A stretch of DNA of 64,000 nt from assembly GCA_029882215.1 (NCBI GenBank), contig JAOULC010000005.1, positions 1 to 64,000 of the forward strand. Direction: 5' to 3'. The notes beneath the pieces were generated by a model. The model had not been told where the DNA came from and did not search any database. It saw only the letters and a list, made by a program, of their open reading frames with translations. Of the stretch, positions 1 to 64,000 are shown piece after piece; within the stretch, counting starts at the first letter, position 1; the number at the start of each line of letters is the position of its first letter. The DNA comes from Gammaproteobacteria bacterium (lineage in GTDB: Bacteria; Pseudomonadota; Gammaproteobacteria; SZUA-229). A program made the translations under genes and the position numbers.

Positions 1-121
1 TTAACATATTGGCATTAATACCCAGATTGCTGGCTATCTGGGTAACAGGAATATCTGATTGTTGGACTAACCGAACAGCCTCTTGTTTGTATTCCCGACT
101 GTATTTTCTTCGTTTTTGCAT
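1..121 (-). CDS. IS3-family transposase OrfA, N-terminal part only
   Basis: Forty residues are visible before the window edge. They contain KYSREYKQEAVRLV followed by PVTQIASNLGI, the typical start of the helix-turn-helix protein (HTH_Tnp_1) encoded by the first frame of IS3-family transposons. OrfA binds the terminal repeats, and the catalytic DDE part is usually made by frameshifting into OrfB, which is not in the window. The ATG at 121 has a good ribosome binding site (AGAGGTGG) just upstream. Whether the element is intact cannot be judged. Confidence 0.8.
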   Translation of the reverse strand, partial: MQKRRKYSREYKQEAVRLVQQSDIPVTQIASNLGINANML

Positions 122-171
122 TTTCCACCTCTGAGTGTATTATCACTCTTAATGAGATGTCCGTCATGTCA
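1..171 (-). mobile_element. edge of an IS3-family insertion sequence
   Basis: The left edge of the window holds the first bases of an IS element that continues outside. An OrfA start lies at 121, and beyond it (to about 166-171) is the outer end of the element. Read on the minus strand the end begins TGACATGACGGACATC, which fits the TG-initial terminal repeats of IS3-family elements. The exact terminus is uncertain because the second repeat and any target duplication lie outside. The element stops only about 30 bases from the end of the neighbouring defence gene, which still looks full length. Confidence 0.7.
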
Positions 172-199
172 GGGTAGAACCATTATTACATCTTCATTA

Positions 200-3100
200 C
201 TAAACAATATTTTCTCTTAGCATGTAACCAACTGCTGATCCTTTTTCAATTAAATAATTCAAAATCACTATCATTTTATCTTTTATTTCCTTTTTCTTTT
301 TTATAGTTTCTTTGTTTTTGAACGTGTAAATCCTTGCGAATTTTTCCAAATAGAAAACGGTGTTTTCTACAAGCTTTTTATCAACATAGTTATTATTATT
401 TTCCAATATTTGCGAAAGCCAAACGACTCCATCATCTATATATGCATTGCCGACATTATCAAGTAGTTTTGCAATTGAATATAATGCTGACGGACAATGC
501 CCAATCGATTTTGATATATCATTAAAGAATTTAGCATCATTGCTTTTGAAAGTATGCCAGTCTTTCGCAGTGTCCTTCCATTGCACTCGTGCAAACAAGT
601 AGCTTTCAACAATGCTATCTGTATGCCAATAACCATCACCACCCTTGCAGATATCCTCAATTTTTTCTTTAAGAATATTCCATACCACCCAAAATTTTTC
701 GTACTCTTCTACTTTATCTTCTGCCGACACGAACTCTTGTAGTAGTTCTGCAATACTCTCTGAACTATTGAAGTTATGAAGAAATGGTTGCAGATAGTTT
801 TCTATTTCTGATTCGTTGAGACTTAAAATAAAGTAAGCATACTTACTTAGAAATTCATGTCTAATTGTGTAATCGACTTTATCATCCCTATTATTATTAA
901 GTAATTTATCTGCAAATATAGCAATTATTTGTTTTGCAATATTTTTATGTTCTTCATTATCTGTCTTAGTTGGGATAATCTGAAATGCTGTTCTTAAATT
1001 AGATAAGTCAAGTTTACTAAGTTCGCCAATTTTACTTAGCACTATTTTGTTATCAATAACACTTTGGAATACATCATCATTTTCTTCTAAAAGCTTGTTT
1101 ATTAATTGATCAAATTTAAATCCAAATGTTCCATTTTTGTAGTTTTCCTGTCTAACCCTATCTATTAAATCATCATACACTTGAGAAAGATATAAATAGC
1201 CTAACAACAACGAATGGGCGTCTGTTGGGTACTTATCCCACATATCATGTAGTGCCAGCATGGAAAACATATTGTATCTTCCTGTAGACAACATACCACC
1301 TGCTGGAGATGTGTTAAACAATGTTAGCAAAAGAATAGTTTTTATATTTCCTTTATCTTCTGGAAAATGGACAAACAATTTTGAAAGTATACTAATTGCT
1401 GGCTGAGTACCATCGGAAATTTGATACTGGTAATTTGGTGAAAATTGCAACATTGAAAACTCTAAAACAATATCCTTGCAAAATTGTTTTTCTGACTTTG
1501 ATAATAGATCAATGTAATCTCTTAACAAAACTGAACACACGTACGCTGGTATAGATCGATTAAAAAGAGAGTAAGTATCTTCTTCATTTATACCTGTCTC
1601 GCTATTCTTTTTAGTTGCTTCATCTTTAAGTGTAGCAACAATATCTTTCGCTTCTTTAAGAGCAAGCTTAGGTTCTTCTTCATATTGAGTATATTCTTTA
1701 TGCTTTTCGTCACCACTATATTTGTATTCAGCCCATATTTTTAATGATGTATACCTCATAGGCTCAGCGCTTTTCTCTAATGACTTTTCGCTATACTCTT
1801 TTAATTCTGGTTCAAGCTTTGGATTAAAATTAATTGCAACTCCACCTTCCGCTTCTTCTGTAGTAATATCCATTTTTCTTCTATCCATTCTAGCAAGAAA
1901 AAGTCTCCATACTTTGTCGGATTCTGTTTGCTCTGTCTCGTCAGGTAGTTCACTATAGTAGCTATCCAATATTTTCCATAGTGCCTCCTGTCTATCCTTC
2001 GAATCTTGTTCATTAACCCCTTCATTTCTAAAACATTGATAATTCAAAAATTGGTTTTCCAATGACAGCTTTCTATGTTTGTCATCACAAGCTTTAATTC
2101 TTTCATTTTCATACATTTGATTTTGAGCAATAGAACCAAAATTATTCTGTAACATTAAAAGCTGATGTTTATGGCTTGCATCCAACGTTAGCCTAGTGGT
2201 GTCGAATAAAAAGAATTCCTTTGTTCTAAATAGCTTGCTAGCTACATTGAATGTCTTGTCGGGATACGCAAGCACTATACTTGCCACTACAGCAGATATT
2301 GATGCAGATACAGTATTTCTAAGAAGATACTCTAACCAATTATCTAATGTTTTAGTATCAGTAAACTCTCCTACTTCTAAGAAGAACTTTTCTAACGCCA
2401 TATGCATTGATTCCAATACATCAGGTAATACCTGTGTCCCTCTATAAGCGCACCACAGCCTATTGCATATATATTGCTTTATTGTTGTCTCTTTATCGAT
2501 GAATACATCCACTTCTTCAGCTTCATATTTTGCAAATTCGGATTTAGCAAATTTCTCAACTGACTTATTTGTAAAACCCAATATGAAATCTACAGTTTCT
2601 TTTAATGCACTTTTGAGAAGCCAGTAAACAGGTGTTTGGTATGCACTAGCTGGATGATAGTGTGAGTAATTTTCATTGATACCAAAGTATGGCTCTACTC
2701 CATGTGAATAATCGGAATAGCGACTTTCTTTAGGTGGAGTACGTGTCCAAAATAACTCAGCTAACTTTAGAAGTTGATTTGGGTGTGTCGATGCAACATT
2801 AACACCCTCTATTTTAGTTAAGAGAAATTCTGATAGATCATGATAAGGATCTCTATGATTTTTCCATTCGTTTTTAATAATCTCATCGAATATTGAGGAT
2901 AGCTCTTCCTTTATTTCCGATGAACCATACAGAATAGTTTGCAAAAGATGCTCTTTAGTTTCTCCGCGTGAAAAATATACATCTTCACTAAGTGCCCATT
3001 GGTAATATTTTAGCGCAATCAAGCTTGAATACCTGCTTGTTGAACCAATTTTTATTTTAGTGTTCCAGTCATTAATTACAGGTAAGATAAAATTAATATT

Positions 3101-4942
3101 CTGTATGCCAATATCTTCCAAATTATCAAATACGAATTTAATTAACGCTTCCCATCCTTTTCCTTTTGGCTTTGTTAAAACATACTCTAATGTAAACAAA
3201 TTTAGATTACTAATGCCTAGCTGCATAAAAAACTCGCCGTCAACTTCTTTGCACGCAATCCTTAATATAAACGTTAGCCTTTTTAGTAATAATTGGTTTT
3301 CTTCTAATAGTTCACTTTTAAATATATTAAAAAATGATTCAGAATAATCAGAAAGTAAAACTGAAACCAAAATCTCATCTTTCCAAAATCCCGCTACCTC
3401 ACTACTTCCAATAACCTCTACGATAAACTTTTTAATATCGTCATTAGCCAATAATAGGTTTTCAGATAGCCAACTTCTTAGGCTTCGACGAACAGGTAAT
3501 GATTGCCCTATATTTTTAAAAAACTCTTTGTTGTTACTTTTTTTTAGGTACTCGCTTTCAATTATTTTCTCTAACGCCCATTCTTCATATATATCATGTG
3601 TTATAAAATAACCAACAGTCTCATAACCTAGTATTCCATCTCTAGTCAATTCATCATCTAATATACCCGCATCACAATTTGGCGTAATAAAAAATTGACC
3701 AGAATTAGCTCTTTCATATGCAATATTTAAAAAACATCTTTCTCTTTCTGGTTTGGATTTTCTTATGTTTTTATTCCATAACTTATTTTTGAATTCCTTA
3801 TAATTTAGCTCTTCACTACTATCATAGAACTTTAAATATTCATTAAGATAAAAAGGATTCTTTATCAACTCCAGTAATTTTTCATCTTCAGGTAAAGAAA
3901 ACTCTTGTTCTTTCGATATAGCATTTATCTCTTCCAGTTTTAAAGTAGCAACCCCAACATTTAAAGGTGCAATATTGTAGAATTCAAAAAATTGACAGTT
4001 TAAGTCTTCTAAATAGTTATCGCGCGTTGTAAAAATCACTCTCCACCCGCTTTTAATTAGAAGCGATAGAAATTCTTTGAATGGATCTAAGTTTCTTAGA
4101 TCCAGCAGTTTCTCAGCAGAATCTATAACAATAATTTTATTATCGTCGTTCTGTAAAGCATTAACAAACTCATAAAAGGTCAAATCGGAAAATAAATCGT
4201 TTATATTTCTCAATTTGAATTCTGTTGCTTTAAATGCAAAAAATGGTATTTTATTAACACTTTCTTCGTATAGCTTCTTAATGATTACTGTCTTTCCAAC
4301 CCCTCCAACACCACTTACAATAGAAATCTGTTGAGATCTATTTTTTAATTTCTCCAACTGTTCACTTCTATCAATCTCAAAATTATTGCCATTAAAATCA
4401 ATGCTGGTTTGTATTCCAAACAAGATATTTTGAGTATGATTCTGTAATTCTTCTAATAAAGAAACTATGCTCTTATCTAATGTAAAAAAGTGTTTTGCTA
4501 AAATTTCGTTTTTTTCACAAACAAACTCTGATTCAAAAAAACTACTAGTTCTCCATTCCATATTAACACTAAGCTCTTTGGCTTTTGCTTCGATCTCTTT
4601 AAGCCCTTTTGGCTTCTGACCTTTATACTGCCCCCACTCCTTGTTAGTGTACAAATGTAATGTTGTTATATTTGGATAATCTTTTTTAGCATCAACAATA
4701 GCTTTTAATAACTCTGCTTTATGATTTGAAAGAGCATTATCATAAAATTTTGCTTGCCAACCTACAGTTTCATCACCTACTACAACTGGATCAGTTTCAA
4801 TTGCTGATTGATTTTTATACCTAAAAATACCGTAAGGAATGTCAAACTCTTTACAAAAAAGCAAATAGCAAAACCACTCAAAATTGTTTTGTGGATTCTC
4901 GTTGAACTTTGCTTTAAATGTGTCCCAATTAGGTTTAATCAT
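200..4942 (-). CDS. Avs4-like anti-phage STAND ATPase with N-terminal Mrr-type nuclease
   Basis: This is a 1580-residue protein. Residues 1-140 look like a PD-(D/E)xK nuclease of the Mrr type: an acidic segment ETD at 49-51, then GWQAKFY at 61-67, which supplies the Q-x-K part of the catalytic core. A P-loop follows, with Walker A GVGGVGKT at 211-218, a Walker B-like IIVIDSAE around 270-277 and VIFTTRD at 302-308. The remaining 1200 residues are a long helical region, as in STAND proteins where it senses the trigger. Order and total length match the AVAST type 4 protein Avs4, which is known to recognise a phage portal protein and then cleave DNA. The family call rests on architecture and recognised motifs, not on an alignment. 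The gene is much more AT-rich than the core genes, sits between an IS and an integrase, and appears complete and single-gene. Confidence 0.75.
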   Translation of the reverse strand: MIKPNWDTFKAKFNENPQNNFEWFCYLLFCKEFDIPYGIFRYKNQSAIETDPVVVGDETVGWQAKFYDNALSNHKAELLKAIVDAKKDYPNITTLHLYTNKEWGQYKGQKPKGLKEIEAKAKELSVNMEWRTSSFFESEFVCEKNEILAKHFFTLDKSIVSLLEELQNHTQNILFGIQTSIDFNGNNFEIDRSEQLEKLKNRSQQISIVSGVGGVGKTVIIKKLYEESVNKIPFFAFKATEFKLRNINDLFSDLTFYEFVNALQNDDNKIIVIDSAEKLLDLRNLDPFKEFLSLLIKSGWRVIFTTRDNYLEDLNCQFFEFYNIAPLNVGVATLKLEEINAISKEQEFSLPEDEKLLELIKNPFYLNEYLKFYDSSEELNYKEFKNKLWNKNIRKSKPERERCFLNIAYERANSGQFFITPNCDAGILDDELTRDGILGYETVGYFITHDIYEEWALEKIIESEYLKKSNNKEFFKNIGQSLPVRRSLRSWLSENLLLANDDIKKFIVEVIGSSEVAGFWKDEILVSVLLSDYSESFFNIFKSELLEENQLLLKRLTFILRIACKEVDGEFFMQLGISNLNLFTLEYVLTKPKGKGWEALIKFVFDNLEDIGIQNINFILPVINDWNTKIKIGSTSRYSSLIALKYYQWALSEDVYFSRGETKEHLLQTILYGSSEIKEELSSIFDEIIKNEWKNHRDPYHDLSEFLLTKIEGVNVASTHPNQLLKLAELFWTRTPPKESRYSDYSHGVEPYFGINENYSHYHPASAYQTPVYWLLKSALKETVDFILGFTNKSVEKFAKSEFAKYEAEEVDVFIDKETTIKQYICNRLWCAYRGTQVLPDVLESMHMALEKFFLEVGEFTDTKTLDNWLEYLLRNTVSASISAVVASIVLAYPDKTFNVASKLFRTKEFFLFDTTRLTLDASHKHQLLMLQNNFGSIAQNQMYENERIKACDDKHRKLSLENQFLNYQCFRNEGVNEQDSKDRQEALWKILDSYYSELPDETEQTESDKVWRLFLARMDRRKMDITTEEAEGGVAINFNPKLEPELKEYSEKSLEKSAEPMRYTSLKIWAEYKYSGDEKHKEYTQYEEEPKLALKEAKDIVATLKDEATKKNSETGINEEDTYSLFNRSIPAYVCSVLLRDYIDLLSKSEKQFCKDIVLEFSMLQFSPNYQYQISDGTQPAISILSKLFVHFPEDKGNIKTILLLTLFNTSPAGGMLSTGRYNMFSMLALHDMWDKYPTDAHSLLLGYLYLSQVYDDLIDRVRQENYKNGTFGFKFDQLINKLLEENDDVFQSVIDNKIVLSKIGELSKLDLSNLRTAFQIIPTKTDNEEHKNIAKQIIAIFADKLLNNNRDDKVDYTIRHEFLSKYAYFILSLNESEIENYLQPFLHNFNSSESIAELLQEFVSAEDKVEEYEKFWVVWNILKEKIEDICKGGDGYWHTDSIVESYLFARVQWKDTAKDWHTFKSNDAKFFNDISKSIGHCPSALYSIAKLLDNVGNAYIDDGVVWLSQILENNNNYVDKKLVENTVFYLEKFARIYTFKNKETIKKKKEIKDKMIVILNYLIEKGSAVGYMLRENIV

Positions 4943-5068
4943 CTTACCGCGTCATCTTCAATTTATCTGGTTTAAAATATGTGAAACTTGAACACCTAAA
5001 TAACCACATAGGTTAGCTAGTGTTATACACTTTTAATACAATCTGTTTGTATATTAACATAGCTACAG

Positions 5069-6610
5069 CTATTCGTTTCGGCCAATATCTAGCAACATAC
5101 GCCCACCTTCAGTATCACGTAAATCTTTAGTAAATTGACTTTTAATTACATCAACATCAACATGGCCGTAATGATTTTGAATAAAATCTATTCCACACCC
5201 CATAACTTTTGACAGATTAAAAACATCTGCGCCTTTATAAAGTTCAAACGTTGCATAAGTATGTCGTAGGCAATAATAAACTATTTTTTTATTGCTTTTG
5301 TTTAAACCAGTACCTTCAAGCATAGCCTGCCATTCTCTGTAATAAACCGACTTATTAATCTGCATACCTGTATCATTATCAACAAACAAATAATCATCGC
5401 TTTTTGTATGCTTTGATATCTTTTTAAGCATCACAAATGGATTACCTAATCGACTAATAGCTGTTCGTGCTGTACCCGTTTTTGTTTTACTTGCTGGTAA
5501 ATTAATTTTGCAGCGTTTTTTTACAACTTGCCTATCATTTTCTATTACTGTCTCTGTATATGGTTCGATATCACGCCACTGTAACCTGCGAGCTTCTCCT
5601 AAACGTATACCTGAACTTGCTAGTATTAATGTAAATTGATATATAAAGCGTCTTTGTTCTGCTTGCTTATCACTTTTTACATGTTTTGCAGTATGCCAAC
5701 TTTGCATATACCTATATATTGTCGTCCACTCCTTCGGCATCAATGCATCCCTGTTTATCTTTTCACCACTCTTTTTAATCTTTTCCCATTCACCAAAACG
5801 TGGTGCATATCCCCTGTGTATAAAGCCTTTCTCTTTAGCAAAATTATATAATGATTTAATTGTTCCTCGTTCACCATACAACGTCATCAATTTAACATTA
5901 GGTGCAGCTTCTTTTCTAAATAAACGGTAATCTTCAAACTTGTCTTCACTAATCTTTGTTAGCTTTGTATTCTCGCCAACAAACCTTAAATAATGATTCA
6001 TTCTTGCTTTTAGCGTGCCAACAAACTGTGATGTGATTGAACCCTGTTTATATCGTTTTTGCTGTTGATCTATAAATGCATCTGTTAGCTCTTTTGCTTT
6101 TCGATCAAAAATCGGCTCTTTATTTCTTATTTTAATTTGGTAATCTAAGTAAACTTCTTTTGCTCTTTCAATCGCTAATTCTGTATTTTTAGTGCGAAGT
6201 GACTTCTTAAGCGCCTTTTGCTCTTCCCTAATCCAAATATACACTTGCCAAACTTTGCCGCTTTGCGCAACCCTAAAAATTCTAACATCACCTTCATATA
6301 ACTCACGCACGTCAGTAAACTTATTGCCTTTGCTTTTGCGTGGCTTTCTTTTGCGTTTTGCATTTACCGTTTCAGCACTCTGTGCAGCTAATATCTCTTT
6401 CCAATACTTTGTCGCTACACGCTTAGCGCGTTCTAAGTCTTTTTGTCTTGTTGATTTACGTATGTAAGCTTGCTCCGTGCCATTCCACAACCTAAATTGC
6501 CATACATCTTTACTTTGCTTTGTCCTATAAAGCAAAAACTCGCTGCCGTGCACTTCTACTTTTTCAGTAATAAAGTGCTCGTCAGCGAGTTCTGTTTTTT
6601 TTGCTGTCAT
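5069..6610 (-). CDS. tyrosine recombinase (island integrase) next to guaA
   Basis: This 513-residue site-specific recombinase probably integrates and excises the island at the 3' end of guaA. The catalytic domain shows the box I arginine R336 in SSGIRLGEA, lysines around 375-377, box II as YCLR (446-449) and the likely nucleophile Y481 in NHYGHV. Two usual histidines are replaced: Y446 in box II, and C472 where LGH is normal (here MGC), a pattern seen in some proteobacterial integrases. Residues about 24-73 and 108-159 are two copies of one N-terminal DNA-binding-like domain joined by a Lys/Arg-rich linker at 85-96. The gene reads from guaA into the island and is AT-rich. Confidence 0.9.
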   Translation of the reverse strand: MTAKKTELADEHFITEKVEVHGSEFLLYRTKQSKDVWQFRLWNGTEQAYIRKSTRQKDLERAKRVATKYWKEILAAQSAETVNAKRKRKPRKSKGNKFTDVRELYEGDVRIFRVAQSGKVWQVYIWIREEQKALKKSLRTKNTELAIERAKEVYLDYQIKIRNKEPIFDRKAKELTDAFIDQQQKRYKQGSITSQFVGTLKARMNHYLRFVGENTKLTKISEDKFEDYRLFRKEAAPNVKLMTLYGERGTIKSLYNFAKEKGFIHRGYAPRFGEWEKIKKSGEKINRDALMPKEWTTIYRYMQSWHTAKHVKSDKQAEQRRFIYQFTLILASSGIRLGEARRLQWRDIEPYTETVIENDRQVVKKRCKINLPASKTKTGTARTAISRLGNPFVMLKKISKHTKSDDYLFVDNDTGMQINKSVYYREWQAMLEGTGLNKSNKKIVYYCLRHTYATFELYKGADVFNLSKVMGCGIDFIQNHYGHVDVDVIKSQFTKDLRDTEGGRMLLDIGRNE

Positions 6611-6764
6611 TTATTTCTGCCAATAACCGTTTGTAGTTGCAAACAACTTGCATGTACAAATTTAAATATAGCAGAAAATCAATAACTTATTTGTAACTTG
6701 CGAAAATATTGCGTGTAGCCATATATTTCTTAATTACTTATAAATCAATTAGTTAAGTGACTTA

Positions 6765-6800
6765 CTTTGTAGTTACATTACTCCCATTCAATCGTGCCTG
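6765..6800. other. probable attachment site region at the 3' end of guaA
   Basis: The integrase gene begins 168 bases beyond the guaA stop codon, and base composition changes sharply here. The 3' end of guaA is a known integration site for tyrosine-recombinase islands, which usually restore the end of the gene. The crossover core is therefore expected within the last guaA codons (the stop codon is at 6778-6780). No second copy of the guaA end was noticed in bases 1-6700, so the other junction is presumably outside the window. The exact limits are a guess. Confidence 0.4.
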
Positions 6801-8358
6801 GCGGTTTCCCGGTAACATCATAAACCACGCGTGAGATGCCATCGATTTCATTAACGATACGCCGCGATACCAGATCAAGAAAATCATAGGGTAAATGAGC
6901 CCAGCGCGCGGTCATAAAATCAATCGTTTCAACTGCTCGCAGGGAAACAACGTATTGATAACGACGACCATCGCCGGTTACGCCAACCGATTTAACCGGC
7001 AAAAATACCGTAAACGCCTGAGAGACACCATGATATAAATCGTGCCTAAGAAGTTCTTCAATAAAAATATGGTCAGCAAGGCGCAGTAGGTCCGCGTATT
7101 CTTTTTTAACTTCACCCAGAATACGAACACCCAGACCAGGTCCCGGAAATGGGTGACGATAAACCATATCATGCGGCAGACCTAGTTCAACACCCAGTTT
7201 ACGCACCTCGTCTTTAAATAACTCCCGTAACGGCTCGCATAATTTAAGCGTCATGTAATCCGGCAGACCACCCACATTATGATGCGACTTAATTAAATGC
7301 GCCTTGCCAGTTTTTGCGCCGGCTGATTCAATCACATCTGGATAAATCGTACCCTGAGCCAGCCATTTTGCATTTTTCAATTTGTTGGATTCTTCTTCAA
7401 AGATATCAACAAATAAATTACCAATAATCTTACGCTTTTTCTCGGGATCATTTTCACCTTTAAGCGCTGCCAGAAAACGTTCTTCTGCATCGACACGGAT
7501 CACTTTAACACCCATGTTTTTTGCAAACGTCGCCATCACCTGATCGCCTTCTTTATAGCGCAGCAAGCCATTATCAACAAACACACAGGTTAATTGATCA
7601 CCAATAGCTTTGTGCAATAAAGCCGCTACGACAGATGAATCAACACCACCGGACAAACCCAGTATGACTTCATCACTGCCTACGTCTTTACGTATTGTTT
7701 CAATCGCATTATCAGCAATATTACTGGCATTCCATAACGACTCACAACCGCAAATGCCGTGCACAAAGCGCTCAATAATCCGCTGACCTTGCTGAGTATG
7801 GGTTACTTCCGGGTGAAACTGCAGACCGTAGAATTTTTTCTCTTCATTAGCAATACCTGCAATCGGTGCAGAATCGGTCGAAGCCATCAAACTAAAACCA
7901 TCCGGTAATTCGGTAACATGATCACCATGGCTCATCCAGACATCGAGTAAACCGAATCCTTCGTCACTCACCTCATCTTCAATATCTTTTAACAGTGCGG
8001 TATGGCCGCGCGCGCGCACTTTTGCAAAACCGTATTCGTGCTGGTCGGCATTTTCTACCTTACCACCCAGCTGTGCTGCCATGGTTTGCATGCCGTAGCA
8101 AATACCCAGCACAGGCACTCCAAGATCAAACACTGCCTGTGGCGCCACCGGTGCATCCACCCCGATTGTGCTTTCCGGACCACCGGACAAAATAATACCC
8201 GATGGTTTAAAGTTTTTGACATCTTCATCGCTGATGTCCCAGGCATAGAGTTCACAATACACCCCTGCTTCACGAATTCGACGAGCTATCAACTGGGTAT
8301 ATTGAGAGCCAAAATCGAGAATTAATATACGATCACTGTGAATATTTGCTTGAGTCAT
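6778..8358 (-). CDS. guaA: GMP synthase (glutamine-hydrolysing)
   Basis: GuaA converts XMP, ATP and glutamine to GMP in the cytoplasm, the last step of guanylate synthesis. The 526-residue length is normal. The N-terminal class I amidotransferase has its nucleophile C87 in LGICYGMQ and the partner motif FHPEVTHT. The ATP-pyrophosphatase domain has the P-loop GLSGGVDSS, and the protein ends in the conserved PPGTIEWE. The gene lies downstream of guaB in the same direction, as in most gammaproteobacteria, but a terminator hairpin sits between them. Its 3' end borders an integrated island and keeps an intact reading frame. Confidence 0.98.
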
Positions 8359-8393
8359 GAATTATCCGGTTCGATAAAAAAGAGGGAGTAAAC

Positions 8394-8418
8394 TAAAAAC
8401 GCAGCCCGAAGGCTGCGT
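8394..8418 (-). terminator. intrinsic terminator between guaB and guaA
   Basis: On the minus strand the arms ACGCAGCC and GGCTGCGT enclose a TTCG loop and are followed by a short T run. The hairpin lies just past the guaB stop and 36 bases before the guaA start, so it should reduce read-through from guaB into guaA. Confidence 0.8.
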
Positions 8419-8434
8419 CCTGAGCTTTAATTAT

Positions 8435-9898
8435 TTACGATTCGATACGATAGTTGGGTGCTTCTTTGGTGATGGTCACATCGTGTACATGGGACTCACG
8501 CATACCAGCCGAAGAGACTTTAACAAACTCAGGTTTGCTGCGCATTTCTTCCATGTTTTTGCAACCCACATAGCCCATGCTTGAACGCACGCCGCCCATC
8601 AGCTGATGCACAATATTCACCATCAGGCCTTTATAGGCTACCCGGCCTTCGATACCTTCCGGCACCAATTTTTCTTCACCGTCTTTATTGTCCTGGAAAT
8701 AACGGTCGCTGGAACCCTGAGCCATCGCACCTAATGAACCCATACCACGGTACGACTTATATGAGCGGCCCTGAAACAGCTCTATTTCACCCGGCGCTTC
8801 TTCGGTACCAGCAAACATACTACCAACCATAATGCTGTAAGCTCCTGCTGCCAGCGCCTTTGCCATATCGCCAGAAAAGCGCACACCACCGTCTGCAATC
8901 AGCGGCACACCAGTGCCTTCAAGTGCCTGCGCCACATTATCGATAGCAGAGATTTGTGGCACACCAACCCCGGCAATAATCCGTGTAGTACAGATTGAAC
9001 CCGGACCAATACCTACTTTAACCGCATCAGCACCTGCGGCTACCAGATCTTTTGCCGCCTGGCCGGTTGCAATATTACCACCGATTACCTGAACCTCAGG
9101 AAAATGCTCTTTAACCCAGCGTACCCGGTCAATCACACCTTGTGAATGACCGTGCGCGGTATCCACCACAATGACATCAACACCTTCAGCGACCAGCGCG
9201 CTAACGCGCTCTTCAGTATCTGCGCCTGTACCCACAGCAGCGCCGACGCGTAAACGGCCTTGCTCATCTTTGCAGGCATTGGGGAAATCATCAGACTTCT
9301 GAATATCTTTCACCGTGATCATGCCGCGTAACGCGAACTGATCATTAACCACCAGCACTTTTTCAATCCGGTGTTTGTGCAATAGCGCCGCGACCTCTTC
9401 ACGACTAGCGCCTTCGGAGACTGTTACCAGCTTGTCTTTTGGTGTCATGATTGAAGAAACAGGATTATCCGGCTGGGTCTCAAAACGCATATCACGACTG
9501 GTCACAATCCCGACCAGTTCTTCACCATCGACCACCGGTACACCTGATATCCTGTACTCCTGAGTAATCGCCAGAACATCACGAATAGAGGCACTTGAGT
9601 CAATCGTAATAGGCTCTACAATCACGCCACTTTCATATTTTTTTACATGACGTACTTCAGCTGCTTGCTGGGCAGGCGTCATATTTTTATGGATGATGCC
9701 TATCCCACCTTCCTGAGCCAGTGATATGGCTAATCTGGACTCGGTGACCGTATCCATGGCCGCTGATAACAAAGGAATGTTCATTCTGATCTTTTTCGTC
9801 AGCTGGGTGCCTAAATCCACTTCTTTCGGCACCACAGTAGAATGGGCTGGAATCAATAAAACATCATCAAAAGTCAAAGCTTCCTGAACAATTCGCAT
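8435..9898 (-). CDS. guaB: inosine-5'-monophosphate dehydrogenase
   Basis: GuaB oxidises IMP to XMP with NAD+, the committed step to GMP. At 487 residues it has the normal size. The TIM barrel starts with [10 protein letters not shown], two CBS domains occupy about 95-205, and the catalytic cysteine is C303 in GSICTTR. The flap and C-terminal motif SSMGYVG are present. It is the first gene of the guaBA pair, with a clear promoter 30 bases upstream of the ATG at 9898. Confidence 0.98.
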
Positions 9899-9929
9899 GG
9901 TTATCCCGTGTATATAAGAAAATCCTATA

Positions 9930-9958
9930 ATTATAGAATCAAGCGCCTGAAAGGTAAA
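9930..9958 (-). promoter_or_regulatory. sigma-70 type promoter of guaB
   Basis: The minus strand shows TTTACC (9953-9958), a 17-base spacer and a perfect TATAAT (9930-9935), ending about 30 bases before the guaB start. The -10 box lies inside the 12-base palindrome CTATAATTATAG (9925-9936), which could be incidental or an operator. Confidence 0.65.
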
Positions 9959-10121
9959 CGATAAAAAATGATTTTACTTTCCAGTCAAGTTCGTTAGAAT
10001 CATGTAGCCGAATATTTTAAGAATATAAAAACCGGTGTTTAAGAAAGGCAAGGTTAATTAATAACTTATTAATTTCTAATAATGCCAAATTACTACAAAA
10101 ATCAGTATGTGAGGAGTTCAA

Positions 10122-10487
10122 ATGATTCAGAAAGCGACCTTAGCTGGCATCATCTTAGCAGGCTTAGTAGGCCTTAGCGGTTGTTCAGTTGCAAAAGTTG
10201 GCAAATATAATGCTGATGAAGAAGGCTACAAAATGGCACTGGCCGATACAACAGCTGTTGTTGATGCAGCCAAAAAAGCAGGTGCAGAATGGCGCGATAT
10301 TCGCTGGCCTAGCCCTAAGAAAGAAAAAGATGTTAAAGCCCACGCCAAAACATTATTTGGTAAAGCCAGTGCAGCGGCAAAAGATGGTGATTATGAAACA
10401 GCTATCAAACTGCTGAACAAAGCAACTAAACATGCTGAAATTGGCATGCAAGTCGCTGCAACTCAGAAAGATGCAGGTCCTCACTAA
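10122..10487 (+). CDS. small lipoprotein resembling SoxXA-binding protein (SoxK)
   Basis: The product has 121 residues and a lipoprotein signal ending in LSGC, so C21 would be lipidated. The mature part is helical and charged. It carries an E-W-R-D motif at 56-59 and the pattern KASAAAKDGDYETAIKLLNKA, close to the SoxXA-binding protein SoxK, which assists the SoxXA cytochrome in thiosulfate oxidation. The match is a family pattern I recognise, not an alignment. No other sox genes are in the window, so a different periplasmic role is possible. A strong ribosome binding site (GAGGAG) precedes the ATG, and a strong terminator follows, so the gene is a single unit. Confidence 0.6.
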   Translation: MIQKATLAGIILAGLVGLSGCSVAKVGKYNADEEGYKMALADTTAVVDAAKKAGAEWRDIRWPSPKKEKDVKAHAKTLFGKASAAAKDGDYETAIKLLNKATKHAEIGMQVAATQKDAGPH

Positions 10488-10510
10488 TTAGTGATCTGTA
10501 TTTTTCTTAG

Positions 10511-10537
10511 AAAAGCCGGGCTAGCCCGGCTTTTTTT
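10511..10537 (+). terminator. intrinsic terminator after the small lipoprotein gene
   Basis: The arms GCCGGGCT and AGCCCGGC form an uninterrupted stem followed by seven T. It isolates the lipoprotein gene from xseA. Confidence 0.88.
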
Positions 10538-10589
10538 ATGCCAGCAATATATACTTTGTCCTATCAATACTTCCACCTAACGATCATAC

Positions 10590-11969
10590 ATGTCACTAAT
10601 AAACGAAGACCGCACGCCTCTCAGCATTAGCCAACTCAATAACATGGTTAAAGACTTGCTGGAGAACAATTTGCCGCCCTTATGGGTTGAAGGCGAGATT
10701 TCAAATTTTGCCAAACCCGCTTCTGGCCATCTGTATTTCAGCCTGAAAGATTCAACATGTCAGGTTCGCTCTGTGATGTTTCGTAACCGCAGCATGTTGC
10801 TGGACTTCAAACCTGAAAACGGCAGTCAAGTTCTGGCTAAAGTTAGAATCGGTTTTTATGAAGCACGCGGTGAATTTCAGCTGATTGTCGATCGATTAGA
10901 AGAGGTTGGCGACGGCCAATTACAACAGCGGTTTGAGCATCTAAAGAAGAAACTTGCCAGCGAAGGCTTGTTTAATGCTGAGCACAAACAGCTCTTACCT
11001 GAACTACCTCAACGCATTGGTGTAATCACTTCAGCAACCGGGGCTGCCATTCGTGATGTTTTAAGTGTGTTAAAAAGGCGCTTCCCGGCAATCCCGGTGA
11101 TTATTTACCCGGTTCCTGTTCAGGGTGACAATGCCGCACCGCTGATTGCAGAGATGATCCGCAAGGCTGAGCAGCATGCCCTGTGCGATGTTTTACTACT
11201 GGTGCGCGGCGGTGGCTCACTTGAAGATTTATGGGCTTTTAATGAAGAAATTGTCAGCCGCGCTATTTTTGCCTGCCAGCTGCCGATCGTCAGTGGTGTC
11301 GGCCACGAAGTCGATATCACGCTGGCCGATTTTAGCGCTGATGTCAGAGCCGCAACACCCAGTGCAGCAGCAGAACTGGTTGTACCGGATCAGTTTAGCT
11401 ATCAGCAAAGTTATGACTATTACAGTGAGCGTCTTCAACAATTAATCACCACCCGACTGGGCCGGCAACAGCAACAATTAAACTGGCTGCAGACGCGCTT
11501 AAATCAGCTGCATCCACAAAGCCGACTGGCACAACATGAAACCAGACGCCTTGAGCTCACGAAACGCTTACTCAGTCACTGGGGAAAGCTGATTAGCCTC
11601 AAAAAATCAGATCTGAAGTTCAGCCTGATGCAATTACAGCAGCAATCACCTCGGCGTCTGGCCGCTTACCGTCAGCAACAATTAAAGCAGCTCATACAAC
11701 AGGCAAAACTCGGAATTCAGAAACAACTGCAAATGCGCCAACAAAATCTGGCCTCAAGTGCACGTACCTTGCACGCTCTCAGCCCGCTGCAAACCCTGTC
11801 TCGCGGCTACGCTATCGTCAACAAAGAAAACAGCCGGGAAAACATTGTCTCCAGCCAGCAACTTCAAACCGATGAGATTGTTAAAATCCGCTTTGATTCA
11901 GGTACCGTCAGATCCAAGGTGATTACAATAGAAAACGATAACACAGCGCTTTTATCAGACAAAGAATAG
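10590..11969 (+). CDS. xseA: exodeoxyribonuclease VII large subunit
   Basis: XseA is the catalytic subunit of exonuclease VII, which trims single-stranded DNA in mismatch repair and recombination. The 459-residue protein has the N-terminal OB fold (LWVEGEISNFAKPASGHLYF), the catalytic segments GVITSATGAAIRD, RGGGSLEDLWAFNEE and GVGHEVDITLADF, then a Gln-rich coiled coil typical of the subunit. The small subunit xseB is not adjacent. Confidence 0.97.
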   Translation: MSLINEDRTPLSISQLNNMVKDLLENNLPPLWVEGEISNFAKPASGHLYFSLKDSTCQVRSVMFRNRSMLLDFKPENGSQVLAKVRIGFYEARGEFQLIVDRLEEVGDGQLQQRFEHLKKKLASEGLFNAEHKQLLPELPQRIGVITSATGAAIRDVLSVLKRRFPAIPVIIYPVPVQGDNAAPLIAEMIRKAEQHALCDVLLLVRGGGSLEDLWAFNEEIVSRAIFACQLPIVSGVGHEVDITLADFSADVRAATPSAAAELVVPDQFSYQQSYDYYSERLQQLITTRLGRQQQQLNWLQTRLNQLHPQSRLAQHETRRLELTKRLLSHWGKLISLKKSDLKFSLMQLQQQSPRRLAAYRQQQLKQLIQQAKLGIQKQLQMRQQNLASSARTLHALSPLQTLSRGYAIVNKENSRENIVSSQQLQTDEIVKIRFDSGTVRSKVITIENDNTALLSDKE

Positions 11970-12023
11970 CGGCTTTCTTGGCAAAAACATGCTATCTTTA
12001 GCCGCTTAAATAAAACATATAAC

Positions 12024-12052
12024 TTGCATTAAGCGCGCTAATTTGATAAAAA
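12024..12052 (+). promoter_or_regulatory. probable sigma-70 promoter of dksA
   Basis: TTGCAT (12024-12029), a 17-base spacer and TAAAAA (12047-12052) lie 43 bases upstream of the dksA start. The arms AAGCGCG and CGCGCTT around the -10 region could also form a weak hairpin ending xseA transcripts. Confidence 0.5.
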
Positions 12053-12094
12053 AACGCGCTTCTTTACTGACATAGCTAGCACGGAGTACCCCTA

Positions 12095-12526
12095 ATGGCT
12101 GACAATTCGTCGTATCGCCTCAATTCTATCGAACCTTATAAGGAAAAAAAGGGCGAGGAATACATGAATGAAAATCAGATAGCGCATTTCACACAAATTC
12201 TCGACGCCTGGAAAGACGAATTGATGCATGAAGTTGACCGTACTGTTGACCACATGAAAGATGATGCGGCTAACTTTCCTGACCCGGCTGACCGCGCCTC
12301 TCAGGAAGAAGAATTCAGTCTTGAACTGCGCACCAGAGACCGTGAACGTAAGCTGATTAAAAAAATCGATAAGACACTGGAAGAAATCAGCAGCGGTGAT
12401 TATGGTTATTGTGAAACCTGTGGTGTAGAAATCGGTATTCGTCGGCTTGAAGCCAGACCAACCGCCACACAATGCATTGACTGCAAAAGCCTCGATGAAA
12501 TTCGCGAAAAGCAGCTCAAAGGTTAA
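12095..12526 (+). CDS. dksA: RNA polymerase-binding transcription factor DksA
   Basis: DksA enters the RNA polymerase secondary channel and, with ppGpp, adjusts rRNA and amino acid promoter activity. The 143 residues include the coiled coil with the acidic tip D-P-A-D (63-66), a four-cysteine zinc site (C106, C109, C127, C130) and the conserved [17 protein letters not shown]. The start at 12095 is chosen because E. coli DksA shares the residues before the internal Met at 24, such as [14 protein letters not shown]. gluQ follows, the usual gammaproteobacterial pair. Confidence 0.98.
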
Positions 12527-12549
12527 ACCATACCTCACGCTGATGTTTA

Positions 12550-12575
12550 AAAAAGCCGAACCTTCGGCTTTTTTT
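12550..12575 (+). terminator. intrinsic terminator after dksA
   Basis: The arms AAAAGCCGAA and TTCGGCTTTT surround a CC loop and run into further T residues. It ends six bases before gluQ, so gluQ is probably expressed by read-through. Confidence 0.88.
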
Positions 12576-12580
12576 ATGCC

Positions 12581-13504
12581 ATGAATCTGACTAATAACGA
12601 ATACCGGGGCCGCTTTGCCCCCTCACCCAGTGGTCAGTTACATTTCGGCTCATTAGTTGCTGCCATCAGCAGTTATCTACAGGCCAAATCTCAACAGGGA
12701 CAGTGGCTGCTGAGAATTGAAGATGTTGATCAGACTCGCGAGGTCGCCGGCTCGGCCAGTCACATACTGTCCACTCTTGACAAACTCGGCTTTGAATGGG
12801 ATGGCAGCATCATCTATCAAAGCCAGCAAACAGCACGCTATGCCGAATACCTGCAAACATTGATTGATAAAGACCTGATTTATGCCTGTGACTGCAGCCG
12901 CAGCAAGCTAAAACAAAACAGCAGCGCAGCTGCAATATATCCAGGCAACTGTCGGCTAAAAAAACACCCCTTAACCAGCCCACACGCACTCCGCTGCCGG
13001 GTCTCGACCGAATCCTTATTTATTAAGGACCAAATTCAACCCGCGTTCTCGGTTAATCTGCAAGATGACTGTGGCGATTTCATCATAAAACGACGTGACC
13101 AGTTTTTTGCCTATCAGCTGGCCGTGGTTGTCGACGACCATGAACAATGCATTACTGATATCATCAGAGGCGCTGATTTATTGAGCTCAACACCGCAACA
13201 AATTTATTTACAAAAGCAGCTGGGATTTTCACAGCCTAGCTACGGCCACATTCCGGTTGCCATGCACCAGACCGGTCTAAAACTCAGCAAATCTCATCAA
13301 GACTTAGCTCTTGGCCATTATAATCCGCTTGCTGTTATGCAACAGGCGTTGGTATTTTTAAACCAGAGCCCGCCAGCTGAACTGGCTCACGTTTCACTTT
13401 CAGAGTTCTGGCAGTGGGCTATAAATAACTGGCATCTGTCAGACATACCCAGGCTAGCGGAGAAGGCATTTACGCTGGATATCCCCTTCACCGATACGTT
13501 ATAA
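12581..13504 (+). CDS. gluQ: glutamyl-Q tRNA(Asp) synthetase
   Basis: GluQ is a truncated glutamyl-tRNA synthetase that attaches glutamate to queuosine at the wobble base of tRNA(Asp). The 307 residues contain the catalytic fold with APSPSGQLHFGSL (HIGH-type motif), the KMSKS-type LKLSKS, and a zinc site C103, C105, Y120 and C124. It lacks the anticodon-binding half of GltX, as expected. It directly follows dksA. Confidence 0.96.
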   Translation: MNLTNNEYRGRFAPSPSGQLHFGSLVAAISSYLQAKSQQGQWLLRIEDVDQTREVAGSASHILSTLDKLGFEWDGSIIYQSQQTARYAEYLQTLIDKDLIYACDCSRSKLKQNSSAAAIYPGNCRLKKHPLTSPHALRCRVSTESLFIKDQIQPAFSVNLQDDCGDFIIKRRDQFFAYQLAVVVDDHEQCITDIIRGADLLSSTPQQIYLQKQLGFSQPSYGHIPVAMHQTGLKLSKSHQDLALGHYNPLAVMQQALVFLNQSPPAELAHVSLSEFWQWAINNWHLSDIPRLAEKAFTLDIPFTDTL

Positions 13505-13600
13505 TTATAAATTATGCATTACGACAAATCATTGATGCTACCGACATCACGCAGTATGCTTACAACCTATCAACCAGCCGTTCTAAGAGGACTTCATTAA

Positions 13601-15565
13601 ATGAGCTCAAATAATATTGAATCGGGTTTAATAGAAAACCGCCTGTTTGCACCCAGTGAAGAATTTACTAAAAATGCCCGAATCAATGCTGAGAAGCTTG
13701 CCGCATTACATCAACAAGCCGACACCGATTACACCGGTTTTTGGGCACAGCAAGCCAATGAAATGCTGGACTGGCACAAGCCCTTCTCCAATGTGCTGGA
13801 TGACTCTAATGCCCCTCTTTATAGCTGGTTTAATGACGGTGAACTTAACGTCTCGTATAACTGTATTGATCGCCACCTGACAAATAACGCCAACAAGAAC
13901 GCCATTATTTTTGAAGGCGAACAAGGCGACACAACATTCATCACTTATCTGCAATTACATCAGCGTGTGTCCGCATTTGCCAACGCCCTTAAAGAGCGCG
14001 GGATTAAAAGTGGTGATCGGGTGGTTATTTATATGCCAATGACACCAGAAGCCGTTATTTCAATGCAGGCCTGTGCGCGTATTGGTGCAATTCATTCTGT
14101 CGTTTTTGGTGGTTTCTCTGCCGATTCATTACGTGACCGCATCAATGACGCTGGCGCAAAAATGTTAATTACCGCTGATGGCGGACATCGTGGCGGTAAA
14201 ATTGTCGAATTAAAATCAGCCGCTGACAAAGCACTTGAAGGCGGCTGCCCTAGCATTGAGAGCGTCATTGTCTATCAGCGCACGCAGCATGATATCAAGA
14301 TGCAGGCTGGCCGTGATATCTGGTGGCACGATGCCGTCAGTGAGCAAAGCGACCACTGTGAGCCGGTTTGGGTAAATGCAGAACATCCACTATTTTTACT
14401 CTACACCTCGGGCTCAACCGGCAAACCCAAAGGCATTCAGCATTCCAGTGCCGGTTATTTACTGGGCGCCGCTGTCACTAATAGCTGGGTCTTTGACCTG
14501 AAAGATGATGATGTTTTCTGGTGTACCGCGGATGTTGGCTGGATCACCGGCCACACCTATGTTGCATACGGGCCATTAGCTGTGGGCAGCACCATCGTCA
14601 TTTACGAAGGCGCACCGACCGTACCTGACGCCGGTCGTTTCTGGAAAATGGTACAAGATCACAAAGTCAGCGTGTTTTATACCGCGCCTACCGCGATCCG
14701 CGCTCTGATGAAACTGGGTGACAATTTCCCTAATGCCTACGATCTGTCATCTTTACGCCTGCTGGGTACTGTCGGCGAACCAATTAACCCGGAAGCCTGG
14801 ATCTGGTATCACGAAGTCATTGGCAAAGGTAAATGTCCGATTGTTGATACCTGGTGGCAGACCGAAACCGGCAGTAATATGATTGCTCCGATTCCCGGTG
14901 TTGTGGCTACCAAACCCGGTTCATGCACCAAAGCCCTGCCCGGCATTATGGCTGATGTGGTCGACGAAGACGGCAACAGCATCAGCGAAGCCAATCGAGG
15001 CGGTTATCTGGTCATTACCAAGCCGTTCCCGTCTATGCTAAGAACAATCTGGGGTGATGATGAGCGCTATAAAGACACCTATTACCCTAAGTTCGATGGA
15101 CGTTTTTATCTGGCCGGTGACAGCGCACGTAAAGATGCCGATGGCTACTTCTGGATCATGGGCCGAATCGATGACGTATTAAACGTATCCGGACACCGCC
15201 TTGGTACGATGGAAATCGAATCCGCACTGGTTTCACATGAACTGGTTGCAGAAGCCGCTGTTGTTGGCAAGCCACACGAAGTGAAAGGTGAATCAATCTT
15301 TGCTTATGTGGTACTGAAAGGCGAACGCCCTGCCGGTGGTATTGATGAAGAACTCACCAAAACCTTACGCAACTGGGTCGGTGAACAGATTGGTGCGATT
15401 GCCAAACCGGATGAAATTCGATACGCCGACAACCTGCCTAAAACCCGCTCAGGAAAAATCATGCGTCGCTTATTACGCACTATCGCAAAAGGTGAAGAAA
15501 TCACTTCCGACACCTCAACACTGGAAAATGAATCCATTCTCGATCAGCTACAGGGCAAAGCATAA
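13601..15565 (+). CDS. acs: acetyl-CoA synthetase (AMP-forming)
   Basis: Acs activates acetate to acetyl-CoA through acetyl-AMP. The 654-residue protein has the AMP-binding loop [19 protein letters not shown], and the C-terminal [11 protein letters not shown] with K619, the lysine whose acetylation switches the enzyme off in relatives. An AAGAGGAC ribosome binding site precedes the ATG. The exosortase gene starts five bases after the stop, so acs may share a transcript with the protein-sorting genes. Confidence 0.98.
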
Positions 15566-15570
15566 AACGA

Positions 15571-17073
15571 ATGCCATTTAAACTAAGGAAGGTTTTCTCT
15601 GCTGCTCCACCCGCGCCAATGTATTTAGTTGGCGCGGGTATTTTCCTGACATTCATCGCTCTTTACTGGCATAGTACCAGCAACCTGTTCACTCTATGGA
15701 ATCAGGATGATACCTACTCACACGGCTTTATAATGCCGCTGTTAACTGTCTTTTTACTGACAAAACAAACTCACCATTTTTCAAGTATAAATCTCAAACC
15801 GGCTTTTTTTCTACTGCTGCCATTAGCACTGGGTATTGTGCTCTGGGTATTTGCCAGCATTACCGACACACGCACTATCGAATTAACCCTGTTACCACTG
15901 ATCTTGTTTTTGCTCTATAGCAGCATCGGTGGCTACAAACTGGCAATCTTATTAACTCCCTCGTGCTTCCTTTTGCTTTTAGCGGTGCCAATATGGGGCA
16001 TCCTGACCCCTATTTTTCAGATAATGGCGGTTAACGTCAGTGAGTTTGCACTTAAATTAACCGGCATACCTGCCTATATACATGGCACCACCGTCAGTAT
16101 TCCTCCCGGTGTATTTGAAATTGAAGGTGGTTGCAGTGGTATCAGATACCTGATCGTCACCTTAGTGATTGGAAGCTTTTACTCCTTCAGTACATTTAAA
16201 ACACGCCGCGCTACCATCATATTGCTGCTAGCCTCTTTCCTGTTGCCGGTTGTTTTCAACTGGGTTCGCATATATATCATTATATTAATCGGTTACATTA
16301 GTGATATGAAAAGTGAGTATGTATCTGACCACGCAAACCTAGGATGGGTTTTATATGGCATCAGTCTGATACCGTTATTTTTTATCGCCAGAAAAATAAC
16401 CCTCAGTGAAAAAGATACCCCACACGATAAAGTTCACACCAGCACATCAAGACCAAACTACCCTCATTACTTTCTGCTGCTGCCGCTAGCACTACTGATC
16501 TCGGGACCATTATTCATCGCTTATCTTGAGCATTCCGATAAAAATACACTGAATAACATTTCTCTTGCCAGCGCCTCACTGCCGTGGCAGGGGCCAATAC
16601 ATTACAACGAATGGCAGCCAGGCTACCTCGGCGCAAGCCTAAAGGAAAATGGCCTGTACATTGGCACAAATAATACAGCGGATGTTTCATTACATATTTA
16701 TTATTATGGACAAGAGAGCCAGGACGCTGAACTGATCAATGAACTGAATACTATTGCCGGCACAGATCAGATAATATCGCAAAGAACCATCAAGCTAGAA
16801 ACACATGATGTTGTAGAGACCCGCATTATCCATAATCATAAAACACGGCTTATCTGGCACTGGTATTTTATTAACAAGCGCTACACAACCCGGCCACTGA
16901 CCGCAAAAATATTACAATCAATGGAACATATTTCAGGTAATATAGACTCATCATTGATTGCAATAAGCACTGAATGCCACTCTCAATGCAGAGATGAAAA
17001 TAAAATATTAGAAGACTTTATAAAAAAGCACGAGAACAAAATAATAACAACATTCTCGGACAGTACAGGATAG
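15571..17073 (+). CDS. xrtA: exosortase A fused to an EpsI-family domain
   Basis: Exosortase A is a membrane cysteine transpeptidase thought to cleave and sort proteins bearing a PEP-CTERM tail. Residues 1-275 contain about eight membrane segments, the conserved YSHGFIMP near 49-56 and the catalytic triad C188 (GGCSGIRYL), R233 (NWVRI) and H254 (DHANLGW). From about 300 the chain becomes a soluble EpsI-type domain (LPWQGP, LHIYYYGQE), fused here to make 500 residues. It forms a tight cluster with prsT (7-base gap). Confidence 0.93.
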   Translation: MPFKLRKVFSAAPPAPMYLVGAGIFLTFIALYWHSTSNLFTLWNQDDTYSHGFIMPLLTVFLLTKQTHHFSSINLKPAFFLLLPLALGIVLWVFASITDTRTIELTLLPLILFLLYSSIGGYKLAILLTPSCFLLLLAVPIWGILTPIFQIMAVNVSEFALKLTGIPAYIHGTTVSIPPGVFEIEGGCSGIRYLIVTLVIGSFYSFSTFKTRRATIILLLASFLLPVVFNWVRIYIIILIGYISDMKSEYVSDHANLGWVLYGISLIPLFFIARKITLSEKDTPHDKVHTSTSRPNYPHYFLLLPLALLISGPLFIAYLEHSDKNTLNNISLASASLPWQGPIHYNEWQPGYLGASLKENGLYIGTNNTADVSLHIYYYGQESQDAELINELNTIAGTDQIISQRTIKLETHDVVETRIIHNHKTRLIWHWYFINKRYTTRPLTAKILQSMEHISGNIDSSLIAISTECHSQCRDENKILEDFIKKHENKIITTFSDSTG

Positions 17074-17080
17074 TTTTACT

Positions 17081-19825
17081 ATGGCAACAAAACTTACTCT
17101 TACCGTGAAAGCACTGACAGCATGCTGTGTTCTGCTTTTGCTTGCATGCGACGATAAAAAACCCGAAATCAGTGCGCTAGAGCACCACAAACTGGCTACG
17201 CTTTATTTAGCACAGGGCTCATTCAGTGCCAGTCTGATTGAAGCAAAGAACGCACTGGAGCTTAATCCGGAAAATGTTGCCATATTAGAAACCCTTGCAA
17301 AAACCTTGATTAAACTGGGTGACTATAACGCCGCTAAAAACGTCATTACAGTGGCATTAGAGAAGGACTCGACAAATACAGGCCTGAACATTCTTTTAGC
17401 GAACACCCAACTTAAGCTAAAAGACATTGATGCTGCTAACAAGACCATGGATGCGATTAATCCGGAGACCATTTCTGATTTAACTGGCTATTACAATACC
17501 ATGGCCGATATTCGCTTTTCTTCCAAAGACTTCAGTCAGGCAAAAAAGTTTTATTTAACATCATTAAAGACTGACAGTAACAATCTAAAGTCACTGATCG
17601 GTGCGGCAAAGGCCGCTACTCTTTTAAAGCAACCTAAAGAGGCTGAGAAATATACTCAATTAGCGATTAACAGCGCCCCTAATAATATCGATGCTCTGGT
17701 CTGGCAAGCTCAGGTTTATATTTATAAAAAACAGTATTTTGATGCAGAAACATCGCTTACCAAAGCCATGGTAGAGTTTGAGCGTTACGACACGCTGACC
17801 ATAGACAAATACATTGCCATCGAACTGCTTTCAAAGGTACTGCTCGCACAGGGAAAGATTGAAGAATCATTTAAGTACAGCAATTACCTCAGCCAATCAC
17901 GGCCAGGTCAATTACAAAAGGCGTATAAAACAGCCTTTAGCCTGATATCTGATAAAAACAATATCATTGAAGCAGAGAAAGCCTTCCAGGATGTTTTACG
18001 ACAAGCACCGGGACACGCTCCCAGCGGGATTATGCTCGGTATAATCAATTACAACCGAGGGGACTATTCACAGGCTGATGAATACCTGTCGAAGTTTGCC
18101 AGTGATGCCAATACCCCTTTACGCAGCAGAAAAATACTTATCCTTACAAAAATAAAACTTAATAAACCGCAAGCTGCAATAGCACTGGCCTCTGACAGCA
18201 TAAGGCAGTACGGCAATGATGCCGATTTGCACGCTTTATTAGGCTATGCCTATTCTATTGACAAAAACTACAATAAAAGTATCGAAGAATTGGAACTGGC
18301 AATTAGTCAGTCTAAAAATAACCCCGTATTCTATACCACGCTTGCCAGTGCTTATCTGGAAATCGGTAACTTTAAAAATGCGGAAAAATACGCTTCCCTG
18401 GCACTTAAAATTAAGCCTGATTTATTTATGGCCCGTGGCGTATTATTTCAGAGCTACCTGACACAGAAAAAATACACTAAAGCCGGCGTTTTAACCAGCC
18501 ACTGGCTCAAGATCACTCCGGATAATCCACAGGCTTTAAATGCCTCCGCCCTTATTAGTTTGAAAACAAATAAGCTTACGCAAGCCAGAACGCAATTTCT
18601 TAAAACTTTAACTGTTGATCCAAATAATCTGCTCGCTAACACGCATTTAATCGAGTTTGACTTAAAGGAGGAGAAACCTGATAAAGCCTATGAACGGCTA
18701 TATCTGATACTTGAAAAGAAACCTGAACATCGTCAGTCACTCAACACTATTTATCAGTTAGCTGGAAGCACTGGCTCATTTGATAAACTGGAAAAAATTA
18801 TCCAGCTTGTCATCGATAAAAACCCTGACACCATCAACTCACGACTACTATTGGCACAGGGATATTTGAGCATTAATTCTTTCGATAATGCAGCCGCTCT
18901 GATTGACCAAGTAACGGCATTAGACAACAAGAATATCGCAGCTTATTTGCTTAAAGCAAAATTGCAACTTCTGCAAAACAGAACTAAAGATGCGATAAAT
19001 ACCTATTTATTATTAGCTTCAATTCACCCTAAAAACCCCGCAGCTCTAACCGAACTGGCTAACTATTACCTGCATAAGAAAAATTACAAGCTGGCCGCAG
19101 AATATAGCAGCAAAGCACTTTCTATAGATGGGGACCACGTTGCCGCGCTTTATATACAGATCAAATCAGCGATTCAAGGCAAAAATAAAGCTATTGCAAT
19201 ACAGTCAATTAATAAAGTCAGAGATTTAATTCCGCTTTCGCCACTATCGCACACGCTTGAATACGAGCTTCTGATGAATTTTGATGAAAAACCAGCGGCT
19301 TTAAATGCTCTTAATAAAGCCTGGGAGACAGAGATGTCTATGGTTCTGGCTGAAAAATTCAGAGCTTATTACTCTGATTCAGAGCAGCCTGATCTGGCAT
19401 TAAAAGCCTGGCAACAGCTGACCCAGAAACAGCCCGACGATCTAAAAATACAAGTTTCGTATGCGGCAGTACTGAATCAGTACAAATATAACGATAAGGC
19501 AATTACAATTCTGCAACAGCAACTGATGCTGCACCCTGATAACGTTATCTTACTCAATAACCTTGCTAATCTCTATTTTCAGGAAAAAGACGAACGTGCT
19601 CTAGAGACAGCGATTAAAGCTCACGATAAAGCACCCGATAATCCTGCGATTAAAGACACTCTGGGCTGGATATATAGCCAGCAAAATAAAAACTATAGCA
19701 AAGCATTGCCTTTACTTGAACAGGCCTATCAGGCCACTGCTAATAGTGAGATAAAACAACATTTGATAACGACATTAAAGCTGGCTGGAAAAACAGCAGA
19801 TGCAGAACGAATAGAAGCAGACTGA
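17081..19825 (+). CDS. prsT: PEP-CTERM system TPR-repeat lipoprotein PrsT
   Basis: PrsT accompanies exosortase A systems. Its biochemical role is unsettled, but scaffolding of exopolysaccharide or sorting factors is suspected. The 914 residues start with a lipoprotein signal (LLLLAC, C23 lipidated). The rest is a continuous array of tetratricopeptide repeats, with repeated NP, A-x-Y and L-x-x-A patterns (for example LGDYNAAKNVI, KNAEKYASLALKIKPD). Gene order xrtA-prsT supports the call. The short gap to xrtA indicates co-transcription. Confidence 0.92.
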   Translation: MATKLTLTVKALTACCVLLLLACDDKKPEISALEHHKLATLYLAQGSFSASLIEAKNALELNPENVAILETLAKTLIKLGDYNAAKNVITVALEKDSTNTGLNILLANTQLKLKDIDAANKTMDAINPETISDLTGYYNTMADIRFSSKDFSQAKKFYLTSLKTDSNNLKSLIGAAKAATLLKQPKEAEKYTQLAINSAPNNIDALVWQAQVYIYKKQYFDAETSLTKAMVEFERYDTLTIDKYIAIELLSKVLLAQGKIEESFKYSNYLSQSRPGQLQKAYKTAFSLISDKNNIIEAEKAFQDVLRQAPGHAPSGIMLGIINYNRGDYSQADEYLSKFASDANTPLRSRKILILTKIKLNKPQAAIALASDSIRQYGNDADLHALLGYAYSIDKNYNKSIEELELAISQSKNNPVFYTTLASAYLEIGNFKNAEKYASLALKIKPDLFMARGVLFQSYLTQKKYTKAGVLTSHWLKITPDNPQALNASALISLKTNKLTQARTQFLKTLTVDPNNLLANTHLIEFDLKEEKPDKAYERLYLILEKKPEHRQSLNTIYQLAGSTGSFDKLEKIIQLVIDKNPDTINSRLLLAQGYLSINSFDNAAALIDQVTALDNKNIAAYLLKAKLQLLQNRTKDAINTYLLLASIHPKNPAALTELANYYLHKKNYKLAAEYSSKALSIDGDHVAALYIQIKSAIQGKNKAIAIQSINKVRDLIPLSPLSHTLEYELLMNFDEKPAALNALNKAWETEMSMVLAEKFRAYYSDSEQPDLALKAWQQLTQKQPDDLKIQVSYAAVLNQYKYNDKAITILQQQLMLHPDNVILLNNLANLYFQEKDERALETAIKAHDKAPDNPAIKDTLGWIYSQQNKNYSKALPLLEQAYQATANSEIKQHLITTLKLAGKTADAERIEAD

Positions 19826-20161
19826 TAGAGCATTGGTCGGAGCATACATTGCCGGCAGAGTATAAGAGCCTTGATCGCTGTCTATTTATTTTACACTCGA
19901 GATAACTCAGCCCTCTAAATAAGCAGCTGGTTTAAGCTTTTCAGGCAAACTCAGTCAAGCTACTGTTATTTATTATCAAACTAATTACTTATATATAAAA
20001 ACTAGTTATAAGCTGTCAGAGTTTTTAACAACATGATAAACAATACCAGCAAATCCACTCAAACAGACCAAGTAACTCATTGATATAATTAAACATTATA
20101 AAACATGGCATACAAGATGCTTATAACAAGACATAATCAACTATTAGGCATTGGAAGACAC
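19826..20161. other. AT-rich regulatory gap before the PEP-CTERM gene
   Basis: This 336-base stretch has no credible gene. It holds a strong sigma-54-type promoter at 20106-20121 and room upstream for binding of the activator PrsR. No clear hairpin terminator was found after prsT, and no convincing inverted repeat for PrsR could be picked by eye. Confidence 0.6.
20106..20121 (+). promoter_or_regulatory. sigma-54 promoter of the PEP-CTERM gene
   Basis: The sequence TGGCATACAAGATGCT has GG at 20107-20108 and GC at 20119-20120, the exact -24/-12 spacing of RpoN promoters, and departs from the TGGCAC-N5-TTGC consensus at two positions. Transcription should start near 20132, upstream of the ATG at 20162. 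The nearby regulator PrsR is a sigma-54 activator, which supports the assignment. Confidence 0.75.
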
Positions 20162-20710
20162 ATGAAAACTCTACTTATAAAAACAATACTGTTATTTGGC
20201 TTTAGCATGATCTCCATGCAGGCAAACGCTCTCTTTATCGATAGCGATGGTCACACTGTTTTAGATTTTGCAGAATTTAGTAATCTTGATACCGTCAACA
20301 ACTATGGCGGTATCAACTGGTCTAACACCCTTGTCATTTCTGCACCTGGTGTCGGTGATAATTTAGCTGGCGCTAATGGTAACTCTTGGGCTGGTGGCAT
20401 TAACCTGAGCTCTGATAACGGCTTTGACTTATATGACGCCTATTTTAATACCTATACAGACGCTTCTTTTATTGTTAATGGCTTAACTGTAGATGGCACC
20501 ACACTGACTCAGTCATTTGATATAGCGGCAAATGATGGATGGACACAAATTAATTTCGATTTCTTTAACGTTCAGACGCTTGATATCAGCACCCTAAATC
20601 CGACTCAGTTTATTATTGATAACGTCGACGTACCAGAACCATCTACCTTAGCATTGCTTGGTTTAGGTCTGCTTGGCTTTAGCCTTAGCCGTCTAAAACA
20701 TACTGCTTAA
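20162..20710 (+). CDS. PEP-CTERM sorting-signal protein (exosortase substrate)
   Basis: This exported protein of 182 residues has a signal peptide (MKTLLIKTILLFGFSM, cleavage near QANA) and a PEP-CTERM tail: VPEPSTLALLGLG from residue 157, then a hydrophobic helix and a basic end (SRLK). The middle is rich in Asn, Asp, Ser and aromatic residues, as in secreted matrix proteins, with no recognised enzymatic motif. The start at 20162 is preferred over 20105 because the longer frame would begin upstream of the sigma-54 promoter and lacks a signal peptide start. GGAAGA serves as ribosome binding site. It lies between prsT and prsK and is the likely local substrate of XrtA. Confidence 0.9.
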   Translation: MKTLLIKTILLFGFSMISMQANALFIDSDGHTVLDFAEFSNLDTVNNYGGINWSNTLVISAPGVGDNLAGANGNSWAGGINLSSDNGFDLYDAYFNTYTDASFIVNGLTVDGTTLTQSFDIAANDGWTQINFDFFNVQTLDISTLNPTQFIIDNVDVPEPSTLALLGLGLLGFSLSRLKHTA

Positions 20711-20727
20711 TAAAATATCTTACGTTA

Positions 20728-20758
20728 AAAAAACCGCCATCATGGCGGTTTTTTTTTG
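20728..20758 (+). terminator. intrinsic terminator after the PEP-CTERM gene
   Basis: The arms AACCGCCA and TGGCGGTT enclose a three-base loop and run into a T tract. It makes the PEP-CTERM gene a single transcription unit, separate from prsK. Confidence 0.88.
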
Positions 20759-20800
20759 TTACAATCTTAAGCACATAACCGATAAAAATTTGATCTTCAT

Positions 20801-22873
20801 ATGGACCATAGCGTAAGTTTAATCAGCTATTATTCAGCAGCAACTCTGTACTTGGTGCTTTTCTTCCGCTCTTTACCCAATTTAAAAACCGGCATCTCAA
20901 ACAAGCTTATTGCTTTCGCCGCACTCATCACCAGCATCTGGTTTTTCATCTTAGCCACTCAGCTTCACTTTGATCTTGTTGATGTTGCCGTCTATCAGTC
21001 GCTTGAAATTATTAAATATGCATCATGGATCGGCGTTTTATTATCTGTGCTTTATACTGCCAGCCATCAGGAACTGATTCGTAATAAAATTCTGCTATAC
21101 CTGACGATTACAGCATTTACCATTAACAGCGTGCTGCTCGCCGTCACTATAACCAGGCCCTTATTATCGATTAACCAAATCGGTTTCATTTATGGTGCAA
21201 AGTTTTATCTTATTTGTCTGACAATTTTAGCCATTCTCGGGCTTGCACTTGTTGAACAGGTGATGCGCAACACACATAAAGACCGGCTCTGGAACATTAA
21301 ATTTTTATGCCTTTCTATTGGCGCTATGTTTGCCTATGACTTTTTTATGTTCAGTGATGCTTTGCTATTTAACCATATAGAGGATTCACTATTAGTAGCT
21401 CGTGGCTATATCCAAATTTTTATTGTTCCACTGCTTTTTATTACCATTTCCAGAAACCCCGTCTGGCGACTCAAGCTAGCGATTTCCAGACGCGTAGTAT
21501 TCCACTCTGGCACTCTGGTGATTTCCGGTATTTACCTGATTTTAATGGCAACTGCCGGCTACTATATAAAAGCCACTGGTGGCGAATGGGGCAGCCTGTT
21601 ACAGACAATCTTTTTCATTGCTGCCATCTTATCTTTTTTTATTCTCATCATGTCACGGCAAATGCGTGCGAAACTGGTGGTTTATATCAGCCGGCATTTT
21701 TTTCGCTATCACTATGACTACCGTCATGAATGGGTTTCTATGACGAAAGCCTTATTCATTGAAAATCAGGATGGTAACCTGGCTCATCGCGCACTTAGGC
21801 GCATCAGCTCACTGGTCAATAGTGAAGGCGGTGGCATCTGGGTTAGAAACGAAGACAATATTTATATCTATACCGATGACTTAAACGGCAACTGGAGTCA
21901 TCTACAACCCAATATCGATGAACAGGACTTCATCATTTATATGAAAGAAAAAAACTGGATTATCAATATCGACGAATATAAAGATGACCAGAAAAAATAC
22001 CCGGAACTGATTCTTCCTAACACCATTCTTTCCCTGCCTAATGCCTGGCTGATTATCCCATTAAATATTCAGACAGCATTGGTGGGCTTTATTGTACTGT
22101 CGCACTCACATGCTGCTTATGAGTTTAACTGGGAGGATTATGATATCTTGAAAATATCGGGTCATCAGGCAGCCAGTGCACTAGCCCAGATGCTGGATAA
22201 TGAGGCGCTGGCCAAATCAAGACAGTTCGAGGCCTATAATCAAATGTCTGCGTTTGTTATTCATGATATTAAAACCGTGGTGTCACAACTCTCATTACTG
22301 GTCAAAAATGCTGAACAACACCGAACTAACCCCGCATTTATCGATGACATGATTAAAACGACTGAACACAGCGTTAATAAAATGCAAAGCCTGTTGAAAC
22401 AACTTAAGCGCGAGACCAGTCAAACCGAACTGTCAGAATTTGATCTCTCGAAGTTACTCACAGAGGTTGCCCTCGATCACAGTAACAATAAACCAGCACC
22501 ACAGTTAAGCATGCCAGATGGTCAAATTGCAGTTCGCGCCTCATACGAACAAATCCACTCTGCTCTGACGCATATCATTAAAAACGCTCAGGAAGCGACT
22601 TCTGATGATGGTTATATTAAGATATCACTAAGCGCAATTGATCATACCGCACTAATAAAAATTCGTGACAATGGCATCGGAATGAATGCAGACTTCATTA
22701 AAAACAGTCTGTTTCAGCCATTTAATAGCACCAAGGGACTTTCAGGGATGGGTATTGGTGTTTATCAGTGCCGGCAATACATTCGCGCTGCAAAAGGTGA
22801 TATCAGTGTTGAAAGCAAGCCAGATAAAGGCACCACATTTACCATAACTTTACCTATTTACATGCAGGAATAA
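20801..22873 (+). CDS. prsK: PEP-CTERM system sensor histidine kinase PrsK
   Basis: PrsK is the membrane sensor kinase that partners PrsR in exosortase A systems. The 690 residues begin with about eight membrane helices (roughly 1-290). A GAF-like domain follows (about 315-460), then the kinase core with the phosphoacceptor H488 in FVIHDIKT, an N-box around IKNAQEAT, and ATP-binding motifs DNGIGM and GMGIGVYQC. The prsR gene starts three bases after its stop. No strong ribosome binding site precedes the ATG. The signal sensed is unknown. Confidence 0.93.
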   Translation: MDHSVSLISYYSAATLYLVLFFRSLPNLKTGISNKLIAFAALITSIWFFILATQLHFDLVDVAVYQSLEIIKYASWIGVLLSVLYTASHQELIRNKILLYLTITAFTINSVLLAVTITRPLLSINQIGFIYGAKFYLICLTILAILGLALVEQVMRNTHKDRLWNIKFLCLSIGAMFAYDFFMFSDALLFNHIEDSLLVARGYIQIFIVPLLFITISRNPVWRLKLAISRRVVFHSGTLVISGIYLILMATAGYYIKATGGEWGSLLQTIFFIAAILSFFILIMSRQMRAKLVVYISRHFFRYHYDYRHEWVSMTKALFIENQDGNLAHRALRRISSLVNSEGGGIWVRNEDNIYIYTDDLNGNWSHLQPNIDEQDFIIYMKEKNWIINIDEYKDDQKKYPELILPNTILSLPNAWLIIPLNIQTALVGFIVLSHSHAAYEFNWEDYDILKISGHQAASALAQMLDNEALAKSRQFEAYNQMSAFVIHDIKTVVSQLSLLVKNAEQHRTNPAFIDDMIKTTEHSVNKMQSLLKQLKRETSQTELSEFDLSKLLTEVALDHSNNKPAPQLSMPDGQIAVRASYEQIHSALTHIIKNAQEATSDDGYIKISLSAIDHTALIKIRDNGIGMNADFIKNSLFQPFNSTKGLSGMGIGVYQCRQYIRAAKGDISVESKPDKGTTFTITLPIYMQE

Positions 22874-22876
22874 ACG

Positions 22877-24262
22877 GTGAAAGATAAAAAACGTAGCCTC
22901 TTAGTTATTGAAGACGACCCCGGTCTGCAAAGTCAGATGAAATGGTGCTTTAGCAATGATATTGAAGTCATTATTGCCGACAACAACAAAACCGCACTGG
23001 CCGCACTCAGGCGATATGAACCTGCTGTTGTCACACTTGATCTTGGGCTGCCACCGGACCCCGGCGGATCCAGTGAAGGCTTTAAATTACTCGAGGAGAT
23101 AATGACCTTAGCTCCAAACACTAAAGTGATTATCATCACTGGTCGCGAAGAAAAGGAAAATGCAGTCAAAGCAATCGGTATGGGCGCCTATGATTTTTAT
23201 CAGAAACCTGTCGAGGCTGAAACACTGACATTTGTGGTAGAACGTGCTTTCAAATTAGCAACACTTGAACAAAAAACCAGAGAATATGAAAAAAATCAGG
23301 CTCACAACAATAATTTTGGCATCATTACCTCAAGCCCGGAAATGCTACACATCATTCAGATGATTGAAAAAGTAGCACCATCGGATATAACAACGTTAAT
23401 ACTGGGTAAGACAGGCACCGGTAAAGAGCTGATTGCAAAAGCATTGCATCAGGCCAGTCTTCGTTCTGACGCCCCCTTCTCTGCCATTAATTGCGCAGCC
23501 ATTCCTGAAAATTTATTAGAAAGCGAACTCTTTGGTCATGAAAAGGGGGCATTTACCGGAGCTCACAACCAAAAGAAAGGAAAAATAGAAATCACCGATG
23601 GAGGTACCTTGTTTCTGGATGAAATTGGCGATATGCCACCACCACTGCAGGCCAAGCTATTACGCTTTCTGCAGGAAAGAAGTATTGAACGGGTTGGTGG
23701 CACACAGGAAATACCCGTCAACGTCCGCGTTGTTTGTGCCACCCATCAGGATTTGCGAAAACTGATTACTGAAGGAGATTTCAGAGAAGACCTGTTTTAT
23801 CGCCTCAGTGAAATCATTATTGATGTACCTTCTCTGCAAGAGCGTCAGGGCGATACTGTCATCATTGCCAATGCCTTACTTGAGTCCATTGCCAATGATC
23901 AGGGAACAACCAAGAAACGCTTTAACGACGATGCATTGAAGGCAATCGAACAACATACCTGGCCTGGTAATGTCAGAGAATTAGTTAATAAGATTAAACG
24001 TGCCGTGATTATGGCAAACGGACAATACATTACAGCAGAAGATCTGGATCTGGACACTGACAGTAACGATGAGGTGATGCCATTCAATCTGCGTGAGGTA
24101 CGTGCCAATGCTGAAAGACTGGCCATACTCAGAGCACTGAGTCACTGTCACGGAAAAATTGCACAAACATCACGCTTACTGGGTGTCACCCGCCCGACCC
24201 TGTACACCTTGCTTGAAAAATATGACATTCAAGCCAAACAGAAAGACAGCATGGAAAGTTAG
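22877..24262 (+). CDS. prsR: PEP-CTERM system sigma-54-dependent response regulator PrsR
   Basis: PrsR is an NtrC-type activator of sigma-54 promoters. The 461-residue protein has a receiver domain with acidic residues D13 and D14 and the phosphorylation site D55. A AAA+ domain follows, with Walker A GKTGTGKE (177-184) and the sigma-54 contact loop GAFTGA (224-229), then a Fis-type helix-turn-helix near the C-terminus (TSRLLGVTRPTLYTLL). It starts with GTG and is coupled to prsK. The sigma-54 promoter at 20106 is the obvious local target. Confidence 0.95.
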   Translation: MKDKKRSLLVIEDDPGLQSQMKWCFSNDIEVIIADNNKTALAALRRYEPAVVTLDLGLPPDPGGSSEGFKLLEEIMTLAPNTKVIIITGREEKENAVKAIGMGAYDFYQKPVEAETLTFVVERAFKLATLEQKTREYEKNQAHNNNFGIITSSPEMLHIIQMIEKVAPSDITTLILGKTGTGKELIAKALHQASLRSDAPFSAINCAAIPENLLESELFGHEKGAFTGAHNQKKGKIEITDGGTLFLDEIGDMPPPLQAKLLRFLQERSIERVGGTQEIPVNVRVVCATHQDLRKLITEGDFREDLFYRLSEIIIDVPSLQERQGDTVIIANALLESIANDQGTTKKRFNDDALKAIEQHTWPGNVRELVNKIKRAVIMANGQYITAEDLDLDTDSNDEVMPFNLREVRANAERLAILRALSHCHGKIAQTSRLLGVTRPTLYTLLEKYDIQAKQKDSMES

Positions 24263-24275
24263 TTCTTAACACACA

Positions 24276-24307
24276 CAAAAAAAGGAGGCCTAAGCCTCCT
24301 TTTTTTG
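24276..24307. terminator. bidirectional terminator between prsR and pnp
   Basis: The arms AGGAGGC and GCCTCCT enclose a CTAA loop, with an A run before and a T run after. It can therefore end both prsR transcripts on the plus strand and pnp transcripts on the minus strand. Confidence 0.88.
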
Positions 24308-24328
24308 TGGCTCTGTTGCTATTTAACG

Positions 24329-26416
24329 TTAAGCCTCAGCCGCCTCATTTACCGCTTTCATACTCAGACGAATACGGCCTTGTTTATCAATTTCAAGAAC
24401 CTTAACCTGAACGGTTTCACCTTCTTTCAATTTGTCAGTAACCGCTTCTACACGCTCGTCACTAATTTGTGATATATGTACCAGACCATCTTTGCCCGGT
24501 AAAATTTCAACAAAAGCACCAAAGTCCATAATTTTCTTAACAGTACCGTTGTAAACTTTACCCACTTCAGCATCTGATGTGATCTGCTCGATACGGATTC
24601 TGGCTTCTTCAGCTGCTGCTAAATCTGCTGAGGCAATCTTGATATTACCTTCATCATCAATATCTATAGAAGCGCCCGTTTCTTCGGTAATCGAACGAAT
24701 AACCGAACCGCCTTTACCAATAACATCACGAATTTTATCAGGATTAATCTTGATAGTGACATAACGCGGTGCATATTCAGACATATCCGTACGCGCTTCT
24801 GAAATAACCTTGTTCATTTCATCAAGGATATATAAACGAGCTGTCTGTGCCTGTTTTAATGCCTGATCCATGATCTCACGAGTGATACCCTGTATCTTGA
24901 TATCCATTTGCAGCGCATTGACACCGTTTACAGTACCTGCAACTTTAAAGTCCATATCGCCTAAGTGATCTTCATCACCCAAGATATCGGTCAATACGGC
25001 AAAGTTATCACCTTCTTTAATCAGACCCATTGCAATACCTGCAACCGGCGCTTTAAGAGGAACACCGGCATCCATCAGTGCTAATGAAGTACCACACACA
25101 GAAGCCATTGAGCTGGAACCGTTAGATTCAGTAATTTCAGAAACCACACGAATAACGTACGGATATTCATCTTCATTTGGCATGCAAGCCATGATGCCAC
25201 GCTTGGCTAAACGACCATGTCCAATTTCACGACGCCCCGGGTTACCAACTCGACCGGCTTCACCAACAGAAAATGGAGGGAAGTTATAATGCAGCATGAA
25301 AGGATCACGGCGTGAACCTTCTAATGCATCAATAATTTGTGCATCACGATCTGTACCCAGCGTAGTGACGACCAAGGCCTGAGTCTCTCCACGGGTGAAT
25401 AATGCCGAACCATGTGTACGCGGTAACACACCGGTACGAACTGTGATTTTACGTACATCATCAGTATTACGTCCGTCAATTCGTTTTTCACCGGCGATAA
25501 TGCGGCTACGAACTATTTTCCCTTCCAGTTCATGGAATACAGTGCTAATTTCATCAGCTGACCAGTCATCAGATGCTAATTTTGCAATCGTAGCATCGCG
25601 CACGATACCAACAGCTGCATAACGGTCTAATTTTTCCGCTATCTGATAGGCTTTAGTCAGATCCGCTGTAGCAAAATCTGCAATTGCAGTTTCTAATGCC
25701 GTGTTAGCCGGAGCAGCAGTCCAGTCCCAGGCTGGTGTACCAACTTCCTGAGCCAGTTCACTAATAGCCGTGATAACTGTCTGTAATTGCTCATGGCCAT
25801 ACATGACCGCATCAAGCATGACCTGTTCAGACAGCTGGTCTGCTTCTGATTCAACCATCAGCACAGCGTCAGCAGTACCGGCTACCACAAGATCCAGCTT
25901 TGAATTTTCAAGTTGCGCATAAGTCGGGTTCAGAACGTATTGCTCGTTGATATAGGCAACACGTGCGGCACCGACAGGGCCATTAAAAGGCGCACCACTG
26001 ATAGCAAGCGCAGCAGATGCACCGATTAAAGCCGCTATATCCGGGTCTATTTCTGGATTCAGCGACATAACGGTTGCAATAATCTGCACTTCGTTAGTAA
26101 AGCCTTCTGGGAATAAGGGACGAATAGGACGATCGATTAAACGACTGGTCAGCGTTTCTTTTTCGCTTGGACGGCCTTCGCGCTTGAAAAATCCACCAGG
26201 GATTTTACCTGCAGCGTATGTTTTTTCCTGATAATTAACAGTCAGAGGAAAAAAGTCACGACCAGCTACTTCTTCTTTAACCGCTACGGCTGTAACCATA
26301 ACGACGGTGCCGTCCATGTCTACAAATACTGAGCCGGAAGCTTGGCGAGCAATTTCACCAGTTGATAAGGTGACCGTATTGTCACCGTATTGAAATGATT
26401 TTGTTATGGGATTCAC
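24329..26416 (-). CDS. pnp: polyribonucleotide nucleotidyltransferase (PNPase)
   Basis: PNPase degrades RNA from the 3' end using phosphate and is part of the RNA degradosome in many gammaproteobacteria. The 695 residues contain two RNase PH domains (for example [12 protein letters not shown]), a linker helical domain, a KH domain ([13 protein letters not shown]) and a C-terminal S1 domain ([17 protein letters not shown]). It follows rpsO, the standard arrangement. Confidence 0.98.
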
Positions 26417-26500
26417 TGATTTGTTTCCTTGGTGAGGGGCCGATTTACTCGAAACCCCGTCACCAGGGCTAAAAACCAGTAAAGCAGCCCTTACAAAATA
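26417..26500 (-). other. rpsO-pnp intergenic RNA with possible processing hairpin
   Basis: This 84-base leader contains the arms AGGGCT and AGCCCT with a 15-base loop, and GGGG and CCCC further down. In E. coli a hairpin in the same place is cut by RNase III so that PNPase controls its own mRNA. A similar role here is inferred from position only. Confidence 0.35.
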
Positions 26501-26770
26501 TTAGCGACGTAGCCCTAAACGGGTGATAAGGTCTTTGTAACGAACCAGGTTTTTACCTTTCAGGTAATCCAACAGTTTGCGACGCTGATTAACCAGCTTC
26601 AACAGACCACGACGAGAATGGTGATCGTGTTTGTGACCTTGAAAATGACCTGTTAAATCAGTAATACGTGCTGTTAATAGGGCTACCTGAACCTCTGGTG
26701 AACCGGTATCATTTTCTACAGTCTGGTAAGACTTTACTATTTCCGCCTTGTTGGCGCTGGTTAATGCCAT
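26501..26770 (-). CDS. rpsO: 30S ribosomal protein S15
   Basis: S15 binds 16S rRNA early in assembly of the small subunit platform. The 89 residues are the canonical length and include the conserved [13 protein letters not shown] and [21 protein letters not shown]. Its own promoter lies just upstream, and pnp follows. Confidence 0.99.
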
Positions 26771-26811
26771 TGATTGCTCCTGAACAATATATAGCTAATA
26801 CTAATCGGAAG

Positions 26812-26839
26812 ATTTTACCATGATATTGAAGCATGACAA
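26812..26839 (-). promoter_or_regulatory. sigma-70 promoter of rpsO-pnp
   Basis: On the minus strand TTGTCA (26834-26839), a 16-base spacer and TAAAAT (26812-26817) end about 41 bases before the rpsO start. Confidence 0.65.
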
Positions 26840-26922
26840 AACTTGTTTTTGGTTTTTAACGTGTTTTACGCTAAAAATTCGTTAATTTTTTGTAATTTAA
26901 TGCTGATGCGGCTAAATACCCA

Positions 26923-27840
26923 TCAAGCCTGTGTATTCATTAATCGCTTCGGCGCAACCAGGCCATCACTTCTGATTTCACCAATGCCAAGAAATCGCTT
27001 TTCATCATACAAGCGCACTAAACCACTGACTGGTGCTTTGGGAACCTGTACAGCCTGACCTAAGCGTAAATAATACGAGAGATCTTCATTCAGTCTCAGC
27101 TCCGGCATCGACATAATACCCACATCCAGCGGTAACAGCTTTTTATCGAGCTGTAGCTCACCTTCTTCAGCAATCTGTTCCAGCTGATCCATGCTCAACA
27201 TTGGAAAACCACTGAAACTACCGACTTCTAGGCGCCGTAACTGAGTGACGTATGACAGCGTATCTAATGCCAACGCAATATCTTCTGCCAGCGTCCTGAT
27301 ATAGGTTCCTTTTGAACAGGCAACTCGTAATTCAACCACAGACTGCTGATATGACAGCAGCTCGATTTCACTGATACGAATCAGGCGTGCCTTACGCTCA
27401 ACCTCAAGACCTTTTCGAGCCAGCTCATAGAGCCTTTGGCCATTGTGCTTTAACGCCGAATACATCGGCGGAACCTGCTCACTTTCGCCTAGAAAAGACG
27501 GCAGCACAGACTCAATTTGCTGTTTGGTAATACCGGCAGATGATTTTGTTTCAACCACCTCACCCTCTGCATCACCCGTGGCGGTCCGCTCACCCAGCTT
27601 AAAGCTGACCTGATAAACTTTATCAGCCGCTAACAGATACTGTGAAACCTTGGTCGCCTCTCCCAGACAAATCGGCAACATTCCGCTGGCCAGCGGATCA
27701 AGGCTACCTGTATGCCCGGCTTTAGCGGCATTAAATAAGCGCTTAACAATCTGCAGCGCCTTATTCGAACTCATATGCAACGGTTTATCTAATAAAAATA
27801 TACCACTGACTGGGCGGCCATGAGATTTACGACGGGACAT
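26923..27840 (-). CDS. truB: tRNA pseudouridine(55) synthase
   Basis: TruB makes pseudouridine 55 in the T loop of tRNAs. The 305-residue protein has the catalytic aspartate D48 in HTGSLDPLASG, the KP motif GIFLLDKPLHMSSN and a C-terminal PUA-like region (VRLYDEKRFLGIGEI). It is the last gene of the rimP-truB run, 41 bases after rbfA. Confidence 0.98.
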   Translation of the reverse strand: MSRRKSHGRPVSGIFLLDKPLHMSSNKALQIVKRLFNAAKAGHTGSLDPLASGMLPICLGEATKVSQYLLAADKVYQVSFKLGERTATGDAEGEVVETKSSAGITKQQIESVLPSFLGESEQVPPMYSALKHNGQRLYELARKGLEVERKARLIRISEIELLSYQQSVVELRVACSKGTYIRTLAEDIALALDTLSYVTQLRRLEVGSFSGFPMLSMDQLEQIAEEGELQLDKKLLPLDVGIMSMPELRLNEDLSYYLRLGQAVQVPKAPVSGLVRLYDEKRFLGIGEIRSDGLVAPKRLMNTQA

Positions 27841-27881
27841 ATTGCAACTCTATTGGAAATTCAGATCGTGATTAACTTAGA

Positions 27882-28268
27882 TTATTCCGGACTGTCATCA
27901 TCAATCAGGCCTTTCTCAGCATCGTCTTTTCGGGCCGCATTGATCAGATTGGTCAGATGAGCGCCACGCTCCAAACTTTCGTCATAAATAAATTTGAGAG
28001 CCGGTACGATACGGGCATTAATTTCTGCCGCCAGTTTTTTACGCAAAAAACCAGAAGCCCGATTTAATGCCTCGATGGTTTCGACACGTTCCTGCTGATT
28101 CAGCACACTGCAATACACCGTCGCATGACTTAAATCACGACTTAATTTAATTGCGGTAAAAGATACCATCGCAACCCGTGGGTCCTTAACCTCATTCTGA
28201 ACCAGAGTGGATAGCTCCCGGCGAATTTGCTCACCGAGGCGCTGACTACGTGAAAATTCTTTAGGCAT
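27882..28268 (-). CDS. rbfA: ribosome-binding factor A
   Basis: RbfA binds the 30S subunit during late 16S rRNA maturation and helps cold adaptation. The 128 residues show the KH-type fold with RSQRLGEQIRRELSTL and VKDPRVAMVSFT. It begins 11 bases after the infB stop, so the two genes are co-transcribed. Confidence 0.97.
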   Translation of the reverse strand: MPKEFSRSQRLGEQIRRELSTLVQNEVKDPRVAMVSFTAIKLSRDLSHATVYCSVLNQQERVETIEALNRASGFLRKKLAAEINARIVPALKFIYDESLERGAHLTNLINAARKDDAEKGLIDDDSPE

Positions 28269-28279
28269 TAATCAGATAC

Positions 28280-30814
28280 TTACAGCGTACGCTTAACTTC
28301 TACGCGGTCAAATACTTCGATCTGATCGCCGGGACGCACATCGGTGTAATTTTTCACACCAATACCGCATTCAGTACCACTACGCACTTCGTTAACATCA
28401 TCTTTAAAGCGACGCAGAGATTCCAGCTCACCTTCATAAATCACCACGTTTTCCCGCAGCACGCGAATAGGCTGATCACGTTTAACCATACCTTCGGTGA
28501 CAATACTACCGGCGATGGAACCAAACTTCGGTGACTTAAAGACATCTTTAACTTCTGCCAGACCGATGATTTTTTCTTCGTATCTCGCATCCAGCATACC
28601 AGTTAACGAGGCTTTAACCTGATCGATCAGATCGTAGATAACACTATAATAATGCAGATCAACATCACGCTCAGAAACCGCACGTCTGGCCGAGGCATCA
28701 GCACGAACATTAAAGCCTAAAACAACAGCATTCGAAGCAGCAGCCAGCGTCACATCAGTCTCGGTAATACCACCGACTCCGCTGCCCACTATGGTGACAT
28801 CAATTTCATCATTACTGGCAGCAAGCTTCATTAATGAATCACGAATCGCTTCCAGCGAGCCCTGAACATCAGCTTTTACCAGCACATTCAGTACTTTTAT
28901 TTCATCAGCACCCATATTATCAAACATCGAATCGAGTTTTGCCTGCTGCTGATTAGCAAGGCGGACATCTCGCTCTTTGTGATAACGCATGGCTGCAACT
29001 TCACGTGCTTTACGGTCATCTTCGACAACCAGTGCTTCATCACCGGCCAGTGGTGTACCAGATAAGCCCAGAACAACAACCGGGATTGAAGGCCCGGCCT
29101 CTTCTACAGGCATAGCATTCTCATCGAACATAGCGCGGACACGACCATATTCCTGACCGGCCAGTAAAATATCGCCTTTCTTCAGTGTGCCTTCCTGGAC
29201 CAATACGGTAGCCAGAACACCACGACCTTTATCCAGCGACGCCTCGATAACAAGACCTTTGGCTTTACCCTCAACACGGGCAGTCAGCTCTAATAATTCA
29301 GCTTGCAGACTGATAGCTTCTAACAGTTCTTTAATACCATCGCCTGTTTTAGCAGAGACATGAACAAACATATTTTCACCACCCCAGTCTTCCGGGATAA
29401 CTTCATGTGCACTCAGCTCATTTTTAACACGCTCAGGATCAGCTTCTTCTTTATCTATTTTATTAACCGCAACAATCAGCGGCACTTGTGCCGCTTTCGC
29501 ATGTTGAATCGCTTCAATGGTCTGCGGCATGACACCGTCATCGGCTGCGACAACCAGAATAACAATATCGGTGGCCTGTGCACCACGTGCGCGCATCGAG
29601 GTAAAAGCTGCGTGTCCAGGAGTATCAAGGAAGCTGATAACACCTTTCTCTGTTTCAACATGGTAGGCACCGATGTGCTGAGTTATACCGCCTGCTTCAG
29701 CAGAGGTTACCGTTGACTCACGGATATAATCAAGCAACGAGGTTTTACCGTGATCAACATGTCCCATGATAGTAACAACAGGCGGACGTTGAAATTTTTC
29801 GATATCAGACTCTTCACCATGAGACAGTAACTCTGCCTCACGCGCGCCTTCACTGACTGTTTTAACGGTATGACCCATCTCCTCGGTCACAAGAATAGCT
29901 GTTTCCTGATCGATCACCTGATTGATGGTTGCCATAACACCCATCTTCATCATCACCTTAATTACTTCTGACGATTTGACCGACATCCGTGATGCCAGCT
30001 CTGCCACTGTTATCGTGTCAGAAATTTCGACTTCACGCACTACTGGTGACACAGGCATTTCAAACCCGTGCTTAGAGTCAGCAGATGATACATGCTTGGC
30101 AGGCATTTTTTTCTTGCGCTTGCCACGCTTGTCTTTAGACACATGCAGTTCTTGACGATCTATATCACCAGAGGATTTTTTACCTTTCTTGGCTTTTTTA
30201 CGGGTATCAGTCTGACTACTGGCTTCAGAGTCAACACGTTTTTGTTCAGCCTCTTTTTTGATGCGCTCGGCTTCCGCTTTCTGGTCCGCTTCTTCTTTCA
30301 GTTTCGCTTCGGCTTCTTTTGCAGCCTCTACTTCTGCTTTTTTGCGGGCCAGTTCTTCTTCTTCGGCCTTTTTAATAGCGGCTTGTTCAGCTTTTTTCGC
30401 TGCGCTGGCTTCGGCTTGCAGCTGATCATCTTGCTGACGCTTATCTTTTTCTTCAATCAGTTTATTCAGCTCTTCCTGCTCAGGATTAACTGCATCACTA
30501 CGCTTGACATAAGTGCGTTTTTTACGCACTTCCACGCTGACTGTTTTTGGCCTGCCTGCGGCGCTTCCGCTACCGCTAACTTTAAGTTCACTAACGCTTT
30601 TACGCTTTAATGTAATCTTTTTATTGCTACTCAGATCTTTATCTTTTTTACCGTGTATATTGCGTAAAAAATTCAGCAGCTGCGCTTTATCATCATCACT
30701 AATGACAGTATTTTCATTATCGATTTGCAGCCCTGCTTCTTTGCATTGTTCAAGCAGACGCTCAACTGGAGTCCCCACAGTCTTTGCAAGTTGTTTGACA
30801 GTCACTTCTGACAT
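28280..30814 (-). CDS. infB: translation initiation factor IF-2
   Basis: IF-2 is the GTPase that places initiator tRNA on the 30S subunit. The N-terminus ([19 protein letters not shown]) is the IF2 N domain, followed by a Lys/Glu/Ala-rich coiled coil (about 130-250). The G domain has [13 protein letters not shown] and NKID, and domains II-IV complete the protein. I prefer the ATG at 30814 (844 residues); an in-frame GTG at 30823 would add three residues, but a GGAG lies only two bases before it. Confidence 0.97.
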
Positions 30815-30837
30815 ATTAGTCACATCTCCAGTCGCGT

Positions 30838-32349
30838 TTATTCTGCTTCACTATTTTCAAACCAAGGCTTACGTGCCGTCATGATCAACTCACCGGCTTT
30901 TTCTTCATCCATATCATCAATCACCATCAACTCATCGATTGACTGCTCTGCCAATTCATCCATTGTCGATATATTCATCGCTGCCAGTGCATGAGCCAGC
31001 GTATGGTTCATACCCTCCATTGCCAGCAGGTCTTCTGACGGCTGCACATCACTTGATGTTTCTTCTTTAGCAATCGCCTTTGTCAGTAACCAGTCACGTG
31101 CTCTGCCGCGCAGCTCAGCAACAATTTCTTCATCAAATTCTTCGATCTCAACCAATTCAGACTCTGGCACATAGGCCACTTCTTCAACATTACTAAAGCC
31201 TTCAGCCACCAGAATATTGGCAACCTCTTCATCAACATCCAGACTTTCCATGAAGATTTTAAGTGTGGTTGCAGCTTCATTTTCATTCTTCTCTGAAGCC
31301 TGCTCTTCAGTCATCACATTCAGCTCCCAGCCAGTTAACTGAGAAGCCAGTCGAATATTCTGACCACCACGCCCGATTGCCTGTGACAATTTATCTTCAG
31401 CGACAGCAATGTCCATGCTATTGAGTTCTTCTTCAACAACAATGGAAAGCACCTCGGCCGGCGACATCGCGTTAATCACGAATTGCGCAGGATTTTCATC
31501 CCACAAAATAATATCAACACGCTCACCTGATAATTCATTTGAAACAGTCTGCACACGCGAGCCACGCATTCCAACACAGGCTCCGACTGGATCAAGACGT
31601 GCATCATTGGTCAGCACGGCAATTTTTGCGCGCGCACCAGGATCACGGGCTGCGCCCAGTATTTCGATTAGACCCTGGCCAACTTCTGGCACTTCCAGCT
31701 TAAACAGCTCAACCAGAAATTCTGGCGCGGTGCGGCTGACGAATAATTGCGGCCCACGCATCTCTTCGCGTACTTCTTTCAGATAGCCGCGCAAACGATC
31801 ACCGGGACGAACCTGTTCACGAGGAATTAATTCTTCTCTGGCAATAAATGCTTCTGCATTATTACCAAGATCAAGATAGACATTGCCGCGTTCAACCCGC
31901 TTCACAACACCCATAATAAGCTCACCGACTTTGTCGCGATAAGCATCAACCACTTGCATTCGTTCGGCTTCACGAACTTTTTGCACGATAACTTGCTTGG
32001 CAGTTTGCGCGGCTATGCGCCCAAACTCAACAGATTCAATTTCGTCTTCAATGAAGTCACCGGCCTGAATCTCGGGATCATCAATCTGTGCAGCTTCCAG
32101 AGAGATTTCTCTGGTTGGAAACTCCAGCATTCCGCCTTCCATTTCCGCCAAGTCGATGACTTCCCAGCGCCGGAATGTTTCGTATTCACCTGACTCACGA
32201 TCAATACAGACACGCACAAGAATATCATTGCGATGACGCTTTCTGGTGGCCTGTGCTAAAGCAGACTCGATTGCGCCAAATATAATTTCTTTTTCGACTC
32301 CCTTTTCATGGGAGACTGCGTCAACTACGTATAAGATTTCTTTGTTCAT
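30838..32349 (-). CDS. nusA: transcription termination/antitermination factor NusA
   Basis: NusA binds RNA polymerase and nascent RNA and modulates pausing, termination and antitermination. The 503 residues contain an N-terminal polymerase-binding domain, an S1 domain ([16 protein letters not shown]), two KH domains ([12 protein letters not shown]) and two C-terminal acidic repeats. The start is placed at the ATG (32349) because NusA proteins begin MNKEIL; an in-frame TTG two codons upstream is less likely. Confidence 0.98.
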
Positions 32350-32373
32350 TACCAAGATCCACTCTGAACCAGG

Positions 32374-32835
32374 TTAATACTTAGGAATAATTCGGGCTTT
32401 TTCAATTGCTGCAATAGGTAATTCATACGCTTCACCATCAACCTCAATTCTGGCCTGATCAGCAACAACGCCAACCAATACACCTGTAAAATTTCTTCTG
32501 TTTTCCATACCAACAGGCATGGTCATTTTAATTTTTACTTTGTTACCTGCAAAACGCTCAAAATCCGAGACTTTACGCAACGGCCGATCCAGCCCTGGCG
32601 AAGACACTTCAAGATTGTAACGGGCGCTCATAGGCTCTTCGACATCAAACAAGGCGCTTAACTGCAGGCTAACCTTGGCACAATCATCGGCGGTAATACC
32701 GCTTTCCTGATCGATATAAATACGCAGAATATTCATACCGTCCTGGCTTAAATACTCAATCTCAACCAGCTCATAGCCCAGACCTGCAACAACCGGCCCG
32801 ACCATTTCCCAAAGAGCTTCATTATTCTGGCGCAT
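32374..32835 (-). CDS. rimP: ribosome maturation factor RimP
   Basis: RimP assists early 30S subunit assembly. The 153 residues have the typical N-terminal motif LGYELVEIEY, LRIYIDQESGITADDCAKVS and YNLEVSSPGLDRPL. It is the first gene of the rimP-nusA-infB-rbfA-truB unit and directly follows a promoter region with an unusual palindrome. Confidence 0.97.
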   Translation of the reverse strand: MRQNNEALWEMVGPVVAGLGYELVEIEYLSQDGMNILRIYIDQESGITADDCAKVSLQLSALFDVEEPMSARYNLEVSSPGLDRPLRKVSDFERFAGNKVKIKMTMPVGMENRRNFTGVLVGVVADQARIEVDGEAYELPIAAIEKARIIPKY

Positions 32836-32863
32836 ATATTCCTGTAAATAATCTACAAATAAA

Positions 32864-32887
32864 AATAGGCCCTATAGGCCTATTATA
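32864..32887 (-). promoter_or_regulatory. rimP operon -10 box with overlapping palindrome
   Basis: A perfect TATAAT (32882-32887, minus strand) overlaps a palindrome with arms AATAGGCC and GGCCTATT (32864-32884, five-base centre). The -35 region is only a T-rich stretch. The palindrome could act as an operator or as a hairpin at the very start of the mRNA; a T-rich tail follows it. Confidence 0.5.
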
Positions 32888-32923
32888 CTCTACCACCTGA
32901 TATAAAAAACAAAGGTGTAGAAA

Positions 32924-32949
32924 CAAAAAAACCTCGTATATTCGAGGTC
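32924..32949 (-). terminator. intrinsic terminator after initiator tRNA
   Basis: On the minus strand the arms ACCTCG and CGAGGT enclose an AATATA loop and are followed by six or more T. It closes the unit that ends with the tRNA. Confidence 0.85.
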
Positions 32950-32955
32950 TCTAAG

Positions 32956-33032
<77 letters not shown>

Positions 33033-33085
33033 TCAACTAAGAGGCGTATTCTACTGAGTTATATACAAAATGCAAGTCGTATTCT

Positions 33086-33391
33086 TTATTTATTGTAGGT
33101 ATATCGATAAATAAACCCCGGCAGGGCAAAAACCAGAAACATAAAAAAGGTTACTGCATAAAATTCCCAGTCCTGTGGATGTATCTGGCCGTTAATTTTG
33201 CTCTCGAGCAGCAGCCCTGCCAGCCCGACGATAAGATACAAAATCAGTAGTTCAGATAAGCGTTTCCAGGCTGATTTATTACTGCCCGCGTTAATTCTGC
33301 TAAAGAAAAAATACTGATTATTCAAAAACGGCCAGTTCGCCGCAAGCAAAGCCAGCAGCAGCCAGCCCCAGATAACAAAGTCATTATTCAT
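33086..33391 (-). CDS. DUF2818 family small membrane protein
   Basis: This 101-residue protein has about three membrane helices (near 8-25, 45-62 and 75-92). It resembles the DUF2818 family, often found directly after nuoN in beta- and gammaproteobacteria. The function is unknown; the position, 54 bases after nuoN, suggests a link to NADH dehydrogenase assembly or simply shared transcription. Confidence 0.8.
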   Translation of the reverse strand: MNNDFVIWGWLLLALLAANWPFLNNQYFFFSRINAGSNKSAWKRLSELLILYLIVGLAGLLLESKINGQIHPQDWEFYAVTFFMFLVFALPGFIYRYTYNK

Positions 33392-33445
33392 AGATTGCTC
33401 TCAGCCATTGGATTAAGGCTAAGACCTTAAACATTTAAAAATTGC

Positions 33446-34885
33446 TTATACCGCAAATACCGAAAAGCATAGCGACATAAGAGCGCCGGGGTAGATTCCC
33501 AAAAACAAAATGATTAGCCCGTTAAAACTCAGCGCAATCTGCATGCCTGCACTACTGTCTATCTGTGCAGTTTCCACCGGCTCATCAAAGTACATTAATT
33601 TAATCACACGCAGATAGTAATAAATACCAATAATAGAGAAAAAGACGCCAATTAAGGCCAGCCATAGCATTTTGATTTCAACCACAGCACTGAGCACCGA
33701 TAGTTTAGCCCAAAAACCCACGGTTGGTGGCACACCGGCCATCGAAAACATAAAGATCAACATGATAAACGCAAACCAGGGACTGCGCTTATTCAGGCCT
33801 TTAAGATTCTTCAATTCTTCTGATTCGAAGCCGGCACGAGCCAGCAACAAGATTATACCAAACCCACCCAGCGTCATTAGTGAATACACTAAAATATAGA
33901 ACATCGCACTGGAATATCCGGCTTTTGTCCCAGCCAATAAGCCTAGCAAGATAAAACCAACGTGTGAAATCGTCGAATATGCCAGCATCCGTTTCAGATT
34001 AGTCTGCGCTATAGCGATGATATTACCTACGGCCAATGATAATACTGCAAGAATCATTAACATCCCTTGCCACTCATTCTGAAGTGAGCCCATGGCCTCA
34101 ACCAGCAGTCTAATCATTATGGCAAAACCGGCAATCTTCGGTGCGCTGGCTATGTAACTGGTCACCGTGGTCGGAGCTCCGTGATAAACATCCGGAACCC
34201 ACATATGAAACGGTACAGCTCCCAGCTTAAATGACAAGCCCACAATCAAGAACACCAAGCCAAAGATCAGCCCGATATGCATCTCGCCTTGTGTGCTTAT
34301 AGCAGCAGCAATTTCAGTAATATTCATGCTGCCGGTTACGCCATAAACAATCGACATACCGTAGAGCAACATACCAGAAGCAATCGCACCAAGAATAAAG
34401 TATTTCATCGCTGCTTCGGCCGAGGTACCCGATTCGCGGTTAAATGCCACCATCGCATACATCGACAAAGACAGTAATTCAAGCCCCAGATACAATGTCA
34501 GCATATGATTCGATGACACCATCAGCATCATACCCAGCACGCCAAACAAACCCAGCACGTAGAACTCGCCTTTAAATATATTACGGTCTTTCAGGTAATC
34601 TCTTGAATAAACAAAGACCAGTGCAACCACCGCACAGATAAATATTTTAAGAATATCAGCCAGCGGGTCGACCACAAAAGTTCCATTAAAGGCTTCGGCT
34701 CGCTGACCGGACATATTCATCCAGATCACAACCAGACTACCAATCAGACTGATCTGCGCAATCAGATATGAAGCATTTCGTTGTGACTGTTTGAGAAAAA
34801 CATCAACAACAAGCAACAAGCATGTCATCGATAATAAAAAAATCTCAGGTCTGGCAATAGAAATATTTAAAGCGTCCAACGTCAT
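33446..34885 (-). CDS. nuoN: NADH-quinone oxidoreductase subunit N
   Basis: NuoN is one of the three antiporter-like proton channels of complex I. The 479 residues form about 14 membrane helices, with the conserved LGLELLSLSMY (a key Glu), a lysine in the discontinuous helix region (FKLGAVPFHMW) and later YSTISHVGF. It ends the nuo operon and starts 12 bases after nuoM. Confidence 0.97.
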   Translation of the reverse strand: MTLDALNISIARPEIFLLSMTCLLLVVDVFLKQSQRNASYLIAQISLIGSLVVIWMNMSGQRAEAFNGTFVVDPLADILKIFICAVVALVFVYSRDYLKDRNIFKGEFYVLGLFGVLGMMLMVSSNHMLTLYLGLELLSLSMYAMVAFNRESGTSAEAAMKYFILGAIASGMLLYGMSIVYGVTGSMNITEIAAAISTQGEMHIGLIFGLVFLIVGLSFKLGAVPFHMWVPDVYHGAPTTVTSYIASAPKIAGFAIMIRLLVEAMGSLQNEWQGMLMILAVLSLAVGNIIAIAQTNLKRMLAYSTISHVGFILLGLLAGTKAGYSSAMFYILVYSLMTLGGFGIILLLARAGFESEELKNLKGLNKRSPWFAFIMLIFMFSMAGVPPTVGFWAKLSVLSAVVEIKMLWLALIGVFFSIIGIYYYLRVIKLMYFDEPVETAQIDSSAGMQIALSFNGLIILFLGIYPGALMSLCFSVFAV

Positions 34886-34896
34886 AACAGCAACCT

Positions 34897-36420
34897 TTAA
34901 AGCTTGGATACAGCAATATGGTGTAATAAATTATTAACTGATGCGTGCATTACATCAATCAACGGTGCAGGCCATAAGCCCAAAATCAATACGGCAATGG
35001 CAAGCAATGTCATAATCAGTGTTTCACGGCCGCTTAAATCATTTAATTTTGCCACATTATCATTGGCAACTTCACCAAAATAAACCCGCTTCACCATCCA
35101 CAAGGTGTAAGCAGCGCCGATAATCAGCGTTAATGCAGCCAGAAACGCAAACCAAAAATTAGCTTTAAATGCAGCCAGAATTACCATGAACTCACCAACA
35201 AAGCCTGAGGTACCCGGCAGACCCACATTCGCCATTGCAAAGAACACTGCAAATGCAGTAAACACCGGCATGGTATTAACCACTCCACCGTAATCAGAAA
35301 TATTACGACTGTGCATACGGTCGTATAAAACACCGATTGCCAGAAACATCGCGGCCGAAATAAAGCCATGCGAGACCATCTGAATGATCGCGCCTTCGAC
35401 CGCCAACACCGCACCCGTGATATGCGAATTGGCCGGATTCTCCCAGATCATGAAAACAACAAACAGACCCAGTGTCACAAAGCCCATATGTGAAATGGAA
35501 GAATAAGCCACCAGCTTCTTCATATCATTTTGTACCAGCGCGACAAAACCGATATAGACCACAGCAGTCAGCGACATCAAGATCACCAACCAGTCCAGCA
35601 TATGGCTGGCATCCGGTGTAATTGGCAGACTAAAACGAATAAATCCATAGCCACCAATTTTCAGCATGATTGCTGCTAGGATCACAGAACCACCGGTTGG
35701 AGCTTCCACGTGAGCATCCGGCAGCCAGGTATGAACTGGCCACATCGGCACCTTGACAGCAAAAGCCATAAGAAATGCCAGAAATATCCAGAACTGCTCG
35801 TTCATATTGAGCTTAAGATTATGTAAATCAAGAATATTAAAGCTGCCTGACTGGTAATACATATAAATCATCGCCACCAGCATAAAGACCGAACCAATGA
35901 AGGTATAAATAAAGAACTTAATCGTTGCATAAACGCGATTAGGGCCGCCCCAGACACCGATAATAATAAACATTGGAATCAGCATGCCTTCCCAGAAGAC
36001 ATAGAAGAAAACCGCATCCAGCGCAGAAAAAACAGCAATCATCAGTCCTTCCATGATCAGGAAGGCTGCCATATATTGTGATGGCTTTTCTTTGATCACT
36101 TCCCAACCAGCGATCACGACAACAACAGTAATAAAGGCCGTCAATATAATCAATGGCATTGAAATACCATCAACACCAAAGTGGTAATGAATATTGAAGC
36201 TACTGATCCATGGATACACTTCTACAAACTGCATGGCCGCAGTCGAGCTGTCAAACTCGGTAAATAACGGGATACTTAAAACAAAAGTGGCGACAGAGAA
36301 TATTAACGCCAGCCGTTTTGCACCCAGCGCAGCACCGTGATCACCGGCAAGCAATACCACCAGACCACCAAGGATCGGTGTCCAGACTAGCAAACTAAGT
36401 AACGGCCATTCAGCAAACAT
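34897..36420 (-). CDS. nuoM: NADH-quinone oxidoreductase subunit M
   Basis: NuoM is the middle antiporter-like proton channel of complex I. The 507 residues are mostly membrane helices, with the conserved FYVFWEGMLIPMF (channel Glu), VKVPMWPVHTWLPDAHVEAP and YSSISHMGF. The length agrees with the family. Confidence 0.98.
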   Translation of the reverse strand: MFAEWPLLSLLVWTPILGGLVVLLAGDHGAALGAKRLALIFSVATFVLSIPLFTEFDSSTAAMQFVEVYPWISSFNIHYHFGVDGISMPLIILTAFITVVVVIAGWEVIKEKPSQYMAAFLIMEGLMIAVFSALDAVFFYVFWEGMLIPMFIIIGVWGGPNRVYATIKFFIYTFIGSVFMLVAMIYMYYQSGSFNILDLHNLKLNMNEQFWIFLAFLMAFAVKVPMWPVHTWLPDAHVEAPTGGSVILAAIMLKIGGYGFIRFSLPITPDASHMLDWLVILMSLTAVVYIGFVALVQNDMKKLVAYSSISHMGFVTLGLFVVFMIWENPANSHITGAVLAVEGAIIQMVSHGFISAAMFLAIGVLYDRMHSRNISDYGGVVNTMPVFTAFAVFFAMANVGLPGTSGFVGEFMVILAAFKANFWFAFLAALTLIIGAAYTLWMVKRVYFGEVANDNVAKLNDLSGRETLIMTLLAIAVLILGLWPAPLIDVMHASVNNLLHHIAVSKL

Positions 36421-36465
36421 GTGTTAGTACCCTAATTTCTAATATTATTGTTATGTTATGCAATG

Positions 36466-38418
36466 TTATAAAACAACAAATTCTGTTAATAAATAAATCA
36501 CACCGATAATCATCGCAAAGGCATAATGATACAAATACCCGCTCTGGATTTTTCGCAACAGCAGGGCAAACACAGCCACCACTTTTGCGCTGCCATTAAC
36601 GAGAAAGCCATCGATTAGGGCAACATCACCCAACTTCCACAAACCTTTACCCAGTGAAATACTACCTTCACCAAATACTTTTTGATAAATAGTATCGAAC
36701 CAATATTTATTCATCAGCAGGTTGTAAACCGGAAGAAGCTTTTGCTTAACCCGTTCGGCAGCAGCAGGCTCTTTCATATACAGATACCAGGCCAGCAGGA
36801 ATCCGGCGAGCGCAAACCACACCGCAAATCCAAGTAGCCCGTGCAGCACAAAGCCAAACTGACCATGATAAGTCTCGGCTACTTTTGCCAGCACATCGTG
36901 CTCAGGCAATACGGTTATGACGCCTTTGAAGAAATCACCAAATAACATCGGTTCAATCGTAAACCAGCCGATAAAGACGGATGGAATCGCAAGCAATATC
37001 AGTGGTACCGTCACCACCAGCGGACTTTCATGACAATGCGAACGGGTGTGTTCATCCATTCTTTCTTTGCCGTGAAAGACCAAGAAATAGAGCCTAAACG
37101 AATAAAACGAGGTAATGACAACACCACTTAAAACAGCAAAATACGCAAAACCAGAACCAAATATTTGCGAGTGATGGACAGCTTCTATGATCGCATCTTT
37201 AGAAAAGAAACCCGAGAAACCCGGAAAGCCTATTAAAGCCAGTGTGCCGATCAACATGGTCATATAGGTAATTGGCGTATATTTTTTCAGCCCGCCCATT
37301 TTCCGCATATCCTGCTGATGATGCAGAGCGATAATAACGGATCCGGCCGCAAGGAATAACAACGCCTTAAAGAAAGCGTGAGTCATTAAGTGAAAAACGG
37401 CTGCAGAATAGGCTGAAGCTCCTAACGCTACTGTCATGTAACCGAGCTGAGATAAAGTAGAATAGGCAACCACCCGTTTAATATCATTCTGAACAATACC
37501 AATAAGCCCCATAAATAACGCAGTGATCGCTCCGATGATCATCACAAAACTCAGCGCAGTTTCAGACAACTCATAAAGTGGCGACATTCTGGCAACCATG
37601 AAGATACCAGCCGTTACCATGGTTGCCGCATGAATTAAGGCCGATATAGGCGTTGGACCTTCCATAGAATCTGGTAACCAGACATGTAATGGCACTTGTG
37701 CCGATTTACCCATAGCACCGACAAACAACAGAATACAAATAACCGTTATCAAGGCAAACTCAGCATCACCGAAAATGCTGATATTAATTTTAGCCATCTG
37801 CCCGGCTTGCTGAAACACTTCCTTATAATCAAGTGAGCCACTGTACATAACGACCGCGGCAATACCCAGAATAAAACCAAAATCGCCTACCCGGTTAACC
37901 AGAAAGGCCTTCATATTGGCAAAGATTGCTGTGTCTTTCTTATACCAGAAACCAATCAATAAATACGACACCAGACCGACAGCTTCCCAACCAAAGAACA
38001 ACTGCATGAAGTTATTCGACATAACCAACATCAGCATTGAGAAAGTGAACAGCGAGATGTAACTGAAGAAGCGCTGATAACCAGGGTCATCATGCATGTA
38101 ACCGATAGTATATATATGTACCATCAGCGAAACACCGGTTACCACGCACATCATCATCACAGAGAGTGAATCAATCAGAAAGCCCACTTCAAAACGAATA
38201 CCGTCACTGACCATCCAGGTATATACAGACTGATTAAAAACCTCGCCCTGATCAAAAACAATATGATTAAAAGCAATCAAAGACAGCAAAAAAGAAATAC
38301 CAACACCTGAAATCGTTACAATATGAGACCCCGCCCGGCCAATCTTCTTACCGAAAAAACCGGCGATGATTGCCCCGACCAAAGAAGCCAGCGGAATGGC
38401 CAGATATAAATTTTGCAT
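36466..38418 (-). CDS. nuoL: NADH-quinone oxidoreductase subunit L
   Basis: NuoL is the distal proton channel of complex I, whose long lateral helix lies along the membrane arm. At 650 residues it has the usual size. Conserved motifs include FFGWEAVGLVSYLLIGFW, GKSAQVPLHVWLPDSMEGPT and YSTLSQLGYM. The C-terminal helices are present, so the protein appears complete. Confidence 0.98.
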   Translation of the reverse strand: MQNLYLAIPLASLVGAIIAGFFGKKIGRAGSHIVTISGVGISFLLSLIAFNHIVFDQGEVFNQSVYTWMVSDGIRFEVGFLIDSLSVMMMCVVTGVSLMVHIYTIGYMHDDPGYQRFFSYISLFTFSMLMLVMSNNFMQLFFGWEAVGLVSYLLIGFWYKKDTAIFANMKAFLVNRVGDFGFILGIAAVVMYSGSLDYKEVFQQAGQMAKINISIFGDAEFALITVICILLFVGAMGKSAQVPLHVWLPDSMEGPTPISALIHAATMVTAGIFMVARMSPLYELSETALSFVMIIGAITALFMGLIGIVQNDIKRVVAYSTLSQLGYMTVALGASAYSAAVFHLMTHAFFKALLFLAAGSVIIALHHQQDMRKMGGLKKYTPITYMTMLIGTLALIGFPGFSGFFSKDAIIEAVHHSQIFGSGFAYFAVLSGVVITSFYSFRLYFLVFHGKERMDEHTRSHCHESPLVVTVPLILLAIPSVFIGWFTIEPMLFGDFFKGVITVLPEHDVLAKVAETYHGQFGFVLHGLLGFAVWFALAGFLLAWYLYMKEPAAAERVKQKLLPVYNLLMNKYWFDTIYQKVFGEGSISLGKGLWKLGDVALIDGFLVNGSAKVVAVFALLLRKIQSGYLYHYAFAMIIGVIYLLTEFVVL

Positions 38419-38421
38419 GGT

Positions 38422-38727
38422 TTATCCCTTAAGTGTATTCAGGTCATTAACATTGATCGTGCTACGGCTTCTGAATAAAACGACCAGAATTGCCAGCCCA
38501 ATTGCGGCCTCAGCCGCAGCCACAGTCAAGATAAAGAAAACAAAGATTTGACCCGACAAGTCACCGAGAAAATGTGAAAACGCAATAAAGTTGATATTGA
38601 CTGCAAGCAACATCAGCTCGATACACATTAAAAGCACAATAATGTTTTTTCTGTTGATAAAAATACCGGCAATACTAATTGCAAATAAAATAGCCGCCAG
38701 AATAAGATAGCTTGATAACGGAATCAT
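38422..38727 (-). CDS. nuoK: NADH-quinone oxidoreductase subunit K
   Basis: NuoK is a small three-helix membrane subunit of complex I with two buried glutamates (in [11 protein letters not shown] and [11 protein letters not shown]) needed for proton transfer. I use the ATG at 38727, giving the usual 101 residues; a GTG two codons upstream is possible. It ends three bases before nuoL begins. Confidence 0.97.
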
Positions 38728-38780
38728 ATACACTCTGCCTTGTAGCAGCTTAAAACTGCACAGTCACTTATCATTTTCAT

Positions 38781-39377
38781 TTATTCGGAATCCATCTTAA
38801 CAACACGCAAGCGGTCTTCTTTTTTAACCATAACCTGCTTAGCTGGTGACTGGTATTTAGTATTGGGTCGACGACGCATTGTTAATGCAATAGCCGCGAT
38901 AATCGCGACCAGTAAAATAACCGCAGCAATTTCAAACTGCAGAACGAAGTCAGTATACAAAACCGAACCCAGCTCTTTGGTGTTACTGTAATCTGCCGGC
39001 TTCGGCACCGGTAAAGGATAGGCTTCAGTCGAAAATTTATCAGACCCGACCACCATAATCATTTCTGCAGCCATCACAACAAGCACCAGAAGAGCGACCG
39101 GCAGATACTGGATAAAACCCTCCTTAAGCCTAGCAAGATTGACATCAAGCATCATCACAACGAATAGAAACAGCACCATGACTGCTCCGACATAAACCAG
39201 TATTAACGTGATTGCAAGAAACTCTGCCTGCAATAACAGCCAAATTGCCGAGGTAGTAAAAAACGTCAGAATTAAAAATAATGCCGAGTAGATAGTATTT
39301 CGGGACACAACCACTGCCCCTGCCGACAACAATAGTGCCAGTGAAAACAAATAAAATATAACTTCCTGAAAACTCAT
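38781..39377 (-). CDS. nuoJ: NADH-quinone oxidoreductase subunit J
   Basis: NuoJ is a five-helix membrane subunit of complex I; its third helix changes shape during coupling. The 198 residues have the conserved LILVYVGAVMVLFLFVVMML. The C-terminus is a hydrophilic extension (RRRPNTKYQ onward) with no known role. It lies between nuoI and nuoK. Confidence 0.97.
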   Translation of the reverse strand: MSFQEVIFYLFSLALLLSAGAVVVSRNTIYSALFLILTFFTTSAIWLLLQAEFLAITLILVYVGAVMVLFLFVVMMLDVNLARLKEGFIQYLPVALLVLVVMAAEMIMVVGSDKFSTEAYPLPVPKPADYSNTKELGSVLYTDFVLQFEIAAVILLVAIIAAIALTMRRRPNTKYQSPAKQVMVKKEDRLRVVKMDSE

Positions 39378-39397
39378 ATCACTGATCTCTTAAAGTA

Positions 39398-39886
39398 TTA
39401 TCTATAAATGGCATCGGCTTGTTTACAAGCTGCAATATCATTTTCATATCTGTCACCAACGGCCAGCAGCTTTTCTTTTGTCATGATCTGTTCACCGCGT
39501 TTTTCAAAGTAATATTCGAACACAGGTGTTTCAACAATTGAATCTACCGGACAGGCTTCTTCACAAAACCCGCAAAAAATACATTTAAACAGGTCAATAT
39601 CATAGCGAGTGGTTCTGCGCGATCCATCATCACGCACTTCAGAATCAATCGTGATTGCCAGCGCAGGACAAACTGCTTCACATAGTTTGCAGGCGATACA
39701 GCGTTCTTCACCATTGGCATAGCGCCGCAGTGCATGTAAACCTCGAAAGCGGTTTGAAATAGGTGTTTTTTCTTCCGGGTACTGCACAGTAACTTTTCTG
39801 GCAAACAGATAACGGCCGGTCAGCATCATGCCCTTGAACATTTCAAGTAACAGAAAACTTTGAAGATAATGTTTAATCAGTCTCAT
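39398..39886 (-). CDS. nuoI: NADH-quinone oxidoreductase subunit I
   Basis: NuoI carries the two [4Fe-4S] clusters (N6a and N6b) that pass electrons towards the quinone site. The 162 residues contain two C-x2-C-x2-C-x3-CP motifs: [12 protein letters not shown] and [12 protein letters not shown]. It is 11 bases after nuoH. Confidence 0.98.
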
Positions 39887-39895
39887 AATATCTAC

Positions 39896-40969
39896 CTACA
39901 GCGCCACTGATGCTGACCAAGGGCCAACTTTCATCAGAAACATAATGGCCTCGACCAATAACCAGAAAATGGTGACCGGAATAAAGACTTTCCAGCCCAG
40001 TCGCATAATCTGGTCATAACGATATCGCGGAAAGGTCGCTCTTAACCAGAGAAAAACGAAAATGAAAAACGAAGTTTTAATCAGGAACCAAGCAATACTG
40101 GGCTGCATTAAAAATTCTAAGGCGGTACCTGACAACGAGGCAAAGCCCTGAAACGGTGACAACCAGCCAGCAAAAAACAAGATTGACGTCAATGCAGCGA
40201 TTAATATGATATTGGCATATTCTGCGAGGAAAAATACCGCAAAGGCCATACCCGAATATTCCACATGGAAACCAGCTACAATTTCAGATTCACCTTCAGC
40301 GACATCAAAAGGAGCGCGATTGGTTTCCGCAACCCCAGAAATAAAATAAACAAAAAATAACGGTAACAAAGGCCAGACATACCAGCTACCCAGGCCACCT
40401 GACTGCCCGATTACAATGTCATGCAAATTAAGACTGCCGGCCGCCATCAGTACACCAACCAGCGCAAAACCCATGGCAATTTCATAGGCAACAATCTGCG
40501 CTGCTGATCGCAGAGCACCCATCATTGCGTATTTGGAGTTTGATGCCCAGCCAGCAATGATGACACCATAAACACCGACTGATGTCAGCGCCAGAATGTA
40601 CAGCAAACTGGCATCTAATGACGACAACAACAAGGTATCATTAAAGGGAATAACAGCCCATGCAGCAAGCGATGGTCCGATCGATAAAACAGGTGCGATA
40701 AGAAACAGAAAGCGGCTGGCATTCGTTGGAATAACAATTTCCTTGAACATCAGTTTTACCGCATCCGCAATCGGCTGCAACCAGCCACGCGGACCGACCC
40801 GGTTTGGACCGATTCTAACCTGCATATAACTGATTATTTTTCTTTCAGCATAAGTGGTGTAGGCCACCGCAAGCATTAACGGTGCAACAATCGCAACGAT
40901 TTTAATTAATACCTGTAATGCATCAGGCATCCAGTTCCATACTGATATCAGCATTTCAAGCATGCTCAT
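39896..40969 (-). CDS. nuoH: NADH-quinone oxidoreductase subunit H
   Basis: NuoH is the membrane subunit that forms much of the quinone chamber. The 357 residues form about eight helices, with conserved [47 protein letters not shown] (split here in description only) and [12 protein letters not shown]. The length is normal. Confidence 0.98.
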
Positions 40970-40975
40970 TAACCT

Positions 40976-43363
40976 TTAAATATTTTCCACAGTTATGGTG
41001 CTGTAGGCACCACCCAAACCGGCAGTTTCAGTGAGCCCCGCCGGAATACATATATTATTATCTGCAACACTTTCATCTATCAGCAAAGGCATGACGATTG
41101 TTTTGTCATTTTGTTTAACACAAACCTTCTGCGCTGCAGTGATTTTTAATTTTTCAGCCTGTTTTGAATTCAAGCGAACACAGGCCACATCAGCATCAGA
41201 CGTTTTCTGTAACGCAGTCGCTCTGCGCACCAGCATATCGCCAGCATAAATCGGCGTATCACCAACGCGGTCATAACCGCTGCCGCTGCTATACTGAGCC
41301 ACCGAGTCAGCAACCGCGTTGTTATCAAGAGTAATATCAGAACAAAATGTTTTCAGCTCCTGCATGATCTGATCCGAAGAAAGCTGATCAAAGCCATCCA
41401 GATCAAACTGGTTTGCCAACACCCGAATAACTTTCCAGCCAGGCCGTGACTCGCCTAAAGGCGGCACACAACCACGACTGGTTTGCCAGAAACCTTCCAT
41501 ATTGACGTAACTGCCAGAACTTTCAGCAAAGCTGGCAACCGGCAAAATAACATCCGCGTATTCTTTCATCACAGGGGTCGCGAAAGCGCTTATCACTATC
41601 ACAAACTCAGCCGATCTCATCGCTGCCAACGCGCGTGCCGAATTGCTGCTGTCCAGTTCAGGTTCAACGTTAAGATTAATAAATGCCTTAATCTGACCGT
41701 TTTGCATGTCATCCGCATTGAGGCCAGCTTTGTCAACAGCCACACCGCCAGCACCTCTGTGCGGAAGCGCTCCCGCCAGCCATGCTCCGGCAGTATTTGA
41801 AAACTCGGGGGTATAAGCCAGCTGACTGTTTGTATGCCGGGCAATTTCATGCGATAGCGAGCGAATCAGTGCAAACTGTGGATGATTCACCGCCACGTTA
41901 CCCAGCAACACGACAGATTTGTCGGCATTATCTGCTGACAATGCAGCTGCGATATCTTTATGTTCTTGCGTGACTGACGCCGCATTGACTACAGCCGATA
42001 GATGACCGACTACTGACTGCCCTGATTTCTCAGTCGCCGCTCTTATGATTGCCGCCAATTCAGATGTCATCGAGGCAATATCTGTAATCAGTCTAGTTGT
42101 AACATTAAAGTTAAAATGATAGTCACAAGGATTGACAAAACTGACATTAGCATCGTGATGCCGTACTGCTTTGCGGATACGATGAGCAACAATAGGCTGC
42201 TCTTTACGAATATTACTACCGACCAGTAACACCGAATTGATCTTTTCTAAATCTTTGATATTCATGCCAAGCCAAGGCATTACAGGCGCGCTGTTTTGAT
42301 CGGAAAAATCAATCTGACGCAGGCGGTGATCAATATTATTTGAGCCGATACCACGCATCATTTTCTGCAGCAGATATAGCTCTTCCAGACTTGAGGTTGC
42401 CGACACCATAGCGGCCACACTTTCTGCACCACTGGCTTTAATGATTTTATTTAATCCGGCATGACTGGTTTCTAAGGCGGTCTGCCATTCGGTTTCTACC
42501 CACTCACCGTTTTCTTTAACCAGTGGCCGGGTCACACGATCTTCACTATACATTCCCTGATAACTGAAACGATCACGGTCAGAAATCCAGACTTCGTTGA
42601 GATCTTCATTATCACGCGGTGCTACACGGACAACTTTATTGCGCAAAGTATGAATATAAACATTTGAACCAACCGAGTCGTGCGGCGCAATACCGGCATG
42701 TTGGGTCATTTCCCAGGCACGTGCTGTGTACTGAGAAGGTTTCGCAGTGAGCGCGCCTACCGGACATAAATCAATCACATTACCAGACATTTCTGATGCA
42801 ATTGATTTCTGAATATAAGTACTGATTTCCATGCTGTCGCCACGACCGATGCCGCCCAGCTCTCGCATACCTGCAATCTCATCACCAAAACGCACACAAC
42901 GAGTACAGTGAATACAGCGAGTAAATTCAGTAGCTATCAGTGGACCGATATTTTTCTCGAAAACAACACGCTTGCTATCAGAATATTGTGAAACATCCGC
43001 ACCATAACCCATGGCAACGTCCTGCAACTCACACTCGCCACCCTGATCACAGATCGGACAATCCAGCGGGTGATTAATTAACAAAAATTCCATGGTCGAT
43101 TTTTGCGCATCAAGGGCTCTCTGAGAAAGCGTATGCACAATCATGCCATCCATTACCGGGGTGGCACAGGCAGGCATTGGTTTAGGTGCCTTTTCGACAT
43201 CAACCAGGCACATCCGGCAATTAGCAGCGACAGAAAGTTTTTTGTGATAGCAAAAACGCGGGATATTAATACCGGCTTTATCTGTCACTTCAATCAGCAT
43301 GGCACCTTTAGCTGCCTGATATTGCTGACCATCAACGGTTATTGTTATCAGTTCTTCACTCAT
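40976..43363 (-). CDS. nuoG: NADH-quinone oxidoreductase subunit G
   Basis: NuoG is the largest peripheral subunit of complex I. Its N-terminus holds a [2Fe-2S] ferredoxin domain (FCYHKKLSVAANCRMC) and [4Fe-4S] sites (CPICDQGGECELQD, CIHCTRCVRF). The rest is a molybdopterin-oxidoreductase-like fold without the cofactor, ending at 795 residues. It starts 23 bases after nuoF. Confidence 0.97.
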   Translation of the reverse strand: MSEELITITVDGQQYQAAKGAMLIEVTDKAGINIPRFCYHKKLSVAANCRMCLVDVEKAPKPMPACATPVMDGMIVHTLSQRALDAQKSTMEFLLINHPLDCPICDQGGECELQDVAMGYGADVSQYSDSKRVVFEKNIGPLIATEFTRCIHCTRCVRFGDEIAGMRELGGIGRGDSMEISTYIQKSIASEMSGNVIDLCPVGALTAKPSQYTARAWEMTQHAGIAPHDSVGSNVYIHTLRNKVVRVAPRDNEDLNEVWISDRDRFSYQGMYSEDRVTRPLVKENGEWVETEWQTALETSHAGLNKIIKASGAESVAAMVSATSSLEELYLLQKMMRGIGSNNIDHRLRQIDFSDQNSAPVMPWLGMNIKDLEKINSVLLVGSNIRKEQPIVAHRIRKAVRHHDANVSFVNPCDYHFNFNVTTRLITDIASMTSELAAIIRAATEKSGQSVVGHLSAVVNAASVTQEHKDIAAALSADNADKSVVLLGNVAVNHPQFALIRSLSHEIARHTNSQLAYTPEFSNTAGAWLAGALPHRGAGGVAVDKAGLNADDMQNGQIKAFINLNVEPELDSSNSARALAAMRSAEFVIVISAFATPVMKEYADVILPVASFAESSGSYVNMEGFWQTSRGCVPPLGESRPGWKVIRVLANQFDLDGFDQLSSDQIMQELKTFCSDITLDNNAVADSVAQYSSGSGYDRVGDTPIYAGDMLVRRATALQKTSDADVACVRLNSKQAEKLKITAAQKVCVKQNDKTIVMPLLIDESVADNNICIPAGLTETAGLGGAYSTITVENI

Positions 43364-43386
43364 TTCTTATAAACCGATCCTGACAC

Positions 43387-44667
43387 TCACGCCGCACCTA
43401 CCATGCTACGCTTATGTTCAATATAGTATTCAAATTCATGCCGAAAATGTTTTACAAAACTGCGTACCGGCATTGCCGCAGCATCACCTAATGCACAAAT
43501 TGTCCGGCCTTCAATTTTGCTGGCAACATCATCCAGTTTATCCAGATCCTCAGGTAAGCCATTACCTTCAACAATACGGCTTAACATACGATACAACCAG
43601 CCTGTGCCTTCACGACAAGGGGTGCACTGACCACAAGATTCTGAGTAATAAAAGCGTGATAAACGATGCAAAGCTTTCACCATATCGGTGCTGTCATCCA
43701 TCACAATCACAGCGCCAGAACCGAGCATGGAACCGGTTACTTTAGTGATTGAGTCATAATCCATATTGGCCTGCATCATTAATTCAGCCGGTACAACTGG
43801 CACCGATGAGCCACCGGGAATAACCGCTTTTAACTGACGACCTTTAGTCACGCCACCGGCCATTTCAAGCAAATCTTTAAAAGGTGTTCCCATAGGAATT
43901 TCAAAATTACCGGGCTTATTTACATGACCAGACATTGAAAACAATTTAACACCGCCGGCATTAGGAACGCCGAATTTTGCAAACCATTCGCCGCCATTGC
44001 GAATAATCGACGGCACCGATGACAGTGATTCGGTATTATTAATTGTTGTCGGTTTTCCATACAGACCAACATTAGCCGGGAATGGCGGTTTGAACCGTGG
44101 CTGACCTTTTTTACCTTCCAGAGACTCCAGCAAGGCCGTTTCTTCTCCGCAGATATAAGCACCGGCACCGAGCGACGGATAAAGATCAAAATCAATACCA
44201 CTACCGAGAATATCTTTACCTAAGAAGCCTTTTTCATAAGCCTCTTTTACCGCCTGTGAGAAACGGATATAAGGCTCATCCATAAATTCACCACGCATGT
44301 AGTTATAACCAACCGTGGCACCGATTGCATAACCACCGATCATCATTCCCTCTACCAGCGCGTGCGGATTGAAACGCAAAATATCACGGTCTTTACAGGT
44401 GCCCGGCTCACTTTCATCTGAATTACAGACGATATATTTCTGACCCGGTGCATTACGTGGCATAAAACTCCACTTAAGACCGGTTGGAAAACCTGCGCCA
44501 CCTCTACCCCGCAAACCCGACGCTTTCATAATTTCAATCACGTCATCCGGTGTGAGTTTTTCTTCAACAATTTTGCGAATCGAATCATAACCACCGACTT
44601 TAAGATAATTCTCATAAGTCCATGGTTCATCAAATTTTAATGTTGCAAAGCAAACTTCGTTAGCCAT
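43387..44667 (-). CDS. nuoF: NADH-quinone oxidoreductase subunit F
   Basis: NuoF oxidises NADH and carries FMN and cluster N3. The 426 residues contain the FMN loop [16 protein letters not shown], the NADH-binding region [19 protein letters not shown], and the cluster ligands [12 protein letters not shown] with a further Cys in [10 protein letters not shown]. It partners NuoE, encoded just upstream. Confidence 0.98.
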
Positions 44668-44683
44668 TGTTTAATCCCGAGTT

Positions 44684-45178
44684 TTAATCCAAGCCATCCA
44701 GAATTTTGTCGATTTTTTCTGGTGTCAGTTTTTCAAAATAAACATGATCGACTTGCATCATTGGCCCGGCTGCACAAGCGGCCAGACATTCTTCTTCTTT
44801 TTTCAGGTAAATGCGACCGTCTTCTGTGCTTTCACCAATTTTTATACCCAGTTTTTTCTCGACATAATCAACTATAGTGTCAGAACCCATCAGCATGCAG
44901 GAGATATTGGTGCAGATAGCGACATTGTGGCGCGCCACCGGCTGCAGTTCATACATCGAATAAAAACTGGCTACTTCATAAACCGCGATTTTTTCCAGTT
45001 CGAGGTAATCCGCTACTGCATCCATTAATTCTGTGTTTAAGAAACCGTTGTTTTGATGCTGCACTGCACGTAATGCCCCCAGCAATGCTGAACGTTTCTG
45101 CTCCTGAGGATAACGGGAAATCCAGTCATCAATTTCTGCCAATGTGTGTGCTGTTAATAGCTTATTTTTATCTGTCAT
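44684..45178 (-). CDS. nuoE: NADH-quinone oxidoreductase subunit E
   Basis: NuoE is a thioredoxin-fold subunit with the off-path [2Fe-2S] cluster N1a. The 164 residues show the four ligands in CTNISC and ECLAACAAGP. The N-terminal helical region (YPQEQKRSALLGALRAVQ) is typical. Confidence 0.97.
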   Translation of the reverse strand: MTDKNKLLTAHTLAEIDDWISRYPQEQKRSALLGALRAVQHQNNGFLNTELMDAVADYLELEKIAVYEVASFYSMYELQPVARHNVAICTNISCMLMGSDTIVDYVEKKLGIKIGESTEDGRIYLKKEEECLAACAAGPMMQVDHVYFEKLTPEKIDKILDGLD

Positions 45179-45193
45179 AATTCTTTACCGCGA

Positions 45194-46447
45194 TCAGCGA
45201 TCTATTTCACCAAATACTATATCTTGTGTACCAATCACCGCTACCACGTCAGATAACATATGCCCGACTGTCATTTCATGCATCGATGATAGATGCGCAA
45301 AACCTGGTGCCCGTACTTTTAATCGATAGGGTTTGTTGGCGCCATCAGAAATCAGATAGACACCAAATTCACCCTTAGGATGTTCAACCGCTGCGTATGA
45401 CTCCCCGACCGGCAAACAAAATCCTTCGGTAAACAGTTTGAAATGATGAATCAGCGCTTCCATATCGGCTTTCATTTCTTCACGACGCGGAGGAGCAAAC
45501 TTGTGGTCTTCTAAAATAACCGGACCCTGATTGTTTTTAAGCCATTCGATACACTGCTTGATGATACGGTTAGACTGTCGCATTTCTTCGACCCTAACCA
45601 GATAACGGTCATAACAGTCACCGTTTGTGCCTACCGGTATATCAAAATCCAGTTTGCTATAAGTTTCATACGGTTGCTTTCTTCGCAAATCCCATTCAAT
45701 GCCTGAACCACGTAACATCGGACCAGTGAATCCAAGTTGCTTGGCACGCTCCGGCGAAACAATACCAATATCAACCGTACGCTGCTTCCAGATACGGTTA
45801 TCAGTTAGCAGTGTTTCATATTCATCAACACAGGTTGGAAAACGGTTAGTAAAATCCTCAATAAAATCCAGTAATGAGCCTTCACGATTTTGATTCAGGC
45901 TATTTACTTCTTTTTTACTATGCCATTTTGATTCTTTGTATTTTGGCATCATAGCCGGCAGGTCACGATTAACACCACCAGGACGATAATAGGTCGCGTG
46001 CATACGCGCGCCGGAGACGGCTTCATACATATCCATTAAATCTTCACGCTCACGAAATGCATAAAGAAAAATCGTCATCGCGCCGACATCCAGACCGTGG
46101 GTACCGATCCACATCAGATGATTTAAAATCCGCGTAATTTCGTCAAACATTACACGGATGTACTGAGCTCGTTGCGGCACCTCAATACCCAGCAGGTTTT
46201 CGATCGCCATCACATAACCATGCTCGTTACACATCATCGAGACATAATCGAGACGATCCATGTAGCCAATACTCTGGTTATAAGGTTTAGATTCGGCCAG
46301 TTTTTCAGTCGCCCGGTGCAGCAAGCCAATATGCGGATCAGCACGCTGAATCACCTCTCCGTCCATTTCAAGAACCAGTCGCAGAACACCATGCGCAGCA
46401 GGATGCTGCGGTCCAAAGTTCAAGGTGTAATTATGAATCTCAGGCAT
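45194..46447 (-). CDS. nuoD: NADH-quinone oxidoreductase subunit D
   Basis: NuoD forms, with NuoB, the quinone-reduction site of complex I. The start is set at the ATG at 46447, giving the standard 417 residues beginning [20 protein letters not shown]; the in-frame extension upstream lies inside nuoC. It overlaps the nuoC stop by eight bases, so the two are coupled. Conserved motifs include RGGVNRDLP-type PGGVNRDLP and the C-terminal DIVFGEIDR. NuoC and NuoD are separate proteins here. Confidence 0.97.
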
Positions 46448-47174
46448 CAGTAGCACCTTCTTTATTCTGCTCATTCTGAGCATGCAGATAACGATTATCG
46501 TGGCGAATAACACGCGGCACCAGAACCCGAGGCTCTATATCAACCGGCTCGTAAATAACACGCTGCTGCTCAGGGTCATAACGCATTTGAACGTTACCAA
46601 TCAGTGGGAAATCTTTGCGGAAAGGATGCCCTACAAATCCATAATCAGTCAGGATACGGCGCAGATCTGGGTGGTTTTCATACACAATACCAAATAAATC
46701 AAATGCTTCACGCTCATACCAGTTAGCTGAATTCCAGACCTCTATAACTGAAGGCACGACCGGAAATTGATTATCTTTAGCAAAAGTTCGCAGTCGCAAA
46801 CGGTGGTTGTGACGATAGGAAATTAAATGGATAACTGATGCAAATCGCGGTATCTCATTGTTTTCAGATGCCAGCTCATCACCGAAACGCAGTCGACCGG
46901 TATCAGCCGGATCAATGCCACGACTAAAACCTGTCGTCGATGCCGCACCGGTTGCCCATTCAGTTTTACCATAATTGCTGTAATCAACGCCGCATAAATC
47001 AATCAGCTGCTCAAATGCCAAGTCATCATGATCGCGCAAAGCCATCGCCACTGAGATCAAATTTTCCGGCGCCACTTCAATCGTGATCTCATTACAATCC
47101 AGAACGATGGTCTGGATTTGCGACGCCAGTATGGCTTGTAATGCTTCAGACAAATTTTGCAATTTTTTCGACAT
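46440..47174 (-). CDS. nuoC: NADH-quinone oxidoreductase subunit C
   Basis: NuoC is a peripheral structural subunit at the base of the hydrophilic arm. The 244 residues include the conserved [34 protein letters not shown] and [23 protein letters not shown]. It is at the long end for the family because of a variable insertion around 60-95. Confidence 0.97.
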
Positions 47175-47225
47175 GGGTCTTTTTTCTCAACTTATCCGTA
47201 TTGGTTTATTCTTATTCTGTAATTA

Positions 47226-47705
47226 TTATCGGGCGATTGTATTGGTATGCCTGATTTTGTTATGCAACTGCAAAATACCGTAAATCAGCGCCTCAGCCGT
47301 TGGCGGACAACCCGGCACATAGACATCGACAGGTACGATCCGGTCACAACCTCTGACAACCGAATAGGAATAATGGTAATAGCCGCCACCATTAGCACAT
47401 GAACCCATCGATATAACCCAGCGTGGCTCAGCCATCTGGTCATATACTTTTCGTAAAGCAGGCGCCATTTTATTGGTCAGTGTACCGGCTACAATCATCA
47501 CATCTGACTGCCTAGGCGAACCACGGAACACGCCCATTCCAAAACGATCAAGGTCATATCGGGAAGCGGCTGCATGCATCATTTCAACCGCACAACACGC
47601 CAGACCAAATGTCATTGGCCACATAGAGCCGGTTCTTGCCCAGTTAATCAGTTTATCTGCTGAGGTCGTGGCAAAACCCTGCTCAAATACACCTTCTATT
47701 CCCAC
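47226..47705 (-). CDS. nuoB: NADH-quinone oxidoreductase subunit B
   Basis: NuoB carries cluster N2, the last electron carrier before quinone. Cysteine motifs are [15 protein letters not shown] and PGCPPTAE. I choose the GTG at 47705 (159 residues, starting [10 protein letters not shown]) because AAGGAG lies eight bases upstream and the family starts there. An ATG at 47726 would add seven atypical residues and a 31-base overlap with nuoA. The chosen start overlaps nuoA by ten bases. Confidence 0.95.
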
Positions 47706-48055
47706 TCCAGAGCTCCTTTTTTCCACTCATAGATAAACCCAATGACCAAAATACCCAGAAAAATACCCATCGCAATCACACCAAACAAACCGACCTGATC
47801 CAGTACAACAGCCCATGGAAATAAAAATGCTATTTCAAGATCAAAAATAATAAACAGGATAGCCACCAGGTAAAAACGCACATCAAATTTTAAACGCGAA
47901 TCTTCAAATGCCTCAAAACCGCATTCAAATGGTGAGTTTTTTTCTTTATCTGGACGTTTCGGAGCCAGCACAAAGCCGCCTAATACGACCATGACGCCAC
48001 CAATAGCCAAACCAATGATGAGAAAAATTAAAACCGGAAGATAATTTTCGAGCAT
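47696..48055 (-). CDS. nuoA: NADH-quinone oxidoreductase subunit A
   Basis: NuoA is a three-helix membrane subunit of complex I next to the quinone channel. The 119 residues have the family motifs [30 protein letters not shown] (shown in parts: [24 protein letters not shown]). It is the first nuo gene and has a strong ribosome binding site (GGAGGGGG). Confidence 0.97.
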
Positions 48056-48324
48056 AGTCCCCCTCCTATCAGTAATGTCTTAGGAGTTTTTATTAATTAT
48101 TATTTTTTAAGATCTATTTTTACAAACACAAAATTTGAGTAGCATTTTTATAACAAAACAGCATGAATTGACAGCTATATTGCCATTGTATTTTTTTATA
48201 TTTCAATCAATGTTTTTTAATTGAATATTCAGAACAGGCAGCAGAGCGCCTCTCATCAACTGCTCAGTTGATTAAGATATTGATAAACAACAAAAAAGTG
48301 GTTTAAAAATAACTCAAATAAAGA
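48056..48324 (-). promoter_or_regulatory. nuo operon leader with candidate promoter and palindrome
   Basis: This AT-rich gap between tRNA-Leu and nuoA holds no gene. On the minus strand CTGTCA (48169-48174), a 16-base spacer and TATAAA (48147-48152) form a plausible promoter about 92 bases before nuoA. Further upstream is the perfect palindrome with arms ATCAACTG and CAGTTGAT (48255-48272). Confidence 0.5.
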
Positions 48325-48409
48325 TGGTGCCGATGGCCGGACTCGAACCGGCACGGGTTGCCCCACCACCCCCTCAAGGTGGCGCGTCTACCAATTTCAC
48401 CACATCGGC
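48325..48409 (-). tRNA. tRNA-Leu (GAG anticodon)
   Basis: The 85-base gene, with encoded CCA, has the long variable arm of a leucine tRNA, D-loop sequence AAATTGGTAGACGC and anticodon loop TTGAGGG. It lies eight bases after secG, the same position as leuU in E. coli. Confidence 0.96.
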
Positions 48410-48417
48410 AATTTAGA

Positions 48418-48780
48418 TTATTCGGCAGCGGGTACGTCGCTACCGTTAGACTCTGATTTAACAGCTGCTGGCAGATCATCGATCACTGCCGGTGCTGTTT
48501 TAACCGGTGCCGAAAGTACGCTGTTATTCACAACACTACTGCTCTGCTCCCGATGCGACGCCATATACGCCAGTACCAGACTAACCACAAAGAATGCCGT
48601 GGCAAACACGGCTGTGGCCTTACTGAGGAAATTTGATGAGCCCTGCGAGCCAAACACACTAGCCGATGAACCACCGCCTAATGCTGCCCCGGCATCTGCC
48701 CCTTTACCACGTTGAAGCAGTACCAGTCCGATAATACCAACGGATAAAAACACATGAAAAACCAATAAGAATGATTGCAC
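48418..48780 (-). CDS. secG: protein translocase subunit SecG
   Basis: SecG is the accessory membrane subunit of the SecYEG translocon. The 120 residues contain two membrane helices flanking the conserved GLVLLQRGKGADAGAALGGG and SASVFGSQGSSNFLSK. The C-terminal tail is longer and acidic. It starts ten bases after tpiA. Confidence 0.96.
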   Translation of the reverse strand: MQSFLLVFHVFLSVGIIGLVLLQRGKGADAGAALGGGSSASVFGSQGSSNFLSKATAVFATAFFVVSLVLAYMASHREQSSSVVNNSVLSAPVKTAPAVIDDLPAAVKSESNGSDVPAAE

Positions 48781-48790
48781 TTTAATAACC

Positions 48791-49543
48791 TCAGCCAGCT
48801 GCCTGACATAACGCCAGGAAGTCTTCTGCTTTTAATGATGCACCGCCTATCAAGCCACCGTCGATATCAGGTTGTGCAATAAGATCGGCAACATTACTCG
48901 GGTTCATGCTGCCACCGTATAAAATTTGTACTTTTTCTGCAACAGATGGATCCAACTGAGCCAGTTTATGACGGATAAATGCATGCACATCCTGAGCCTG
49001 CTCCGGCGTTGCCACCTTGCCCGTACCAATAGCCCAGACCGGCTCATAGGCGATCACCGCGTTAGCCAGTGATTCGATACCGGCCGCATCGATTACTGCA
49101 TCCAACTGACGCGCGCAAACGGCCTCAGTGGTACCGCTTTCGCGCTCTTCGAGTAATTCACCGATACAAAAGATTGGCGTCAGACCGTGACGCTGGGCAG
49201 CTATATATTTTTGTGCTGAATCCTGATCCGACTCACCATAAAGCGAACGGCGCTCTGAATGGCCGATAATAACGTACTCACAACCCACATCTTTGAGCAT
49301 TTCACCAGAAACCTCTCCGGTAAATGCACCTTTATCCTGATCTGAGACATCCTGAGCGGCGACTTTTACGACAGATGTAGCCGTTGCTGCTGCAACAGCG
49401 GGAATATAGACATAAGGCGCTGCAACAACCACATCACATTTCTGATCCGATGTTAAACCAGAAACTACACCTTCAATTAATGTCTTAACACTGTCACTGG
49501 TACCATTCATTTTCCAGTTACCAGCAATCATATTCTGTCGCAT
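48791..49543 (-). CDS. tpiA: triosephosphate isomerase
   Basis: TpiA interconverts dihydroxyacetone phosphate and glyceraldehyde 3-phosphate. The 250 residues include the catalytic set: Lys in GNWKMNG, His in IIGHSERR and Glu in [11 protein letters not shown], plus the phosphate loop [10 protein letters not shown] 113-base gap to glmM leaves room for its own promoter. Confidence 0.98.
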
Positions 49544-49656
49544 AAAGCTCTCCGTCCTAAATTAGTCGACTCGATTAGCCGAGTTCAAACGCGCTGCAAT
49601 CTTACCTATGCAGCGCTGATAAATCAATCTGCCTGAGCATAAGTCACTGAAAAACC

Positions 49657-51006
49657 TTAACCTGCCTCCGCTGAAACCGATTCCCTGACTGCATCGGCAA
49701 TATTCTGCGCCAGCTTGATCACCTGCGATTCGACCTCCGCCTCAACCATCACACGAATTAGTGGCTCGGTACCTGAAGCTCGCAATAAAACCCGACCCCG
49801 ATCCTGTAATTCGTTTTCAGCAGCAGCCACCGCATCACGGACTCGCTGATTTTCCAGCGGATCAGTCTTATAAGGCAGCGGCACATTAATCATATGCTGC
49901 GGCATTTTGCTCATCGCAGATAAGGCCTGCGCCAAACTTTGCTCACTTTCTGCTAGATACGCCATCACTTGCAAGGCCGATACAATACCGTCTCCGGTGG
50001 TGGTCCGGTCGAGACAGATAATATGGCCGGATGATTCCCCGCCCAGACTCCAACCTTTCTGTTTCAGCAGCTCGAGTACAAAACGATCACCCACCCCGCT
50101 GCGCTCAAATTCAAGCCCCATTTCTTTGATTGCCAGCTCGAGCCCCATATTACTCATCAAAGTACCAACCACACCGGCTTCTGATTGACCTGATGCATGC
50201 CGCGATCGAGCAATCAAATAGAGAATTTCATCACCATCAATAATCCGTCCGCTATGATCAACCATTGCCACCCGGTCGCCATCTCCATCAAACGCGATAC
50301 CCAAATCCGCCTTATGCCTGAGCACCGCAGCCTGAAGGTTTTTAGGGTGTGTAGAACCGCATTCTTCATTGATATTCAGACCATCGGGGTCGTTTGCAAT
50401 AGTCACCACCTCGGCACCTAGCTCTAAAAACACATCTGGCGCAATATGATATGTCGCGCCATTAGCGCAATCGAGCACCACTTTAAGGCCGGTGAAGCGC
50501 GTGCCTATCGGGATACTGGCCTTGCAGGCTTCTATATACCGCCCATGCGCATCAATCACTCGCATTGCCCGCCCCAGCCCGGATGACTCGACCGTCGTCA
50601 TCTCGGCTTCAAAGGCCTGCTCTATCGCCAGTTCTGTCTCATCCGGCAATTTCTCACCTTCACCGGAAAAAATCTTGATACCGTTATCGTAAAACGGGTT
50701 GTGCGAGGCACTGATCACTATCCCGGCAGACGCTCTTAATGTCCGGGTCAAATAGGCGATACCCGGCGTTGGCATTGGCCCCAGCAAACGCACATCTACA
50801 CCTGCCGCAGACAAGCCGGCTTCCAGCGCAGATTCAAACATGTAACCAGAGATCCGAGTGTCTTTGCCGACCACCACCAGACCATTGCCCTGAGCTGCCA
50901 GCACTTTACCAATCGCCCAGCCCAGCTTTAGTACGACTTGTGGCATCATCATGCCTTCACCAACCCGTCCCCGAATACCATCTGTCCCAAAATATTTTTG
51001 ACTCAT
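49657..51006 (-). CDS. glmM: phosphoglucosamine mutase
   Basis: GlmM converts glucosamine-6-phosphate to glucosamine-1-phosphate on the way to UDP-GlcNAc for peptidoglycan and lipopolysaccharide. The 449 residues show the phosphoserine S101 in ISASHNP, the metal loop FDGDGDR and the phosphate-binding [12 protein letters not shown]. It starts 18 bases after folP. Confidence 0.98.
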
Positions 51007-51024
51007 TGATTCAACCCTTTTGTA

Positions 51025-51849
<825 letters not shown>

Positions 51850-51872
51850 TTACTTTATCTTTCTATAAGACC

Positions 51873-51898
51873 ACAAAAAAGGGGGCTTTCGCCCCCTT
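51873..51898 (-). terminator. intrinsic terminator after ftsH
   Basis: On the minus strand the arms AAGGGGGC and GCCCCCTT enclose a GAAA loop, followed by a T run. It sits between ftsH and folP, so folP-glmM expression depends on read-through or another promoter. Confidence 0.88.
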
Positions 51899-51920
51899 GA
51901 TATTCTATGTATTCAACAGA

Positions 51921-53858
51921 TTAATGCAAACTGGCCGGCCCACCTATAGAACCGTCTGTCTTATCATCTTTTTCAGACTTGGACGCTGCATCACCAGAAC
52001 CTGATATTTCATTATCATCGTCATGGTCACCCCAGTCTTTTGGCGCCGGCACTGTCGCACGATTCATCAGCGCGTCTATCTGCACTGAATCGATAGTTTC
52101 GTACTTGATCAGCGCATCGGCCATCGCATGCAAAATATCCATATTATCATTCAGCAGTGTTTCTGCACGTTTGTAATTACGGTCAATAAAGTCACGAATT
52201 TCTTCATCAATCGCATGTGAAGTATCATCTGATACGCTCTTATGCTTGGTAACCGAACGTCCAAGAAAGACCTCACCTTCGTCTTCACTATATGCCAGCG
52301 GGCCCATACGATCCGACAGCCCCCACTTTGTTACCATATTGCGGGCAATTTCGGTGGCTCTTTCTATATCATTTGACGCACCGGTGGTGACGCTATCAGC
52401 ACCATAAATCAGCTCTTCAGCAAGCCGACCACCAAATAAACTTGAGATCTGACTTTGTAAGCGCTGCTTACTGTAACTATACCGATCTTCTTCCGGCAGG
52501 AACATGGTCACACCTAAGGCTCGGCCTCGCGGAATAATACTGACTTTATAGACCGGATCATGATCCGGTACCAGACGACCGACAATCGCATGGCCGGCTT
52601 CATGATAGGCCGTCAGCTTTTTCTCATCGTCGTTCATCACCATTGATTTGCGCTCTGCGCCCATCATGATTTTGTCTTTGGCTTTTTCAAAATGTGACAT
52701 TTCGACAAACTTGAAGTTTTCACGGGCCGCAAACAACGCCGCTTCATTCACCAGATTAGCTAAATCAGCACCTGAAAAACCGGGGGTGCCACGGGCGATA
52801 ATCGCCGGTTTCACATCTTTACCTAACGGCACTTTTCGCATGTGCACTTTTAGAATCTGTTCACGACCACGAATATCCGGCAATGGCACGACAACCTGTC
52901 GATCAAATCGGCCCGGCCGTAACAGCGCAGGATCCAGCACATCAGGACGGTTAGTCGCAGCAATCACGATGACGCCTTCACTGCCTTCAAACCCATCCAT
53001 TTCTACCAATAACTGGTTTAGTGTCTGCTCACGCTCATCATGACCACCACCGACACCTGCGCCACGCTGACGACCCACTGCATCAATCTCATCGATAAAG
53101 ATAATGCAAGGTGAATGTTTTTTAGCGGTTTCAAACATATCTCGCACCCGAGACGCACCGACACCGACAAACATTTCGACAAAATCAGAGCCCGAAATCG
53201 TAAAGAAAGGCACTTTAGCTTCACCGGCAATCGCCTTCGCCAGCAAGGTTTTACCGGTACCAGGTGAACCAACCATCAGCACGCCGCGTGGTATTTGCCC
53301 ACCCAAAGCCTGAAATTTTGACGGATCACGTAAAAAATCAACCAGTTCCCCGACTTCTTCTTTGGCTTCTTCAACACCGGCTACATCGTCCAGCGTTACT
53401 TTAATATCATCCTCACCCATCAGCCGTGCTTTGCTCTTGCCAAATGACATCGCGCCACGACCGCCGCCACCGCCTTGCATCTGACGCATAAAGAAAATCC
53501 AGACGCCAATCAGCAACAGGAACGGGAACCAGGAGATGAAAATTTGTAATAAAACAGATTGCTGCTCCGGCGCGGCACCCTGAATATTGACATTATGCTC
53601 TAGCAATTCACCCACCATCGAACGGTTATCCGTTTCAACGCTATAGGTATTGAACTGCATGCCACTGGTTAACTGCCCGGTGATTTCACGTTCGGCAATT
53701 TTTACCGAACTGACTTCATTCTGCCGGACTTTTTGCATGAATTCTGAGTAATTCAAGGTCTGATTACTGACACTTTGCTGGTTAAAGTTACTAAAAACCG
53801 ACAGCAAAATAACCGCAATGACGCCCCATAATATCAAGTTTTTAAGTAAATCGTTCAA
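51921..53858 (-). CDS. ftsH: ATP-dependent zinc metalloprotease FtsH
   Basis: FtsH is a membrane-anchored AAA+ protease that degrades unstable and misassembled membrane proteins. The 645 residues start with two membrane helices around a periplasmic loop. The AAA domain has GSPGTGKT and FIDEIDAVG, with the second region of homology near [19 protein letters not shown], and the zinc site is HEAGH. The acidic C-terminal tail is variable. Confidence 0.98.
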
Positions 53859-53989
53859 GCGTGTACCTCGTTGTTTTCACTGCTCGGGCTTTTGGCATGG
53901 GCAATGATTAAAAATTCTTACCTTACGGATCCTACACAGTCTGCCAATATCTATCCAGACCGCTTGTATTTGCAAAAGTATAGACGAAT

Positions 53990-54616
53990 TTACAGCAGTT
54001 TAAACCCTGTTGCTAATGCGTAGATTTCTTTGCTTCGACTTCTTGATGCTTTCGGTTTGCGCATCTTCACTTTGCCAAATTGCTGCCTCAGGCTTTTCAG
54101 ATAAACATCAAAACCTTCACCCTGAAACAATTTAACCAGCATCGCACCACCGGGCTTCAGCGTTTCTTTGGATAATTCCAGCGTCAATTCAGCCAGATAC
54201 ATCGCCCGCGCAACATCTACAGTCTTTACACCACTCATATTGGGGGCCATATCTGAGAAAACAAGGTCTGCTTTGTCAGTATTTAATAAATCCATTAATT
54301 CGGCCAGCACAGCGTCTTCCCGAAAATCCCCTTGAATAAACTCGACACCTTCAATTTCTGGCTCAATCAACAGTAAATCAAGCGCCAGCACCCGCCCTTT
54401 GCCTTTTAAAGTCTCCGCCGCATACTGCGACCAGCCGCCGGGAGCCGCGCCTAAATCGATAATTGTCATACCCGGCTTGATCAGCTTGTCTTTTTCATCA
54501 ATTTCTTTGAGCTTATACACGGCACGCGAGCGATAGCCTTCTACCTGAGATCGGCGGACAAATTCGTCATCAAAATGCTCTTTTAACCAGCGCGAGCTGC
54601 TTTTACTTCTGGCCAT
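53990..54616 (-). CDS. rlmE: 23S rRNA (uridine-2'-O) methyltransferase RlmE
   Basis: RlmE (FtsJ/RrmJ) methylates U2552 of 23S rRNA. The 208 residues have the start SSSRWLKEHFDDEFVRRSQ, the SAM loop IDLGAAPGGWSQ and DLVFSDMAPNMSG. It is upstream of ftsH in the same direction and divergent from yhbY, as in E. coli. Confidence 0.97.
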   Translation of the reverse strand: MARSKSSSRWLKEHFDDEFVRRSQVEGYRSRAVYKLKEIDEKDKLIKPGMTIIDLGAAPGGWSQYAAETLKGKGRVLALDLLLIEPEIEGVEFIQGDFREDAVLAELMDLLNTDKADLVFSDMAPNMSGVKTVDVARAMYLAELTLELSKETLKPGGAMLVKLFQGEGFDVYLKSLRQQFGKVKMRKPKASRSRSKEIYALATGFKLL

Positions 54617-54742
54617 GACTATTTTTCATCAGTTTTTTACAATATAGATTCATACGTTTATAGGTGATTTACCGGCTGCATGTTAAAATTCGCGTTTTAT
54701 TAATCCGGTCACATCTGCCAGACCACTTCATCAGGCAATATT

Positions 54743-55039
54743 ATGCTTTCTAAAACACAGATCAAACACCTGCGCAAACTCACACACGATCTGAACCCGG
54801 TCATTATGCTGGGTCAGAACGGTTTCACAGAAGCGGTGTTGAACGAGCTCAATATTGCGCTTGATCGTCACGAGCTGGTTAAAATTAAACTCTCAGGTGG
54901 TGATCGCGAAGCACGTGAGCAACTGATCATCGATATCTGTCAACAAACCCGTTCCGAACAGGTTCAGTCGATCGGCAAGACCGTTACTATTTTTCGTCGC
55001 AACAGAGAAAAACCCGTTATTGAGTTTCCAGCCGGATAA
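54743..55039 (+). CDS. yhbY: CRM-domain ribosome assembly RNA-binding protein YhbY
   Basis: YhbY is a small protein bound to pre-50S ribosomes. The 98 residues are a single CRM domain: LRKLTHDLNPVIMLGQNGFT contains the GxxG loop, followed by ELVKIKLSGGDRE. It is the only plus-strand gene between 24.3 and 63.5 kb. The shared 126-base gap with rlmE holds both promoters. Confidence 0.96.
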   Translation: MLSKTQIKHLRKLTHDLNPVIMLGQNGFTEAVLNELNIALDRHELVKIKLSGGDREAREQLIIDICQQTRSEQVQSIGKTVTIFRRNREKPVIEFPAG

Positions 55040-55106
55040 ACTACCAGCTGTGAGATGATTAGGCTGCTCTGAGTTCAGGATGCCTTTTTAAAGGCACCTG
55101 CTTATA

Positions 55107-55583
55107 TCAGTTATATTTGACTTCCAGCAGCTCAAAGGTACGTGTGCCGCCCGGTGTTTTAACTTCAACCACTTCACCTTCTTCTTTACCAATAAGCGCC
55201 TTTGCGATTGGCGAACCAATTGAGATCTTATTGATTTTTATATCGGCCTCGTCTTCGCCAACAATTTTATAACTGACTTCATCACCGTTATCTTCATCAA
55301 CCAGATCAACGGTTACACCGAATACTACCTTGCCATTCTGGGTCAGCTTGGACACATCAATAATCACAGCATTACTCAGTTTGCCTTCGATATCCTGAAT
55401 CCGGCCTTCGATAAAGCCCTGCTGTTCACGCGCTGCGTGATATTCTGCATTTTCTTTCAAATCACCGTGTTCACGCGCTTCGGCGATTGCAGCGATAACT
55501 GTTGGCCGGTCTTGCTGCTTGAGTTTTTTTAACTCTGCGGCCAGTGCTTCAGCACCTTCAACTGTTAGTGGATATTTTGTCAT
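55107..55583 (-). CDS. greA: transcription elongation factor GreA
   Basis: GreA rescues backtracked RNA polymerase by stimulating transcript cleavage. The start is set at the ATG at 55583, giving the standard 158 residues ([17 protein letters not shown]); the upstream in-frame extension lies inside carB. The coiled coil carries the acidic tip in [13 protein letters not shown], and the C-terminal domain has [14 protein letters not shown]. It starts four bases after the carB stop. Confidence 0.97.
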
Positions 55584-55587
55584 CTTT

Positions 55588-58500
55588 TTACCCCTGTTGC
55601 AGGTCTTGTAGCCTGCGAACATCGTTTTCTTCTAAATGCTTAATCGCCTGACCGGTAGCACGCGCTCCTGCCATGGTAGTGGTATAACTGACTTTATGCT
55701 GTAAAGCCGAAGAGCGAATAGTAAAGGAATCTTCGATGGCTTTTTTGCCTTCAGTCGTATTGATAATTAACGAGATTTCATCGTTTTTGATCATATCGAC
55801 AATATGCGGACGGCCTTCATAAACCTTATTAACTAATTCACAATCAACCCCGGCATTTGCCAGTTCACGGCCGATACCACGCGTTGCTACCAGTTCAAAG
55901 CCCTGCTCTACCAGTTCACGTCCGAGCTCAACGGCCGATGGCCGATCTCGTTCTCTGACACTGATAAAGACTTTACCTTTTGTCGGCAGTTCTGCACCGG
56001 CACCTGACTGAGCCTTAGCAAAGGCCTCGCCAAAACTCATACCAACACCCATAACTTCACCGGTCGATTTCATTTCCGGTCCCAGCAATGGATCAACGCC
56101 AGGGAATTTCACAAACGGGAAGACCGCTTCTTTAACAGAGAAATGTTTGGGAATAATTTCTTCCGTCATGCCCTGCTCTGCCAGTGATACACCAACCATG
56201 CAACGTGCAGCAATCTTGGCCAGCGGCCGACCGATGGCTTTAGAGACAAACGGCACAGTACGTGAAGCCCGCGGGTTCACTTCGATCAGGTAAATTACAT
56301 CATCCTGAATCGCAAACTGTATATTCATCAGACCGATCACATTCAGCCCCAGCGCTAACTGGCGGGTTTGCGTACGCAAACCTTGCAGAATTTCTTCGGA
56401 CAGACTGTATGGCGGCAAGGAACAGGCCGAATCACCCGAGTGCACACCGGCTTGTTCAATATGCTCCATAATGCTGCCGATCAGTACATCGGTGCCATCA
56501 CAAATCGCATCAACATCGACCTCAATCGCATTATCGAGGAAATGATCAAGTAATACTGGTGCATCATTCGACACTTTAAAAGCTTCATTCATGTAGCGCA
56601 GCAGATCTTTTTCACTGTAAACGATTTCCATCGCTCGTCCACCCAGCACATAAGACGGACGCACCACCAGCGGATAACCGATCTCGGCCGCATTTTTAAC
56701 CGCCTCACCTTCTGATGACGCCAGACGATTAGGTGGCTGAGTCAGACCCAGACTGTTGACTAACTGCTGGAAGCGTTCACGGTCTTCAGCCAGATCTATT
56801 GCATCTGGCGAAGTACCAATAATCGGTACACCGGCAGCTTCCAGAGCACGTGCCAGCTTCAATGGTGTCTGTCCGCCATATTGCACGATCACGCCTTTTG
56901 GTTTTTCGAGCAGCAGCACTTCCAGCACATCTTCCAAGGTTAATGGCTCAAAATACAACCGGTCAGACGTATCGTAATCAGTTGAGACGGTTTCCGGATT
57001 ACAGTTAATCATGATGGTTTCGTAACCGTCATCACGCATCGCAAAAGCGGCATGCACACAGCAATAATCAAACTCTATACCCTGACCGATTCGGTTTGGA
57101 CCACCACCTAAAACAACAATTTTTTCTTTATCTGAAACATCCGCCTCGCATTCTTCTTCATAAGTCGAATACATATACGCGGTTGATGTGGCAAATTCGG
57201 CGGCACAGGTATCAACACGTTTATAAACCGGATGGATATCTAAGCTATGACGGTGTTTGCGCACATGCTCTTCTGAGACTGACATCAGCGATGCCAGACG
57301 GCTATCAGAGAAGCCCTTACGCTTTAAACGGTACATCTGATTTTTATCGATTGAGGTCAGAACCGTACCGCGCAGGTTTTCTTCGATCTGGATCAGTTCT
57401 TCTATCTGCACCAGAAACCACGGATCGATTTTAGTTAAATCAAATAATTGCTCGCGACTATAGCCCTGACGGAACGCTTCAGCCACATACCAGAGTCGTT
57501 CAGGGCCGGCCTGAATTAACTCCTTTTTAATCAGATCATCAATTTCTTCATCCGGTGTTTCCGCCGGAATTATTTCTGAGAAACCGTCCATGCCGGTTTC
57601 CAGACCACGCAGAGCCTTTTGTAAAGATTCCTGCAATGTACGACCGATTGCCATCACCTCACCCACCGACTTCATTTGTGTCGTCAGGTGATTATCTGCC
57701 TCTGGGAATTTTTCAAAAGTAAAACGCGGAATTTTAGTGACTACGTAGTCAATCGAAGGCTCAAACGAGGCCGGGGTTGCGCCGCTGGTAATATCATTTT
57801 GCAATTCATCCAGCGTATAACCCACTGCCAGCTTGGCTGCAATCTTGGCAATCGGGAAGCCGGTCGCTTTTGAAGCCAGTGCTGAGGAGCGTGATACCCG
57901 CGGGTTCATTTCGATAATCGTCATCCGCCCATCTGCCGGATTAATCGACCACTGTACATTCGAACCGCCGGTCTCGACACCAATCTTACGCAGCACGGCC
58001 AGCGAGGCATCACGCATACGCTGATATTCTTTATCAGTCAGTGTCTGCGCCGGCGCTACGGTGATTGAGTCACCTGTATGAATCCCCATAGGATCGAGGT
58101 TTTCAATCGAACAGATAATGATGCAGTTATCTTTAGTATCACGCACCACTTCCATTTCATATTCTTTCCAGCCCAGCACCGACTCTTCGACCAGCAGCTC
58201 ACTAACCGGTGACAAATCCAGACCACGCTTACAGATTTCTTCAAATTCTTCTTTGTTATAGGCGATGCCACCACCTGATCCACCCATCGTGAAAGACGGA
58301 CGGATAATGGTCGGGAAGCCAACCTGTGCCTGCACCTGATAGGCTTCTTCCATGCTGTGTGCAATTGCAGCACGCGGCATATCGAGACCAATTTCTTCCA
58401 TTGCCACTTTAAACTTCTGGCGATCTTCTGCCATATCGATCGCTTCTTTCTTGGCACCGATCATTTCAACATTGTACTTTGCCAGTACGCCTTCTCGGTC

Positions 58501-58806
58501 CAGATCAAGTGCGCAGTTCAAGGCGGTCTGGCCACCCATGGTTGGCAGCAATACGCTAGGACGTTCTTTTTCAATGATGCGTGCAACCGTCTGCCAGTTG
58601 ATCGGCTCGATGTAGGTAGCGTCTGCCATTTCCGGGTCGGTCATAATCGTTGCCGGATTTGAGTTCACCAGAATGACACGATAACCTTCTTCGCGCAGGG
58701 CTTTGCACGCCTGAGCACCGGAATAGTCAAACTCACACGCCTGGCCGATGACAATCGGGCCGGCACCTATAATGAGGACACTTTCTATATCTGTACGTTT
58801 TGGCAT
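55588..58806 (-). CDS. carB: carbamoyl-phosphate synthase large subunit
   Basis: CarB makes carbamoyl phosphate from bicarbonate, ammonia and two ATP for arginine and pyrimidines. The 1072 residues have two ATP-grasp halves, each with a preATP motif ([19 protein letters not shown] and [17 protein letters not shown]), an oligomerisation domain and a C-terminal MGS-like allosteric domain. It follows carA with a 79-base gap. Confidence 0.98.
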
Positions 58807-58885
58807 AGTTCTCTGGTTTTATATGTCTTGTGGTAACGCCCTCTAGTCGAGCGTAATGCCACAAAATTAAAGAATTAGTTAGCGC

Positions 58886-60022
58886 TTATTTATTAGCCGA
58901 TTCAATCAGTTCAATGAAATGATCAAACACTGGCGACACATCGGTAGGCCCCGGGCTGGCTTCAGGATGCCCCTGAAAACCAAAGGCAGGTTTATCTGTA
59001 CGATGAATTCCCTGCAGCGACTGATCAAATAAGGAGCGGTGAGTCGCTTTAAGATTAGCCGGCAAACTGTCTTCGTCTACTGCAAAACCATGATTCTGGC
59101 TGCTGATCATGACATGACCCTTTTGCAGATCCTGCACAGGATGATTCGCACCGTGATGACCGAATTTCATTTTTTCTGTTTTCGCGCCACAAGCCAGCGC
59201 CAATAACTGATGCCCCAGACAAATACCGAATATCGGGATCTCTGTCTCTAGGATTTGCTTGATCGCCGCGATTGCATAATCGCATGGCTCCGGGTCACCC
59301 GGCCCATTCGATAAAAAGACTCCGTCTGGGTTCATTGCCAGAACATCGGCTGCCGTTGTTTTCGCCGGCACGATCGTAACCTTGCAGCCACGATCTACCA
59401 GCATACGGGCAATATTGTGCTTAATCCCAAAATCATACGCCACAACATGGTATTTTTGACCCGAGGAAATCTCTTGATCCGAATTAGTCTCTAATGAGAC
59501 GCTGGTTTTGTTCCACTCGTAGCGGCTATCTACCGTCACCTCTTTCGCCAGATCCATGCCTTTAAGACCAGCAAAAGCTTTAGCCTGAGCAATCGCCGCA
59601 TCGGCATCGATATTATCACCAGCCACTATACAGCCGCTTTGCGCACCTTTATCACGCAAAATTCGGGTTAAACGACGGGTGTCAATATCGGCAATGGCCA
59701 CGACTTTATTATCAATTAAATAATCATCCAGACTTTGTTCAGCCCGCCAGTTACTATGCAGCAACGGCAGATCGCGAATAACCAGACCGGCAGCATGGAC
59801 AGAGCCGGATTCAGCATCGCCCGAATTAACACCAACATTACCAATATGCGGATAAGTCAAAGTAACAATCTGACAACTATATGAAGGATCCGTTAAGATT
59901 TCCTGATAGCCGGTCATTGCAGTATTAAAGACCACTTCACCTGTCGTAGAGCCTTCTACACCAATGGATTCGCCCCAGAACAGGCTCCCATCTTCCAGCG
60001 CCAAAAGTGCCGATTGCCTCAA
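58886..60022 (-). CDS. carA: carbamoyl-phosphate synthase small subunit
   Basis: CarA is the glutaminase subunit that supplies ammonia to CarB. The 378 residues have the N-terminal small domain ([17 protein letters not shown]) and a class I amidotransferase domain with its nucleophile in [16 protein letters not shown] and partner residues in [18 protein letters not shown] ribosome binding site precedes the ATG. Confidence 0.98.
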
Positions 60023-60046
60023 AATGACCTCCGTTAGATATAAGAA

Positions 60047-60119
60047 ACGGGAGCATGGCTAAGCCAGACCCCCGTTTTTTTAATAAGTTCGTTGTCACAA
60101 TTTTACTTTAGAACTTATA
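60047..60119. promoter_or_regulatory. structured leader and inverted repeat upstream of carA
   Basis: Two elements lie between carA and the deacetylase. An imperfect hairpin (60047-60082) with outer arms ACGGG and CCCGT and inner GGC and GCC ends in seven T on the plus strand. An inverted repeat with arms ATAAGTTC (60084-60091) and GAACTTAT (60112-60119) lies beside it. They may be a terminator of the deacetylase gene, a carAB operator or an attenuator. Confidence 0.3.
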
Positions 60120-60196
60120 AATTATCCATGGCTAATATGAGCCAAAATAAATTAACCTTCTTTGAGCTATCATTCTCTCCAAAAACCCACGAATGT

Positions 60197-61120
60197 TTAT
60201 TCAACATGCTCAAAATGCATTTCCCTGTTCATGTATTCCTCGTATGTAACCACTTCCAGCTCATCATCATCAAGAATACTTAGCATCTCTTCAAATTGCG
60301 GGATATTGGGCACATCAAGAGGGTCGATATATATATTTATATAAGATCCCGTTTTTTTACCGTATTCAATCAGCGTTCTGAACAGATCAACGTAACTCTC
60401 GGGACCACGGTGCAAAAGTTTATGCGAAAGGCGCTCCGCATTTAGTGAATGCCATGTATCGAAAACAGTAAATGGATGCTTTGGGCACGTACTTAATGGA
60501 AACTCAGCAATTCCGTGCTTCTCGATGAATGGTAGACCTGCCGTAGTTGTGTTGGTTAACCAAGTGGACGATGAATATTTGTAATTCAGCTCTTTTAATA
60601 TGCCGTAAATCTCATCTGTAAACAGATTTTTAAAATGCGGAATCCTCAACCCAATAGGCTCATATCCCAGCAAGTTTTTACAAATATCATGACAACGGGT
60701 TATTTCTTCCATTTTTTCTTCGCGAGAAATATCTTTAAACTTTCGCCCTGGGTTAATTAACTCGTTATCAGGATGCGAATAGGTATGATTCATCAGCTCA
60801 TGCCCACCATTTAATACCGACTCATGTTCTTTCGGGTACTTTTCAACCCAGTGACCTACAGCAGCAAATGACGCCTTGTAACTATACTTTGACATCATTT
60901 TAACGATATCTGGCAACGCGATAACATCTTCAGGATAATCACAGTCAAAAGACAGTGTAAAACAGGCTTTTTTCCCATTCCAGAGATCCCTGTTTTTATT
61001 GCGCTGATAGATAGAACGAACAAATATTTTTGGAAAACCAAACGTAATCAACCCCACCAAAGGCAGGTTTCGATTCTGCTTAGAAATATACTCATACACA
61101 CTTTTTGGTAATGAAAACAT
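60197..61120 (-). CDS. NodB-type polysaccharide deacetylase
   Basis: A 307-residue carbohydrate esterase 4-type protein, probably removing acetyl groups from an amino sugar polymer or precursor. The metal site is visible: D59 and D61 in LSFDCDYPED, and H112 and H116 in NHTYSH. The later motif LRIPHFKN replaces the usual RPPYG-type loop. No clear signal peptide is seen. It ends a three-gene run with two glycosyltransferases. It does not carry the SVDVEDYFQ motif of the exosortase-associated deacetylase. Confidence 0.85.
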   Translation of the reverse strand: MFSLPKSVYEYISKQNRNLPLVGLITFGFPKIFVRSIYQRNKNRDLWNGKKACFTLSFDCDYPEDVIALPDIVKMMSKYSYKASFAAVGHWVEKYPKEHESVLNGGHELMNHTYSHPDNELINPGRKFKDISREEKMEEITRCHDICKNLLGYEPIGLRIPHFKNLFTDEIYGILKELNYKYSSSTWLTNTTTAGLPFIEKHGIAEFPLSTCPKHPFTVFDTWHSLNAERLSHKLLHRGPESYVDLFRTLIEYGKKTGSYINIYIDPLDVPNIPQFEEMLSILDDDELEVVTYEEYMNREMHFEHVE

Positions 61121-61149
61121 CTTTTTCCCTTGAATTTCAGAACTTTAAA

Positions 61150-62295
61150 TTAATGCCAGGCCTTTGCGCCACGCAAACTAACAACGAATATCCACAGCCT
61201 CCACATAATAAACACTGGCGCTGTGAAAAAGCATAAAAAAACACCAAACCTTATTCCCTCAAGCACTGAAGCCAGGAGATAATAGAAAAAATACACCAGA
61301 CTAATCGCAAAAAGAGACAGCGTTAAGACATTACTATAGCCAAGAAAAAACAACGCCAATAGAAGACTTAATCCAGTTATGGCCAACTGCACCGCATATG
61401 ACACCATTATATAGTCAACCGCCAGATCAAAAGCCGCTAGACTTTTATTCTTAAATGCCGCTGTCAGTAATTTGGAAACAGCATTAGAGGTGACTTCAGA
61501 TTTACCACCCGCCCAGCGCTGCCGTTGAACTCTTGCCTCAGCAGCAGTTGCAGGTATAACACTATCCACATGCGCATCATGAACCCAGGAAACTTTAAAA
61601 CCAGCAAGCACAAACTTAAGCGTTAGCTCCTGATCTTCAACCAGACTGGAAGCATCCCAGCTCACAGAATCAATCGCGTTCACCGTGAAAGCCATACCAT
61701 GCCCGCGCAAACGACAACTTAGACCCGCCTGACTTCTTGCCAGCTCCTTAAACCGATTAGTTACTGCAAAATTTACATGGTTTAGCTTTGTAAAAACAGT
61801 TTGTGACCAATTATGAATTCCGGTATTCCCCTGAACTACATCAGCCCCATTTATCAGACGCCGGTTCATATTCTCAAAAAAATCTTTGCCTACCAGATTA
61901 TCCGCATCAAAAACAACAACAACACTCGATGAGCCCAATGAAGGACGAAGTTTTTCTATCATTTCACTTACCGCTGCAGATTTGCCCCGCGCGCCCGACG
62001 CGCGCTCAAATACGTCACAACCCAAGTCGCGAGCAATAGCAGCAGTTCCATCTGTACAAAAATCAGCAACCATAGTCACATTTATTTTTTCAGCCGGATA
62101 ATTCGCATTCTTTATCGAATTTATAACTCCTGCAATGACAGCTTCTTCATTATGCGCCGGCACAATTACATTAAATGTCATTTCTTTATCGACAGGACCG
62201 TCCTTTACTACACGCAAACCAAACAATGACAAAGCAAGAAGATAAATAATTGTACCGCTCATATACACAAGACATAGCAAAAGAAAATAATACAT
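61150..62295 (-). CDS. membrane GT2 family glycosyltransferase
   Basis: A 381-residue processive-type glycosyltransferase with one N-terminal membrane helix and three or four at the C-terminus. The GT-A domain has VPAHNEE (45-51), the metal motif D-A-D at 130-132, the catalytic EDQEL and the QRQRW motif that marks chain-extending enzymes such as cellulose and hyaluronan synthases. It likely polymerises or transfers a sugar at the inner membrane. It starts three bases after the GT4 gene stop, so the two are coupled. The donor sugar cannot be read from the sequence. Confidence 0.88.
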   Translation of the reverse strand: MYYFLLLCLVYMSGTIIYLLALSLFGLRVVKDGPVDKEMTFNVIVPAHNEEAVIAGVINSIKNANYPAEKINVTMVADFCTDGTAAIARDLGCDVFERASGARGKSAAVSEMIEKLRPSLGSSSVVVVFDADNLVGKDFFENMNRRLINGADVVQGNTGIHNWSQTVFTKLNHVNFAVTNRFKELARSQAGLSCRLRGHGMAFTVNAIDSVSWDASSLVEDQELTLKFVLAGFKVSWVHDAHVDSVIPATAAEARVQRQRWAGGKSEVTSNAVSKLLTAAFKNKSLAAFDLAVDYIMVSYAVQLAITGLSLLLALFFLGYSNVLTLSLFAISLVYFFYYLLASVLEGIRFGVFLCFFTAPVFIMWRLWIFVVSLRGAKAWH

Positions 62296-62298
62296 AAA

Positions 62299-63426
62299 CT
62301 AAACACCACCAATCAATGTCACGTACTCTTCATAAATAGACGTCATTCTCTTTTCAAAAGAAAAATTATTTATTATTCTCTTTCTCGCATCCTGACTAAG
62401 CGACATATAAAACTCCTTGTCCGTTATTAGCTGCCTCAGCTTACTTGCAAACTCTTCAATTTTCCCGCCCGAGACAATCAGACCATTTTTTCCATCTTCA
62501 ATAACTTCAGGGACACCGCCCACTTTTAAAGAAACAACCGGAACTTCATTTAGCATGGCCTCCAGAAGAACATTAGGCAGCCCTTCACGATGCGAACAAA
62601 TTGCGACAGCATCGGTCGCATCATATAACAATTGCATCTGATCACAATGCCCAAGGAAAAACACATGGTCTTCGATGCCGAGACTTTCAATTTGTTTTTT
62701 CAGCGCAGCCTGCTGCACACCATCTCCAACTATTGCAAACTGAACATTGTCAGATTGACTGAGAACTTCAGCCGCCACACTAACAAACATGTCGTGACCT
62801 TTTTCAATACTGAGCCTACCTATAATTGAAACCAGAAATTTATCCGGATCAAGAGAAAACGAAACTTTGGCCTGCTTCTTATCTGGCCGCATGAACTCTT
62901 TGGCGTTATCTACAATAATACCATTGTAGATCAGCCGCATTTTCGACGATGATATTTTTTTCTTAATAGCTATATCGAAATACCCTTGTGATACAGCATA
63001 AACCCGATCAAAAAGCCGCCACACCTTTGACTGCAACCATTCATAAACAAGCACTTTGACATCTTCCGAGGTCCAGCCATGAATTGTTGTAACACGTTTT
63101 ATTGAGGTTTTCCGGGTAGCCAGGTAGGTAAATAAATCAGCCTTATAGCCATGACTATGAACAAGTTGACATTTATTCGACTGCAGTAATGATTTTAGCC
63201 TTGATATAAGCTTCAGATCTAAACGACGCACAGATACCAGACTGATATATTCCACCCCGGCTTTTTCTGCCTTGGCCCTTATCGGCACATTCTCATCATT
63301 CCATATATTAATAACAATGCAGCGACAGTTTTTATTATTAAGCCACAAACACTCATTTATAGTAGTTTTTTCCGGACCGAACACATCCTCAGCGCTAATT
63401 ACATGAACAACAGTGAATGATGACAC
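62299..63426 (-). CDS. GT4 family glycosyltransferase
   Basis: A 375-residue GT-B fold retaining glycosyltransferase. The N-terminal half has VVHVISAED and LVHSHGYKADLF; the C-terminal half has IIGRLSIEKG, IVGDG and the donor-binding motif REGLPNVLLEAM, with E281 and E289 in the EX7E arrangement. It probably adds a sugar to a lipid-linked precursor of a surface polysaccharide. It is the first gene of the minus-strand run, with a good GGAG ribosome binding site. Confidence 0.9.
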   Translation of the reverse strand: MSSFTVVHVISAEDVFGPEKTTINECLWLNNKNCRCIVINIWNDENVPIRAKAEKAGVEYISLVSVRRLDLKLISRLKSLLQSNKCQLVHSHGYKADLFTYLATRKTSIKRVTTIHGWTSEDVKVLVYEWLQSKVWRLFDRVYAVSQGYFDIAIKKKISSSKMRLIYNGIIVDNAKEFMRPDKKQAKVSFSLDPDKFLVSIIGRLSIEKGHDMFVSVAAEVLSQSDNVQFAIVGDGVQQAALKKQIESLGIEDHVFFLGHCDQMQLLYDATDAVAICSHREGLPNVLLEAMLNEVPVVSLKVGGVPEVIEDGKNGLIVSGGKIEEFASKLRQLITDKEFYMSLSQDARKRIINNFSFEKRMTSIYEEYVTLIGGV

Positions 63427-63566
63427 ATTTTCTCCAAAAGCCTTACGGTAATTCCATTAAAAGGTAGATTATAAGCTCTAGCCAACTCATAATAATACAT
63501 TATAACCAACAATAGATGCATCATTACATTGATGTATAATACAATAAATAACCAAACCTGAAAAAT
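63427..63566. promoter_or_regulatory. divergent promoter region of the polysaccharide cluster
   Basis: This AT-rich gap lies between two divergent genes. The plus strand has TATAAT at 63535-63540 before the deacetylase, and the minus strand has two further TATAAT boxes towards the glycosyltransferase, all without good -35 boxes. The short palindrome GATGCATC (63515-63522) lies between them. Confidence 0.35.
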
Positions 63567-64000
63567 ATGAACAATATTATTAAGCTGATCAAAGGCTACG
63601 CCAAGACACTGACCGAATTGCTCCTTTTTAGAAGAATCTTATGGTCCTATCACCACAACACTCAACACAATCAGTTGGCACTGACTTTTGATGATGGCCC
63701 ATCCGGCGACAACACTGTAAAAATTCTCGACACATTACTCAAACTAAATATACAAGCCAGCTTCTTTGTAACAGGAAACCAAGCATTAAAGCATCCTGAA
63801 ATATTGCTCCGCATTCACACAGACGGGCACATTATTGGTAATCACAGCATCACTCATTTGATGCCAAATAAAGACGGCAGAATAAAGTACATCAAAGAAA
63901 TTATTGAAAATGAAAAAATCCTTTCAAAAATAGTCCCAGCCAGAAAGCATAAAAAACTAATTCGACCACCCTATGGTTATCTCGGATTGCTACCCAGCAT
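63567..64000 (+). CDS. NodB-type polysaccharide deacetylase, cut by window edge
   Basis: Only the first 144 residues are present. They start with a short N-terminal helical segment, then show the classic carbohydrate esterase 4 motifs: LTFDDGPS (motif 1), GNHSITH with the H-x3-H metal ligands (motif 2) and IRPPYG (motif 3). The order and spacing are those of chitin or poly-N-acetylglucosamine deacetylases. It differs from the deacetylase at 60197, which has an atypical motif 1. It is divergent from the glycosyltransferase run and begins a plus-strand unit. Confidence 0.88.
   Translation, partial: MNNIIKLIKGYAKTLTELLLFRRILWSYHHNTQHNQLALTFDDGPSGDNTVKILDTLLKLNIQASFFVTGNQALKHPEILLRIHTDGHIIGNHSITHLMPNKDGRIKYIKEIIENEKILSKIVPARKHKKLIRPPYGYLGLLPS

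Follow-up and report, generated by a model that had tools for sequence, protein, structure and literature searches.

The locus described here raises the question of whether the long reading frame at one end of a 64,000-nucleotide stretch of a gammaproteobacterial contig (hereafter the window) encodes a member of the known anti-phage family Avs4, or instead a new kind of nuclease-STAND sensor. Avs1 to Avs4 are nucleases that are triggered by the terminase or portal of a phage, or by another phage protein, Ksap1 (PMC12931631). Judged by its sequence, the gene is an intact, ordinary Avs4 and thus belongs to a known family. The features on which the analysis rests are as follows.

200..4942, minus strand: avs4, AVAST type 4 (STAND) anti-phage nuclease, 1580 aa, intact, matching NF041815 and PDLC02169, and 8dgf_A over the full length
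4433..4942, minus strand: N-terminal Mrr/Cap4-like nuclease part, approximately residues 1-170, with candidate catalytic residues E49 and Q63-x-K65
3443..4432, minus strand: predicted STAND NTPase core and winged-helix-like part, approximately residues 171-500, from sub-cutoff AAA_14/NB-ARC matches, conservation and the Foldseek match to 8dgf
203..3442, minus strand: predicted all-helical, repeat-like C-terminal sensor, approximately residues 501-1580, from the AlphaFold model and the Foldseek match to 8dgf
5069..6610, minus strand: integrase of the tyrosine recombinase type, 513 aa, lying upstream of avs4 and read in the same direction
6778..8358, minus strand: intact guaA, encoding GMP synthase, whose 3' end forms the near boundary of the island, with homology stopping at 6777/6778
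1..123, minus strand: start of a transposase frame, from its translation (MQKRRKYSREYKQEAVRLVQQSDIPVTQIASNLGINANML...), presumably IS3-type and OrfA-like, cut by the contig end

Family assignment

The reading frame begins with ATG and continues for 1580 codons without an internal stop (window positions 200-4942, minus strand). Its product aligns with the whole of the NCBIfam Avs4 equivalog profile NF041815 (profile positions 1-1579 of 1579), scoring 2082.6 bits against a curated cutoff of 1500 bits, with the E. coli reference Avs4 from plasmid pEQ011 reaching 2066.8 bits in the same model. The PADLOC Avs4 model PDLC02169 gave 2284.1 bits, and the sole PDB sequence match was 8dgf_A, "ATP-binding protein Avs4" (1805.7 bits, residues 1 to 1579), an entry that Foldseek lists under the title "Avs4 bound to phage PhiV-1 portal". 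No other defense family scored for the protein in the NCBIfam and PADLOC profile searches. The search of the NCBIfam AVAST models proposed in the earlier note therefore bears out its identification of the protein, Avs4 being both the best and the only strong profile in either collection. All of the motifs on which that identification had been based could be located (E49-T-D51, G61-W-Q-A-K-F-Y67 and G211-V-G-G-V-G-K-T218), and because the profiles match over the full length of the protein, chance can be ruled out as their origin.

Conserved residues and predicted structure

The nuclease part contains a QxK motif, Q63-A-K65, and its residues E49, W62, K65, F66 and Y67 are invariant across every aligned relative, including three Clostridium proteins in which the remainder of the chain is different. 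By analogy with Mrr-type nucleases, E49 and Q63-x-K65 are candidate catalytic residues; we take residue roles in the window protein to follow those of Mrr-type nucleases and STAND NTPases. In the NTPase part we identified the P-loop (G211-T218), a Walker B-like IVID at 271-274, TTR at 305-307 and HDIYEEW at 449-455. Of these, G211, G214-T218, D274 of the Walker B-like motif and H449-W455 do not vary among the true Avs4 proteins.

The earlier note had also called for a comparison of a predicted structure with known Avs4. Owing to its size, the protein was folded with AlphaFold as two halves, residues 1-500 (mean pLDDT 62.8) and 470-1580 (mean pLDDT 72.0, almost all helix), using alignments with a depth of 7. 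For both half-models, which are of modest confidence, 8dgf was the top Foldseek match, with query-normalized TM-scores of 0.33-0.36 for the first half and 0.53 for the second. The C-terminal half aligned with 8dgf over 1115 columns (E 3.9e-64, 49% identity), followed at weak E-values by HEAT-type karyopherins and CAND1. Given the modest pLDDT, the shallow alignments and the low TM-scores, these models contribute little that the sequence match does not already show. They nevertheless agree with what is expected of the C-terminal part, a long helical sensor homologous to the one in E. coli Avs4, although the "TPR-like" label originally given to it needs correction, and this part is best called, on the strength of the model, a helical-repeat sensor.

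Known and newly found relatives

One close known counterpart, E. coli Avs4 (8dgf, compared through WP_000240574.1 from plasmid pEQ011), shares with the window protein its domain order and its nuclease and NTPase motifs. The two proteins are of similar length (1587 and 1580 aa) and 50.9% identical end to end. The stretch following residue 115 is shorter in ours, the E. coli chain carrying an insertion there. Their genomic settings differ, the E. coli gene residing on an F-type conjugative plasmid and the window gene on a chromosomal island at guaA. Avs3 (8dgc, bound to phage PhiV-1 terminase), in contrast, shows only a weak structural likeness to the N-terminal half (Foldseek E 1e-4) and gave no PDB sequence match; it is longer and senses terminase.

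Full-length Avs4 proteins with 53-57% identity were found in Clostridia (Oceanirhabdus and Clostridium sp. LS) and in Syntrophaceae, Ignavibacteriales, Desulfobacteraceae and Vogelbacteria bins, with a partial relative in a Methylococcaceae bin and Avs4 at 51% identity on E. coli and Salmonella plasmids, most of them conjugative. The motifs are kept in the relatives from Clostridia and from the Desulfobacteraceae, Methylococcaceae and Vogelbacteria bins. The nearest relatives found, from Candidatus Vogelbacteria (L007) and from bins filed as Syntrophaceae and Ignavibacteriales (L002 and L004), are 57% identical over the full length and carry the same motifs. The Vogelbacteria gene adjoins a serine recombinase and genes that, from their translations, we take to be a type III restriction-modification system, whereas the window gene lies beside a tyrosine recombinase at guaA. 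Other relatives likewise adjoin defense genes: pEQ011 carries an AbiGi gene next to avs4, and in Oceanirhabdus sp. W0125-5, SIR2-TIR (Thoeris-like) and AbiH-like genes (L003:4898-7608) stand directly upstream of avs4 in a locus close to a serine recombinase and phage-like genes.

Two further observations emerged from this survey. L002 (12179 bases) and L004 (12182 bases) encode an identical Avs4 protein and, since they are also of nearly equal length while bearing different bin labels, at least one of them is probably misbinned. Separately, three Clostridium proteins of about 1451 aa (L009:8001-12353, L010:8001-12356 and L011:1563-5915) combine the Avs4 nuclease with a different NTPase and sensor. 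Their identity to the window protein is approximately 41-48% over the first 238-279 residues, and the two that were scanned, L009 and L010, scored 242 and 235 bits with the Avs4 model, whose cutoff is 1500. These proteins possibly represent an undescribed fusion of an Avs4-type nuclease to another STAND sensor.

Identity to E. coli Avs4 is not uniform along the window protein, being 58% for residues 1-170, 58% for 171-500, 55% for 501-900, 46% for 901-1300 and 45% for 1301-1580. With a sensor half that is less conserved, at about 45%, the range of triggers could differ in detail. A stronger version of this argument would have the window protein as an Avs4-family member whose sensor has drifted away from the classical portal fold to another phage component, and the Clostridium proteins demonstrate that modular exchange behind an Avs4-like nuclease does occur. 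The homology, however, is continuous to the last residue, with no domain replaced, and 434 positions, many of them in the C-terminal half, are invariant across seven full-length relatives, so that we regard such a shift as improbable. In favor of a nuclease-STAND family outside Avs, or of a defense gene in decay, one can cite the generic Pfam AAA_14 and NB-ARC matches, which are weak and below cutoff. Such a reading is hardly credible: the equivalog and PADLOC Avs4 scores, with no rival defense family scoring, rule out a non-Avs STAND family at the sequence level, and the frame, P-loop and nuclease residues are all intact.

Genomic context

The avs4 region has a GC content of 30-34%, compared with approximately 45% for most of the window, in keeping with its earlier description as AT-rich. 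The neighboring recombinase had been recognized correctly: the frame at 5069-6610 matches Pfam Phage_integrase with 39.4 bits (cutoff 27.1). The description of avs4 as standing alone was overstated, as the contig ends 199 bases past its stop codon, within the IS3-like frame, and isolation of the gene cannot be claimed on that side; the integrase upstream was confirmed. A search of the assembly for further copies of this IS-like sequence found none.

Homology to relatives ends at 6777/6778, at the last base of guaA (its stop codon). On contig C83, from this assembly, and on G036:C4, from another genome of the genus, guaA is followed by genes that, from their translations, we take to be tadA and rsgA, and these represent empty sites. 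The adjacent recombinase at the guaA 3' end and the empty sites in relatives uphold the proposal that avs4 is island-borne, with the far end of the island outside the contig. In the window the end of guaA reads GAATGGGAGTAA. The GIsul2 island also uses the guaA 3' end, at GAGTGGGA (PMC9376610), which makes this a known type of insertion site. A search of window positions 1-6777 with the last 22 bases of guaA returned no repeat within 7 mismatches, the far end presumably lying beyond the contig. Nor did tadA lead to it: within the assembly, tadA gave a single strong match, which lies on C83 beside the other guaA.

This second guaA bears on the assembly itself. Window positions 6778-15756 and C83 are 76% identical over 9 kb, with guaB, guaA and xseA in the same order. 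Because one assembly, with a reported contamination of 4.64%, holds two orthologous guaB-guaA-xseA regions, the host bin probably combines two related species.

Among the 54 genomes of the order, avs4 is found in only one, with no relatives in the others and no second copy in the assembly, from which it follows that the gene was probably acquired horizontally. The near-absence of the integrase elsewhere in the order is consistent with this, a full copy occurring only in the source genome and one further genome having fragments that reach 78% identity. A phage-borne origin was considered and rejected: the phage collection yielded one weak, partial tblastn match (21.7% identity), and a scan of viral contigs gave no confirmed match.

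Discussion

Taken as a whole, it is very probable that the window encodes a functional-looking Avs4, a phage sensor and effector in a single protein, delivered by a recombinase to the 3' end of guaA, in which a helical part recognizes the portal, the STAND module oligomerizes and the nuclease cuts DNA. We base the trigger, oligomerization, DNA cleavage and defense on homology to E. coli Avs4 (8dgf) and on the behavior described for Avs1 to Avs4 collectively (PMC12931631), and by that analogy the protein most likely senses a phage portal, oligomerizes through its STAND module and thereby activates its DNA-cutting nuclease. In this model, a recombinase integrating at the guaA 3' end would have brought avs4 into the chromosome. 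When a tailed phage infects the cell, the helical C-terminal part would recognize its folded portal protein, and the STAND NTPase would then drive assembly of an oligomer; the known Avs4 oligomer is a tetramer. Assembly would bring the N-terminal Mrr-like nuclease domains together to degrade DNA indiscriminately, with the phage genome destroyed or the infected cell dying as a result.

The family is already known, and the window protein changes no concept. As a further full-length member, with 51-57% identity to the relatives found, it widens the known spread of Avs4 and documents carriage of avs4 on a guaA-type island. It also offers a diverged sequence with which the sensor residues required for portal recognition may be mapped.
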